Assembly: GCA_030062745.1 (NCBI GenBank)
Contig: CP099848.1
Location: forward strand, 4,598,685-4,662,684
Length of the DNA stretch: 64,000 nucleotides
Source: Capitulum mitella
Lineage: Eukaryota > Arthropoda > Thecostraca > Pollicipedomorpha > Pollicipedidae
Reading direction: 5' to 3'
Numbering within the stretch: the first letter of the stretch is position 1; each line of letters starts with the position of its first letter. Made by a program: the position numbers and the translations under genes. Under the pieces are notes generated by a model, which was not told the DNA's origin, searched no databases, and saw only the letters and a list, made by a program, of their open reading frames with translations. Positions 1-64,000 of the stretch are shown here, piece by piece.

Positions 1-2227
1 GTTTTAATGGCTGTGAGAAGATCGATAAATTGAATGCCGCAGGGCGTGTAATGACGTAAGGGTGTTAGGATGGCTTCTTGTTTACACCATTTTAATCACG
101 GTTGTGTTTTCGGTAGGTGGTCATATTGTGTGCTGCACGATCATTCACGTTAAAAAAGAAATGTGATCGCAGAGTAACGTAACGGGGACGCACATATTTT
201 GGTTTATCACCAGCTCCAGTGAATATTCAAGTAGCTTCTGATGTCTCTTGAAGGACAAGCATTTTATTATCATGTTCATTAACGTGGAAATGGAGGCCTT
301 TTCCAGTCGTGGTCCTACTTTTTCCGTTCTATACTTGCTGTGTGGTGCTAATAGTTGCCTCGTTCATGTGAGGTTTGCTTTCTGTGAGACGGTAGTTTTT
401 CTTACATCGTTTCACGGCTGTGAAATCTGTACCGTGTACGGCCAGATGAACACTATCGCTCGTTCGCAACCACAGTCGACTGGAAAAGGGAAAACAGGGA
501 GATTTGTCACTGTAACAGCAAACCCAACAGCCATCTTACCACGGTGAAGGAACCATGCATGTAACGGAAGACGTTGAACAGATATAGGGACGTTAAGCTG
601 TAAACAACTGAATCGGTACGTTCAGAACACAGTTTAAAAATCGGAGATGCACTTGGAGGTTTTTTTGTTCCTGGTGGTAGGTACTGACGGTTTTGCTTGG
701 GGGCCGACTGAATTTTAAATCGTCCCGCTGAGACGACAAGGGTGCCGTCACGGAGTGTAGATGAGGGCCGCAGAGGAGCTCCCTTTCTGGGTCCGGCGCC
801 GGCTCGCCGGCGTCCAGCCACCTGCTGCTGACGTCGCGGCCGTGCACGACCCGTGCGCGGCCGTGAATGACCCCGGCACGGCTGGGAATGACGGGAAGCG
901 ACGTCGCCGGCCGGGCGGTCGCGCCGAACGTGGAGCCGGTGGGGGCCGCCAGAACACGGTAACCGTGTGGGCCTTCTCTCCGGACGGAGGCTTACGCGGG
1001 GCCGTAGAGGTCATTTTGGCAGCTGGACGAACTGATAGTCTGAGACGTCGCGAGTGATGCTGGGTGAGCGGGTCTCCGCACCGCGGTTCGCGAGAGAGGA
1101 TGTGACGGTCCATTGCCACAGCAGTTGTGACGGTGAACCATGCCGTCAGTATGTGGCGGCTGAATGTACCGTCAGAGTCCGTTGTGACGGTAGAGCATAA
1201 CGTCACGGTATGTTGCGACGGCTGACCTTACCGCCAAGGTGTGCTGTGTGACTGACTACAATGTCACGGTCCTTGTGGTGGCTCGCTGAAAGTTTGGAAC
1301 TGAAGACAGATGGTTTAGTACCGGCAGCGGAACGTTTGATGTGCGAGGATGCTTGACGTATGCGTTCGGGATTTTTTTAACCAGGGCAGTGACAAGTATG
1401 CTCAGATGAATTGCAGCTGACTCTGGATGAAACACTCAGGGGAGCTCAGTGTTAGTGTTAGCTTGCGGATATTTCGACCGGGCTGTTGTAATGATCCCGT
1501 GGCGCAAATGGTCTGAGAAATATAGTTACAATAGCAATCGGCGCGTAATATATAATGTCTCCTGGAATTTGGGACATGGAACAATGGTCCATGTTCGGAC
1601 ATGTAACAACGGCAAATGGAACAAAAACATCGCAAAAAATAGGCGCCCGAGGAGTTTTCTCTTCCGAAAAATGAATGCATTCCTATAAGTGCTGTGGAAT
1701 TATGTTTCGCTGATCGTGAGATGCGGATCAACATTTGTCTTCCAATGAATTGAACAGATTTATGAGCAAACACCGCATCGGGTACAAAGCAAATACGCCC
1801 GGAAAGCGCGACGGCGGTAATCGTTTTAATGTCTGCCGTTTCTTGTTGCTATTCAATATATTTTCGTCGTTTGTCAGGTGATGACTGTTTTTGAGTCGTG
1901 TTTATTCTGCGTGCCAGTGCGCATGGACACGGCTGAATGCCTTGCGCTTAACAGAATAACTGTGAGACCGAGGTTCCCACGTAACGGGCTCGTAAGGTTA
2001 CCTGCTGCGTCCGGTCAGTGAGGCTGAGATGTGTAACGTACCTTTTCAGAGGATTAGTGTTAAATGTCGCGAAAATCAAGGGAACAGTGACAGTCTCACA
2101 GAGGCTGTCTCCTCTCAGGGACCAGGTGGGACTATAACCCGAGACCACAGTGTCGTGGTGCGCAGTCACCAACAGCAGCATTCTCACGGCCCAGATGCTC
2201 ATTGGGCCGGCCCACTGTTTGTTCCAG
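1..2227. other. Upstream flank or 5' intron, no gene recognised
   Basis: No convincing exon was seen. Short open frames near 750-1200 fall in a GC-rich patch and overlap on both strands without splice sites of note. Around 1100-1280 a degenerate TGTGACGGT-like motif recurs in both orientations. Confidence 0.5.
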
Positions 2228-2344
2228 GAGATCGCAGATCGTGAGAAGCAGATCTACAAGCTCGAGTGTCAGAAATGCTACCTCGGGGAGGAGATTTACC
2301 GTCTGACCGGCGTGGAGGAGGGCTTCTGGAGCGACCAGACCATG
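2228..2344 (+). CDS. RIM-BP: RIM-BP candidate exon 1 (charged helix)
   Basis: Phase 0-0 exon of 39 codons after the acceptor TTGTTCCAG and before the donor ATG|GTGAGT. It encodes a charged, helix-prone segment beginning EIADREKQIYKLE. It is joined to the gene by strand, phase and coiled-coil character rather than clear homology, so membership is less sure than for later exons. Its 3' end is the first copy of a 69-bp tandem repeat that reproduces the donor site. Confidence 0.55.
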
Positions 2345-2650
2345 GTGAGTGGACTGAGCGGAGATGGAATGGTGGCCCGTGCGGGGTAGAGCTTGTGGAG
2401 CGACCAAGCTGTGGTGAGTGGACTGAGCGGAGATGGAATGATGACCCGTGCAGTGTAGAGCTTGTGGAGCGACCAAGTTGTGAGTGGACTGAGCGGAGAT
2501 GGAATGATGACCCGTGCGGGGTAGAGCTTGTGGAGCGACCAGACCATGGTGAGTGGACTGAGTGGAGATGGAATGATGACCCGTGCGGGGTAGAGCTTGT
2601 GGAGCGACCAAGCTGTGGCGAGTAGACTGAGCGAAGATGGAATGTAACCT
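2329..2650 (+). repeat. 69-bp tandem repeat spanning a splice donor
   Basis: The word GAGCGACCA starts at 2329, 2398, 2467, 2533 and 2602, giving spacings of 69, 69, 66 and 69. Each unit carries the exon tail followed by GTGAGTGG or a close variant. In the exon frame the first extra unit ends in a TAG, so use of later donors would truncate the protein. Confidence 0.9.
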
Positions 2651-2984
2651 GTGTGGAGGAGGACCGTGACGATAAGGATGACCGTGGCCGACGTGGGTGA
2701 CCCCAGACGCTCATGAAGAGTCTGGGTGGCAATGCGGACTACCGCTGAGTACCAACAGGATCGCCGATTCGCCGCCCTCAGTGATCAGAGGCTTCTTTGC
2801 TCGGTGGCATTGGACAGGGGACTGTAGTACAGACCGGAGCCAGCAGCTGGCGTCACCACGCCATGGACCGAGGCCTCTTCGTCTCCGTGGTGATGCAGCA
2901 GACGGTGTATACCGCCGCAGGGCTGGTGGACGGGAACCCAACTCAACTCGGCTCTAACGCTCAACAAGGTATCACCGTGGCCGT

Positions 2985-3110
2985 GACGTAAGACGGAACG
3001 TCACCACGACCGAACGGTAGATAACGTATCCCAGTGGACGTAACGGCTAACCAGATGTCACCGTGGCCGTAACGGAGGACAGAGGACGTCACTGCGGCCG
3101 TAACGGTGAA
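2985..3110. repeat. Degenerate GACGTAACGG-type repeat
   Basis: CACCGTGGCCGTAACGG-like phrases recur about every 45 bases with many substitutions. No coding sense was seen. It probably decayed from a minisatellite. Confidence 0.5.
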
Positions 3111-4189
3111 TAATGGATCAACATATCACCGCAGATGTAGCGGCGTTCATTAAGAGCGTTGCGGTGTTCGCGGTGAGCGGTGGGGAGGGGGAGGGGGCTC
3201 GGAGCGGACCGGCTGGTCGGCGACCGTCGGCCTGGCGTCGGCGTCATGGACCACCAGACACGCCCGTCACGGGGCCGGCAAGGCGGCCCGCCGGAACAGA
3301 TCGCCCGTCACATTTGACGGGGTGATCGGTTAATTGAACGAGGTGCTGGCCACTGGTTAGTGACGAACATTGCCTTGGAATGGAACATCTGCTGCACGTA
3401 ATGGGATAGTCCGCGTGGAGCGCAAACATCTGTAATGTTCGATCATTCCCGCACGGCAAAATGTTACGGCTCTTGTCGGAACTTATGCAGTTCACAAAAC
3501 AGAAAAAAACAAACAAAAAAACAAGTTCCTGGCCCTTCGTCCTCCGTTGTACATTGGAGATGGCTGGCGATTTCGTGTGATGCCGATAAAACGGAAAAAA
3601 TCATTCTCCATATCAGCGACTGGAACGCACCTGCCCGTTAATCACAATGAGACGCGGTTAGCTCATCCTGAAGATTCAGCCAGTCTCTTAACACTGAACT
3701 CCCGTGGACCCTCCCAAACGTTCACCGTGCAGTAGACAGTATGCAGTGGATGGCCGCATGCTCAGCCGACTCAGAAATCCCGCCAAACGCGGTGCCGACC
3801 GCGGCGAGCCGGTCGACGTGAGCGGCCCAGATGACCCTGTTGCCTTTCCATTACGTGAAATGGCTAACAGCCCGCAGGCGACCTATTAATTTGTGCCTTT
3901 TTGTTGGGCGGCAGCCTTGAAGTCTGGCTGACCGGTCTGCGCTCTGTCGGCGGGCAGGGCTGATTGTGTGTCACGAGGGCGGGGTCTGGTGCTCCGGGCG
4001 CTCGTCAGGCGCACAGGAGGGAGGGAGGGGCTCCGCAGGAGGGAGAATTGGCGGTGACCGGTGGGCACCGCTGTCTGGCGCTTATGTGCCGGACGCCTCG
4101 GCCGTGCCGCCGTGACTGGGACTCCCCGGCGGCAGCAGACGCCGATGTGAAGCGCGAGGCGGTATCGGGCTGCGGTGTGTTGTGTGGCC

Positions 4190-4303
4190 AGTGCGGGATC
4201 AGCCACCAGCCGCAGCGGCTGGTGGCTAGTGCGGGATCAGCCACCAGCCGCAGCGGCTGGTGGCCAGTGCGGGATCAGCCACCAGCCACTGCGGCTGGAA
4301 ATC
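4190..4303 (+). repeat. 38-bp tandem repeat, each unit a hairpin
   Basis: Three units start at 4190, 4228 and 4266. Each holds the inverted repeat GCCACCAGCCG/CGGCTGGTGGC around a 3-base loop. The third copy has a changed arm. Confidence 0.9.
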
Positions 4304-5763
4304 CGGGCCAGTCAGACGCCGAGCCTAGCTCAGCGCCGTGGCGATCACCGCCCGCCGCTGGCTGGTGGAGGACCTGACGGTGGCCGCGTGCTCTGGACCG
4401 GCGCCGTCGGCCCGAGTTGTGGACTTGATCTGACTGACCTGGCGTACCCGCCTGCCGCAGGTGACGTGCTTTACGCCGCCATGTTGTGTGGCTGTGGGGA
4501 GGGATGGATTCCCGGTTTACTAGCACTACGATTGGACTTCCGTGGTGAGTGAATGCCACAGCAGACGCCCTGCGGGCCGGCACAGTCTCCCGTCGGGAGA
4601 GGCTTTTTGTAGGATCAGGGACACAGCGGTACAGTTGAGCCACAGGGCTGTAAGCTGAGCGCCGTCATAAGCGCACAGTGACGCTGTCATGCCTGTTGGC
4701 AGTTGCGTGCCGGCAAGTGGCGCAATGCGCGCCGCGTGCCGGTGTCACCAGAGCGTAGCGTCGCTCACAGGACGTCAGGCGAACAACGAACGATCTTGTT
4801 GGGTCGGGGCTTTCTCCCCTATTAATGGAAGGTCGCGGAGCCTTGGAACCGCCCGCCACTGTCCATTCATGTCTCGATTACGTTCGGTCGGTGTGCGTGT
4901 CACGTGATAGTTTTCGGATGTCCGCTCACACACCATCGGCCGCAGACGGGGACAGCTGGACAGTTAAGGCCTTGTGACGTCTGATATAGACACATTCATG
5001 CTCGGCCAGGGCGCGGTAATTTGCCTGTTATTTCATACCTGAGGTGGCTGATTGAAAACAGGTGCACACCACGGGAGCGTCACCCTTCAGCTGCCAAGGA
5101 CAGATAATCTAAGGCGTCCTCGACAGGTGGCTCCTCGACTCGGCTGACGTCGCCAAAAATGATCACGTCACAGCTTCCAAAAGGCCTAAGTCGTAGTAAT
5201 GCCAGTGTGTTCTGACAGAAAATGGCAAAAATAAACCGGCGTGATGTTTCCATTTTCTGATCATTTCGGGCTCTGATAAAATTATTGGAATGTCGCTAAC
5301 TTCTGGTGCGGGATAAAGCCAGTAAAACAAAAGCAAAACAAAAAGTAAAAAATCGAATGGTCATGTCTTGGTTTGAACATCAAATTTGTACCCTTGTTAT
5401 GTTACCCCAAATTACATTTATTTACAATTATTTGTTACCCCAAATACCCTTGTTTTCGTGGATTGGCTTTGTTGCCGGGAGCAGGAGCTGCTTGCCGGTA
5501 ACGCATTCGGCATTTGAGTCGTCGATTGGCGTGGAGCTCTGACAAACATAATGGGCAGCACGGGATATTTTGAGGCTGTTCTTTCCGAGCAACGTTTAAG
5601 ACGAAATATCAGACAGTGGAATAAAATGAGGTCATGTGGCGGCAGCTCTGCTTTCTTACGCAAGTGACTGCAATGCAGGGAATGCAGTTATTATGCCCGT
5701 GGCTGGAGCTTTGGACGATTTTGTTATTTATTGCCGACAATTCATTGGCAATAAATAAATTTT

Positions 5764-5790
5764 TGCCAATAATTTCCGAAATTATTGGCA
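5764..5790. repeat. 13-bp perfect inverted repeat
   Basis: The arm TGCCAATAATTTC is followed after one base by its exact reverse complement. A second, weaker inverted pair based on ATTGGCAA/TTGCCAAT lies just upstream (about 5740-5770). Confidence 0.85.
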
Positions 5791-7169
5791 TGACACTCTC
5801 AACAGGAATTCATGCAGTTTCCTTGCAGTCATTGTTAAAAGGAGTCAGGTCCTTCCCAAATCACCCAAGATCTTCAGCCATGATCCTGCTTCTTTTTGGC
5901 TTTCGACGTTTTAAGCCGAGGCGTTCGTAGCTTTCTAGGGTTTGTTGTAACTTATGAAAGTTCTTTAAATGATACATGTCTTGTAAAATATCGTCAAGTT
6001 GGAGAGAACGTATTTTGCTTTGTGGGCAGCATTTCGTCACGGAAAGGAAAGGAACACCCCTTGGATCCGCGCGAGCAAGCTAGTTTGAGAAAGTCCGTAC
6101 GGGAATTCCAGCTGAATCATTGGTCTGCCGGTCTGGTGCGCCGGGCCCGGTTCCATGTTGTGGCAGTGATTGTGCGAAAGCCGGACAGCCGGACAGCCGT
6201 GTGAACAGTGACGCAATGGGCGCCTGGTGGTCGCTGTAATTTCTGGACAGCCGCCTGTAACGCCAACTCCCACGGACGCCACAGATTCGGGCGAGCACTA
6301 ATCATTACGGCGACGTGCTTGGCAGCGAAATGCCCGAGTCGAAGGCAAAATGCGGTCGTCCTCTGACGCAAACGGAGCGTAGTGGCGCGGTCACGGTTCC
6401 GTTGTTCTGTCGTCAGAAACACCGTGGAAAATGTGAATTTTGAATGCTATTTGTCCAATACAAGGTGCATATCCACATGAGACTCCGACGGCTACACCGT
6501 TCTGTGCCGGTGGCACATACCTGGCTAGACGGAACACGCTTTTTTTACTGCGTGACGCGACACCTACAGGTGTAGTCCATCGCCCAGTGACGCAGAACAG
6601 CACCGTGACATTCCGCCAAACGACAGGAAGCAGAGGCAACAAAAAAACGACATGATAACGCCGAACAACCGCTCCTGTTTTTTTTTCTTATTCAGGATCT
6701 TCACCTCCACTGACGCCGAATTCTCACGTGACTGCTGGCCAGTCGGCCTCCGGCCGGACTGCCCGGCATGCGCGCCGCGTTTCGACAGTTACGCCCCAGG
6801 GCACGGTCAGGGTCGCCCGCTGTCCAGCTGAGGACGTGGACGGTCCGAACCCAGTCCGAGCCGACGCGGGGCCGGCGGTGCCTCAGCGTCGGCGGCGACG
6901 CGCGGCCGCCGTCGGTACCGCCGCCGAGCCGACCCGCTGGGCAAGCTTATGTCGAACACCTGTGCGGGCGGCGGCCGGCGCACGCCCACCGCCTTGCGCG
7001 GCGCCCCGGTCGGGACAGTCGGCTCGCACGGGGGTTCGGTGCCGGCGGCCCAGCGCTGGACGGTGTGCCTCGGCCGCGGCCGACGCGGCGGCGGCTGTGC
7101 GCAGGCGCCGCGTAAGCGGACCGCGGACGGGCGCGGCGCCGGCGGCGGCGGCGGCGGCGGCCCCGGAGA

Positions 7170-7851
7170 ATGTACACGTTTCACCGCGGCGAGCGGCGAC
7201 TGTGGCGCTCCACGGCCAGCCTGGCCGGCGACGTCAGCGACTCGTACTCGTGGTGCTACATTTACGAGCAGGGCGGCCGCGCCGAGCCGGACGGCGCCGA
7301 CGCCGTGCAGGCGCGGCCGGAGCCGGCCGCGGTCACGGCTGACGTCACGGCAAAGGTCACGGCAGGGGTCACGGCGGAGGCCCCGGGCGAGGTCATCGCT
7401 GACCGGCGGCCGGCCCCGGACGAAGAGTGTCCGACATGGAGGACCGAGATGCACCTGCGGCTGCAGGCCGAGCGGTCGAGCAAGTATTTCAAGAGCGCGG
7501 CGGTGAAGGCGCCCCTGGGGAGGAACTTGGTCGAGAAGTTTGAGAACTTGGGCCGCCGGGCCGGTGGGTCCGCGTCGCTCGGTGGGCGTCGCTCCGGGCC
7601 CGGTACTGGTTCCGGACAGGTGACGCGCGCTGACCGGAGCTCCCGGCTAGAGCCGGGCGCTTCCGGAGGCCGGGCGCCGCGACCGCGCGACGTCCAGGAC
7701 ACGACGCCGCCCTCTGGCGGGTCGCCACTGCCATCTGGCGGCCGAGGCGGCGGCGAGGCCGGCGGGAGAGCCCAGCGCCGCGCCCCGTCCTCTGCTCCGC
7801 CGGCCCGGCAGCAGGGTACCGCCCCTGTCCGCGTACCGCCTGAGGACGTCA
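7170..7851 (+). CDS. Candidate 5' exon, disordered protein
   Basis: The ATG at 7170 follows an in-frame TAA at 7113 and opens a frame that runs to 8204. The first part has mixed composition (SYSWCYIYEQ, and a helix-like stretch ending KFENLGRRAG); the later part is Gly/Pro/Ser/Arg-rich. I end it at the donor TCA|GTGAGC (phase 1), which joins in frame to 8285. An alternative donor at 7619|GTGACG is phase 0. No family was recognised. It could be an alternative first exon of the RIM-BP gene. The extreme GC content leaves several frames open, so this call is uncertain. Confidence 0.4.
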
Positions 7852-8284
7852 GTGAGCTGGCCAACCCTGGCCGGGATGCCGGCAGAACGGGTGCCCCCGG
7901 CGGCCGGCCGGGGCGCCCTCAGTCGGCTGGCGAGCTCAGACTGTCGGACGGTCCGGGACAGAGCGGCGGCTTCAGAGGGCCGGCCAGTCGCCGCCCCGCG
8001 GGCACGGACCGGGCCGGAGAGAGTGGCGCTGGTGGTCGCGGGCTGTCGGGCCGCGCTTCCTCGCCGAGGGCCGAACCCAGCCACCACACTCTGCCCGGCG
8101 TCAGGGCCGGCCGCCCGCCGGGAGGAGGTGCTCGCGGGGACAGGGCCGCCCGCAGCGAGTCAGGGCTCTGGAGCCGGCCACCGGACGGCGAGGGAGGCCT
8201 CTGACAGTGGCCGCTCTTCAGGGGCGGAACACCGCGCGGCCGGACGTCTGACGATGAACCGGCCGGTCACTCCGGGTCGCTCAG

Positions 8285-8598
8285 TGATAGCCGTGTCAGA
8301 CAATCGCGCGTCTCTCGGGAGAAATGTGCATCCTAAGGAGGCAGCCCAGCCACGGAGGGATGCACCTCCAGAAGGAGACAGTGGGCGTAGTTTGGTGGCG
8401 TCTCTCCCTCAGACGTATACATCCTCAGGACTGCGCCGCTCCAATTTAGAGCAGCCCTCAGTGGTGCCTGCGACCGGGAAAGGCAGCTCTCTAGCCTCGG
8501 GCGGCGCCAGAAGGGCTAGTCCCGCAGCCAGCGTGTGTCGAAGCCCCCAGCGGCTGTCGGTACCCGGGCAGTCCCTGCCAGCCATCCTGCACAACACA
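8285..8598 (+). CDS. Candidate exon following 7170-7851
   Basis: It starts after TCGCTCAG, completes the split codon from 7851, and stays open to the strong donor ACA|GTACGT, ending in phase 0. That phase matches the coiled-coil exon at 11360. The product is Ser/Arg/Pro-rich (segments such as SLPQTYTSSGLRRSN and RLSVPGQSLPAILHNT) with no recognised domain. The good donor and matching phases support an exon; function is unknown. Confidence 0.42.
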
Positions 8599-8705
8599 GT
8601 ACGTCCGACGGTTGCGTACCAGGTCACCCTGAGTACCTGTGTTAGATGTTATAGTAAATAGTTGCTATAATTAGTGGCTGTAGTAGTTCCTACAATCACT
8701 GTTAA

Positions 8706-9941
8706 CCGGGCACCGCTTGGAGGGGTGTCAAATAGGGCACCCCTCGGTTTTCTTGAATAATGTCTGAACCGGCAGAGACAGCCCAACCAAATTTTCAGTG
8801 CCTGTTTAACAATCAATTCTACGTATTTCGACATCAGAACCATTCCCATGCTAGGTTAGGTCATGGAGATATGTCGTCATCAGTGATCCCTTGTGTGCTT
8901 GTTTTTGCCTGTCCAGGCGGTGGCACGAACATGCGTCGTTTTTTACAGTATTTGCGAGTATAATGCATAGATTATTTGGATTTACATGGGAAACGATCCC
9001 CAAAAGGACATACAGTCGCGATATGTCGACATTAGAAGTCATGTTAGGTCACATGCAAGATGGCAATTGGACTGATTCTCATTGTGGTTGGTAGAAGTGG
9101 TTGCCGCTGACCTTCCCCATCGTTCAAGTCAGACAAACAAATCCTTATAGCAAATCTATAGGCACTTCGTAGCAAAGTTCACCAAATGCAGTCCGAGGTC
9201 ATATCAGGTCAGGTCACGTCATAGGTAGATATCAAAACGAAATGAAATACAAGATTGTATGTGGAAGATTGTTCAATAGCAGCAAAGAGCAATTATTGTC
9301 CCTAGTCAGAAAAAGAAATATGACTTTCTGTCCTGACCTGGCTTGACCTTGATCCGCTAAAGAGCAGACAGAGCATATTCAATTATCTTGAGATGTCATT
9401 TCAGTTTTGTACTTGGCGTTGTTAAGAATCGCAGAGAGTAATGTTTGCACTTTGTCAGGAAAAGTTATACAGACCTGGACTGATCTTGACTAAGTGAAAC
9501 TTAGATAATGCAAACTCACCATAAGAAGGTTTCACTTTCATTCGTTTTGTCACGTAGATCAAAACGGCTGCAAGTAAGTATTGATCTTTGGCATGTAAAG
9601 GAAGACAAGTATTTCGCCTGACCTAGGTTGGTCTTGACCTGACATTTTTTACTGTTTTGGCATGTTTTTCATGCAGAAGATCGTGACCTTTTGTCTTTGC
9701 CGATGATATGAGGTAGAAACCGATGTCAGTTTTTCTGACGTCGTGTCTTGCGTTTAAAGTGGCCCGTGACGTCATCAGTGACGTGATCAGGGCTGACAGT
9801 GTTTTCTGAATCGCGAGACTCTGGGCTATCGATTGGTGGTAGATCGGTTGAGACCCCACGGTTAGATCCCGAGATAGCGGGGTGTCCTTTCTGACATCCC
9901 TAGGCAGTCGCGGCTACGAAAACACGCCAGGCGGTGCCGGG
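8706..9941. mobile_element. piggyBac-like MITE with TTAA duplication
   Basis: TTAA at 8702-8705 and 9942-9945 bounds a 1,236-bp element. The ends are inverted: the left reads CCGGGCACCGCTTGG and the reverse complement of the right reads CCCGGCACCGCCTGG. A subterminal hairpin (AGGGGTG...CACCCCT) lies just inside the left end. No transposase frame was seen, so it is non-autonomous. The TTAA target and CC(C/G)GG ends fit the piggyBac superfamily. AGGTCA-like words are frequent inside, as in the other two MITEs. Confidence 0.8.
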
Positions 9942-11089
9942 TTAATCTGATTATCTGTTAATCTGAGCTAAAGCTTATTTGAATAAGATATGATGGAATC
10001 TGTCGTTTGGGTATCAGCGGTGTTAGGTTTAGACGATAGCCAAGCCGGGAAAGCAACTTTGCGGCCAGCGCGTGCCGTCAAACAACGCGAAAAATCCCCA
10101 TTCGCTTTACCAAAAACCGTGGACACGCGGTTGGTCAAGGGCAGCGGTGTGGTCGTTCGGCCACTGACGGCGGTCTTCTGCGGCGGCTGAGGGGCCCTCG
10201 GCGGCGCCGCAGGCCGGCCGAGTCTCAGATCAATGTAGGTCGCCGGTCAAATCACACCTGGGTGAGTGCAGGGCACACCTGTAAGGAGCGACGCCTGCTG
10301 TGTAGCCCTTCGGCCACCGTGCCTGGGAGGGGGAGGGGGTGTGCCGGGTTCAGCTGCCCTCACATTTGGGAACACGAATATCGGTAACAGGGCGTTGCAT
10401 TAAACGAAATTATTTTATATCGATTTTGCACGTCGACTGAGAACGCTGCACTACTTTGGTGAGTACGTTTGCTCCAGTGCAAAAACTTTGCGTCCTCGGA
10501 ATGAAGCAGGAAGATGAAAATTGACCTTTTGCGCTTTTTTGGTATTGCTTGGTCTTCAGTCAGAGTTCAGCACTGTTTTGGAGTTCGAATGTTTTTTTTT
10601 GCGATTCACTGTTTCCCTTGATCAGCAGAATGCATGACACCAGCAACTGTGGTCCGGTGGGGCAAAAATGTTGAGCACCTCGCTCTCGGCCCGCTCATTA
10701 CCATTCGACTAGCTCTCAGTCCGTCGTCCTAAGTAACGGTGCCACTCCGGCGCCGGGCGCAGCGATGACAATCCGAAACTCCGGCACTGAACGACACCTC
10801 GCACGGATAAAGCCGATAACCCGGGAGTGTCACCACGCTGCAGGCGGTATTTCGAGCCCGCTCCAGTGCCTGGCGCGGCCCGGGGTAGGGGCGAGGAGTG
10901 CGGGCCGTGCCGGACCTGGCTGAGCGCCGCCGACCCCAGCGGCCGCGGGCGTGTGGTACGCCGCCGACTGGGAACACGGACCCCCGCGGGGCTCAGTCTG
11001 GTCTCGTCCTCAGTCTGCCGCGTGTCCGGTCCGGAGGCGGCGGGGCCGACCGTGACCGCCAGCCGCTGAGCGCGCCGGCGGTCTACAGT

Positions 11090-11360
11090 GGGCCGCGTCT
11101 GCGTGTCTGCGGCTGTGTGTCCCGACTGGGCGGTGTCCGTGTTTGTGTCTGTGCTGAGCGATGCTGAACGTGCTACGTGTTTGTGTCTGTGCTGAACGCG
11201 CTATGTCCGCAGCAGCGATCCGGTCCAACGCACGGCGATATGTCTGTCGCCGCTGAGCTGTACGCGGCTGCGTATCCGAGCTCAGCGGCGTCCGTTTGCG
11301 AGTCCCTGCTGAGCCGTGTCTGTGTGTCCCTGCTGAGCGGTCTCCGTGTGTTTCCGCAGC
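11090..11360 (+). repeat. Duplicated acceptor region before an exon
   Basis: Phrases such as GTGTCTGTGCTGA and CCCTGCTGAGC recur. The sequence CCGCAGCAGCGATCCGG at 11208-11224 resembles the true exon start CCGCAGCAGCGGTCCAG at 11355-11371. The acceptor copy lies 147 nt (49 codons) upstream, and the interval is open in the exon frame. Confidence 0.75.
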
Positions 11361-11479
11361 AGCGGTCCAGTCTGACGGACCGCGAGCGGGGCCTGGTGCG
11401 CCGCGCCTCCCAACTGGGCTCCCAGCTCAGCCAGCTGCAGGTCCAGTGTCGCACCCTGAAGCTCGACAACAAGGAGCTG
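11360..11479 (+). CDS. RIM-BP: RIM-BP exon, N-terminal coiled coil
   Basis: Phase 0-0, 40 codons, between GTTTCCGCAG and CTG|GTGAGC. It encodes a Leu/Gln/Arg-rich helix (SQLGSQLSQLQVQCRTL... ending NKEL) that corresponds by position to the LGELRQRCAILKEEN segment of human RIMBP1. A NAGNAG choice at the acceptor could drop one Gln. Confidence 0.85.
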
Positions 11480-11626
11480 GTGAGCGGCCGTTCGTGACGC
11501 ATCGGCGCGCCGCGCGCCGTCCGCGGGCTTAAGCGGCGCACGGTGTCGGGAACGGGGAATGCTGTGACATGCGCAGACACTGTTAGTGGTCATCATGGCT
11601 AGCATTCCTGTTGGGGTTGGGGTTTG

Positions 11627-11750
11627 GGCCTCCAGATATTTAAGGATTTTAACATTAGGTCTGTGGCAGTGACTGGAAAGAAACAGTCTGATATCCTATG
11701 TGGACCCCCTCCCAGTAACCTTGGGAAATCTCCAGCCATAGTGGTCACGG
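11627..11750 (+). repeat. Dispersed repeat, copy A
   Basis: Shares GACTGGAAAGAAAC, TCCTATGTG and GGAAATCTCCAGCCAT in the same order and spacing with 57512-57620. A more decayed relative may lie at 44340-44415. Family unknown. Confidence 0.75.
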
Positions 11751-12430
11751 CCCATGCTGGGTGGCGGTCGGTTGCTGGAGCAGTTGTGCCATTAAAAACC
11801 CGTGACGTAAACAGCGGACGTTGTCCAACTGAACGCGGCGTCTGTGGCCGGCCAGTGTAAACGGCAGCCGGCAGCCAAGTCGAGAGCGAGTCGGCCAGTT
11901 CTATATGATGAATGCGTCCGACGTTACTTTTCACATTATGAGCAATACCCATGCATCCCTGGGCTTGGGAGCTTTCTCATAAATCGTGGGTTTGCACTGC
12001 CTTCATTTTTCACAAAGGGAGTGGCGTAATATTGCGGAATATTTCTGCCAGAGTTCTGTGATGGACATCGAAGCAGATCGATCTTTAATTCTCCTTTTAA
12101 TGCAATATGTCTTTCGTGATATTGAAATACGCTAACGTTGCCCTGCGGGTACCTGCGTTTATTTCTAACGGAGCCCTGAATGTTTCCCAAACGTTGCATA
12201 CTGTCAGCGTAACATGATAAGATATAGGCAAAGTCGATGCGTATTGACGTGAAGTGTCGACCGCGTAGGAGGTGGTCTCGTATTTTCGTTCCCTGCTGCT
12301 GTCTTGCGCTAGTGTGTGTCCAGCTAAGGGCAGCCGTCCTGTGTGGATCATCAGTGAGGGGCTGGCTGCTCTTTTGCGGACGTCCGTCACCGCAGCGTGA
12401 CGCCGTGACCTCTGTGACCTGGGCCGACAG

Positions 12431-12583
12431 AGGAGCGCCATCAACAATGAGCTGGACGTGCCACTGACGGTTCGCAGCAAGGCAGCCGAGGCCAAACGGG
12501 AGGCCCAGGTGCTGAAGAAGAAAAACCAGGAGCTCGTTAGCCTAACGCGTAAACTGGAGGAAAAAGTCAAAACCCTGGAGGCG
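12431..12583 (+). CDS. RIM-BP: RIM-BP exon, coiled coil
   Basis: Phase 0-0, 51 codons, between GGCCGACAG and GCG|GTAAGC. It contains NNELDVPLTVRSKAAEAKR and then LVSLTRKLEEKVKTLEA, aligning with the LKRKNAEL..AKRLEERARKLQE segment of vertebrate RIMBP1. The acceptor is pyrimidine-poor, so the start could shift by a few bases. Upstream extension meets a stop at 12398. Confidence 0.85.
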
Positions 12584-12623
12584 GTAAGCTGTTAATTAGT
12601 ACTGCCCTGAAATGGCATGTGAT

Positions 12624-12788
12624 TGGGAGCTGATCAGTTCCGCTATCAGACGGGGTCGGTATAGGTCAGACTGTCACGACTGGGAGCTGATAAGTTCCGC
12701 TGTCGGGCAGGGTCGGCACTGGGGGCTGATCATTTTCGCTGTCGGGCAGGGTCGGTACTGGTACCTCATCAGTTCTGCTGTCGGACAG
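12624..12788 (+). repeat. 39-57-bp tandem repeat carrying splice acceptors
   Basis: Units start near 12624, 12681, 12720 and 12759, built on TGGGAGCTGATCAGTTCCGCTGTCGGGCAGGG-like sequence (shown in part). Acceptor-like GTCGGGCAG occurs before 12711 and 12750, and the true GTCGGACAG before 12789. These are spaced 39 nt, i.e. 13 codons, and the frame stays open. Confidence 0.88.
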
Positions 12789-13265
12789 GGCTCGAAGGAG
12801 ACCCAGCGGCCGGAGAGGACGCGGCTGCGGCCCGCCCGCCAGGTGCCGCAGACCAGAGCCGTTCCCGTGGAGCAGCAGCTGAAGACGACCGGCGCCAGGC
12901 AGAAGACGGCAGCCTCGCAGGAGAAAACGGCAGGCGCGCGGCAGAGAACAGCGCCGACGGCCGACGCCGAGCAGAAGCAGGCCGGCGCGCCGCAGAGGAG
13001 AGCGGTGGCCGGACAGAAGGCTGCCGTTCCGCAGGCGAAGGTGGCGACCAGGCCGTCTCAGCAGAGAGCCGGCGAGCAGGCGGGTGCCGAGGCGACCCTG
13101 TCCCGCATCGCGGCGCCCCAGCAGCGGGCCACGCTGACGTCGAGGCAGCGCGAGAGGGAGGCCGACTACCAGCGCCAGATCAAGGAGCGCAACGCCGAGA
13201 TCAGGCGGCTGAAGCAGCAGATGAAGGACATTGGCGACAGGCTGTCCGGTAGTCACGAGGTCCAG
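12789..13265 (+). CDS. RIM-BP: RIM-BP long exon, low complexity plus coiled coil
   Basis: Phase 0-0, 159 codons, from after GTCGGACAG to CAG|GTAAGC. The first two thirds are rich in Gln, Ala, Arg and Lys (QKTAA, QEKTAG, QRTAP-like near-repeats). The last third is a clear coiled coil (REREADYQRQIKERNAEIRR and following). Human RIMBP1 has a comparable helix, LLRESQREVLRLQRQIALRN. Upstream acceptor copies could lengthen it in frame by 13 or 26 residues. Confidence 0.88.
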
Positions 13266-14005
13266 GTAAGCTTGGTCTGTCCTGCCACCGGCCGGGTGTT
13301 CGCGTCTGCGCCCCGCGGGCGTGGCTGCTAACCCACGACGTTTCGCCACGCGGCCGCAAGGCTCAAAAATGGAACCGCGGAGTAAGCGGTCTTGGCGCCG
13401 TGTCAGATTTAAATCGAAGTATTCTGTTGTCAGATAGCTGTTTTTGATTAAATCCGTGTCGTTTCTGTGGAACACTCATTGATCCTGAAACTTTTAAGCG
13501 CAGCAACCACGTTTTTAGCGTCGCTTACTTTATTGTTTCAACAAGAAACAGCGTACACAGAGGGACGGGCCTCGGACTTCCATTCACACCTGTTCCTCAT
13601 GCATCGCTGGGAAGATCCCAGGAGTCATCGAAGCAATTTTCATTTTTCACGTGGCATTTCGACTTTCGTACCCAGAACGCAACATTAACGACATACATGC
13701 GCTGTCGAGTATCGTGTATCGAGTGTCATTTATGTTATGTTATGTGATGTGTATCGAGAAATCGGCCACGATTTTTGACTTGCTTTTCTATCCACGTTGT
13801 TGATAATGTGTTCGCCAACGCCATTTTTTCGTATACTTGCGGGCGTTTGACCGATTTGACGTTTCCCATCTACGTGCAACTTAGTCATTGAGAACATTAC
13901 CAATGAAGAAATGGACAGGCGGCTCACGAAGATTAGAGGCCATTTTGTTTCCGTCTATGGTCCGTCGGTTTCACGACGGCTTTGAAACAGTTTGTTTCAT
14001 TTCAG

Positions 14006-14104
14006 ACGTTGAAAGAAAAAGGAAAATCAGACTTGGCAAGACTTGTTCAACAGCTCCAAAAGGAGAAATCTGAATTGGAAGAGCAGCTTGCCGTCAACAT
14101 TGAG
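14006..14104 (+). CDS. RIM-BP: RIM-BP exon, coiled coil
   Basis: Phase 0-0, 33 codons, between TTTCATTTCAG and GAG|GTATGA. Heptad-like sequence TLKEKGKSDLARLVQQLQKE and then SELEEQL. The adjoining intron to 24656 is the longest in the gene (10.5 kb). Confidence 0.9.
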
Positions 14105-15404
14105 GTATGATCTCTATCCCAATACTATTTGTAGACAGATCGCCTGAAGATGCTGGTTGAATCAAAAGCCTGAAATTAATTGCACAGCATTGGTATCAAA
14201 GCCAAAAAGAGTCACGAATCCGATTAACCTAAAGGAAAAATGCTGCTGTACCGTGCTCGATATTCATTTGGCCTGGTTGTCTCGTGCTCCGGTGATCCGG
14301 GCGCCGTTTGCTCGGGCCTGGGTGACCCGTGGCCTGAGCTTCGTTTTCACGACGCCTTGTGACCTTAGCATTGTTTTCACGACGTCTGGCGACCTTAGCG
14401 TCATTTTACGGGGTCCGGTAATTTGGGCCTCACTTCCACGGGCCCCAGTGACCTAACGCGTCGTTTTTTCCTGGGCCCTGTGATCTGAGCAGTGCCGTTT
14501 GGTCCGTCTGACGGCCACGGCCGGGCGGTATCGAGCCAGGCCCTGTTGCCTGCCGTCCTGGCCACATCCGGCACTGCCCACTGCGCCCGGCCCCGGCCCG
14601 GGCTCCGGCTCCGGCTCCGGCTCCGGCTGCAGGCGGTACCTGGCCGACGTGCAGCGGGCAGTGACCTTTGCGCCGCGGCACTGGCACCGCCCGTATTGCC
14701 CACGACGTGCGGCAGTACGGGACACGGCAGTGGGCGTGCCGCGGGCGCCCAGTGCCGGCCGCGGAAGCTGGCCAGGAAGGTCAGCGTGGGAAAATCCTGT
14801 CGCGACCGTCCGCGCGGCAGGGCTGTGTGACGGTGTTCCGTGTGTGTTGCGTCACAGTCATGTTCCTTTGACGCAGTGAGACAAAGCCACTGCACATCGG
14901 TAGGCGTCAACGTCGGTTTTCGTAGGCGCGAAATGGGCCCGGGATAAACCGCTGCCGTGGGCGGAGGAGATGTCAGAGCACCGTTCTGCCGACGTCACGC
15001 GGGAGCTAAGTCTGCCACAGTTTCGGGGGTCCAGCGAGGTCACCACGCCAACTTCCAGGTCCCACCTGATTCTATGAACGGTCTAGGTAACAATGGCCTC
15101 CCGAGATGACCTCATCTGGCGTCCGTTCATCTCACATTCGCCGTTACAGCACGTTAGCGAAGTCGTTTCTTGCTTTTATCAGAGCAGAAAAGCGGCTATC
15201 ATGCTGTCATTGAAGAATCATCCAACCGAGGCGGCTTGCAGCCTAATGGAGTTCCAGCATTCGATGAAATGACGTAACTACCAAACGTCTGATCGTCCGA
15301 CCCCAATCAGCTGTGCATTAAATGGCTGTCTTATATTTAGTTTTCAGTAATGCCCTCCGTGTGACTCGTGATTCTTACCATTACGGGGGAAGTCCGTCCT
15401 ATTG

Positions 15405-15790
15405 CCAGACTGGGGAGGTCTCAGTCCCGACAGTCCGTCAGGCTCGGGATGGCGTCAGTTCGCTGGGGTGGGGTGGTGTCAGTCCTGTCAGTCCGCCAGA
15501 CCGGAGAGTGTCATTCCCGTTAGTTCACCAGGCTGGGCTGGTGTAAATCTCGTCAGCCTGTCAAGCTGGGGTGGTGTCAGTTCAGTCAGTCCGTCAGGCT
15601 GGGGTGGTGCCAGTCCAGTCAGTCCGTCAGGCTGGGGTGGAGTCAATCCTGTCAACCTTTCAGGCCGGGGTAGAATCAGTCCGCTTGACGGGGATGGTAC
15701 CAGTCCTGTCAGTCCGCCAGTCTGGGTTGGAGTCAGTCCCCCCCAGCCCTTTAGACCGGGATGTTGTCAGTCCCGTCAGTCCGTCATTCC
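15405..15790 (+). repeat. 33-bp tandem repeat
   Basis: Diverged copies of GTCAGTCCGTCAGGCTGGGG follow one another for nearly 400 bp. The clearest neighbouring pair is 33 bp apart. It is intronic and ends at a very GC-rich block (15800-16080). Confidence 0.85.
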
Positions 15791-16689
15791 CATCAGTCCT
15801 CCGGCGGGGAAGGGGCGGGGGAGGGGGCCGGCGCCGGCGCGCCGGGCGTCGCGGCGCCGCACGCACCGGCTATTGATTTTCGCCGCGCCCGGCCGGCCCG
15901 GCGTCGGAGGCGGCTCAGTCGTGTCCGGCGCCGGTGGTCCCCGCCGGACCGCTCGGCAGCGGCCGCCACCCGGCCTCCGTCCAGCCCGGACCCGCAGCAC
16001 TCAGGTGGGAGACGGCCCCGCGGGCGCCGCGCCGGCACGCGGGGCGGAGGAGCGAGCTCCGGGCCGCTACGAGCCCGGGGAGACGGCGCCAGGCGCTCGC
16101 CAGCTGTGGTGCGGTCTTCATATCCTCCGTGCGTCAAAGCAAAAAACGTCCGAGACCATTCACTCACACCGTGATGTCATTCATTCTTTTTGACGAATTG
16201 TTTTCACTACTGCGTTTGAGTCGTAACCTTGCATATGTGCGTTTTGATGCGTAACAAAAGGGAGGTGGGCGTTGCCATCCAAGGACCTTCAGCCATGGGA
16301 CCTGGTGTGCCGATCGAGTCCATCCCTTTCTTTAACAGTCATCCACCGTAATACTGACGTGTGAATTTCTCGAAAAGTGTCACACATGAAGCTGTAGTCT
16401 GTTTTACGCTGTTCCTCGGACTCAAGAGCGTGAAGCATGAGAGACAACAGCGCAAATGATCAGTTTTCAGTCTATCGCACGTTTGCGCAGCAGAATCGAT
16501 TAGAAGCGGCACCGAGTCGGGAACTTCCGAACGGAATTGTACTTTCCCCAAGACATACTAAGCGCTACGGCTTTCGCCCCCCCCCCCCAGTCTTAGAGCT
16601 GAACGCTGGCGTGTCCGGTTCCCAGAGGCGTTACAGCCAACTCGGGTGACCCACGCATGGTCTGCGCGGCGCCAGGGACGGCGGGAGAC

Positions 16690-16970
16690 GGACGTGTTCA
16701 CAGCTGATCGGAGGGACGCTCAGGAATGGGATGGGACGGACCTGTTCACAGCTGGCTCGGGGAGCACCCAGAGACAGTGGGAGGCGGACCTGTTCACAGC
16801 TGACCGGTACATAAGGGACATCCAGGGACGACAGGAGATGGACCCGTTGACAGCTGACCAGCATAACAGGGACACCCAGGGACGGCAGGAGACGCGCCTG
16901 TTCACGGCTGACTGTTACAAAAGGGACACCCAGGGACGGCAGAAGATGGATCTGTTCACAACGGACCAGA
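16690..16970 (+). repeat. 54-bp tandem repeat
   Basis: AGGGACA(T/C)CCAGGGACG starts at about 16814, 16868 and 16922, with two more diverged copies upstream. Each unit also has CCTGTTCACAGCTGA. The period is a multiple of three and the frame is open, but no splice sites or protein similarity support coding. Confidence 0.85.
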
Positions 16971-19900
16971 ACATCTCGGAAATGCATGTCTTGTATGTCC
17001 CGTCTTGTGCGGATATTACCAATCCGCGTTTTTAGGCGTATGCCTCGTGACGTGTTACGCAATTCTGATTGTAATTCGTGTCGTGTTTCGGGATACTGAT
17101 CGTGGCCAATCCTGTATGATATCTATCCGTTTTGTATGGGTAAAAGCATTCGGAGGATTTGATGGAATGGAACAGATCGATGGTCATCTTTCTCCGTGCT
17201 GCCCGTTCCGGAAGATTGGAGCCGATAGGTCCCTGCAGGACGTCCCCTGCGAGAAGTGGGGATGTCCAACCGTCCATCTCTGCCCACGGAGACCCATTCT
17301 GAAGCCTCTTTCCCGTGTGGCAGACAGTTTGCTCCCTTCGATTGGAGTACGATTCAGGTAAACTGGTTATGAGTGATTGCAGTGGTTGTCAGGACCCGTC
17401 GCTTAGAATCAATATGGAAACAGTCGTACTAACCTCGACTTTTTTGGCGTTCGGCGAGGTCGCTGCGAGGTAATTTGGTGTTCCTACCGAGGCGACTGGG
17501 GTAGCGCGTCAGTTAAGCTCTCGAACCCCGTTTGACAAATTGCGCCAGTCTGACGATGTGCACCCCCTCTTTTAGTTCGCGAAAAGAGCTCGGGTCGGAC
17601 TGCAAGCGGCGTAGTGCCGTCTGCTGTTGAGACCTTCAGCGAATGCTGAGTGGATGGCCGTCGCGAGAGCATGGATTGAGGCTGCAGACATGCTGTCCCA
17701 TCCTCACGAAGCTCGGAACTGTCCTGACTGGGGGCAGACGTGTTTCTGGTCAGGGGGAGGACAGACATGCTCTGGAAGCCCTGGGCCAGGGTTCTGGACC
17801 CCCGAAGCTGCGAGCAGCTGTAGCCTGTCCGGACCGTCGAGCGTCGGATCCCTGTTCCCTGGGGGCCAGTTTGGAGCCGTCCGGCTGCCTGTCGCCGTAC
17901 GACTGTCAGGCGTCTGGCTGGCTCCTCAACTGCCCGGCTGACTGGCAATATTAGCCGCCGCCGTTTTCCGTGGATTGTTCGATAAGTCAGCCTTCCAGCC
18001 GCCCGAAATGGGCTTTCCAGCGTTTGAAGGTGGCTGCTATTTTGGCTCGAGCGGACGCCGGCGGGCCGGAGGATTCGCCGAATTCCGACCGGCACACCAA
18101 TCATCCATCGGCGGATTTGGCGTGGCTGGGTTGGGACGGGCCGCCGGGGGTGGCGTGAGAGGGTTGGCTCCGGTCGGCGTCGGTTACCGAGCGGCCGGGT
18201 GGTCCTCTCGGATCTCTCTGGGCCGGGCTGGGTCTGCCGCCCACGGTGGAGTTGCTGGGGACGGCCCGTGCCCGTGGCGCGTCCGTGGATGGCCAACCAA
18301 ATCGGGCCCCGAAGTCCGGCCGTAGTTAGGATGCATACGCTACTTTCACCGTTTCGCCGGAGGCGACTGGAACACCCCGCCGATGGCAGCATGCTCATGA
18401 CGGTCAGGTATGGCGCTGGGAAGTCGTGCGGAACGTCGTCTTGTGGCTGGTGCAATCTTGAGCTGGCTGTTCGATGTACAAAAAATGTAATCAAGAGTTT
18501 AAGTCCGTCTCAGTTTAGTCGTAATCCGTTTATTAAGCCAGTTACAGACGCAACAGGTGAAAATGTTCGTCTGTTTCTGGACATTGCGGAAACTGTCCGG
18601 AACGCGCGTAGACCGACTTTTTCGGAAATCACCCTGTTCCTGTTCAACTCCAGCCTGGTGGCACAAACACTGACGCCATAATGATGAAATCTGTTGCGTC
18701 TTATCCATGGAGGGCGGCTGCCGCGCAAACTGTATCCGTCAGCTGGCTGCACATTTTTTAGGTCATCGTATCTGTAGTTACATAACGTGCTTGATGGAAC
18801 CACAGACGAAAGTAGATTTGCCTTGGAAATTTCAGCGAGATGATTACGGATATCGGCGTGTTATCGAATGCGGATGTTGGTTTTCCACACCGTTTAGCTC
18901 CACATACCTACCCCCTCAATTGTACACCCATTGTCCAATTTCATTGTCCAAACTTCTTTAATACTGCGTCGGAATTCCATGCTGAATTCCTGACTTTCCG
19001 GAATCCCGGGACAGTGGCGCTCTTGAAACAGTTGATTTAGAGTGCTCAGAGGATGCATGGGACCCCTTGATAACACATATTTCATTTCCGCAACATTAAT
19101 CGTGTTCGGTACCTAATCGGGCGTCGAAATCCTTGCGTTCTTTAGGGCATTCTGCTTCTTGGTGGGAAGTGATGGCGCCACCGTAGGCAGAACTTGTCGT
19201 ATTGCCTAATAAACCTATACCGAGCAAATGATTCTGTGGTAAACCATTCGCATTCGCACAGTCGATGCTGTCTCCCCGGCGTGTAAACGTGCGATTTTTG
19301 TTACGCACAGGCCGACCGCCCCGACCGGCGACAGAAAATGATGTGTGCCGAGGCACAAACTCCGGGACCGGCGGCGTGCCTCGTGACGGTGACGTGTGCC
19401 GGCCACGGAGTCGCTCGGAGATCGGATCAGATGTCAGATCAGATATCCATGCTCGTTTGCGTTATGAATCGCGTTGCGGAATCCATTATCAGCCTGATCA
19501 GAACCCTGGGGCTTTAGCTGATGTACTCCTAATCTCCATTACCGTTATTTCCATGCGTTGTTCTTGAGCCAAACACCCGACAAAGACCCGACGCATGACG
19601 CACAGACACACGTCACATGATACAGATCCGCCAGGATGACGCGCTCTGCCAGACTGCTGGCGTCACGAACAGTATAATGCGTACGTTCACAAAGTTGTGC
19701 CGGGGCCAGTTCTGGATATTGTGGAAACGTTCCGTGTGAAATAGCATGAGAGTGCAGAGCCCGGCTGCAGAGCCTGGCTCGTTGTGGGGAAATCACTGTG
19801 GTAGTCACGCAGCGATGGTTTGCCTAGTGGCGACCTCATTGGTGTCACTTTCGCTCATTTTCGATCGCGTTGTTCCGGCCGCTCAGGAAGGGGGACGGAG

Positions 19901-21018
19901 ACGGTTTCAGGCGTGACGCTGAATGCAGATGGACAATTACACGCACCGCATTCCGGCGTAACAGGGCTTCCGCCTAGGAGAAGGTCGAGCTTGAGTAAAC
20001 TGAGTCCAGAGTCGGCACACCGGAGGTGCGACCTTCGAGCAGACATTCATGTTAAAGGATGATGCGAAGATCCCGTCATTCTAACCAACCAGGCTTCCAT
20101 TTGTAAGCGAGATATTCTGGGAGGATGAAGGCACCGATGGGAATCTTGAGGATGCCGTTCAGGCTCTGAAAAGGTAACAGATCTCAACATCTGCCCAAAC
20201 GCCTGCCATGCTCCAATCAAATGCAACGTATCGATCTCATAGCGCCACGTTCTCAGCCATACTGGGAACGCAGTCGGAGTTCCAAACGTGGATGGCAGAC
20301 CTTTGCACACTGAAAACGGTCCGTCGGCTGGTTTCGTCTGACCAGCTCCGATCACCACTCTTAACGTGGCGTGCGGCTGCAATGAGGACGTAATTATCCT
20401 CCCTGGACGTCATCCTTGGATACTACGCAGCGTACAGCGTTGTCACGAACGAGTCGCATTGCCTTGGCGTGTCGCGCGAGATGGCCTGCAGTCTGTAATA
20501 TTCATACAGCGATGGTGCTTGGGGCGGTGTGTCACAAGGCGTTCCGTTCTTTCATTGTTGGCATAAGTCTGGACCGTTTCGCTTGTTAGTTTATGTAACC
20601 TGTTTTATGTATCGTGTGAATTGTATGGTAGTCCACCCTATTCTGGGACCTTGATTTTAGAGCTGAATCTGGCTGCTGACTTATTCGCCCTCTCCCCGAG
20701 ATATCGTGACTGGTCATCCCATTTGGGGTTGTTTCGAGGTAGCTCTGACAAATCCTTGGGATCTGTCGCACAGTTGTACGTGCTTGAAAATGCCAAACAG
20801 CGTCAGTGACAGTACGGGGAATCGTAGAAACGGGTTCAAAGCGTTATAGCCTATTAATTGTCGGCCCTTGCATGGGACTCTGCCAGTGAAAAACTTTCGG
20901 AAGTAAGAGAAAATATTAACCAGTGCTCTAAAATCTAGGATCATCAGGATTTGGATTGCAAGATTTGGAGTCCTTGCAATCCTTTTTAAGGATCGCAGGT
21001 GGAACGAAATCCTTTTAA

Positions 21019-22231
21019 CCCGTCTTCGACAGGGGGGAGTTGACTATCCCCTGAGGTTTTTCTGGGATTGCGAGAGAAGGAACAAACACAGAGTCACAAA
21101 ACTTTGTATGCCTTTTGCTTCATCAATTTTACATCTCGTGTCAAAATTTTGACCTTAGGTCGGGTTCGGTGCCTGACCTAAGTCAGGTCAAACGGACCTA
21201 TGTCCAAAAAAGTTAAGCGCCCTGCAACTTTTTTGCAAAACAAGATATCTCAATAATACTTTCAGGGATTAGTGATATGATAATGCAACAAATCTGACAT
21301 CTCAGATTTTTCGGGATTTTCCGGGTCATTGACCTAAGGTCAAGCCCATTTTTAAGACATGTCGCCGTGTTTTTCGGAAATTGACGGAATATTCCATAAC
21401 ATTTTTAGTGTGGAGTCAAACAGACATCTAGTAACCGCCATTGGACAAAGTATCAATGACTTCCAGCCATTGACCTTAGGTCAGGTCACGAATAACTGTA
21501 GTGAGCCAATATGTACCACCGTCAAAATCGACGATGAATTACTCAGAATGGGCAGAAAATGGCAGAACTAGCTTGCACAGACGTAAGTAATACCAGGAAC
21601 TTCAAAAAGTTTGAAAAAGTAGCGTATTTTGGAAATAAACAGGCTCTCGCGAATAAAGCTCCGCCAATTTTGTAGATTGGTAACTAATCAATTTTTCCAA
21701 AATTTCAACATGAGAAACCACCACAAGAACCACAAAGATCAATAAAATTGATATAGATCGTCTTTTTTCGCGAAAATAAAGGAACGCTAAAATTAGTTCC
21801 CGTCAATTTGGTACCGCATACGGCAGCGGCGCACGCCTAGAGCTAGCGCGAGAATTGCCGTGTCTTTAACTCAATGTTTCGGCGTATATATTGAACAAAT
21901 ATGGGAAATTAGACGTGTATCGCCATCCGGGGACCTTTACTTGTGCGCTGGTGCCTTTACCTATGCGTTATTAGTCACAGCCCTTGAGATTCAGGCCATT
22001 TCTCGGTCTCATGCTGTCGGCTATGACAAAACGTATATAGGGCATAAATTGGCTTACATATTATGTAAAAATAAAAATGAGACCAGTTTCGAGCTCTCCT
22101 CGTCACAAGCTTTCCAACGGTGTGATTATTGTTTATCGTGCGACCAACCGTTTGTGAGTTAGAGGGGAGCAGCCAACTGCCCCCTCCCCCCAGTCGCCCA
22201 TGTTCGAAACGGACCGACGGTCGTGCGCGGG
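21019..22231. mobile_element. piggyBac-like MITE, copy 1
   Basis: TTAA at 21015-21018 and 22232-22235 flanks 1,213 bp that begins CCCGTCTTCG and ends GTCGTGCGCGGG. The reverse complement matches 50906-52121 along the whole length, roughly 90% by eye. Just inside the left end is a hairpin-like AGGGGGG...TATCCCCT. Inside are several everted TGACCTNAGGTCA words. A short open frame (21860-22162) shows no transposase motif, so it is non-autonomous. Confidence 0.9.
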
Positions 22232-24655
22232 TTAAATAAAGGTTTGATTGCGAGTTGGTTTGCACTTTTTCTCCAGTCCTTTTTGCGATCCTTGCTCACT
22301 GCCGTTACTTTATTACTAACTGTTATGTAAGCCGTTACTTACAGGGCTTTCCTCAAGCGAAGGATCCAACTGCGTTCCCTCAAGGTCTAGTTGGCCTGCT
22401 GTCGATCTTCGCGTGCGCAGTAGGTCTGGTCGTGATAGTGGGCAGAGTTTCTTACCTCCGCGCGTCATAGAGTAGATCCTGATGGGACGCACACAAGAAG
22501 GAGTCTGAGGACCGCCTGCCCAGCGCTCGCCGACCAGCTACTGAGGTTGATTAGACGAAGGCGGCGGCGTTTGCCTGCCCCGGGTGGAAGGCGGCGACGT
22601 TGTGGGACAGGACGCGGACGCACGGCTTAAGCGGCTTTTGTCTGCCCCTGGGGGGAGGTGGGCGTGACGGCTGCATTATTGAGGCGGCCGACGGCTCGGC
22701 AAAGTGGCCAGCCATTTGCGGCCGCCGAGCGGGGCGGGCGGGGCGGTGCATCACGGCCGGAACCGGAGCCCGTCTGCCACCCGGTCAGTCCTGGCTGGAG
22801 GTCGGAGTGGCCAGGTATTGTTGCGCTGTCGTGTCTCGAGAGCAGCGTGTCAGTGCCATTGTCACGCTGTTGTTTTTGGAAAGCAACGTGAGGGTGTCTG
22901 GCAGGCTGTCGTTTCTCGAGAGCAGCGTGATGATATCACTGTCAACGATACCTACCCAGGTATTTAACGTTATAGTGACAATAATAAAGGAATATCACAC
23001 AGTCATTCAGATCAAACTTATTATGCTTATTGAATTCCTGAAATACCACATTTTCCATGTCTGGAGATGTTCTGGGCATTTCTCAGCACATTGTTGCTTT
23101 TGGGGTCTGCCAGCGTGAAACGAGATTATTTTTTTTCTTTACAGGTTTGCACTTTTATATGGCGCAATATGCGCATTATGTCACCGTTTGTAGAATTTCG
23201 TTGTACGTTTAAGCTGAAAACCAAAAAGAATACCTAGATTTGGGCCCAGTGAACATTAAATATATGCCATGAGTAGAATGAATATAACAATATTGAGTAT
23301 GTTAGGACATAATATATAACACTCTGCATTATACAGTATTACTATTAAGCCTCCAGTGCTACTACTTTACTATGCGAATATTATTATATTATGATTGTTT
23401 TTATAGCATGTCATGTATAGTAAAAATATGAGACACAAATTAAATACAGTCAGTAAAGTATTTGTGTCTGAATAAATTATAGATGAAAACGTCACTTGAT
23501 TGTTTTTTATGATGCGCTTGAAAATCGCTGTTCTGAATTCACGTGAATGCCAGACACATACAGAACGGCACCGTTGGCACATGCTTACATTTGCTACAGT
23601 CTAGCCAGTTCAGACGGGACCTTTGGTCCATTTAACACCGAGTAGTCCAATGAGTTCCGGCGTCAACAACACCTCCGTCGCACCGATGTACCGAGAGTCC
23701 GGGCTGCAGCTGTGCCCGCGTGTGTGGTCGGCGACGCGGCCGGCTGGACGTCCAGCTTCGCCTGTCCGTGCCCGCTCATGGCGCCGCCGGTTGACGGTCA
23801 ACCCTGCCGGGTCAGGCCGGCAGAAAAACGCCCCGTCGCCGGCCGGGCGGACGAGATCAATGGAGACCGTGCGGTGACGTCACCTGAAGACGGTCAGGGC
23901 GGAGCCGTGTCTCGTGCACTCGGCCGGCTCTGACGCCATCGCAAACAAACGGCTCAGGCTTCAGCGCAAACAGAATTTCGGCTCCGGTGTCTGCGGCAGA
24001 GAGCTGCTGCCGACGGCTCAGCAGAACGGCGGCCCAGCAGAATTCTGCGAGTTATATGCTGTGAACAATTTTTAGAGATTATTGTGGGTGCCCAGCACAG
24101 CTATGACGCTTACTGAACATTGCTGGTAGGAATCAGAATAATAGAAAACTTTGTTTTACTGCGTCATTATTTCACCCATTCATGACACACGTGAGATTGA
24201 TTAAACTACATCAACATTTGGTGCGATTGTTACCAGTCTATCACTATTTGTGGGTGCTCGGTTCTGCTGTCGTTTTGTGGGCTTCCAGGCGCCCGCAGAC
24301 AACAAAACGCCCACATGCTGAAATAAGTCCACCCATGGGGTTCACGGTTCCTTGTAAGTTCAGAATGGGCAACTCCGTCGGACGTCCGAGCAGTCAGCTT
24401 CGTCTGATGTCGACGTGGGCAGCTCTGACGTCAGCCGGGGACTGACGTCAGGGGCAAGGCGCTAGAAGTCCGTCAGGGGTAACTTGGCGCCGCCTGGCCT
24501 GGCAGACAGCCGACACGTGAACACGGATACAGAGCCTATGTAGGCCCTTCCGCCGGCTGAAGCGAGTCTTCTCATTCACAGGCTCGTGACCCTGTTGAAT
24601 GGACGTGACAGCAGGCTCCCTCAGGTGTTCATGCGGTCCCTTTGGAATTTTTCAG

Positions 24656-24760
24656 GCGTTAAAGAAGCAACGGGAGGAGGACGGTGAAAAACTACGATCG
24701 CTCAAAGAGGAAAATGTTGCGCTGAAGGAACAGTTGCGGGATCTCAGCAAAGTTGTCCAG
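24656..24760 (+). CDS. RIM-BP: RIM-BP exon, coiled coil
   Basis: Phase 0-0, 35 codons, between GGAATTTTTCAG and CAG|GTTCGT. It encodes ALKKQREEDGEKLRSLKEEN and then VALKEQLRDLSK, a classic heptad pattern. Confidence 0.92.
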
Positions 24761-25805
24761 GTTCGTCATTCACGTGACTGTGTTGCAACGGCGCCTCGGG
24801 GCGCTGGTGTGTTATTACGTGCCGTTGGTTTTAAGCTGAAACAACGCTTCGATACTTTGCCTTGTTGAAATCACAGAACGACTAGAAAATACATTTGATG
24901 ACACTAAGCTGTAAAGAATGGGCTAAACGTAGCTTTAATTTGGTTGCAAACCTTTCTTTACTTTTGTACGAGACCAGCTTATTGTGAAAGTCTGCAAAAA
25001 TATACAACATTTCCCACTTTCTAGTCGCTTGCAGTTGACTTGTACGCACCGGCGTGTGCTGAATGGTTTCATTGCGGCTGTCCAACCCATCGTTTTTCAA
25101 AAATGTGTCCGGAACCGAGTTGTACGCCTCGCGTTTTTGCCGCATATTTCGGCCGGCAAAAAACTTGATGCACCTCACGTTCCGTCCGCGAGGCTCAGTG
25201 GCACAAACCGTTGTGGTGTCTTGTCCCGCGTGGGGCCTTTCAAACGTGGTGATTCCCCCTAAAATCTGTCATCCCGTTCAGGACCTGCGTATGAGTAAAA
25301 TTGCAACGACAAATAGACTAGGTTACAGCAACACCTAGACACGGCTGCTACATCAAATATATGCGGTTTCCGCGAATGGCATGTAGATTTAGTTGAAAAG
25401 CCGCTCGGTGCATGCATTGGGCTGTGTGGATAGCACAGTAAAAGGGACGCGAAGTGTATAAACAGTAGAGTAACTGGTCCATGGTACTTTCACGTCTTAG
25501 GAACATTTCCAACAGTCCAGTTTCTCACGTTCTTGAAAGAGAGACCATCTTCCTGATTGTCATCCTCGACTGAACAGATATTAGAGCTGAAGCTCCGTGA
25601 CCTTTAATAGAAAATGCAGCGGCACACGTTGAACTTTTGGCAATTGTTCTTTCATTTCATTACATTGCCTTAGATTGGCATTCATCGCGCTTGATGCGGA
25701 TGACTTTTTCTTTGAATATTTTATAGCTCTAGGCTTCTGAGGCTGAAGGATCAGCAGACTGTATATGCTGTCTTATCGTCAAGACCTAAAGCGGCTTTTT
25801 CACAG

Positions 25806-25904
25806 GTCTACAAGGAACTGCAACGTCAGTTTGAAGACAAGATCGAAGAATGTGAACAGCTCTCAGCAAATCTTCAGACGAAGGAGGATCTCTGCAACGA
25901 CCTG
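25806..25904 (+). CDS. RIM-BP: RIM-BP exon, coiled coil
   Basis: Phase 0-0, 33 codons, between CTTTTTCACAG and CTG|GTTAGT. It encodes VYKELQRQFEDKIEECEQL and onward, again charged and Leu-rich. Confidence 0.92.
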
Positions 25905-26336
25905 GTTAGTGTTGTGTCAAAAAGCACGTAATTGACAGGTACTGGCCTGAAGTTGAATAGTGTACAAGTAAAATAATTTCGCTTTTACACGTCTTCAGAA
26001 CGAAACGGCGGCAATGCAATTCGTGAAGAATATATGAACCTTGATGTATGTCTTACATCGTTGCACGTTTTAAGGTTTAACTAAAATGTCTTGTGCATAT
26101 GCGCATTTTTTATTTGATTCATAAAAGCGTTGTGGCGCAGGAGGGATACAGACACCGGGTTCGCCTGAACTTTGCTGTACACAATCTCGTAGGCTTGCGA
26201 CTCTGAACTTTTTATTTTTCCCGTAATCAGTTTCGGCATATTTAAAGACATTAATTTGTAACGTTTTTCGGCCTCATTTTTGGCGCATTTGTCAGCGCTT
26301 CTGCGTTGAGTACGGATCTACCTGTCTTCGTTTCAG

Positions 26337-26426
26337 GAAAAGCAGTTTTCCAGAGTAATCGAAAAGAATACAGAGCTAACAATCCAGAACAGTGATCTCC
26401 AGCGGCAGCTAATAGAAGTGGAGCAT
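26337..26426 (+). CDS. RIM-BP: RIM-BP exon, coiled coil
   Basis: Phase 0-0, 30 codons, between TTCGTTTCAG and CAT|GTAAGT. It encodes EKQFSRVIEKNTELTIQNSD and then LQRQLIEVEH. It corresponds to the ENARLVEENSRL region of human RIMBP1. Confidence 0.92.
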
Positions 26427-27063
26427 GTAAGTTGGTCTTGGAAGCCTAGTTATGCCGGTTTGTCAGTCTTGATAACGATTGCCATTTTGGTGTCGTGTCA
26501 GGTGTGCCTCATGTCGATATCATTGGTATGTGACGGTGCACGGACGCACCCAGTCTCACGGTAAAATGCCCGTAGATTTGTATGCTTCCTTGAACGAGAA
26601 TTTCATTCAGAATCGTATCGCTAGTTTGCACATGGCTCTGAAAAGAATTGCCCATCGTAGATTGCTGTGTCAAGGATTTGTTTGGGGAGGGAAGGTGGTT
26701 GTTGAAACAAAAACAATAGAATGAAATCGGGAAAATGCCTTTGCATTCTAATTTTCTTATCCCTGGCTGGCTGGTTGACCAGTCGCTGCATGGAATAGTG
26801 CTTTATCGTCATTACTTGTCGATACGTCGATAGGATGTGCCGCCTCATTGTGATATCTTTGAGAGCAGGCAAGGTGGTCCTGAGTGGGGACTGAACGTCG
26901 CTGGTCGATGGTCGCTGCTGGCCTGTTCGAGTTTGTGTTTTTCACCAGGACGTGGTACCTAGTGGACGTTGTAGACTTTTGTTGGAAACTAATTGTATTG
27001 ACGTCCCGTGAATCACCATCGTTTGTTGAACCACTGCTTCATGCGAACACCGCTGTGTTCTAG

Positions 27064-27186
27064 CTGAGTACGCAATGCGTCTCACTCAAGACTAGCTTGA
27101 CACGTGCTCAGGCTGATTATGGAACTGCCCAAATGGAGGTAGAAAATCTGCGAGGAAAGGTGTCAGACCTGGAGTCTGTTCTAAAG
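27064..27186 (+). CDS. RIM-BP: RIM-BP exon, coiled coil
   Basis: Phase 0-0, 41 codons, between GTGTTCTAG and AAG|GTAATT. The end, LRGKVSDLESVLK, matches human RIMBP1 LQSKLESLEQVLK, which fixes the register of the alignment. Confidence 0.93.
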
Positions 27187-27302
27187 GTAATTCATTGCAA
27201 AGAAGACCGTAGGATTATAGCCGCGGATGATTTCCGTCATATCCATCATATGCATACCATTATATCCATTTCACCATACAGATATTTGTATATTTCAATG
27301 GA

Positions 27303-27524
27303 CATCAGTCCTTGATGTCCACGGTATGGAGCCGATTTCCAATTTCCCAGGTAAAACGGCTTAAACTCGAAAAAGTAGCAGCTGTGGGGCATTGCATTGG
27401 GTCTTGTGTATACCAGTCATGTCCACAGTATGGAGCCGATTCCCAGTTTCTCAGTTAAAACGGTTTAACGTCCAAATTGTACCAGCTGTGCGACGCAGCG
27501 TTGTGTTTTGTGTATATCAGTCAT
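27303..27524 (+). repeat. Two-copy tandem duplication of about 110 bp
   Basis: GTCCACGGTATGGAGCCGATT at the start of copy 1 recurs as GTCCACAGTATGGAGCCGATT in copy 2. Each is followed by AAAACGG(C/T)TTAA, AGCTGTG and TTGTGTATA. It is intronic. Confidence 0.85.
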
Positions 27525-27639
27525 GACGTCATTTCCCAACAGCGAACTGTTTTTTGAGTCACGGTGCCATATGGCCAGGCGAAAGGCGAGGTCTATTTCC
27601 GTAATGGAATGGTGCATACAATGTGGATTTGCGTGGCAG

Positions 27640-27801
27640 CAAATGCGCGATGCTGCCGAGAAGAAGAAGGAGCTGGAGCGGCAGCATCAGGAGGCGCGGC
27701 AGCAGCTGGAGCAGAAGCAGGCCGAGGTCCAGGCGCTCACCAAGATGTCCGAGACGGAACGTCAGGCGGCTGCCGACACCATACAGGCCCTGGAGAGCAA
27801 G
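27640..27801 (+). CDS. RIM-BP: RIM-BP exon, coiled coil
   Basis: Phase 0-0, 54 codons, between GCGTGGCAG and AAG|GTGGGG. QMRDAAEKKKELERQHQEAR and LEQKQAEVQAL align closely with human HMREVAQRRQQLEVEHEQAR and LREKQEEVRRL. Codons are strongly GC-biased relative to the neighbouring coiled-coil exons. Confidence 0.95.
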
Positions 27802-28166
27802 GTGGGGCTTTCCGCGGAGCCGCCAGACTATGTTACGACGTCGTTCGGTCCGGGGAGAACAAGTTTAGATCCCTGGCCCGACGCTGCTAACTCTGATTAC
27901 CTTGACGAGGCCTGGCACAAGGCCTTCTAGTCACGAAGGCTCGTCATTTTCAATTCAGAGGGGTCGGGCGTCTGAGCCGAGCAGGCGCCTCTCGTTTCCA
28001 TTCGCCCCCCCCCCCCCGCCTCTAACCAAGGCGCTGGGCATTTTGCGCGGAGTCACAGATAGCAGGGCTGCTCGTTTTCTGTCGGCTCTACCTTCTCGAT
28101 ATTTATGTTAGCTGAGACCTGAAGACTAGTGTGATGAAAATCACTCTTCTGCTTTGTGGTTGTCAG

Positions 28167-28302
28167 GTTCGAGAGTTGGAAAAGAAGACTGAGGTTCAGA
28201 GTTTGAGGCACGAGGAGCTAATGCTGGAAATGTCGTCGCTCAAAAAACAGAACAAGAACAAGGGCTGGTTAGACGGTAGTCCGGAGGGAACCATTACACC
28301 AG
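28167..28302 (+). CDS. RIM-BP: RIM-BP exon, end of coiled coil
   Basis: Starts in phase 0 after TGGTTGTCAG and ends in phase 1 at CAG|GTGAGC. It begins VRELEKKTEVQSLRHEELML, equivalent to the family's ARVRELEEQCRSQTEQ, then turns into a Gly/Ser/Thr linker. Confidence 0.95.
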
Positions 28303-28729
28303 GTGAGCCTTAAAAGTGATATAAGGTGGAGCTTAGAATGACTACCGTGGCACATTGTTTTCTCACTTGTTTGTGGCGTTCAAATTTTGAAATACTTTCA
28401 GATGGACAAATGTGGGCACGTAAGATATTGGCAAAGAACGGTTTCCTACTGAAGAGCGATTTTGAGTCGATATCGTAAATGGCTCAAGATGGCGCTTGTT
28501 CGTGCACTATTGAGTTCCGCAGCTTGCCCCTGTTGCTGGACATAACTCGCAGGGGACTAAAACGCTGAGTCTTTAGAGCGTAGGAAATCATTTTCGTGCA
28601 ACGTCTCAGTGCCATGTCTGGCATGCGTCCCAGCGAGGCCATCGGTCTGTTGCGTCACAGACGACACATCCTGCAGTGAGGCGGCCACTGTGGTGTCCCC
28701 ATACTGGACGCTACTCTGTAGTGACGTGA

Positions 28730-29355
28730 CCGTCGTGTGTCCCCAGACTCGATGCTGCCCCGTACTGAGGATGGCCGTCGTGTGTCCCCAGACTCGTTGC
28801 TGCCCCTTTCTGAGGGTGGCCGTTCTGTTGTGTCCCCAGACTCGATGCTGTCCCGAACTGAGTACGGCCGTTGTGTGTCCCCAGACTCGATGCTGCCCCT
28901 TACTGAGGGTGGCCGTTCTGTTGTGTTCCCAGACTCGATGCTGTCCCGTACTGAGTACGGCCGTTGTGTGTCCCCAGACTCGATGCTGTCCCGTACTGAG
29001 TACGGCCGTTGTGTGTCCCCAGACTCGATGCTGCCCCTTACTGAGGGTGGCCGTTCTGTTGTGTTCCCAGACTCGATGCTGTCCCGTACTGAGTACGGCC
29101 GTTGTGTGTCCCCGGACTCGATGCTGTCCCGTACTGAGGGTGGCCGTTCTGTTGTGTTCCAAGACTCGATGCTGTCCCGTACTGAGGGTGGCCGTTCTGA
29201 TGTGTTCCCAGACTCGATGCTGCCCCGTGCTGAGGATGGCCGTTCTGATGTGTTCCCAGACTCGATGCTGCCCCGTGCTGAGGATGGCCGTTCTGATGTG
29301 TTCCCAGACTCGATGCTGTCCCGTCCTGAGGATGGCCGTTCTGATGTGTTCCCAG
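28730..29355 (+). repeat. 45/48-bp tandem array of splice-acceptor copies
   Basis: About 13 units plus the true exon start. Each reads TGT(C/T)CCCAGACTCGATGCTG and then a variable half. Unit length is 45 or 48 nt. Nearly every unit keeps CCCAG|ACTCG; two have lost the AG context. There are no stops in any plus frame. The last copy is the real acceptor of exon 29356-29460, so the array sits at the 3' end of the intron. Confidence 0.93.
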
Positions 29356-29460
29356 ACTCGATGCTGCTATCGAACGAGAGCACAGCGCGCTCCACGCCGG
29401 TCGGCACGGCCGTGACCCCGGCCAGTCTGGAGGCGCTGACTGAGGTGGACGAGACGCCTG
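29356..29460 (+). CDS. RIM-BP: RIM-BP exon, Ser/Thr linker
   Basis: Phase 1-1, between GTGTTCCCAG and CCTG|GTGAGC. It encodes (D)SMLLSNESTARSTPVGTA and on to EVDETP. I start it at the last copy of the acceptor array because unique, linker-like protein begins there. An earlier start would add 15- or 16-residue units in frame. Confidence 0.85.
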
Positions 29461-29982
29461 GTGAGCTGGCCGGTGACCCCGGTGACCCTGACCGCACTGG
29501 GAGACCCCGGCGGGGGGTCTTCCAGTGCGGCCAGTGGTCGTGAGCATGAACTCCTGCCTAGGTGTTCATGCAGTCATCTTGCCGATCGATTTTACTGTCC
29601 GATTCCTGTTTGCTTGTTTCGGGTGCAATTGCCGTTTTGGATTCTTTGTCGCAGTTTTATATCGTTCACTGTTTCCGAAAATATTGCAGAGAGCGTTAGT
29701 TCTATTTGCGTGCCAGACACACGAAAGGACCTCGTGAAACGACACATGTGCGTTCGAGCAACTTGTTTCATTCACCCAGTTCAGAAACCACGAAATAATT
29801 CGTGTACGAATGGGAAGAACTCAGTAATGAGTGGACAGTTGGCGTACCATTGGACGAAGGCCACTGAATGGCGCGCCTCCAAATTGATTTCAGCGCTGAT
29901 GTTCGCGTGTAAACGTTGCAAACTAATTTCCGGGTGAATTTCCGGCAAAATGTGGTCACCATGTCACGTGCGGTCGTTACAG

Positions 29983-30132
29983 GCTGGTCGCAGCGTCACA
30001 CCGACATCCAGCTGCCGGCCTCCACCACGGCCCGCTCCGTGGCCACCAGTCTAGAGCTGGACAAGATCATGGCCAAAATCGAAAACGACAACCGTGTGCT
30101 GGCGGAACTAGACAAAAACCGATCCACCATTG
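29983..30132 (+). CDS. RIM-BP: RIM-BP exon, linker with helix
   Basis: Phase 1-1, between GTCGTTACAG and TTG|GTGAGC. Its features include LPASTTARSVATSLELDKIM and then NRVLAELDKNRSTIG. I take it as the conserved helix before the RIM-BP linker. Confidence 0.92.
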
Positions 30133-30299
30133 GTGAGCCAGTGGCACTTGCATGTGCGGGATGAAGCGTTGACCGCTTATGGTCTCCACTAATGCATTTA
30201 ATCACAGGTGACTGTCCTCGGGCCAGAGCATTGTTCGTTGCGGCCCTCTGAAAGCGTCCTAAATGGTGTGGTGGCGAGGATAGAGGGCTGGTCGTGTTT

Positions 30300-31010
30300 G
30301 CGCCGGTGTAACCGTCAGCTGTCGGCGCCGCTCGGGACGGGTGGCCGGTACCGGCCGATCTGACGTCACCGTGGCCGCTCTGTCCGGAGCAGCGGCGCCG
30401 CCGCTCTGCCTGCGGAGGACCGTCCGGGTCCGGCCGGCCAGCCCGCGCCGCGCCGCCCCCTCCGGCGGACACAGGGGCGGCCTCCCCCGAGCCGGCCGTC
30501 CCGGCGCGGAGCCCGGCCAAAGAACGGCGGTCACGGACGCCCTCCGGACTGGGGGCAGGCAACCAGCAGTCACCGACACCCACCTGAGCGGGACCACACA
30601 ACCAGCGGTCATCACCACTCACCTGACCAGGCCGAGACAGCCGGCGGTCATCGCTGCCCGCCAGGCCCGGTCCAGGCAGGCGGTCACCGGCGCCCGCTTG
30701 GGCGGGACCAGGAGGCTGGCAGCGGTCACTGCCGCTCGTCCGGCTTGGACCAGAAGGGCCGCGGCGGCTGACGCGCGCCCTGCAGGCGCCAGACGGCCGA
30801 GGCGACGCCCAGGTGGGCTGGCTGGCCGCGGCCTCGCCTGCCAACCCGCAGAGGACTGTGCCGTTAGAGCTAGCGTGGCGCCCTCTGGCCTGCTGCGTCG
30901 CAGCAGACTGTATCGTTAGAGCTAAAGTTATGCCCCCTGTCTGTAGCCGACTCCATCTCCAGACTGTGCCGTTAGAGTTAGCGTGGCGCCCCTGGCCGTA
31001 GGGTAATCTG
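30300..31010 (+). repeat. Degenerate GC-rich intronic repeats
   Basis: From about 30540 to 30760, phrases of the type GCGGTCACCG recur about every 45-50 bases. At 30860-31000, CCGTTAGAGCTAGCGTGGCG recurs three times with drift. A long minus-strand frame across this block has repeat-like, arginine-rich content and is not treated as a gene. Confidence 0.6.
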
Positions 31011-32384
31011 ACGATAGACCAGCTTCCCCATCCCGTCTCCGGCGGCTGCCACACCGTTCCTTGGTGACGCCGAAGGTTATTCCGTCGCTGCGCCGCTGGT
31101 GTTAGTGCAGCGTACTTAGCCGGAGAATGTGTACTGTTAGAGCAGGCAATTTGCTCAGCGTCAGGATGCATTCCAGTAGTTCAATAGATCGGTCAACAGC
31201 CGTAAATGCTTGGCAGATGTGATGCGTTGACTTGCAGTGAGACGTAGACTGATGATGTAAACTCGTCTATGTGGGAGGCTAGTGCGTACACCACTTCACC
31301 TTGTTTATAGTAAGGTCTAATCGATATGGTTTCTGTACCCTAGGAAGGTGCATGCTTGTAAGCCCTGTTCGCGCTGTTGGAAGCGAAGTTAGAAAGATCT
31401 GGGTCTTGAACGCAAAACTTTTTCGTGTGATTAAAATAGTTTGCGTCACCAGTTTCAAAATGATGATTCTTCTGTAGCTTCGGACATAACCTCTGTGGAT
31501 CTAAAGCATCGAATGAATCTTAATGCGTAACATCGAAGCTGGATGCTTCATGGATAGTGTGTAAGCCGTGGTGTATGTGATAATTGATATATTAATTCGC
31601 GCCTGTTTTTTTATAATGCTGTGTGCAAACGTGTGTGGGGCAATTATGTTTAATATTGATGGGTTATATCTGCGAATCGGCTTAGTTTTTAGATTTTTCT
31701 GCTGTCTGCGGTCATTTGCTCTGCTGCGTTTAATGGAGGATGGAACTTGAATATGTGCTGTCGTAACATGGACCTGCAGCGCTTTACGAGACGGGTCATT
31801 TTCTGCCACTGCTTGAATCCCCCGGCGCTGCCATCGGCAGTTCCCACTTCCCGACAGTCAGCTGGCGGTTTGCAACTCCCTGTAATAGATTATCACAGCG
31901 GACCGGAAATTCGTTCTGCAGTCAGAGCTCGCCTGGGCCGCAACTCATTTTGTTCCCCCCGAGTTGCTGTCTACGCATCCTGCCGTCCCAAAATTTCCGC
32001 TTTTGCTTCTTGTCACACGGAAGTCGCATCAGTCTTGGCGACTCTTCGCATTCCTCTGCCTCTGAGACATTCCGTACGTGCTGAGGTCCATGTCTGGCAT
32101 CTCATCGGCCGTGATTGTCGTTAAAGTTTTAGTTGTTCGCCGGCTGGCTGCTGCTGCCCCATGTTCCAGTAACTCCAGCTGACTGCTGGTGTTGCAGGCC
32201 TGAGAAGTTTGGGATGATTGCGGCTGTTCCAGAACAGAGTGACGATCGATCAGACTTCGGTACGAATAAGTCTGGTCGACCGTCACTCTGTCCGATATCT
32301 GATGCTGTCCGATGTCTGAGAACCTAGAGCTGAACCCCTGCCGTTCCAGTGCTGTGCAACTGGAGCTGCCTCCTGCCGTTGCAG

Positions 32385-32660
32385 GTCTGAGTAACTCGAT
32401 TGCCAGCGCCGGCTCGGCCAGCACGCAGCCGACGTTCCTGACTGCGGGCGCGCCTCCGCGGCCGGCGGCCTACAGCCAGCCGCCGCCGGCCGCGCCGGCC
32501 GTGGCCTACGGCGGCTTCCTGATGCCGCTGCCGGCGCCGGCCGGCCAGCAGGCCGTCGCCGCTGCCGTCGCCGCGCCCGCTGCCGGTCTGGTGCCGCCCA
32601 GCAGCGTGGCCCCGGCCGGCCAGCAGCTGGGCCAGCAGCTGCTGGCCGGTTACCAGAGCG
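32385..32660 (+). CDS. RIM-BP: RIM-BP exon, Ala/Pro/Gln-rich linker
   Basis: Phase 1-1, from after CTGCCGTTGCAG to the donor AGCG|GTACGA. The first residues are (G)LSNSIASAGSASTQPTF; the rest is Pro/Ala/Gln-rich low complexity. A second donor at CCG|GTTACC, 12 nt upstream, is also phase 1. A decayed copy of the acceptor and exon start lies at 32198, where the frame hits a stop after six codons. Confidence 0.85.
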
Positions 32661-32993
32661 GTACGAATGCCCTGGCTTGGCGCCTGCGGCGACGGAGCGT
32701 GGGACGGGCTCCGGAGGGTGGAGGGTAGCGACTCCAGATCTCAGAACACTGACGAGTTCCACTGCGGCCTCCGCAGCTGCGACGCATTAACCGGAGCGAT
32801 GTGAGACCCTGTTGTTAGTCGGGTCTCTCCATTGATTTGGAATAAGAAGAAATAGCAACAACCAAAGAAAGCTGTTGCATTTTGACTGTTTTGCGGCTTT
32901 CCGCTCCTGATTTGTTTTTTTTTTCGACACGACTGTTTTGCCTTTTGTACTTCCGCTAAACACTTACGCTGTGTTTCTGTGTGTTCTTTCCAG

Positions 32994-33129
32994 GAAAGAT
33001 GGGAGTCGTAAACGGCATCATTCCCGGCCTGTTACCGACAAACCTGATGCACATGGTCGCCCCGCAGACTGGAGTGGTAGACGTCCTGGATATTCCAGGG
33101 AAGGGAAAATGCCAGGTGCACATAGCCAG
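32994..33129 (+). CDS. RIM-BP: RIM-BP exon before SH3-I
   Basis: Starts in phase 1 after TCTTTCCAG and ends in phase 2 at CCAG|GTGAGA. It encodes TNLMHMVAPQTGVVDVLDIP and then KCQVHIA, the stretch that leads into the first SH3 strand (human equivalent RIQVFLA). Its last codon is completed by the next exon. Confidence 0.95.
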
Positions 33130-33446
33130 GTGAGAAGTGAATGTCGTCACTTTTCGCACTGCTGTGCTGTGCATCAGAGGTGGGTAAAACCTTGCAATAG
33201 GCAACTGAATATAAAGGATATTTTGCAAGTTCTCGATTCATCTTTCTCGTTTTGTTTACATTTCCACCAGTTATGCTAGCTCAGCGCGGATTCGCGTCTG
33301 CATGGTATTAAAATATAAGAAATCTGGTTACTGTGGACAACGTTTGCTACCGTACTTTTAAGACGAAGCTGAGGCTGGATGACGACTTCATCATCACTGG
33401 ACAATTAATGGTTATCCAGGTGCACCATGCTGCCACCTCTCGGCAG

Positions 33447-33757
33447 GTATTCGTACGACCCGTTCCAACACTCGCCGAACGAGGCGCCCGAGAGCGAGCT
33501 GCGCCTGAACGCCGGCGACTACGTGTTGGTCTGGGGCGACATGGACGAGGACGGCTTCCTGGACGGCGAGACGCTGGACGGCCGGCGCGGCCTGGTGCCC
33601 TCCAACTTCGTCCAGAAGCTGGTCGGCGACGACCTGCTCGAGTTCCACCGCCAGGTGGTGGCCGGCCTGCGCGACTGCGACCAGACGTCCGTCTCCACCG
33701 CGGTGCCGCACGACCTCGACTTCAGCTCGGCGGACGAGGCTCTGCTCGGCGGACTGG
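33447..33757 (+). CDS. RIM-BP: RIM-BP exon, SH3-I domain
   Basis: Enters in phase 2 after CTCTCGGCAG and leaves in phase 1 at CTGG|GTAAGG. The whole SH3-I core is here: YSYDPF, then [29 protein letters not shown]. Human RIMBP1 reads RYSYNPFEG...YGNMDEDGFFEGE...[11 protein letters not shown]. After the SH3 there is a conserved helical tail ([14 protein letters not shown]). The domain binds PxxP motifs in RIM and calcium channels (known for the family). Confidence 0.98.
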
Positions 33758-35522
33758 GTAAGGGGCGGGGCGGCGAGGGAGCTGACCGTCCGCCGGCAGC
33801 TCGTGGTTACCATTGGCCTGGACGTGGGGAGCGCTCGTCGGCGTGCTGTCGGCGGCTCGTTGATGGGCCGAGTGTGATTTATGTGAGGCGGCCGTCCTGT
33901 CGGAGCATGCCTCTTGGCCGCGAACTGACAGTCAGACGCGGTGGCGTGCTCAGGGTCGAGTGGACACGGACCGGTTTTGTCGCCTCAGGGCTTCCCGTCG
34001 GGACTGAGCCGGGAAGGACCAGAGGCCGCCCAACGGCCTCCTGACTAGCTGGCCGCCGTCCGTTTTCCGAGTTTGGCCACTGCATCTGCGCGTCCTCCTG
34101 GCCGGTCCCAGCGGGTAGTCTGGCCGTCCATCAGGCCGTCTCTGTGTGTGTGCCGCGGCCGCCCGAGCCGGGCCCGCGCGGCCACCTCCCACAGCCGGCC
34201 TCTGTCTCTCCGGTAGCCCGGCTGCGCGCGGCCGGCGCCGGCCTGCGCCCGCGGCGGTCCGCGCCAGAACCGCGCCGTGCTCCGACGTACCGGCCGCGGC
34301 GAGCCCCGGCCGCCCACAGGCTGTTTCCTGCTGCTGGTGCGCCGCCGCCGACGATGGGGGCTTTAGTCGGCGGATCGTTTCGCTTATGAGCATGGCCGCC
34401 TGCGTTTGTTGGCGATCGCTGGCATGACTGAGAATGTGGCGTTTCTGGGCGACAAAGATATATTGCGCGTTCGTATTTTTGCATTTGATTCTCTCCGCCT
34501 GCGCGCACCGCCCGCGCTGGGCGGCACCACTCCATGCTTCGCTCGATTTCGATGGCGTCATCCTGAATTGAGGTTGCAAGGAATTGGCGTTCTCCTAGAA
34601 CTAGCTTGACTGCTGATTTCTGAAGAATGGTTTTGTCTGTCAGCCGAGGATAGCGGCATCAGCCGATAAACCGTTCTGCTTATAAGCATGGCCTTTTGAC
34701 TTTGCTGGCGATCGCTAGCATGACTGAGAATGTGCCATTTTTGGGTGACTAAGATACACTTCGCGTTCTTATTTTTACATTTGATTCCTTATTTCAGCGT
34801 TTAGTTTGCATCGCTTGACCTTTTGATACGAGATGCCACTTTTTAGTGTGGTTTTCGTCCATTCTGATGGCTGTGGTATGATTGAACTCTACGTTCATTA
34901 TCGGACGCCTGACATTTAAGATTTCGAGCATCGCATGCATGCACAAAATGTCCAATGTAGGCCATGAGCTTTACAAGCGTTTTGTGGTATCCATAAGTCA
35001 TAGTCTAGTCTGAAAATTCGATGCTGGAAAAAAGTCTCTCTGCGTCGTTGCTTGGTGGACTACTGATTTTATGTGCTTTAACTTGACTTAATAATTTTTG
35101 GCTAGCAATAATTGCCCCATGTTGGTCGATATGAATAACTTTGCACACTCATTGGCTGTAATTCTGCTCACTCAGCTATTGTTCAGTTACGATAGTTGCA
35201 GTTACAGTATTAACTGTTCTGGATCCCATGGTTCTGATGCCGTCGTTTTCTTGGGATTTAGACTGGTGATTTCGTCTGGTAAACCTGCGAAAAAGCTGTT
35301 ACGCCGCCGCAACATACTGTGACTGCGTCGGTAGACGACATATCAGTCGGCGCCGTGCGCTCATGACGCCATGGCCTGGTCATGCCGCGTCGCTGGGTTG
35401 GCTCTCTGACCGACCCGCACGGACGTGCCGCACCCCGCCAACTTCACGCGATTGGCGTTCTCCGTCTGGTGCGCCGACGGCTTCCTCTCGCCGCGGCTCT
35501 GACGCTCCGGCTGGTGCCTCAG
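33758..35522 (+). other. RIM-BP intron with a two-copy duplication
   Basis: The segments 34355-34495 and 34649-34790 are related: CATGACTGAGAATGTG recurs 296 bp apart, with GGCGATCGCT just upstream and TTGATTC downstream in both. The first 600 bp are very GC-rich. No exon was recognised. Confidence 0.75.
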
Positions 35523-35615
35523 ACGAGCCGGGCCCGCGGCAGGCCGCGTTCGGCTACGACCCGGCCGTGTTCAGCGACGAGGAGGACCAGGACTTCCGGG
35601 GAGACTCGGCCACAG
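35523..35615 (+). CDS. RIM-BP: RIM-BP exon, acidic linker
   Basis: Phase 1-1, between GTGCCTCAG and ACAG|GTGAGC. It encodes EPGPRQAAFGYDPAVFSDEE and then DQDFRGDSAT, an acidic linker between SH3-I and the FN3 block. Confidence 0.88.
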
Positions 35616-36139
35616 GTGAGCACTGGACGGAGCCGGCCAGCCGGCCGCACGGCGACGAGCGGGGCGGCGCCCGTGTGGTCGGAACGGAGGCGTTGGGGAA
35701 TGGCGCCCTTCTGGCGCCTAAGGGAGACAGTGTAGTCGTAATGTGCTGCGCTGCGAAGTACAGAACTGGCTGTGGGCTACGTGATGTGTCCGAATCCCGG
35801 AACTTTCGCGCTGTGGACGGAGAAGGCACTTTGGTGGAAGCTGATGAAGACTGCTTTGTGCTGAGAGTTATTCATGACTGGTTAAGCTGAACCAGCATAC
35901 GGGTCACGTTGCAACATTCAGCGGGTCAGTCTAGCTGTCTGAGAACATTTTCTTGCATTTTACATGGTGCTGCCAACGGTGGCTAATATTTTCTCTCGAA
36001 ACGACACAGCAGCGTTATGTGATGGTCCCCTGCCAAAGGTGGGCGCACCTACGAACGTTATAACTACAGAGCTTTTGCGCTGTGTCGTCTGCCTTTGTCT
36101 TGGCGGCAGTCCAGGGTTTCGGCTTCGTCCGCACGCAGT

Positions 36140-36300
36140 GAGCTGACTGTGAGCTGACGCTGAACTGTTGGTGAGCCGACTGTGAGCTGATTGTGCGCTG
36201 ACTGCGAGGTGACCGTGAGGTGACAGTGTGTTGACCGTGAGCTGGCTGTGAGCTGCGGTGAGCGATTGGTGAGCTGCCAGTGAGCTGATGATGAGCCGCG
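36140..36300 (+). repeat. GTGAGCTGA-type short tandem repeat
   Basis: The words GTGAGCTGA(C/T), GTGAGCCG and GTGAGGTGA repeat about every 10-11 bases right up to the acceptor of the next exon. Each word resembles a 5' splice site. Confidence 0.85.
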
Positions 36301-36308
36301 TGCCGCAG

Positions 36309-36496
36309 TGCCGCCGCCGCGCCAGCTGACTCTGGAGCGGCAGCTGAACAAGTCGGTGGTGTTGGGCTGGTCGCCGGCCGAGGCGCCGCCCGGCGCCATC
36401 GACTGTTACCACGTGTACGTGGACGGCCTGCTCCGGACCACCGTGCGCGCCACCGAGCGTACCCGCGCCCTGGTCGAGGGTGTCGACTCCAGCCGG
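36309..36496 (+). CDS. RIM-BP: RIM-BP exon, FN3-1 first part
   Basis: Phase 1 to 0, between CGTGCCGCAG and CGG|GTGAGA. It encodes PPPRQLTLERQLNKSVVLGW and later CYHVYVDGLLRTTV and LVEGVDSSR, i.e. strands A to about E of a fibronectin type III domain. Human: YPRRLVVLKQLAHSVVLAW. Confidence 0.97.
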
Positions 36497-36922
36497 GTGA
36501 GAGGGCACCGGACGGCCGGCGGCCGGCGTCAGGCTGGCGCCCGCGGAACGTGACGCCACGAACCCCTGGTCAGCTGCTTCGTGAAAATTCACTAGCTGTC
36601 TTAGCAGTCCCGACGAAGAAAAAACTTGTGCTGACTTTTTCTCATTGGCTGGCTGAGAGGTCTTATGATTGTGCTGTGATGAATATCGTATGTTTTGCGG
36701 CTTCTGCGATGATGTGCAACAGATCTTGCAAATACGCGCCGACGACGAACACCACCTCCCTCGCGAAAATCTCATCTAGTTTCAGTTCGTAATTATAAAC
36801 GCATCCTGTTCAAGTAATGACACCACCACTGTCCTCCGACCTCATTGTAGCGACACCGTGATCCATTGTGCGTCCTCTTCTGAAAGCCAAACCGAATGTC
36901 ATTGTATGCGCTCCTGTGGCAG

Positions 36923-37166
36923 CCCCACCGCGTGGCTGTGCGCTCCGTGACGCCGGACCGCCGCGCGTCACGTGACGCCGCCTGCACGATGCTGATTGGT
37001 CGGGACGTTCCGCTGGCGCCGACGGCGGTGCGGGCCACCAACATCACCTCCACCTCGGCGGTCATCTCCTGGATGCCCAGCAACAGCAACTTCCAGCACA
37101 CGGTGTGCGTCAACAACGTGGAGGTGCGCACAGTCAAGCCGGGCGTGTACCGGCACACCATCACAG
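36923..37166 (+). CDS. RIM-BP: RIM-BP exon, FN3-1 end and FN3-2 start
   Basis: Phase 0 to 1, between CCTGTGGCAG and ACAG|GTCAGT. It first completes FN3-1 (HRVAVRSVTPDRRASRDAAC), then starts FN3-2 (TAVRATNITSTSAVISWMPS and NFQHTVCVNNVEVRTVKPG). Shortly downstream, 37195-37220 resembles the exon end and donor, a decayed duplicate. Confidence 0.97.
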
Positions 37167-37561
37167 GTCAGTCTGCCGACACACCGTCGCACCATCAGCA
37201 TACCAGCACACCGTCACGTGTCAGCGCTATCGACACAACGTGACTAGCAACTTCTCCACCACCAGCACTTGTCTCAATTTGGTCTTTCTGGAATTTGGTC
37301 TTTTGGGAACAGAAAGTTGTGCGACGGTGAGTTGTGTAACTGTGCACTTTGTTACTTTTTTGGCAACCCATCTGCGGAACAGTGATTCGCTTATGATTTA
37401 GAACGGAAATAGCTTAACATGTGCACATTGAGAAAGCTTTTACTCCGGCTTTCGTTTTGTCTTGTATGTGGACCAGTTTCACGGGAGTTTGAGGATTTGC
37501 CAACGCCAGTTTCTCCAGTGCCGGTAGAATGGGGAGAATGACTTTGCACCGCTCCCTGCAG

Positions 37562-37693
37562 GAATTTCGCCCAATACGGTATACCGGGTGAGTGTCAAGG
37601 TGAAAAACGTCGTCGCACCGCACCTGAACAACAGGAGCGTCTCATCCCGGGAACGACTGGCGACGCACATTGAGTTCAGGACGCTTCCCAAAG
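37562..37693 (+). CDS. RIM-BP: RIM-BP exon, FN3-2 second part
   Basis: Phase 1-1, between GCTCCCTGCAG and AAAG|GTCAGT. It encodes (G)ISPNTVYRVSVKVKNVVAP, then ERLATHIEFRTLPK, the F and G strands of FN3-2. Confidence 0.97.
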
Positions 37694-39157
37694 GTCAGTT
37701 CAGGACGAGCCCGACGAGGCCAGGATCTGTGAGAACGAGTCATGCTTCTATCTGTCGCCTTACATGCCGACCTGCGTGTTTAATTTCATGTAGTGTTGTG
37801 GGTCCGCCAAGTGTGGGGCTAATTCACGGCGTTGAATCCTCATCGTAGCGAACATATTCAGCTGTGTTCAAACGCAATGAAACATGACCGATTGTCCGTT
37901 CATTTCATTTTTGACTGCAGGAAGGAAAGGTAAACTTACGAGCATGAATGTTTTGTTTTCACCCGCACGGTGCACATGTTTTACAGTGGACCTTTCTTGG
38001 CCACATCGCCACATCGTCCTGATCGAGTCATTTTGTAGACTGCGTTTCCGGCAGCTGTTAATGCACGGATCAATGAATGACCGTTGTCGAAATCGTTCCT
38101 CGGTTCTCATTTTCGGGTGCACAACTTGTGCAGTTGAATGTAGAGAAGATGCCCCGATCAGTTTTGTGCACGTCCACACGGCGCGCGTATAGTGAACACC
38201 GTTAGAATCCGTCCTTGCCGCGTGTAGAGGGTGGATGGGGTTTCATCTACGGCTAACCCTTTTTGTACACTGCAATCGTTACTCGCTCCAATTTTTCATG
38301 GACTTTCGAATCTCAGACGAACTTGGTCATGACGGACTCTGAGCTTGCCATGCTAAATGAAGACTTGGCGCCACATGGTTGTTTTAAACGGTCGACATAC
38401 ATTCTGACCGACAGCTACAGTATTTCTCACATTGGTGATTTTGCACCTTTCTTAAAGAAATGCCTGAATTCTGCTTTCTTTTTTCGTCCTGTTTTGTATT
38501 TTCTAAATTCCACTTCATCATGCGTCAGCTGGAAATAGTTCTCTTTATCTGCCGCTGGTGACCAAAAACGGACTGCAATGGGATGTGGGTAGCTCGTGTT
38601 GTCTGCAAGCTCATGATTTTTTCCAATGCATTTTCTAGCACGAGAATCTGAAGTTGTAAATACTGACCATTTAATGTTTCGCATGCATTGGATATCGATT
38701 CCCGTGGGAAGCAAAACGAAAAAAGAATGACATCTGAAAGATTTAGTGTTCTGGACGTAGTCGAAAATAATGCATGAAGATGTCTTCAGTCGGCCGGCCC
38801 TCTGAACCGGTTTTGGTGGCTTCATCACGTACACCTCTTTGAACAATTTGTAATTCACATGATGGTGCACGCTTTTAGTCTGGTGTGGCCGGCAGACAGT
38901 TACAAAAGTTTGTTTTTTGCGCTGTCTCCACCGCGAGCTGTGGCCATTTCCAAGTGACGTGGCAAAGTCAGGATAATTCCAGGACGTAGTGTGCGACTTC
39001 ATTGGCCCTGCTACTCCCGTGCAGGTCCTGACCGAACGACAAGAGTTCTATGAAATCGGGCCTCAGGATGGCAGCGAATACCTGATCCGCCGGCGGACGT
39101 GCAGTGGGAACCGGGCTGCAGGAGGACAGCGCTTGACCTGACCTAACGTGACCTCAG
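37694..39157 (+). other. RIM-BP intron with a partial exon duplicate at its 3' end
   Basis: No supported gene. At 39061-39130 lies a diverged copy of the following exon's acceptor and first 50 or so bases (see findings). The remainder, 37700-39000, shows nothing recognisable. Confidence 0.7.
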
Positions 39158-39337
39158 GCGTTCCGGACCCGCCTGTGGACGTGCAGTGTGAGCTGGGGCC
39201 GCAGGAGGGCAGCCTGCTGGTCACCTGGCTGCCGGTCACCATCAACTCGACCTCGGGCACCAGTAACGGGGTGCCTGTCACCGGCTACGCCGTTTACGCC
39301 GACGGCAAGAAGATTACCGAGCTCAACTCGCCCACTG
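39158..39337 (+). CDS. RIM-BP: RIM-BP exon, FN3-3 first part
   Basis: Phase 1-1, between GTGACCTCAG and ACTG|GTGAGC. It encodes VPDPPVDVQCELGPQEGSLL, VTWLPVTINSTSGTSNGVPV and TGYAVYADGKKITELNSPT. Human RIMBP1 reads PPDAPLDVQIEPGPSPGILI, ISWLPVTI...AGTSNGVRV, TGYAIYADGQKIMEVASPT: one of the best matches in the window. Confidence 0.98.
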
Positions 39338-39927
39338 GTGAGCGCGCCGTCAGAAGGCTGATGCGATTGTCCAGTTGTGCATCTCCCTGTCAGCTGCAGC
39401 GTTGTGTAGTTACTGACGAAAAGCAACCAAACCGGATGACTGGAAGACGTTGTCACGAATACGCTTAAGTTAATTTGCGATTCTGTTCGTGTGTCGGTCG
39501 AAACTGTTGCTGCAGTTTGGATGCATAATGGAGTAGTCATGCGGTTATCACCTCGTGGGTTCGTGGGTCGCTCTGTACTTGGATTAAATTAGAACACTAC
39601 TCGGAATTTATCCATCCATGCTGTTCTTATATGAGAGAGGCTAAGTCGCTAAAGAAAGCACATTGGTTCGTTACTTTACAGTGGGCAGAATACTGATATT
39701 TTATGGACAGTTGGGGAGCATTTTGAAAGCCATCATGCATTCGAAAAGTTACAGAAAGGCCCTTGCTCCCGAACACGAGCAGCTGACCCGGCCCCGCTGT
39801 CGGACGCGAACCGGTGTCCTTCCCCCACTCCGGTTCATGAAGCGGTGTTGCGACCTCGGCCGGTCGTGGTGGACCCGCTGGCCTGGACCGGCGGACGCCC
39901 CTGACATGAACCTGGCTCCACCTGCAG

Positions 39928-40061
39928 GGGACCACGCGCTGGTGGAGCTGCACCAGATACACGGCTTCCACCCGCGGCAGGTGACCGTGCGCACCAAGTC
40001 CCGGGACCTGGTGTCGGCCGACTCGCTGCCGTGTCCCATACCGCAGCGCGCCGTCGCCAAG
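39928..40061 (+). CDS. RIM-BP: RIM-BP exon, FN3-3 second part
   Basis: Phase 1 to 0, between CCACCTGCAG and AAG|GTGAGC. It encodes DHALVELHQIHGFHPRQVTV and RTKSRDLVSADSLPCPIP, matching human SVLVELSQL...VVVRTMSPHGESADSIPAPI. Confidence 0.98.
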
Positions 40062-40498
40062 GTGAGCGGCGTTGAATCAGGTGTGTTGTGTCTTGTCGTG
40101 CCAAGATGCACCTGCGTGGCAGCATGAGCGTGGCGTCGGTTGGCAGCGCATGAGACGAGGTTTGTCACGCGCCGTTTGAACGATCTTATGATGCCGGCAA
40201 TGTTGTTTTCTCCTTTATTTGCACTACGTTCAGGCGACGAGTAATGCTTATCGTGAAAACGGTTACCATTTTCTTTGCTCTCGGTTGATCTGTTGCTTTG
40301 CTCCGCTTCTTTTTTGGTTGCATGGCGAATCATTGTTTTGCACGTGCCTTCGTTTTGCGATGAACTTTGTGTCGTGTGTCGTACCGCTTTATTTCGTACT
40401 TTTTGCGTTTTTTTTTATATTCGCACTGCGGTATTTTGTTTGCCGGACTGCATGTTGCACTCTCGACGCTGTGTTATCCTCTGTCTCTTACACACCAG

Positions 40499-40567
40499 CA
40501 CGCAGATCTTGAGCTGGATGAGCTGTACGATATTCCTGAGGAATCGGAGAGCGATCTCTCGGATTTG
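40499..40567 (+). CDS. RIM-BP: RIM-BP short acidic exon
   Basis: Phase 0-0, 23 codons, between TACACACCAG and TTG|GTGAGT. It encodes HADLELDELYDIPEESESD and then LSDL. The human protein has acidic SDLSDIQEE and SIPEEEE stretches in this linker; exact orthology of the exon is not certain. Confidence 0.88.
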
Positions 40568-41161
40568 GTGAGTTGTTATGACCGGGCCAACATAATTCTT
40601 TTTGATAATGTGAATGGTGAAAGATGAATGGTGATGTCACAGGAGCATTCGCTGAAGCAAAGCAGAAGATTGAAAAGCATCGTTCTGTTATGAAACTGAA
40701 GTGTAGCGCTCCTGACTGAGTTATCGGAGTTGACCCTCACTGATATTACGCGATGTTTGCAAAATTTAAGCAAGCAAATAATCATGGGCGTCGCGGGTCA
40801 GTTACAGTTCCGGATTTTCGCAGTGTGCAGCGCAAGTTTCGTGTGCGCTCGTCATACTTCGATGGCACTATGCAGGTTTGCGTATCATTGATCGTGGGAT
40901 GCTGCATGTCTCCTTCATAGACATGACGTTCGTAGTAGTTTACAGTTCTAAATCTCATTTGTCGGTTCCCTTTCTTATTCTGTATCCTAAGACTGTTTAC
41001 CAGTGTCACTGAATACTGCAGCACATGATAACGTCCTTTGACGTCCCGGCTTTCCTTGAGGCATGACGCCGATTTTTAACCCTCTTGACATCTGGAAGGC
41101 TGCGTTGCGATGGGACCGAGCGGGCGTGGCCCTCACAAGGTGCTGTTCTGCCTTCGCCCAG

Positions 41162-41360
41162 GAGGATCTGGGTCACGTGCGAACCCACGGCGAGCCGGCC
41201 GACTCGGTCCAGTCCTCGCCCCGACCCCGGCGACAGATGCCGCCGACGGTGGCGCCTCACCGCGGCGCCCAGCAGAACCACCAGCAAGTGCTGGACACCG
41301 AGGAGAACCTCAGTGACAGGGAAGCCTACCCTGGAAACTACGCCTCTGTCCCTCACATAG
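41162..41360 (+). CDS. RIM-BP: RIM-BP exon, linker
   Basis: Phase 0 to 1, between CTTCGCCCAG and ATAG|GTAAGA. It is Pro/Gln/Arg-rich, then has an acidic patch (VLDTEENLSDREAYPGNYAS). No domain; it lies in the long linker between FN3-3 and SH3-II. Confidence 0.85.
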
Positions 41361-41539
41361 GTAAGACGCCTATAGCCTGTTGGTGGTGAGCGAGGCTGGG
41401 AACAGCTGGGTATGATTCACCATGCGTGACAACGCGGCAGAGAGCCGGAACCTGACGGCCGATTTGTTCACCATCCTCCCGGCCTTAGACCTGGCCAGTG
41501 CGCTGCGCTGACGCTTGTTCCGCTCCTGCCCGCGCTCAG

Positions 41540-41836
41540 AGGTCACCAAGAACTCAGCCGGCACCGGCCGCGTGGTGGACGGTTTCGGCGAGGACGAGTT
41601 CGAGTCGCGCGGCCCGTGGGGTCCGCGGCGGCGGCCGGCTGAGCGGGGCCGGCCGGCCTCGTCGCCCCACCAGCCGGGCGGCGGTCCGGAGTCGGCGCAG
41701 GGCATGGCCGCCGCCAGCCCGGGCCGGCAGCCGCACGGCCACCGGCGGCCGGACGGGTACGGCGAGCCGACCGGCCGCGGCGGCCGACGCGACAGGGCGG
41801 CGGCGGACCCTGGCTGGCACGGAGACAGGGAAACAG
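41540..41836 (+). CDS. RIM-BP: RIM-BP exon, Gly/Arg/Pro-rich linker
   Basis: Phase 1-1, between GCGCTCAG and ACAG|GTGAGT. It starts EVTKNSAGTGRVVDGFGEDE and then becomes Gly/Arg/Pro-rich. The end of the exon is repeated downstream with its donor (see 41820-41975). Confidence 0.85.
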
Positions 41837-41975
41837 GTGAGTCTGCCGGCACGGAGACAGAGAAACAGGTGAGTCCGGCCGGCACGGAAACAGGATGACA
41901 GGTGAGTCCGCCGGCACGGAGACAGAGAAACAGGTGAGTCCAGCCGGCTTGAGGACGGGGAAACAGGTGAGTTCA
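41820..41975 (+). repeat. 32/33-bp tandem repeat of a splice donor
   Basis: ACAG|GTGAGT recurs with GT at 41837, 41869, 41902, 41934 and 41967. Between are copies of CCGGCACGGAGACAGAGAAA. Four decoy donors follow the first one. Unit length is not a multiple of three, so skipping to the next donor shifts the frame. Confidence 0.93.
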
Positions 41976-42411
41976 GTGTCTATCTGGCCCGCCTGCGGCC
42001 GTGTGTAATACTCAGCCGGAGGCCTTTTATTTGGAGATCGGAGACTCGGTATCGGTCGCAAGACTGTCATCATCAGGACTGTTACAGTGAGAACTCTGCG
42101 AAAATCCAGCCTGGGCGCCATGTTTTAGTCATGTTCGTTGTCCAGGCTGTTTAATGTTCTGTGCGATATTATCGATCATACACTGCTAATTGCGTCAAGC
42201 AGGATTACAACAATAACGCACGTATTTTCCAGAGGTGTTTTGGGGACTTCCACTTGTTTTGGAATCCCTTTTCAGTAGTGTGCACAGCGTCCCACGTGGC
42301 CTACGGCGTCGTCGGATGTTGTTCCTGCCATCTACAGTGTGAGACCTAGACCTGTTCTCTCGTGACTGACGACGTCCCTCCTTCGTTTGATCGCCTCCGT
42401 GCGTTGCGCAG

Positions 42412-42578
42412 GGTACCGGCCCGGGCCGGCGCACTCCTCCCAGGACCGGCGCGCCGGACCGCGCCACCAGCGGATGCGCGTGTTCGTGGCGCTGTTCGAC
42501 TACGACCCGCCGCACATGTCGCCGAACCCGGACGCCTGCGAGGACGAGCTGCCGTTCCGCGAGGGCCAGCTCATCAAG
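42412..42578 (+). CDS. RIM-BP: RIM-BP exon, SH3-II first part
   Basis: Phase 1 to 0, between GCGTTGCGCAG and AAG|GTCGGT. It encodes MRVFVALFDYDPPHMSPNPD and EDELPFREGQLIK. Human RIMBP1: RIFVALFDYDPVSMSPNPD, EEELPFREGQILK. Confidence 0.98.
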
Positions 42579-43063
42579 GTCGGTCGCCGGCTGCAGAGGG
42601 GCCACCCGGCCGGGGATGCACGGTCAGAGCGTCCCGTTAAGGATAGGCCTCACGGTCGATTATTGACAGACATGGGAACGGTGGCTGAACAGTGGTAAAT
42701 TGGATCCTTATCTTTTTGTCAGCTGTATGACGTTGCATCGAAAGGATTGCCTCAGACTCTCCGTCTCCTGTTTCCCTTTTTTTTTGGGGGGGGTATTCCT
42801 GCGCTTATGTCTGAGGACGTATGAAACTTATTTTGGAGGGTGCTGGTTCTGGATAAGCTAGCGATGAGTCAGTAATGTTTGCAGGCTTTTTATTCCTATT
42901 TTTGACGTATACAGATACTTCTGACACATACACCTCTTCGTTTTCGTTGTCTTCTCGTGTGCCACAATCTCCTTTGTTCCGCGTTCCGAACACTCCAGGC
43001 GTGTCCTCTGCAACTGTCCTTGACCCGGAAACTGTCCTTGACCCGCGACACGGCGTCGGGCAG

Positions 43064-43211
43064 ATCTACGGCGAAAAGGGCAGCGACGGCTTCTACTGGG
43101 GCGAGGCCTCCGGCCGGGCTGGCTACGTGCCCTGCAACATGATCTCCGAGGTGCAGATGGACGACGACCGGCTGGCACAGGAGATGCTGCGCGAGGAGGG
43201 CCATCAGTCCG
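43064..43211 (+). CDS. RIM-BP: RIM-BP exon, SH3-II second part
   Basis: Phase 0 to 1, between GTCGGGCAG and TCCG|GTCAGC. It encodes IYGEKGSDGFYWGEASGRAG and YVPCNMISEVQ, then an acidic helix LAQEMLREEG. Human: VFGDKDADGFYQGE and GYIPCNMVAEV. Upstream, ACTGTCCTTGACCCG is directly repeated at 43012-43045. Confidence 0.98.
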
Positions 43212-43493
43212 GTCAGCTGACGGCCGGGCCACCGGCAGGGCACCCCTGGGTACCCGCAGCGCCGTATTAAATTGAAACACGGCTCAGGAGCAAGCATTAA
43301 TAGCAACATGCTTGTCAGAGTATGGTTTAAGCTGTATGTGATGTAAGGTTGTGTGTGGTGGGGGGATTGATGACATTGCCTTTCCTGGCAGCGTGCGACT
43401 TTTGCGGCTTCGATTGACCGGTCGTCGGCCGGATATGTTTTTCTTGGTGGCGCCGAAGCCGGCTGGTTCTGACACGGCTGGTCGGCCCGTCAG

Positions 43494-43633
43494 GCCGGCA
43501 GAGGACCGGCGGCGGCCGAACGCGCGGCCAGGAGGACCGCTGGGGCGACATCTACGCCAGCACGCCCGTGAGGAGGATGGTGGCGCTGTACGACTACGAC
43601 CCGCAGGAGCTGTCGCCGAACGTCGACTCCGAG
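43494..43633 (+). CDS. RIM-BP: RIM-BP exon, SH3-III first part
   Basis: Phase 1 to 0, ending GAG|GTCAGG. It encodes EDRWGDIYASTPVRRMVALY and DYDPQELSPNVDSE. The acceptor GGCCCGTCAG is the only nearby AG giving the needed phase, though its pyrimidine tract is weak, so the first few residues are less sure. Downstream are degenerate GTCAGAGTCAGG-type repeats (43634-43800). Confidence 0.95.
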
Positions 43634-44092
43634 GTCAGGCTGGACGTCGGAGTGGGTCGGGTCGGATCCGGGTAAGATCCGGGCCGTGCCAGGTCAGGCA
43701 GGTCAGAATCGAGTCAGAGCCGGGCTAGGGGATGGTCAGAGTCAGGTGATGGCCGGACCAGGAAAGGTAAGAGTCGGGTCAGAGCAGGGCCAAGGCTGGA
43801 CTGCACCACTGTCGTTGAGTCATTCGCTTCATTGGTTGCGCCCCTCCCCCCCCCCCCCTGATGGGTTCGACATTTTCGTGAGACTAACGCTGTCGTGAGC
43901 AGAGGAAGTTAAAAAGACGTGTTTCCGGGTCCTTCCGCCGGAAATCAGGATGTGAAATGTGGCGGTAGTTTTTCGTCATTAGAAAAATGCATTATGTGAT
44001 GTGAAGAAGGTCTCGCGGATTGTGTAGAAAAATAACAGACCACGCATCATCAGTGCGGACCATATATTTGACGCGTTCTGCCTGATTTGCAG

Positions 44093-44224
44093 GTGGAGCT
44101 GTCTTTCAAAACGGGTGATATCATCCACGTGTATGGCGACATGGGCGACGACGGGTTCTACCTAGGTGACATCAACGGTGTACGCGGCCTGGTGCCCTCG
44201 AATTTCCTCACAGACGCGCCGCAG
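44093..44224 (+). CDS. RIM-BP: RIM-BP exon, SH3-III second part
   Basis: Phase 0-0, 44 codons, between TGATTTGCAG and CAG|GTAAGA. It encodes [40 protein letters not shown]. Human: [40 protein letters not shown]. Confidence 0.98.
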
Positions 44225-45089
44225 GTAAGAACTGAAAACGCACCCACCGGCGAGCCGGAATCCTGCTTACTGAGCGCTTAACCTGAAAAGGGCTGGTAAC
44301 AGCCGATGATGTAGTAGTCCAAGGGGGAGATATGGTCACTGCGATGTCAGTCCTTTATATTCTTAACATTGTCCCAGTAACATGGTACTGCGTAGAAAGA
44401 AACGGTCTAAAATCGTTAATTTGATGCAAACTTAAATCACTCTAGTAATCGATCTTTCCAGCTTTGCTAATTCAGTTGTTTCTTGTCATTTGCCTAATAC
44501 TTATCAATAGTGAAATGTCTTCGTAAGTCCAACGAAGATAGCGTGTAGGCGTGTTCATGAATGTTGTATTCGCGTGGCCTGGTAATGTCCGAAACTTGTT
44601 TGCCTCCTGCAAGTTTGAACACATTTCCGTGGAGCGACTGGCAGGCGTTTGAGGAGCAGCGGCTCGGTTGGTTTTCCAGCCCTGTAGGGCTGGAACTTCG
44701 TAACGCAGGCCTTCATTGCAATTAAAACTACCCCATGACGATGTTTTTACCTTACCCTGGTGAGGAAATCTTGTTAACGCCCGTGACTCATTCATTCCAA
44801 GCAATTTATTTGTTTGCAGGGTTGCTGAGGTTGTTAGGCAATACGGTTCCATTACGGTCACGTCGTAAGCCATGCCAGTTACTGAGTCGGTGGTAGGAAA
44901 AATGTGTAAACCCCGTGTACTGCTGAACATGTCATTGTTTAAGACCGGGCGTGTTTAGTTGCACCGATCGGCACGGGTTCGCCCTGTGAGTCAAACAAGG
45001 AGAGAGGCGGTGTCACCTTGCGGACGATTGTCTGTCCCGTGCTGCCGCCTGCGGAGGAGCCGGCTGACCGGGTGTGACGCCGTTCGCAG

Positions 45090-45213
45090 CCGAGTCACGA
45101 GAGACGGCGCGGCCACGAGCCGGCCTCGGAGCGGCGGCCGCCCCCCGGGCCGGGCGTGCTCGGCCCGCCCCTGCCGCCGCGCGACAAGGGCGACTCCAGG
45201 GACCGACGGAAAG
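45090..45213 (+). CDS. RIM-BP: RIM-BP exon, Pro/Arg-rich
   Basis: Phase 0 to 1, between CCGTTCGCAG and AAAG|GTAGCG. It encodes PSHERRRGHEPASERRPPPG and then PPLPPRDKGDSRDRRK. PPLPPR is a consensus-like SH3 ligand. Placed by phase and splice sites; no direct homologue recalled. Confidence 0.8.
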
Positions 45214-46632
45214 GTAGCGGAGCGGACGCCGCCGGCCGGGCCGCGCGCGCGGCCGGCTCGGTGTGCCGTGGCTTTGGGACGCCTCTGCTCGAGCTGACTG
45301 TGCCGCGGGGGAGGGCAGCGCGATGACGGGCGACCCTCCGCCGCTTGCGGCACGCCTCCTCGGCTGGTTCCGCGTTAGTCGGTCAGTCAGTGCACCAACG
45401 CTGGCTGGAGACTGCAGCTGAGCACGAGTGCAGACTTCCCTTCGCGGCTGCACGCAGGGTTAAAAATCCGGTTTGTTCTGAGCACATCGGAACCCGAGCC
45501 AAATACGTCTCAGGGGAAGCTATGCATTTCTGTTCACCTGTTATGGACCTAGATACGTGATGTTCCCGATGCAACACACGTAAATGTTTCCGGTGCACTT
45601 GTTTCTGGGCTCGTCGTGCAAATTACGATCATCCAACGCAACATGGACAGGCGAGTCAAGTGCGCGCTACTGAAACGAACCTAAGTGCTGTCTCCGGTAA
45701 TCGTGAGCCGAGTCGAATATATCTTTTCACGTCTGCTTACGCAAACTGTTGCGGGATTGCCAGCCTGCCTCTGTATTTGTTGCTCAGATGTCATGGCTGT
45801 AGAGCATTAGACACTAAACTTCGCGTCCGTCTACAGATATGCTCGCATGACACGGCATCAAGAGCCAAGTTAATTTTTAAAACATGTAATGACATTCATT
45901 CCCCTCGATTACGACCGCACAAGGAAATGCATATATCTAAACCGAAAACGTCGAAATAGAGGGAGAGAACGAAAGGAAAATGGGATAAATATTGGCCAAG
46001 AGAGCTAGATTGGTCATACTTGGTTTGATTCCGGCTATGATTTATCGTGAAAAGCTGTGCCCTCAGTTATTCCGTCACTGTCGCTTCTGTAACTCTGCCC
46101 ATATTTAGCACATGTCGGGCGCATATGATCTGTCTGTTCGGGGTGTGGAGCTCACTGACAGCCATAGAAAACAGCTGGCAGCGCACGGCTGGTAGTGCGG
46201 CACAGTCCGCATTGCAGGGGTCCGAGGCCACCCGCTATACCTCTATCTGCAACCAGGACACCGCCGCCCTGCGGGGCCACCGCGGCCAGGACCATGCCAC
46301 CACGTACCGTCCGTAGTTCTGTGCGCCACCGTGGGTAGCTCTCGCTGCTCAGAATAGGCCTTGGACATCCCTGTTACACTACGTAAATGTGGCTCAGATC
46401 TGATGTGCTGTTTTTACGGCTTGCGCAGAACACAGCCATTGCAGCTCCGTGATGACGCAGTAGTATTAAAGTATTTGTATAAAATGTGTAGCGTGGCACT
46501 CAGTGTCCTATGCATTTAGCAGTCCTACTTTGTCACGCGTCACTGGTATGCCATACTCTCGACACTCACTCTCTTTTTCCGTTACGCGTTAGACCCTACT
46601 AACTGCTGTTCGCTTCCGTTTCTCCCCTTTAG

Positions 46633-46685
46633 ATCCTCCCATCTCTCATGTAGAACTTAGTGCAGAGCTTGTCGAAGACCGAGTG
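46633..46685 (+). CDS. RIM-BP: RIM-BP micro-exon
   Basis: 53 nt, phase 1 to 0, between TTTCTCCCCTTTAG and GTG|GTAAGT. It encodes (D)PPISHVELSAELVEDRV. Excellent splice sites and a matching phase on both sides. Confidence 0.82.
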
Positions 46686-47924
46686 GTAAGTAGGGCTGTA
46701 GGTACTGGTAGTGCTGCATGTTTTATAGCTGCTCGATCTCGCCATTTTTATATTCTCTTGAAATCTAGTCGACTCCCCGTTCTTGTTGTTGACGGCCGTA
46801 ACATTGTTTTGCGACACGTTTGCTGTGTATCACAGCCTTGCTGATACATCACGTACTATTCTAGTTTATTTGCACACCGTTATTACGCAATATTTGTCAT
46901 CGATCATCACCGTGTTGTTTTTTACTTTATTTTTTTTCTAGATTACCTCGATTGTCGTCACCTCGAGGTGCTATGAACCGTTGTCAAGTCTCTTTTGCTT
47001 TCCTCCGCTGTTCATTACATCTAAACCAGCATTTGAAAGTGACGTGTTTTTATCATTTTCCATTTCCATTTCTGTCCACTTCTTTCTGGTTATGCGCAAT
47101 GGTCATGTGAAAACGCGTGGCATATGCAGCAGGCGGCGTCTGATATTTCCTGGCAGTCGTGCTGTCTGTCTGGAGCTGCCAGGTGGGCCTGCTGTCCGAG
47201 CAAACTCTACGGTGGTCATTGGATCGTCTTTAGTTCAGCTGAATTCGTAGACATGACTCGCGGTTAATGAACCGCTCAGTTGAACTGACTGGGGATAAGC
47301 TCTGCTGACTGCAACACAGCATTGAATGTATTGTCATGTATTAACTAACTTTAACGTTAAACGTCAGGGAATAATGTTTAACGGCAACGTTAACGTTAAG
47401 TTACGATCAAGCATTTATGTTAACGCTTAACATTAGTGTTTGACATTGACCTTAAGGCTAAAGGTAAGTTTCTGCCCGACGAAATCGCAAACAATCGTTT
47501 GTATAATTGCCACCAATGTAAAGAACGTATCATCCTGTTTCTAACCATACTTTCCACTACTTGATTTTGTAAAAAAAATAGCAACAAAATCGTAACGATA
47601 ACTTACCACACAGTAATACCGTGCTGCAGTCGACTGGCGGAGAACAACATTATTCCGCGGCGGAAAATGTAGTGCTGCCAAGGTTAAGGTTATTGGCATC
47701 AAGGATGTGTAGACCCTGCGTGCATCTTCAAGCCATTAATGACGTCATACAAATGAAAAGTCTATTCTGTTGCCACAAACTGAATTTTGAGGAACTGCTG
47801 AATTATTACGCCGTTATATTATTGTATTGGATAATTGTTTGGATATCTGATATCAGTATTATTACATTATGGCATTTAATACTCGTTAGATTGCATTAGG
47901 TTGCTATGTTGGGTTGTGCTGGGC

Positions 47925-48044
47925 TAGGTTAGATAAGGTTAGGTTAGGTTAGGTTAGGTTAGGTTAGGCTAGACTGGGCTAGGGTAGGCTAGGTTAGGTT
48001 AGGTTAGGTTAGGTTAGGTTAGGTTAGGTTAGGTTAGGTTAAGG
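47925..48044 (+). repeat. Interstitial TTAGG telomere-type repeat
   Basis: About 20 TTAGG units on the plus strand in two runs, separated by a diverged AGGCTAGACTGGGCTAGGG stretch. TTAGG is the ancestral arthropod telomere repeat. The diverged centre and edges suggest an old interstitial block. Confidence 0.93.
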
Positions 48045-48169
48045 TAAATTTTATTTATTGTTTTATTTCACTTCCTAATATTTTCCAGTTTTGTTCCGTG
48101 CTTTCTTTTCCAGATATGTTATTTCACTGCTTGTTATTTTTTTGTATTTTCAAATAGCAACGTCACTTT

Positions 48170-48262
48170 TATTTTTACTTTTTTATTATTATTGTTGTTT
48201 GTTATTATTATTACTATTTTATTATTATTTTATTATTATTGTTATTATTATTATTATTACAA
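48170..48262 (+). repeat. ATT-rich microsatellite
   Basis: Imperfect TTATTATTA runs follow a TTTT-rich stretch, about 130 bp downstream of the TTAGG block. Confidence 0.85.
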
Positions 48263-49179
48263 TGGCTAACTTTTTTATTTTAAAGATAATTTATATCGCA
48301 TTAGTTATTTCCCCAACCTTTTTTATTCTCTTGATTGGACCTTGAGTCCGAGCGACGACCAATCAGCGTCGAGATCTCACGTAAACAAACTATTTAACGC
48401 AGAAACGTCAAAAATCCCTCCGCGAGCGTCTGGCGGTTAGCGTACCAGTGACGACGCAATCTGTTTCGGGGGAAAATAATGTGTGTTTCGGGTTTTTCCG
48501 GCTGAAATCGTAAGTACGTATTTATCAATATTGCATTTGAAGCGCCATGCAACCGCTACTACGATTATTTTCTCTCGAAGTAAGTGCTCGGTCAAAATGT
48601 TACTGTTGACCGACGTTAAAGTTAAAAGTCAGCGTTAATCTTAAACGTTAAAGTTGCAATTTAACAATCACATGAACGCTAAAATATTATCGTTTAACGT
48701 TACAATGCTGACCATTAACGTTTAACGTTACTGCGTAAGGTTCCTAACGTTAGTCAACTAACGCAAACACGCACATCCGTACTATTTTTTTTATTTTTGT
48801 TTTCATTGCTAAGGGGAACTTTAACTCAATAGGTACAATTTAGGCCACCGTCGAGCCTAAACAAGTCTTGCCACGGCAAACTGAATTGTGGTGACAGAGG
48901 GTAACTATTTTCATGCCGAAAATGTACGTTTCTCACACTTTGGATGTTCTGAGCGGGGCGCTGGTCAGCAACTGCTAATGACGTAACCTGGTCATAGTCA
49001 TTTAGGGAGAATGAGAGGCCCATTTTTCAGCTCAGTGTGCACACGTAATATTGACGTAATGGTGACGTTCATTAGAGGATAACGTCTTTCCAATGTCCCT
49101 GCACAGCGGTCTAGAATGTTCCAACACCGCACCCAACGACGGGCTGGACAGATGCTCCCGCATGGCCTGTTCCATGCTG

Positions 49180-49665
49180 TGCTGTTGTCCCGAGACTGGT
49201 CCCCTGTTGCTGCCCTGGGACTGATCCTCTGCTGCTGTTCTGGGACAGATCCCCTGCTGCTGACCTGGGGCTGGACCACTGTTGCTGTCCAGGGACTGTT
49301 CCCTTGCTGCTGTTCCGGGACTGGCTGCCGTGCTGGGGCTGGTCGCCTGCTGCTGTCTCGGTACTGATCCCCTGCTGCAGTCCCGAGACCGACCCCCCGC
49401 TGCTGTCCCGGGACTGATTCCCGCTGCTGTCCCGGGACTGATTCCCCGCTGATGTCCCGAGACTGATCCCCTGCGGCTGTTACGGGACTGATTCCCCGTT
49501 ACTGTTCTGGGACTGATTCCCCGCTGATGTCCCGGGACTGATTCCCCGCTGATGTCCCGGGACTGATTTCCCGCTGATGTCCTGGGACTGATCCCCCGCT
49601 GATGTCCCGGGACTGATTTCCCGCTGATGTCCCGGGACTGATTTCCCGCTAATGTCCCGGGACTC
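49180..49665 (+). repeat. 25-bp tandem repeat (TCCCGGGACTGATT)
   Basis: The later, more regular half has a unit close to CCCCGCTGATGTCCCGGGACTGATT (shown in two parts: CCCCGCTGATG and TCCCGGGACTGATT). The 5' half is more diverged with units near 30 bp. It contains the palindrome CCCGGG. It is intronic. Confidence 0.88.
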
Positions 49666-50905
49666 CTACCAATCGTGGCACTGCCCTAGAGGTGCGCTAT
49701 GCTGCCGTGACCGCCGCGTGCTGACCAGCCGATGTCCGCCACGAGCCGTGACGAGCCGTGACGAGCCGTGACGGAGACGGTCGGCGGTGTCCAGTCAGGC
49801 AGCGGCGTGACCGACGACCGGCCGTCACGAGCCGCCCCGGCAGCATCACGAGTCACGAGCAGGCTGTACGGAAGCAGCTGGCGTGCCCGGCCGGCCGGAA
49901 GGTCCCACGCGACCGACCGACGCGCCGCCTGGCGGCGTCCCCGCGCGATCTGTCGCACCGCTGCCTCCTCCAGGCCGGGTCCGTCGGTGACGTCCTGGTG
50001 ACAAGCGTGCCTGATGATGATGACCACGCCTCAGTCATGTTTTACATGAAGGGAACAATGTCATTCGATTCCACAGCTTACTGGCAGGCAGTGGGGACCG
50101 TCGAGTAGGTTTACTGCAACCGCAGTGGAGGATTTCCATTATTTCCGTACACTTTGCCTGGACGTTCTAAAACGAGACGGTTATTTTAGGTGAAACTGAA
50201 TGTCACCAGTAAGACGCTGTATGGCGTGCGTGGCGAACGAGGTCTTAAATGTAATTCTTAAAAGCCATCGGAAGAGGGCTAGGGAGACTTCGTTGGTCGG
50301 CAAAATACAGAGACGGATCCGAAAAGGGGGAGATGGGCCCGCCAGCCGTTTGGGGTTCCCAGGGCCTCCGAGGTATCCGGAATGGATTTCTGGCGGATCG
50401 GCGTACGTTCATGATTTCTTCTGGGCTATGGACTGAAGGAGCCGCAACCCACAGAGGCGCTTAGGGGCCCTAGCAAACACCGAACAGCTGAAATAATCAA
50501 ATGAAACGGATGTCCTGAGACCTGGGACACCCTAACACATAACTTTAGGTACCAATGAAAGGAGTCCGTGAAAAGTAGAAACCGATTGCATATGTATCCT
50601 CCTGATAACCGATGTTCCGGAAATAATTATCGAGACTGAAATTGCATCCCAGGAGAAAGTAGAGGCTTAAATGTTTTCCCAAAGAAACTGAATAGCTGTG
50701 TGAGTGCCACTACTCATGCTAATGTACTGGCGGTTGGCGGAATATCCCAGTCAGTGCCGGGTCAAAGATACCGTTATTAAATATTGTATCGAACCTTTAA
50801 AGTACCTTTGTGGCACTATGCTCCCAAAGAAAGGAATTCTCAGTTCGCTATTGAAAGTTATTGTCATTTGCCTTCCGTGGGGAGTTCAAAACATTGCATA
50901 GTTAA

Positions 50906-52121
50906 CCCGCGCACGACCGTCGGTCCGTTACGATCATGCGCAACTGGGGGAGGGGGCGGTTGGCCGCCGCCCCCTCCAACTCGCGAACGGTTGGTCGCAC
51001 AAGAAAAATAAGCACACCGTTGGAAAGCTTGTGACGAGTAGAGTTCGACACTGGTCTCATTTTTAGTTTTAGGTAATATGTAAGCAACTTACGCCCTATA
51101 TATGTTTCCTCATAGCCGACTGCATGAGACCGAGAAATGGCCTGAATCTCAAGGGCTGGGACTAATAAAGCATAAATAAAGGCACCAACGCACAAGTAAA
51201 GGTCCGCAAATGCCGATACACATCTTATTTCTCAGATTTGTTAAATATATACGCCGAAACGTGGAGTTAAAGATACGGCAATTCTCGCGCCGGCTGTCGG
51301 CGTGCGCCGGAGCCGTATGCAATAACAAATTGACGGGAACTAATTTTAACGTTCCTTTATTTTCGCGGAAAAAAGCCTATTCATGTAAATTGTATTGATC
51401 TTAGTGGTTCTTCGTGATTGTTTTCCATGCTTAAATTTTGGAAAAAATGATCGGTTACCAATCTACACAATTGGCGGAGCTTTATTCGTGAGAACCTGTT
51501 TATTTCCAAAATATGACACTTTTTGAAACTTTTTGAGGTTCCTGGTATTACTTACGTCTGTGCAAGCTAGTTCTACCATTTTCTACCCATTCTGAGTAAT
51601 TCATCGCCGATTTTGACGGTGGTACATTTTGGCCCACTCCAGTTATTCGTGACCTGACCTCAGGTCAATGGCTGGAAGTCATTGATACTTTGCCCAGTGA
51701 CGGTGACTAGATGTCTGCTTCACTCCACACTAAAAATGTTATGAAATATTCTGTAAGTTTCCGAGAAAACGACGACATGTCTTAAAAATGGGCTTGACCT
51801 TAGGTCAATGACCCGGAAAATTCCGAAAAATCTGAGATAGGAGATTTGTTGTACCTATCAGGATCACTAATCCCTGAAAGTATTATTGAGATATCTTGTT
51901 TTGCGAAAAAGTTAGAGGGCGCTAAACTTTTTTGGACATTGGTTTGTTTGACCTGGCCTAGGTCAGGGACCTGACCTGACCTGAGGTTAAAATTTTGACA
52001 CAAAATGTAAAAATGATGAAGCAAAAGGTGCACGACGTTTCGTGACTCTGTGTTTGTTTGTTTTCTCGCAATCCCAGAAAAACCTCAGGGGGCTGTCAAC
52101 AGCCCCCCAGTCGGGGGCGGG
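50906..52121. mobile_element. piggyBac-like MITE, copy 2 (inverted)
   Basis: TTAA at 50902-50905 and 52122-52125 bounds 1,216 bp. It starts CCCGCGCACGACCGTC and ends GTCGGGGGCGGG. It is the reverse complement of the element at 21019-22231 over its full length, with scattered differences. It carries the same everted AGGTCA words (for example GACCTTAGGTCAATGACC near 51796). No transposase was seen. Confidence 0.9.
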
Positions 52122-53106
52122 TTAAGAAAGTTAACAGTTTATCTGATACTGAGTGCTTCAAAATGGACAGATTTAATGTCAGTTTTAATGTCGACTTTAC
52201 AGCCAGACTTCGTTGTCGTAAACAAAGTCTCGTTGTGAATGACTGCTTTCTAAGTGAGTGGTTTGCAATCGTTTATCTTAGTTTGTAACGATTTGTTTCA
52301 GTTTAGGTGCTCGCCATCGAAGCATTTTGTCAATGAAAGTACTCTAAGCTGCCGGCTAACATGGACTGGTGGTGCAATAATTGTTGCATTTTTGATCCAT
52401 GTTTGAAAGTTAAGCAAGGATCTGCCTCCCTCTCAAAGAGGAAGCTTACCTTCTCTAGATATGCAATAACGTGCGTGAATTCCTGTTAATCCATTATAGG
52501 GCGGAGAATGGTGATTATGTCGTGAGGGTGAATCTTATCGCAGAGTTTACCATGTTAACATGCTTCTCTGCTCCTCTGCCAGGCCTCTTACTGTCTGACA
52601 TTTTTCAGACTGACATTTGTCTGACATTTGGCCTTGTTGACCTGCCTTTGCAGGGTTATCAACGTTGCTGACCTTTCTCCGTCATACTTTGACTCAGTTA
52701 ATGATGCCGTAAGACCCAGATTAATTCCCATTTTACCTCCGTCAAACCCGCGGACCGTTATGAAACCTCTGCCTGAACTTTGCGTGCCATCCGTCTTATC
52801 GCTATGAACCTTCCTGGGATGGGTGTCAAACCACGTTCTGGCTTCCGTCTAGCCTGCACTAGAAATCCATCAAACGTCTGGGAGCATTCGTCTGATTCAT
52901 ATCTTACTTCGCTTAGGTTGCGTCTGGCCTGTGCTTGAAATCCATTTGACCCCTTTAAAGCCCCAACGGATCTGTTTGGAACCTCGGTCCGATATTTAGC
53001 TCCCACTGAAATCCCGTTTAGGCACCGGCTGACCGTTATTTGACCTTTGTATTATGTATATGTAATATTTGCATGACCTCTGCCTGACCCTCGCCCCACG
53101 TTACAG

Positions 53107-53664
53107 ACGGACGAGCTGACGACGGCGGCCACGGCGACCGAGACGACGCCGAGAGACGGCAGCAACAGCGCTGGTAAGGCGGCGCCGCCGGCTGATGCTC
53201 CGCCGCCGCCGGCCGGTGCGCCGCCGCCGCCGGCCGGCGCGCCGCCGCCGCCGACCGGCGCGCCGCCGCCGCCGACCGGCGCGCCGCCGCCGCCGACCGG
53301 CGCGCCGCCGCCGCCGACCGGCGCGCCGCCGCCGCCGGCCGGTGCGCCGCCACCGCCGACCGGCGCGCCGCCGCCGCCGGCCGGCGCGCCGCCGCCGCCG
53401 GCCGGCGCGCCGCCACCGCCGACCGGCGCGCCGCTTTCCGATGCGGCGGACTCCCTGCTGGGCGGGCTGGGCTCGGCCGGCGGCCTGTTGCGCGGCCTGG
53501 GCGGCGCCGCCCAGGCGCCGGCTACCTCCCTGCTCAGCTCGCCGGCCGCCGCCGGAGCCAGTCTGATCCAGAAGCTCGGCGACGTCACCGGCGAGGCCGG
53601 CGGCGCCGTGGGCGGCCTCGTGTCGCGGGGCAAGGAGTTGATCTTCAAGCGGTTCGGCTTGTGA
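53107..53664 (+). CDS. RIM-BP: RIM-BP terminal exon, Pro-rich C-terminus
   Basis: Phase 0 start after CACGTTACAG; stop TGA at 53662-53664. 185 codons: a Thr/Ala start (TDELTTAATATETTPRD), eleven PPPP(A/T)GA units (53200-53430), then a Leu/Gly/Ala-rich tail ending SRGKELIFKRFGL. The proline block is a possible ligand for SH3 or profilin-type domains, including the protein's own SH3s (inference). I believe the KELIFK(K/R)FGL ending is shared with insect RIM-BPs, but from memory only. Confidence 0.9.
   Translation, partial: TDELTTAATATETTPRDGSNSAGKAAPPADAPPPPAGAPPPPAGAPPPPTGAPPPPTGAPPPPTGAPPPPTGAPPPPAGAPPPPTGAPPPPAGAPPPPAGAPPPPTGAPLSDAADSLLGGLGSAGGLLRGLGGAAQAPATSLLSSPAAAGASLIQKLGDVTGEAGGAVGGLVSRGKELIFKRFGL
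53200..53430 (+). repeat. 21-bp coding repeat, 11 copies
   Basis: In-frame units of CCGCCGCCGCCG(G/A)CCGG(C/T)GCG encode PPPP(A/T)GA. The order of the variable residue is A,A,T,T,T,T,A,T,A,A,T. Third positions are almost all G or C, which also leaves long open frames on the opposite strand. Confidence 0.95.
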
Positions 53665-53775
53665 TGGCAGTCGGCGCCGGCGCTCGGCGCGCCCGCCCGG
53701 GGTCTGGCCGGGGCTTGGGGCCTCTGGACGCCATGGCGCGTGTGACGCCCGCCGCCGGAAGCGGCCGGTGCCGGC

Positions 53776-53811
53776 TGGACTGGACTGGACTGGACTGGAC
53801 TGGACTGGACG
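53776..53811 (+). repeat. TGGAC pentamer microsatellite
   Basis: Seven direct copies of TGGAC (CTGGA) in the presumed 3' UTR of RIM-BP. Confidence 0.95.
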
Positions 53812-55901
53812 CTGGAGCCGCCGGCCCGCCAGCCGCCGGCCCGCCGACCGGCGACTGGTCCGCCGCGCCCAGTGACCCCAGTCGGCGACCGTCGGCCGGC
53901 GCGTGCCGGGACGGGCTCGGCACTCAGTCCGGCCAGCAGGCGGCGGGGACGTCGCGGCCGTCACTGTGAGTCAGAGTCAGAGGAGACTCAGCCAGTCTCG
54001 TCCTGGACAGTGCGCGACTGAGCACTTCAGACTCGACACGCCAAGCGGGTTGTGAGGACATCACAAACAACGCTCGAAGACGTTTTTTTATGTTTTGGTT
54101 CTCCTGTGAATCGATGTGGAAGTCTCGCTCGCCCTTTACCGAATGTGCCAACGCTCACGAAGGAAGAGGTCTTCTCCAGTGTTCCAGCTTTTTGGCAGTC
54201 TAGATGTGGACGAAGCCCAGTTCGTGTGGCGAGCGCTGTCACCTACCAATCGGATAACGTCTTGTCATTGTTGGTCAGTGCAGTTCTTGTTAAGTTTGCA
54301 CTGGGCGGCCGGCTGTGCGCCCTGTTTTGGTATTATGTGCAATGCATTTTTCTCATGCGTTATTATGCCATGCTCCAGTGATTAAAATAGCTATAAAATA
54401 CATATGGATCTGAAATATCAGCTGGTTTTGTTGCCACACGTCCGACGGCCTAAACCGAATATGTTCAGAGATTTCTTGTTTGCCGCAAAACTCCATTTTT
54501 TGCCCGAAGCTGCCTGAGTGATAAAGTATAGGCGGCCAAAACGGGAAAATGCCTGAGTTCACGAACAAGACATGTTGCCTGCGGGAAATTAAACACGGGT
54601 CTTCTTGAACAACGTATTAGCGCGTCAGCGAACTCCGTTTTGACGGCACTGTTGTGTCGCGCAAGAAGATACTGAACAGCAACTTTAAAACACAGCACTG
54701 TATCCTTGCTAAGGCGCTGCTGCGTCTGAGACCAAGCGACAAAGAGAAGCATCTTCATCGCATCCAGAAGGTCATCAAAGCGTCAGACATCGCTGAACCA
54801 AAATGGCGCCGGGGACGCGTCGGCGGAGTGTGAAGAGTTGAAAGGTTCTGGCTGGACTAAGAACCTCATTCGTTTTTGGGGAGGGAGACAAATAGCCACG
54901 GCCTCTCTAGCCTTCGCCCCTGTCGCTGTTTGTGTGTACAAAATTTGCCGCAGTCTCAGCCACCGACACATACCAATCGTCTTCTGAGCTCTCAACGAGC
55001 AACAGGCCTGGGGTGTGGTCTGGTCCCTGTTTCATCAGCACGCTGGTGTGTCTGGTTGTCCCAGCGCTTCTCCACACGGCCGCTGACGCGCGTCTCGTCA
55101 GCCACATACATTTCGTCCTTCCTGGAACCGTCTGCCGCAGGTGCTTCTTGCATTTTACAGCAGCTTTACATTATGTTCCGACGTGACCGCGGTGTCTTCA
55201 AAGTAAATGTGACTCACTACTTCTCTTCGTTTGCTTGCTTTGCTGGCGTTTACTCCCATGTTTTTTGTGGGCGGGGGGGGGGTAGGGGCATCGTCTTTGC
55301 GGTGTACGCCATCAGAAACCATCAGGCTCATCCACTGGAATGATTCGTCAGCTACACCGGTACCAGTACACCCGCGTTCAAGATGTAGTTTCATGCATTC
55401 GAACTTCATCATAAACGCCACTTATGGATGAGTTCTGTACGTTTGGGGTGCGAAATTAAATATGCATGGACAGTTCGTATACGTTATGACCACCCTCGGC
55501 CTACCGCAGACAAAAAAGGTGCGCGCAGACAGGGCCGGAGAAACCGGAGGCGGGGGGTCCGGACCCTGGGACTGGCTGTCTGATCATAGGGTGTTAGGGG
55601 GTCCAGATGCTTTGAGGAGATGGACCCTTTTGACATTTGATTTTTTTAAATTAGCAATGACGTTCTTCACGGGCACGTGACAAACCGGCACGGGCCCTTA
55701 ACAACAACTAAGAGCTTTTGCGTGTGCCTGCTTCCTTCGTTGAATTGACACCCTGCGTGACCGTAGAGCGAGGCTGTCTCATCAAGTGCAGCAAACACCT
55801 GACGTAAAACTCGGCTAATGCCTATGCCTTTTTGGCTGTCACAAAAGTGGTTAGATTATTGATTACAAACATGAAGATCACTCCGTCACCGTAAAATTAA
55901 G

Positions 55902-55904
55902 ATG

Positions 55905-55979
<75 letters not shown>
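55902..55979. repeat. AT dinucleotide microsatellites
   Basis: Two AT/TA runs of about 15-20 units, separated by CGTATATACAT. A strong potential hairpin. Confidence 0.95.
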
Positions 55980-56279
55980 TCCACAAAATACAATTTTGGC
56001 CCCAACTGGGGGATGTCGGAACTTTTGGTCAGTGGTTCCTCTAGACCTGAATGAACCGCCCACCTCCAAACATTTCTCCAGCCCTGCGCTCGGAAATAAC
56101 CCACGGTTAGAAGCTTCAGCGCAAGAAAAGATGTACACGTCGGATTGGACTCATCGAGCTGGAACCTGGAAATGCAGTTTCCTACGACTCGCGTGGGATC
56201 ACAACGCCTTTTCCTTGCTCGTGTTAAAGCTGATGAACACTCCCATGGGAAATTATAATTGATTACCAAATTAAAAAAG

Positions 56280-57290
56280 CAAGAAGGCCAAGGGTAAGGG
56301 TAGGGTAAGTCAGAGCCAGCCAATGGTAAGTCGGCCAGCAGGCAGAGGCCCGAAGGCCATAGACCCGCATGCGTGAAAGCCCCGCAAGCTAATGAGCCGT
56401 TGATTACGGGCTCATAGCCCGGGGGTCGGCATGCAAGAGAGGCCTGCAGACCAGGGGTCCATAAAACAGGGGTCCGTAGGTGAGGGGCCGGTTATCCAGG
56501 AGTCCTGTCGGTTAAGGGCCTATGGCTAGGGACCCGTAAGTCAGGGGCCTATGAGACAAACATGAGTCTGTGGTCCCCTGACCAGGAGGTCCTAACCAAT
56601 GGACCAATTAACCAGGAGCTCGTAGCCCAGGGAGCCTGGGGCTAGAGCTCTAGAGCTAGAGGATGGTTAATTTTCTAGCCTCTCTAGCCGTAGGCTAGAA
56701 AGATCCGTTAACCAGAGGCCCATAAGCCAGGGGGCACATTGGTTAGGGTCCCGGCCAATGACCCTATGGGCCACGGACTCATATGCAAGAAGGGCCTGCA
56801 GGCCAGGATCCATAAGCCAAGGGGATCGCAGGTCACGGGGAGGTCTAGAGGTCCGGAATCCAGGAATCCCGTTGGTTAGAGGCCTGCAAGCTAGAGGTCC
56901 ACAGGCGAAGCAGTGTCTGGGAAGCCAGGGACACGTTTGCCAAAAGGGGCTTGCAGGCTAGGGGTCCGAAAGCAAGGGGTCCGTTCGTTGGGGTCTGTGA
57001 CTAGGGGTCCGTAGGCCAGTGACCCGCATGTGTGAAGGACCCGCAAGCCCCAACGAACCGCTGCTAGAGATCCTTGAGTGAGAGGCCCGTAGCCCAGGGG
57101 CTTACATGCCAGAGGGGTCCGTGGGCCAGGGGTCCGTAAGCCAGGGGCCCTTTGGCTAACGACCCGTAATCCACGGCCAGGGACCATTGGTTAGGCTGCG
57201 GCTAGGGACCCATTGGCTACGACCCGCAAGTCAAGCAAGGGCACTTCGGCCAGGAATCCATATGCCAGACGAGCCTCATGTTAAGGGCCG
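56280..57290 (+). repeat. Degenerate GGGGTCC(A/G)TAAGCCAG repeat, about 1 kb
   Basis: Dozens of diverged units of roughly 14-20 bp, such as AGGGGTCCGTAAGCCAG, AGGGGCCTATGAG and GACCCGCAAGCC. Spacing is irregular, so it looks like an old minisatellite. No coding sense. Confidence 0.85.
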
Positions 57291-57511
57291 TAAACTAGGT
57301 GGCTTGTGGGGCCGTCTCCGACTCTCTCCTTTATCTCTCGCTTTTTTCTGCGTGTCCCGGGCTTTTTAGTTAGGTATTGTAGGTGTTCCTTGACCACCAG
57401 GAAATAAGTTTTTATTTTCGTCGTTTTTTTCGTGGAGAGGGGTCGTGAAAAAGTAGTGACTGAAATCAGAGAATATGGCTGGCGATCCCGCGAGGTTGGG
57501 TCCGCACCCCC

Positions 57512-57620
57512 GATATTCAGGTGTTTTAACATGAGGTATATGGCAATGACTGGAAAGAAACGGTCTGAAATCCTATGTGTACCCCCCATAATTTTCGGAA
57601 ATCTCCAGCCATGTCCAAGG
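57512..57620 (+). repeat. Dispersed repeat, copy B
   Basis: Same order of words as 11627-11750: TTTTAACAT(G/T)AGG, GACTGGAAAGAAAC, TCCTATGTG, GGAAATCTCCAGCCAT. Confidence 0.75.
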
Positions 57621-57873
57621 ACTTCAGACGGACGAGGGTCCCACTCTCATACTCTTGACTCTTGGAAATGAAATCTTCCGTGTGCCCCTGTTTAGTAGTG
57701 GCTTAGTTCGAAATATGTGTTGAGACAGTGGTTTGCCGTAGTTGAGTCACCGCATATGAGAGACCAAAATATTTTCGTAACATCGAGGAGATGGTAGCAT
57801 CTGGTAGCAACACGCATGCACACACTGCTGCAGCGCCTCTGCAGGGTTTTTCAGTAAGCACTAACAGCGAGCG

Positions 57874-57913
57874 ATGGGTGAGACCGGTGCGAGCAGCTCG
57901 GGCAAGAAGAAGG
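57874..57913 (+). CDS. ABLIM: ABLIM first coding exon
   Basis: ATG GGT ... encodes MGETGASSSGKKK and ends in phase 1 at AAGG|GTAAGT. A good donor and a matching phase to the LIM1 exon support it. Upstream TTTTTCAGT at 57847-57855 could be an acceptor of a 5' UTR exon or a TCAGT-type initiator. This may be one of several alternative starts, as in other ABLIM genes. Confidence 0.78.
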
Positions 57914-58370
57914 GTAAGTAACGTTATTGTAACGGTATAGGTGAATTGAGTGATGTTTTTTGCCACGATGAATTTGGTTGTTGCTTCACAAACGTAATTC
58001 TGCGTGAGCTGTTGAGTATTACGTTTTCTGTAAATCGTCTGATGCGCCGTTTAAGCCGCCGAAGATGGGCGTGTGTTTATTTGTTTGCGAATGTCGGAAG
58101 CTGCAATATTTGTAGGCTGAGGAATGGCTTAGAAGGCTCAATATATATTTTTAAGTACTGCGAACTGACTTATCTTTTACATTCACGGTGCTGTAACCAC
58201 CGAGGCAGGCTGCTGTGGTGGGGGCATGCATCTTGCATCTTGCATTCATTTATTGCAATCACTTTTTTTGTCAGACAGAGAGCAGACTAGGCCAATGATT
58301 TCCCATTCAGCTTGTATGCTTTCCAGTGTTGCCAACCTGTCAATGATGAATGTGATCATTTTTGGTTCAG

Positions 58371-58466
58371 GAAAATCACTATGTGGAACCTGCAACAAGA
58401 AATGTTCTGGAGAGGTTTTGAAAGTCCATGACCAGTTCTTTCACATTAACTGCTTCAAATGCAAAG
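58371..58466 (+). CDS. ABLIM: ABLIM exon, LIM1 first half
   Basis: Phase 1-1, between TTTGGTTCAG and AAAG|GTAAGA. It encodes LCGTCNKKCSGEVLKVHDQF and FHINCFKCK. CxxC and HxxC are the ligands of the first zinc site; human ABLIM1 reads CHKCGEPCKGEVLRVQTKHFHIKCFTCK. It lies inside the CpG-poor block. Confidence 0.97.
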
Positions 58467-59094
58467 GTAAGAAAGTGGAGTGCTCTTCATTTTGTAAGGA
58501 TATCATCAACATGATGTCACATTGATGGTAATCACTGTTCTGTTGCAGGCACATACAGTGTCTCAAAAATTGAATGTTTTTGATGCCATTACCTGCTGTA
58601 GGTTTGCTTAAGCTCTAACCAACTAGTTTTTGTCTTGACCTACCAGTTCCAGTTCTTTTGTGTTGTATTCTTTTGTATTGGATATGATTCAGCCTGTCCT
58701 GTGTGTTTTACATTTTTTGTTTCAACAATCATGAACTAACAATTTTACTATCAAATTTAAAAGGCGTGGTCATGTCATCATCCAAAGTGGAAAGTATTCC
58801 ATGGAGAGTAAACTGCAGTTCTTATTTTGAACCATGCATGGAGAGATGTTTTCTAGCTGGTAGGGCTAAAACTACTTTGAGGCTTTTTGTTTCTATAAAA
58901 CATCACAGAACAAATGGAAAAAATTGTCATGGTTGGTAAATCATCTCACTCCAAGCAAATGCAAATGCCCAGTGCTTTTATATCACATCCCTCTAAAAAT
59001 GCCTTTGCCTGAGTGTCAGTGCAGGCTTGAGTTGAGGTGTGGCAGGGTTCTGTGCAGACATCTATTACCATACTGTTGCCATGGTCTGCTTCAG

Positions 59095-59278
59095 CATGTA
59101 GCAAGTCACTGGCACAGGGTGGCTTCTTCACCAAGAATGGGGAGTATTACTGTTCAGAGGACTACCAGAGGCAGCACGGCACCAAGTGTGCTGTCTGCTC
59201 TCAGTACGTGGAGGGAGAGGTGGTCACAGCACTGGGAAACACCTACCACCAGAAATGTTTCCTCTGTGCTCGCTGCAG
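59095..59278 (+). CDS. ABLIM: ABLIM exon, LIM1 end and LIM2 start
   Basis: Phase 1 to 2, between GTCTGCTTCAG and TGCAG|GTATGG. The first codon completes CKAC, then SLAQGGFFTKNGEYYCSEDY closes LIM1. LIM2 opens with CAVCSQYVEGEVVTALG and HQKCFLCARC. It has only three CpGs despite conserved coding sequence. Confidence 0.97.
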
Positions 59279-59883
59279 GTATGGTCCTAATTGTTGTGAG
59301 TGCTTGGAATTTTTTGTCTGTGGGAATTTATCAGCTGAAGGGATTCCTGGGTCTTACATTGAGTGGGAAAGTCTCCATGATTTGTTTGCTGCATACTATA
59401 TATGCATATGCTAGTGATTCCTGGGTACTAGCTGATGAGTCTATGCATTATTTCAATTTTTTGACAGGATAGAAGTGTAATGGAGGCATAATTTGTTTCT
59501 TCCATGGTCAGTAATACTATATCACACCATAGGTATGCAGATGTATGTAAAATAACCAAAATGGACATGACATTAAGTTAATACTGTAAGTACTTCAAGT
59601 TTGGTCCCCTCATAGCTGTCAGTGCATTTATTGAGACTATATGATGGGACCCAATATAGGCAGTACCTGGTAAGTTATTTCTCCATTCAGTTTTACTCCC
59701 ATAGTAGCTACTGCTTTATCTTGTGTTGGCAAATTTTGTAGAATGTGACAACACAACACAACACAAGTGACATGAAGTAGCTCATCCAGTTGGGCTGTAT
59801 CTGAAGATGATAGAGAAATCAGTGGCCAGGCCTGTCCCAGTGCCCTCTCTGTACCATGAAACGCCCGCCCACATGGTTCACAG

Positions 59884-60008
59884 GCAGCCGTTCCCCTCGG
59901 GTGAACGGGTGACCTTCACCGGCAAGGAGTGCCTCTGTAGCAAGTGCGTCCAGATCCCGGTGGTGGACTCGGTGTCGCCGCAGCACTCCCCGTCTCGCGG
60001 CGCCGCCA
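59884..60008 (+). CDS. ABLIM: ABLIM exon, LIM2 end
   Basis: Enters in phase 2 after GGTTCACAG (completing Arg) and ends in phase 1 at GCCA|GTGAGT. It encodes QPFPSGERVTFTGKECLCSK and C, closing LIM2, followed by a Ser/Pro linker (VVDSVSPQHSPSRGAA). CpG-rich, unlike the two previous exons. Confidence 0.95.
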
Positions 60009-63000
60009 GTGAGTACCGCCGACGCCCCCCTCCTCCCCCGACAAACGGAGCTGATTGGCTGCCGTCACCGGCGGCTGACGGGCGCTTCCGTCGTGCGAAA
60101 GGACGGAGCGCCGCCGGGAGGGGACGCACCATCCGGACCGGGCCGTAATTGGGTCAAAGCAGACGTGCCCTGAGGGTGTCATGAGGGAAGGGGCGTGTTT
60201 GTGAGCGGGGGGAGGGGGTCGTGTGCGCGTGTGACGACAAATAGCGCAGGGCCTCTTCTGCGTCTGCGGGGATGCTAACGCAGCGAGGGGTAAACTTCGT
60301 CTGATATCACGGGATCTTTTTCTTCGTGTGACAACGTCACGCCGAGCTGCTGCAGCTCGTGGGGTAGGAAGAGTGGGGCATTCACACCGAAGCACTTCGC
60401 AACCCCGGCGTCATTGGGTGTGACGAGATAGGCCTATTGTGCCGCGACTGTTTCATCTGTTCAAAATGGCGCACGGACTCTTCGCAAAAACAGTGGTTTT
60501 TGCTCGCCGTTGGCGGAGGCCGTTGGAGAGCGTTTCCGTTCATTGTGGAAGGCCCGCTGTTGTGCCACCGTCTCTTTAATGATGTCATCGTGACGCGTTA
60601 ATGGGTCGGACCGGGTCGCCGTTCGGCGTGCCGGCGCGGCGAACTGGGCCGGGCCGCGTCGCTGACGGCGGCGGCGGCGGCGGCGGCGGCGGCGTGTCGC
60701 GGCGCTGCCGGCGAACTGCGCGGGCCGGTCATGTTTGTCGATGCCCGACCTGCCCGCATGCCGCTATCGCGTTACCCCCGGCGGCCTCATTGTAAAAACG
60801 GCCCGTGCCGTGCGGCCGGGCGGGCCTGGCAGCCGCCGCCGCCGCCGTCGCCGTCGGCCGTGCGCGCGGCGCGCGGGACCGACGCCGAGCGTGACGCGAT
60901 GCCGGGCCGGGCCGGCGCGTCCGATCACTGACGCTGCGGTCTTCTCCCCCGTCTCCGCCCCGGTCGTGGCTGATGTGCGCGCGTCGGCAGGCGACCGCCA
61001 CCTGGGCAGTAAGTGGGCAGGTTCGGGCGGCACGGTCAGACTGTTGTGTTCGGGTGGTCCGGTACTGGGCAGTAAGTGTGGCACGGGCGCCCAGACGCCG
61101 CTTCCTGCCCGGGACTTTCCCGTTTTCGTACCCTCGCTCTTTCTCTCTTTCTTGTCGTCCCTCTTTCTCTAGCTTCCCTTGAGGTAGTCCGTGGGCTTTC
61201 CTTTTGTGTCTGTCTCTCCGCGCTTCCAGCCGGTTTTCCTAGGCCTGTAGCCGCGTGGAAGCCGTAGCGCTGGCGCTGGGACGACCTTTTGGTAGCGCCG
61301 TCCCAAGCGGCTCCGGTCGCTGGCCGGCTGTAGTTACCTGCGTCGGGTGGCGCGCGGTGTGGTCCCTGCTGCGGCCCGGTTGAAGCATGTTCTCCAATGC
61401 CTGCTCGGGTTGTCGGGTGTCGACCTCGGCGTTGTATGTCACGTGGCGCGTGCATGACGTTGGGAGCCGTGCAGTCGGTGTCCTGTGTTGTAGCTGGGTG
61501 ATGTTGGGGTTCGGGTTGCGGTAGACGCAGCTGTCAGGGGTGATGTGCGGGGCCTGGCTGCAGTGGACACAACTGTCAGTAGACACATCTGTCCGGGATG
61601 ATGTGCGGGCTGTGGTTCCTGTAGACGCAGCCGTCCGGTATGATATGCGGGTTGTGGTTGCAGTAGACGCAGCTGTCCGTGTTGATGCGCCCGAGGTCGT
61701 GGGTGAAAGGTCGGCCGCGGACGTCACGTATTTCGTACGTGGGCCCGGTGTTCGGTACCTGACGTGTTGGATTGAGTGCCTGCGATGGTCGCTGAATGTC
61801 GGTAGCCAGAGGCCGTTGTCGGCCGTCCCAAGCAGGGAGTGGTGGGTGCTGCGTGTGTACCGGGTAGAGCTTATGTGTATTTACAAAACACTGGCGCAGT
61901 ATCATTCAGACTTCATGCATCTTTCCTTGCGCACGTGACGATAGCGGCTCTTAGAGTAAGTGCATGATAAGCTCACCACACAGTGGACTTTACGACTCGT
62001 CCGTGTGCACATGGATTGATTTTCGGTGGTCGGGTTCGTGTGGTGGACCAGACTGACTGGCTGTCACGGCGAAATCCTGATGTGCCAAACCACCTGTCGG
62101 GGTGCGATGTGTTAGAAATTATTCAGTGCGACATGACACGGATTGATGTCCGAATCGCGTGTTATATGTGTCTGCTATCACCTGATTTGGTCCCTGCAAA
62201 AGTTTTCTCCGCAGTTATAGGCACTAGTATGGTGCATGGTGAACTTATCAAGTTTTGTACGGATCAGTCTGTTATCGTGATAGTTTTCATTCGGAGACAC
62301 TACGTCGAATTTTTGGGTTATAGTTTTGCGAAGTTTTCGTGCCATTGTATCACCAATACCAAAGAAAACAACATTTCTCCCTACGATTGGGTTTGCGAGT
62401 GGAAAGGTAGATAAAGAGGGTCTGAGTGCAGAGCTGGGGAACGGGAAGACCGGAGACAGGATCAGTAGAGACAGAAAGACTTGAGAGCATACCCGGGGAC
62501 TGGGGAAGGTCTGAGGTACGGTGTGGTGTACTTGGCGTCCGTCGTCTGGGCACGGTGGCTGGTCAGGCCGTGCCGTGCCTGAACTGCAGCCGTCCGTGCG
62601 ATGGACCGTCGCGCGGCGTTTGCACGGACCAGGGACTATCGGTTACGCCAGCGGCCGGTCGGTTTATCCAGGCTGAGAGGTCGTTTGTCTCGCGTGTGTG
62701 CCGCCTTTAAACTTGAGATCGAAGGTGTTGGCCTCCTGGACAAATGACCCCTTCGACGACAGGACCACAGGGTGAGGCTGAAAAAGATACTGCTCTTGAG
62801 TTATTCGAATTGACGTCACCCTATGGCTATCACCCCTTCATTTGTGTTGCTTTCGTGGAGGAGGAGGGGGGGGGCCATTAACAGGATACAGTATTTGCTT
62901 GTTTTGCGGGAGTATCGATTTTTTATGTCTGCAGGGGAATTTGAACTATGCTGTTAATTTGACCTGTGACCGATCTCCGGGGTCTAGAGATCTGGCAGTG

Positions 63001-63736
63001 AACGTCTGTGGGAAAAATATTACATAAACACGTTGAAACTCGAAGTGCCAGATTGGAAGTTCAGATAGAAATAAGTGTGCCGTCAACGCCCAAGACATTT
63101 GTATCTGTATGTACGTTATCTCCACGTATGAATTTTCTGCAGCTGTTAAAGAAAAGATTTGTCAGGGCGCAAAAGAAATGGAACTAGCATTCTGGCTTAT
63201 GTGGCACTCCTACTGATTTACGAAGAGCAGAAATTTGGCGTACTCGAATCTCGCTGTATTCCCCATGCATCTCAAGTCGCAGAGTCCGTTTATCATCATC
63301 CGGTTGTCGCGTCAAGGTGCCTCTTTGCACGCAACCATATCGTATCTGCACCGAGCTTATCGCCACGTCCTTTGCAACTTGTCTTCAGGAATAGTGATGA
63401 GTGGAAAAGCTGCGAGCTGGGTCATTTGCCTGATTTCTCCGTGCTGCAGAGTTCTCAGAGTCTGCAAAGTGGCGTGCTGCACCTCTGAGTTACCGGGTTC
63501 CAGCAGGCCCCGCAGCCCTGCGGCCAGATCCGGGTGTGCCAGCTTAATCCCAGCAGCGGCCAGTAGGCAGTCTTGTCACTTTCTGTTCAGTTGAGATCGG
63601 ATGCCTCGCGCGTTCCAAGTAATCCCGGAACGTTTGATGGGCCACATGGTATGCTTGTCGGGAGAACCGGGGTGGTGTAATGGGTGTATGTCGAACTCCG
63701 TCGGCTATTTAATGGGGATGCTTCGCTGGCCGCTAG
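60009..63736 (+). other. ABLIM intron, GC-rich first part
   Basis: No LIM3 exon was found. It holds (GGC)n at about 60668-60694 inside a CpG-rich block (60600-60960), and a 45-50-bp tandem repeat with GTAGACGCAGCTGTC at 61500-61700. From 61,900 to 63,700 nothing was recognised. Confidence 0.65.
61500..61700 (+). repeat. Tandem repeat of about 45-50 bp
   Basis: GTAGACGCAGC(T/C)GTC followed by GGGATGATGTGCGGG-type sequence recurs four times with drift. It is intronic. Confidence 0.8.
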
Positions 63737-64000
63737 ACGGCCTTGGTATTATGGGTTTCTCCTGGACAATGGAATGCAGAGACGCGCAAGAAAATCGATG
63801 ATTTGTGTGAGGCCGTAGCGGCTGAGGACGGGCTGCGTTGTTGGTCGGCGTCGAAGCGATGGAGAGCGAAGCCGCCGGTGTTATTTTGGTGTGAACCTGA
63901 AGCGGAACCCGTTTCCGACGAGTTCCGAGACCTGTTTGTTCCGAACGATCAACCTGTGCTGGGCCGTTCGGCGAAGACAACAGCACGAGGCCGAGGCAGC
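63737..64000 (+). other. Open frame running off the window edge
   Basis: After a TAG at 63734, one plus frame stays open for 88 codons to the end (segments RKKIDDLCEAVAAEDGLRCW and EPVSDEFRDLFVPNDQPVLG). No splice acceptor or family was recognised. It could be part of a later exon, a mobile element, or chance. Confidence 0.25.

Follow-up and report, generated by a model that had tools for sequence, protein, structure and literature searches.

Tandem repetition of a predicted splice acceptor in the RIM-BP gene of Capitulum mitella

A predicted splice acceptor of the RIM-BP gene of Capitulum mitella lies at the end of a tandem array in which the intron end and the exon start are repeated together. 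Its sequence shows a genuine and striking array, and the best reading is a minisatellite that duplicated this intron–exon boundary. The window, the whole stretch of 64,000 nucleotides that was analysed (contig CP099848.1 of assembly GCA_030062745.1), supplies the coordinates used throughout.

The acceptor array and the exons around it

The acceptor copies and their lengths of 45 or 48 nt were found where the original prediction had placed them. Fourteen junctions of the CCCAG/ACTCGATGCTG type span 28747–29356 on the + strand, spaced exclusively by 45 or 48 nt, and TRF, run independently, returned the array as 28730–29367 with a score of 907. The array and its predicted surroundings are as follows.

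28167–28302, + strand: predicted coiled-coil exon B, phase 0 in and 1 out, VRELEKK... frame, with donor CAG/GTGAGC at 28303
28703–28746, + strand: decayed outermost (fifteenth) copy of 44 nt, without AG at its upstream junction and with TAG and TGA in the exon frame
28747–29355, + strand: tandem array of 13 units, each with an 11-nt exon-like start and an intron-like half with pyrimidines that ends in AG (once in GG)
28747, 28792, 28840, 28885, 28933, 28978, 29023, 29071, 29116, 29164, 29212, 29260, 29308 and 29356, + strand: exon-side starts of the 14 junctions
28885–28977, + strand: 93-nt block, copied at 29023–29115 with one mismatch
29356–29460, + strand: predicted linker exon C, starting at the last acceptor copy, phase 1 in and 1 out, with a donor at 29461
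29983–30132, + strand: predicted exon D, next after C, with a fitting phase

Five units measure 45 nt and eight measure 48 nt. The AG is kept in 13 of the 14 junctions and CCCAG in 12, the altered copies being those at 29116 (CCCGG, without AG) and 29164 (CCAAG). The tandem units contain both an intron end and an exon start, the arrangement called a 'mirage' in lancelets (discussed below). The last junction coincides with 29356, the start of predicted exon C; the boundary that the array abuts is itself a prediction, matches exons B and D in phase, and leaves exons B, C and D in one joined frame. Between 28725 and 29543 no stop interrupts the exon frame; this agrees with exon C and with the stop-free frame noted previously. 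The 14 junctions, 13 of them with AG, support the multiplication of a splice acceptor and, as all spacings are multiples of three, the use of an upstream copy would insert units of 15 or 16 residues in frame, as had been proposed.

The units show turnover. Three pairs are identical (28885 and 29023, 28933 and 28978, 29212 and 29260), and the copying of the 93-nt block is, as far as the sequence tells, recent array turnover. The identical pairs and the copied block indicate minisatellite behaviour. Letter differences among the units are found in 13–15 of 48 columns.

By its domain matches, the gene on the + strand is RIM-BP. The structures found for SH3-II are those of RIM binding protein 2 (2csq_A, E 5e-31) and of RIM-binding protein isoform F (4z88_A, E 7.6e-30); SH3-I matches 1wie_A (E 5.4e-21), and exon 44093–44224 is recognized as SH3 by Pfam. 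Both SH3-I and SH3-II are thus closest to RIM-BP structures, and the identity given to the gene earlier holds; its FN3 part is weak, with one fn3 match (E 5.9e-4) that falls below the Pfam gathering score. Judging by order, strand and phase, the coil exons are probably part of this gene. Simple ab initio chaining gave 14 exons, including those at 11360, 12431, 12789, 39158, 41162, 41540, 42412 and 44093. The training set of this chain consisted of eight exons of the gene itself, 2228–2344 and 44093–44224 among them, for which it is therefore not independent. Exons A–D are absent from the chain and were placed by eye. Elsewhere in the window, a LIM-domain exon at 59031–59414 has actin-binding LIM protein 2 as its best solved-structure match (1v6g_A, E 1.2e-13).

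Splice signals and coding content of the units

Most units carry the signals expected of an acceptor. In 13 of the 14 junctions a branch-site-like CTGAG precedes the end of the intron-like half by 23 or 26 nt; at the outermost, 28747, no CTGAG-like branch site is present in the 45 nt upstream. The yUnAy branch-site motif, from which CTGAG differs at the last base, and the splice-site score tables are approximate. With these tables the 13 AG-bearing copies score from 0.6 to 4.4. The copy at 29356 (3.0) is not the highest, as 28933 and 29071 reach 4.4 and 28840 reaches 4.0; 28747 scores 1.1. The other predicted acceptors that were scored range from -0.6 to 6.6, when two that were scored at starts 1–2 nt off are omitted. 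The array holds eight AGs scoring at least 1, compared with 2.5 per 633 nt outside it, a threefold excess that is due to the repetition itself. No usable donor was found within the array, where the best one scores -1.3, and internal exons within it were ruled out by this value. The copies are thus candidates for acceptors but not for exons, since acceptor signals are present and a usable donor is absent. With CTGAG in 13 of the 14 copies, in-frame use of the upstream copies is therefore mechanically possible.

The sequence of the units gives no sign that they are maintained as coding DNA. With the 3-nt gap placed after column 30, the variants among the 13 units reduce to 18 minimal events (15 nonsynonymous, three synonymous and no stops), where 71% nonsynonymous, 28% synonymous and 1% stop would be expected without constraint. 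Across eight gap placements there were 13–15 nonsynonymous and three or four synonymous events and no stop, which is about neutral; the probability of at least as many synonymous events was 0.75–0.92 and that of no stop 0.83–0.85. The absence of stops among the variants carries little weight, because it is expected at that probability. Coding constraint on the units, which would have supported a length-variable segment made by alternative acceptors, was thus tested in these 13 units and none was seen. Base composition is in line with this result. GC at codon positions 1, 2 and 3 of the array is 0.65, 0.55 and 0.60, so that position 3 shows little bias; the gap between positions 2 and 3 is wider in the SH3-I exon (0.39 versus 0.96) and in exon C (0.59 versus 0.85).

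We rejected the open frame as coding evidence. It is weak evidence because four of the six frames are open across 28747–29355, and any one frame of a random 45–48 nt unit is free of stops in 57–59% of draws. Low variation of the exon-like half, in which one of 11 columns varies, was likewise dropped as evidence (P 0.037 with gap columns included, 0.05–0.12 with letters only, depending on gap placement). Antisense open reading frames of 269 and 300 aa lie over the array and look like by-products of the repeat unit. The evidence for a protein role of the array, as read from the DNA, is weak.

Splice-site arrays elsewhere in the gene

Three further minisatellites, one acceptor array and two donor arrays, span predicted splice sites of the RIM-BP gene.

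12679–12790, + strand: second acceptor array (TRF), with starts at 12711, 12750 and 12789, 39 nt apart, in frame and open
2322–2644, + strand: donor array (TRF), with donors at 2345, 2414, 2480 and 2549 and a GC-altered one at 2618, spaced by 66 or 69 nt
41812–41976, + strand: CAG/GTGAGT donor array (TRF), at 41837, 41869, 41902, 41934 and 41967, spaced by 32 or 33 nt

The second acceptor array precedes a long predicted exon, 12789–13265; its three positions were counted by eye, the motif script having caught 12789 alone. The donor array at 2345–2618 is a 69-nt minisatellite in which an exon end is repeated together with its donor; its spacings are divisible by three and the exon frame reaches a TAG about 14 codons past the first donor. 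The donor array at 41837–41967 sits at the end of predicted exon 41540–41836. Its first donor fits the SH3-II exon, and none of the four downstream copies keeps the phase of that donor. Splice-site arrays thus arise in this gene without protein use, because the extra copies of the donor arrays are not productively usable. At these predicted splice sites in-frame use is allowed in both acceptor arrays and in neither donor array. The chance that an array is both in frame and open is about one in five (one third for the frame, about 0.6 for openness), and the agreement of the two acceptor arrays, noticed after the fact, is suggestive only. That acceptor arrays, unlike donor arrays, preserve the frame and stay open could hint at selection on their use, a point against the plain minisatellite reading given below. 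A separate 11-nt array, GTGAGCTGACT, at 36138–36288 stops some 20 nt short of the FN3 exon and contains several branch-site-like stretches.

Minisatellites are not significantly enriched at the junctions of this gene. They cover 6.7% of 2000–45000, and when the 19 arrays of that stretch were shifted, four of 33 predicted junctions lay in arrays against 2.2 expected (P 0.22); with the array at 28747–29355 left out the count was three of 32 (P 0.24). The junction list combined the ab initio chain with exons chosen by eye. It omitted chain exon 7272–7619 and chain acceptors 33616, 35523 and 39928, whose addition would weaken the enrichment because none lies in a listed array. Also omitted were the unplaced exons (an FN3 exon near 37.0 kb, 32994–33129 and the second half of SH3-II) and chain exon 53107–53341, which is outside the tested stretch and ends within an array at 53183–53434. 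Two junction starts were 1–2 nt off (27641 for 27640 and 36307 for 36309), with the overlap unaffected. A donor-consensus test of 28 arrays found a repeated donor with a score of at least 6 in only one (41812–41976); donor 2345, at 5.9, is below this cut. Several cuts were tried: P was 0.21 at 6, 0.10 at 7 and 0.015 at 8, whereas at 9 no array qualified. The array at 53183–53434 has a 21-nt unit and, on the + strand, an open frame that encodes a PPPPxGA repeat.

Origin of the acceptor array and its known relatives

A minisatellite, or 'mirage', that duplicated the RIM-BP acceptor and was later altered by slippage or unequal exchange, with splicing mainly to one late copy, very probably accounts for the array. 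As we infer its course, the 3' end of the intron and the first 11 nt of exon 29356 would have been tandemly duplicated, and slippage or unequal exchange of blocks of one to several units would then have changed the array. Nearly every copy would be a candidate acceptor, as the unit holds the exon start, the AG and, before them, a stretch partly rich in pyrimidines and a motif resembling a branch site. Splicing would be expected mainly at one of the last few copies, to give an exon of about 105–300 nt, and with an in-frame unit the occasional use of other copies would be harmless. We favour the mirage origin because the last unit of the array runs up to the predicted start of the exon, the copy at 28703 has decayed with in-frame stops and the variants look neutral, and because this gene has three more arrays across predicted splice sites and the lancelet structure is alike.

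A functional role, in which alternative acceptors vary the linker between the coiled coil and the first SH3 domain by steps of 15 or 16 residues, either stochastically or under regulation, can be compatible with a minisatellite origin and is possible, if doubtful. The near-universal AG and CTGAG (each in 13 of the 14 junctions, the latter 23 or 26 nt upstream), the spacings in multiples of three, the open exon frame and the scores of 28933, 29071 and 28840, which exceed that of the last copy, all speak for it, as does human IFI6, whose minisatellite units serve as alternative donors (PMC4526556, in excerpt). It is opposed by the lack of coding constraint, by the openness of four of the six frames, by the unproductive extra donors of the sister arrays and by the lancelet mirages, which the excerpted reports describe as not disturbing splicing (PMC3087553, PMC3902484). 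The length-variable protein segment of the original prediction was not supported, given the unconstrained units, their little GC3 bias and the unproductive extra copies in the donor arrays. Such a role would be mechanically possible, with little in the sequence to favour it other than units that keep the frame and splice signals that are intact. Somewhat less probable, and offered as speculation, is a wider scheme in which a self-contained 3' splice-site module was multiplied in units that keep the frame. Random choice among the acceptors, together with copy-number change, would then give a synaptic-scaffold tether of adjustable length; acceptor arrays, being leaky, would survive only in frame, whereas donor arrays need not keep it. 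Splicing to the outermost intact copy at 28747, which would make the whole array constitutively coding as a 714-nt exon with about 13 peptide repeats, is very improbable: the frame is open throughout and the AG is intact, but this copy alone lacks a CTGAG-like branch site in the 45 nt upstream and scores low, and the units have little GC3 bias and neutral-like variants. An assembly artefact in array length or order is scarcely more probable. Arrays of short units that are nearly identical are easily mis-assembled, and one lancelet mirage was aberrantly assembled in a draft, according to an excerpt of PMC3087553; the array as such is nevertheless likely real sequence, because its units differ in letters and its flanks lie outside the repeat.

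If the array is only a mirage, a RIM-BP gene with four arrays joins the phenomenon described for lancelets and lets one see, in a natural setting, how the spliceosome chooses among many near-identical acceptors. If splicing does use the copies, the length of a synaptic protein tether would depend on their number in the minisatellite, and one would expect arrays on the acceptor side to stay in frame.

Among the matches listed from the open-licence literature, in searches none of which combined RIM-BP with repeats, no title concerned a boundary array in RIM-BP. Two further papers, on prawn lectin repeats (PMC7536079) and earthworm intron repeats (PMC12783039), have, in their excerpts, no direct bearing. 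The closest relatives are the boundary-spanning minisatellites of lancelet genes (Adh3, globin, TnC and PGBD5), named 'mirages'. As excerpted, PMC3087553 and PMC3902484 describe them at both kinds of boundary and as unstable in length, with regular splicing undisturbed where tested and cryptic use still possible; PMC3087553 also suggests that new introns may come from them. Like those mirages, the RIM-BP units span an intron end and an exon start, often keep the splice signals and show turnover within the array, and the arrays of the gene affect both 5' and 3' boundaries. Compared with the excerpted lancelet cases, the unit lengths here are multiples of three and four arrays lie in one gene. 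There are 14 junctions here versus three and six repeat units in BflGb6, and the unit is shorter than that of BflGb6 (150–160 bp) and inside the Adh3 range (10–72 bp). Two human systems are also related, as far as their excerpts go. Internal tandem repeats at exon–intron boundaries alter splicing or exon length in paralogues from segmental duplications (PMC2812944); these are likewise boundary minisatellites, but are primate-specific and supported by transcripts, whereas the RIM-BP array is known from sequence. In IFI6, as here, the minisatellite unit bears a splice site of which several copies are on offer; there the sites are donors whose use has been reported, and in RIM-BP they are predicted acceptors.
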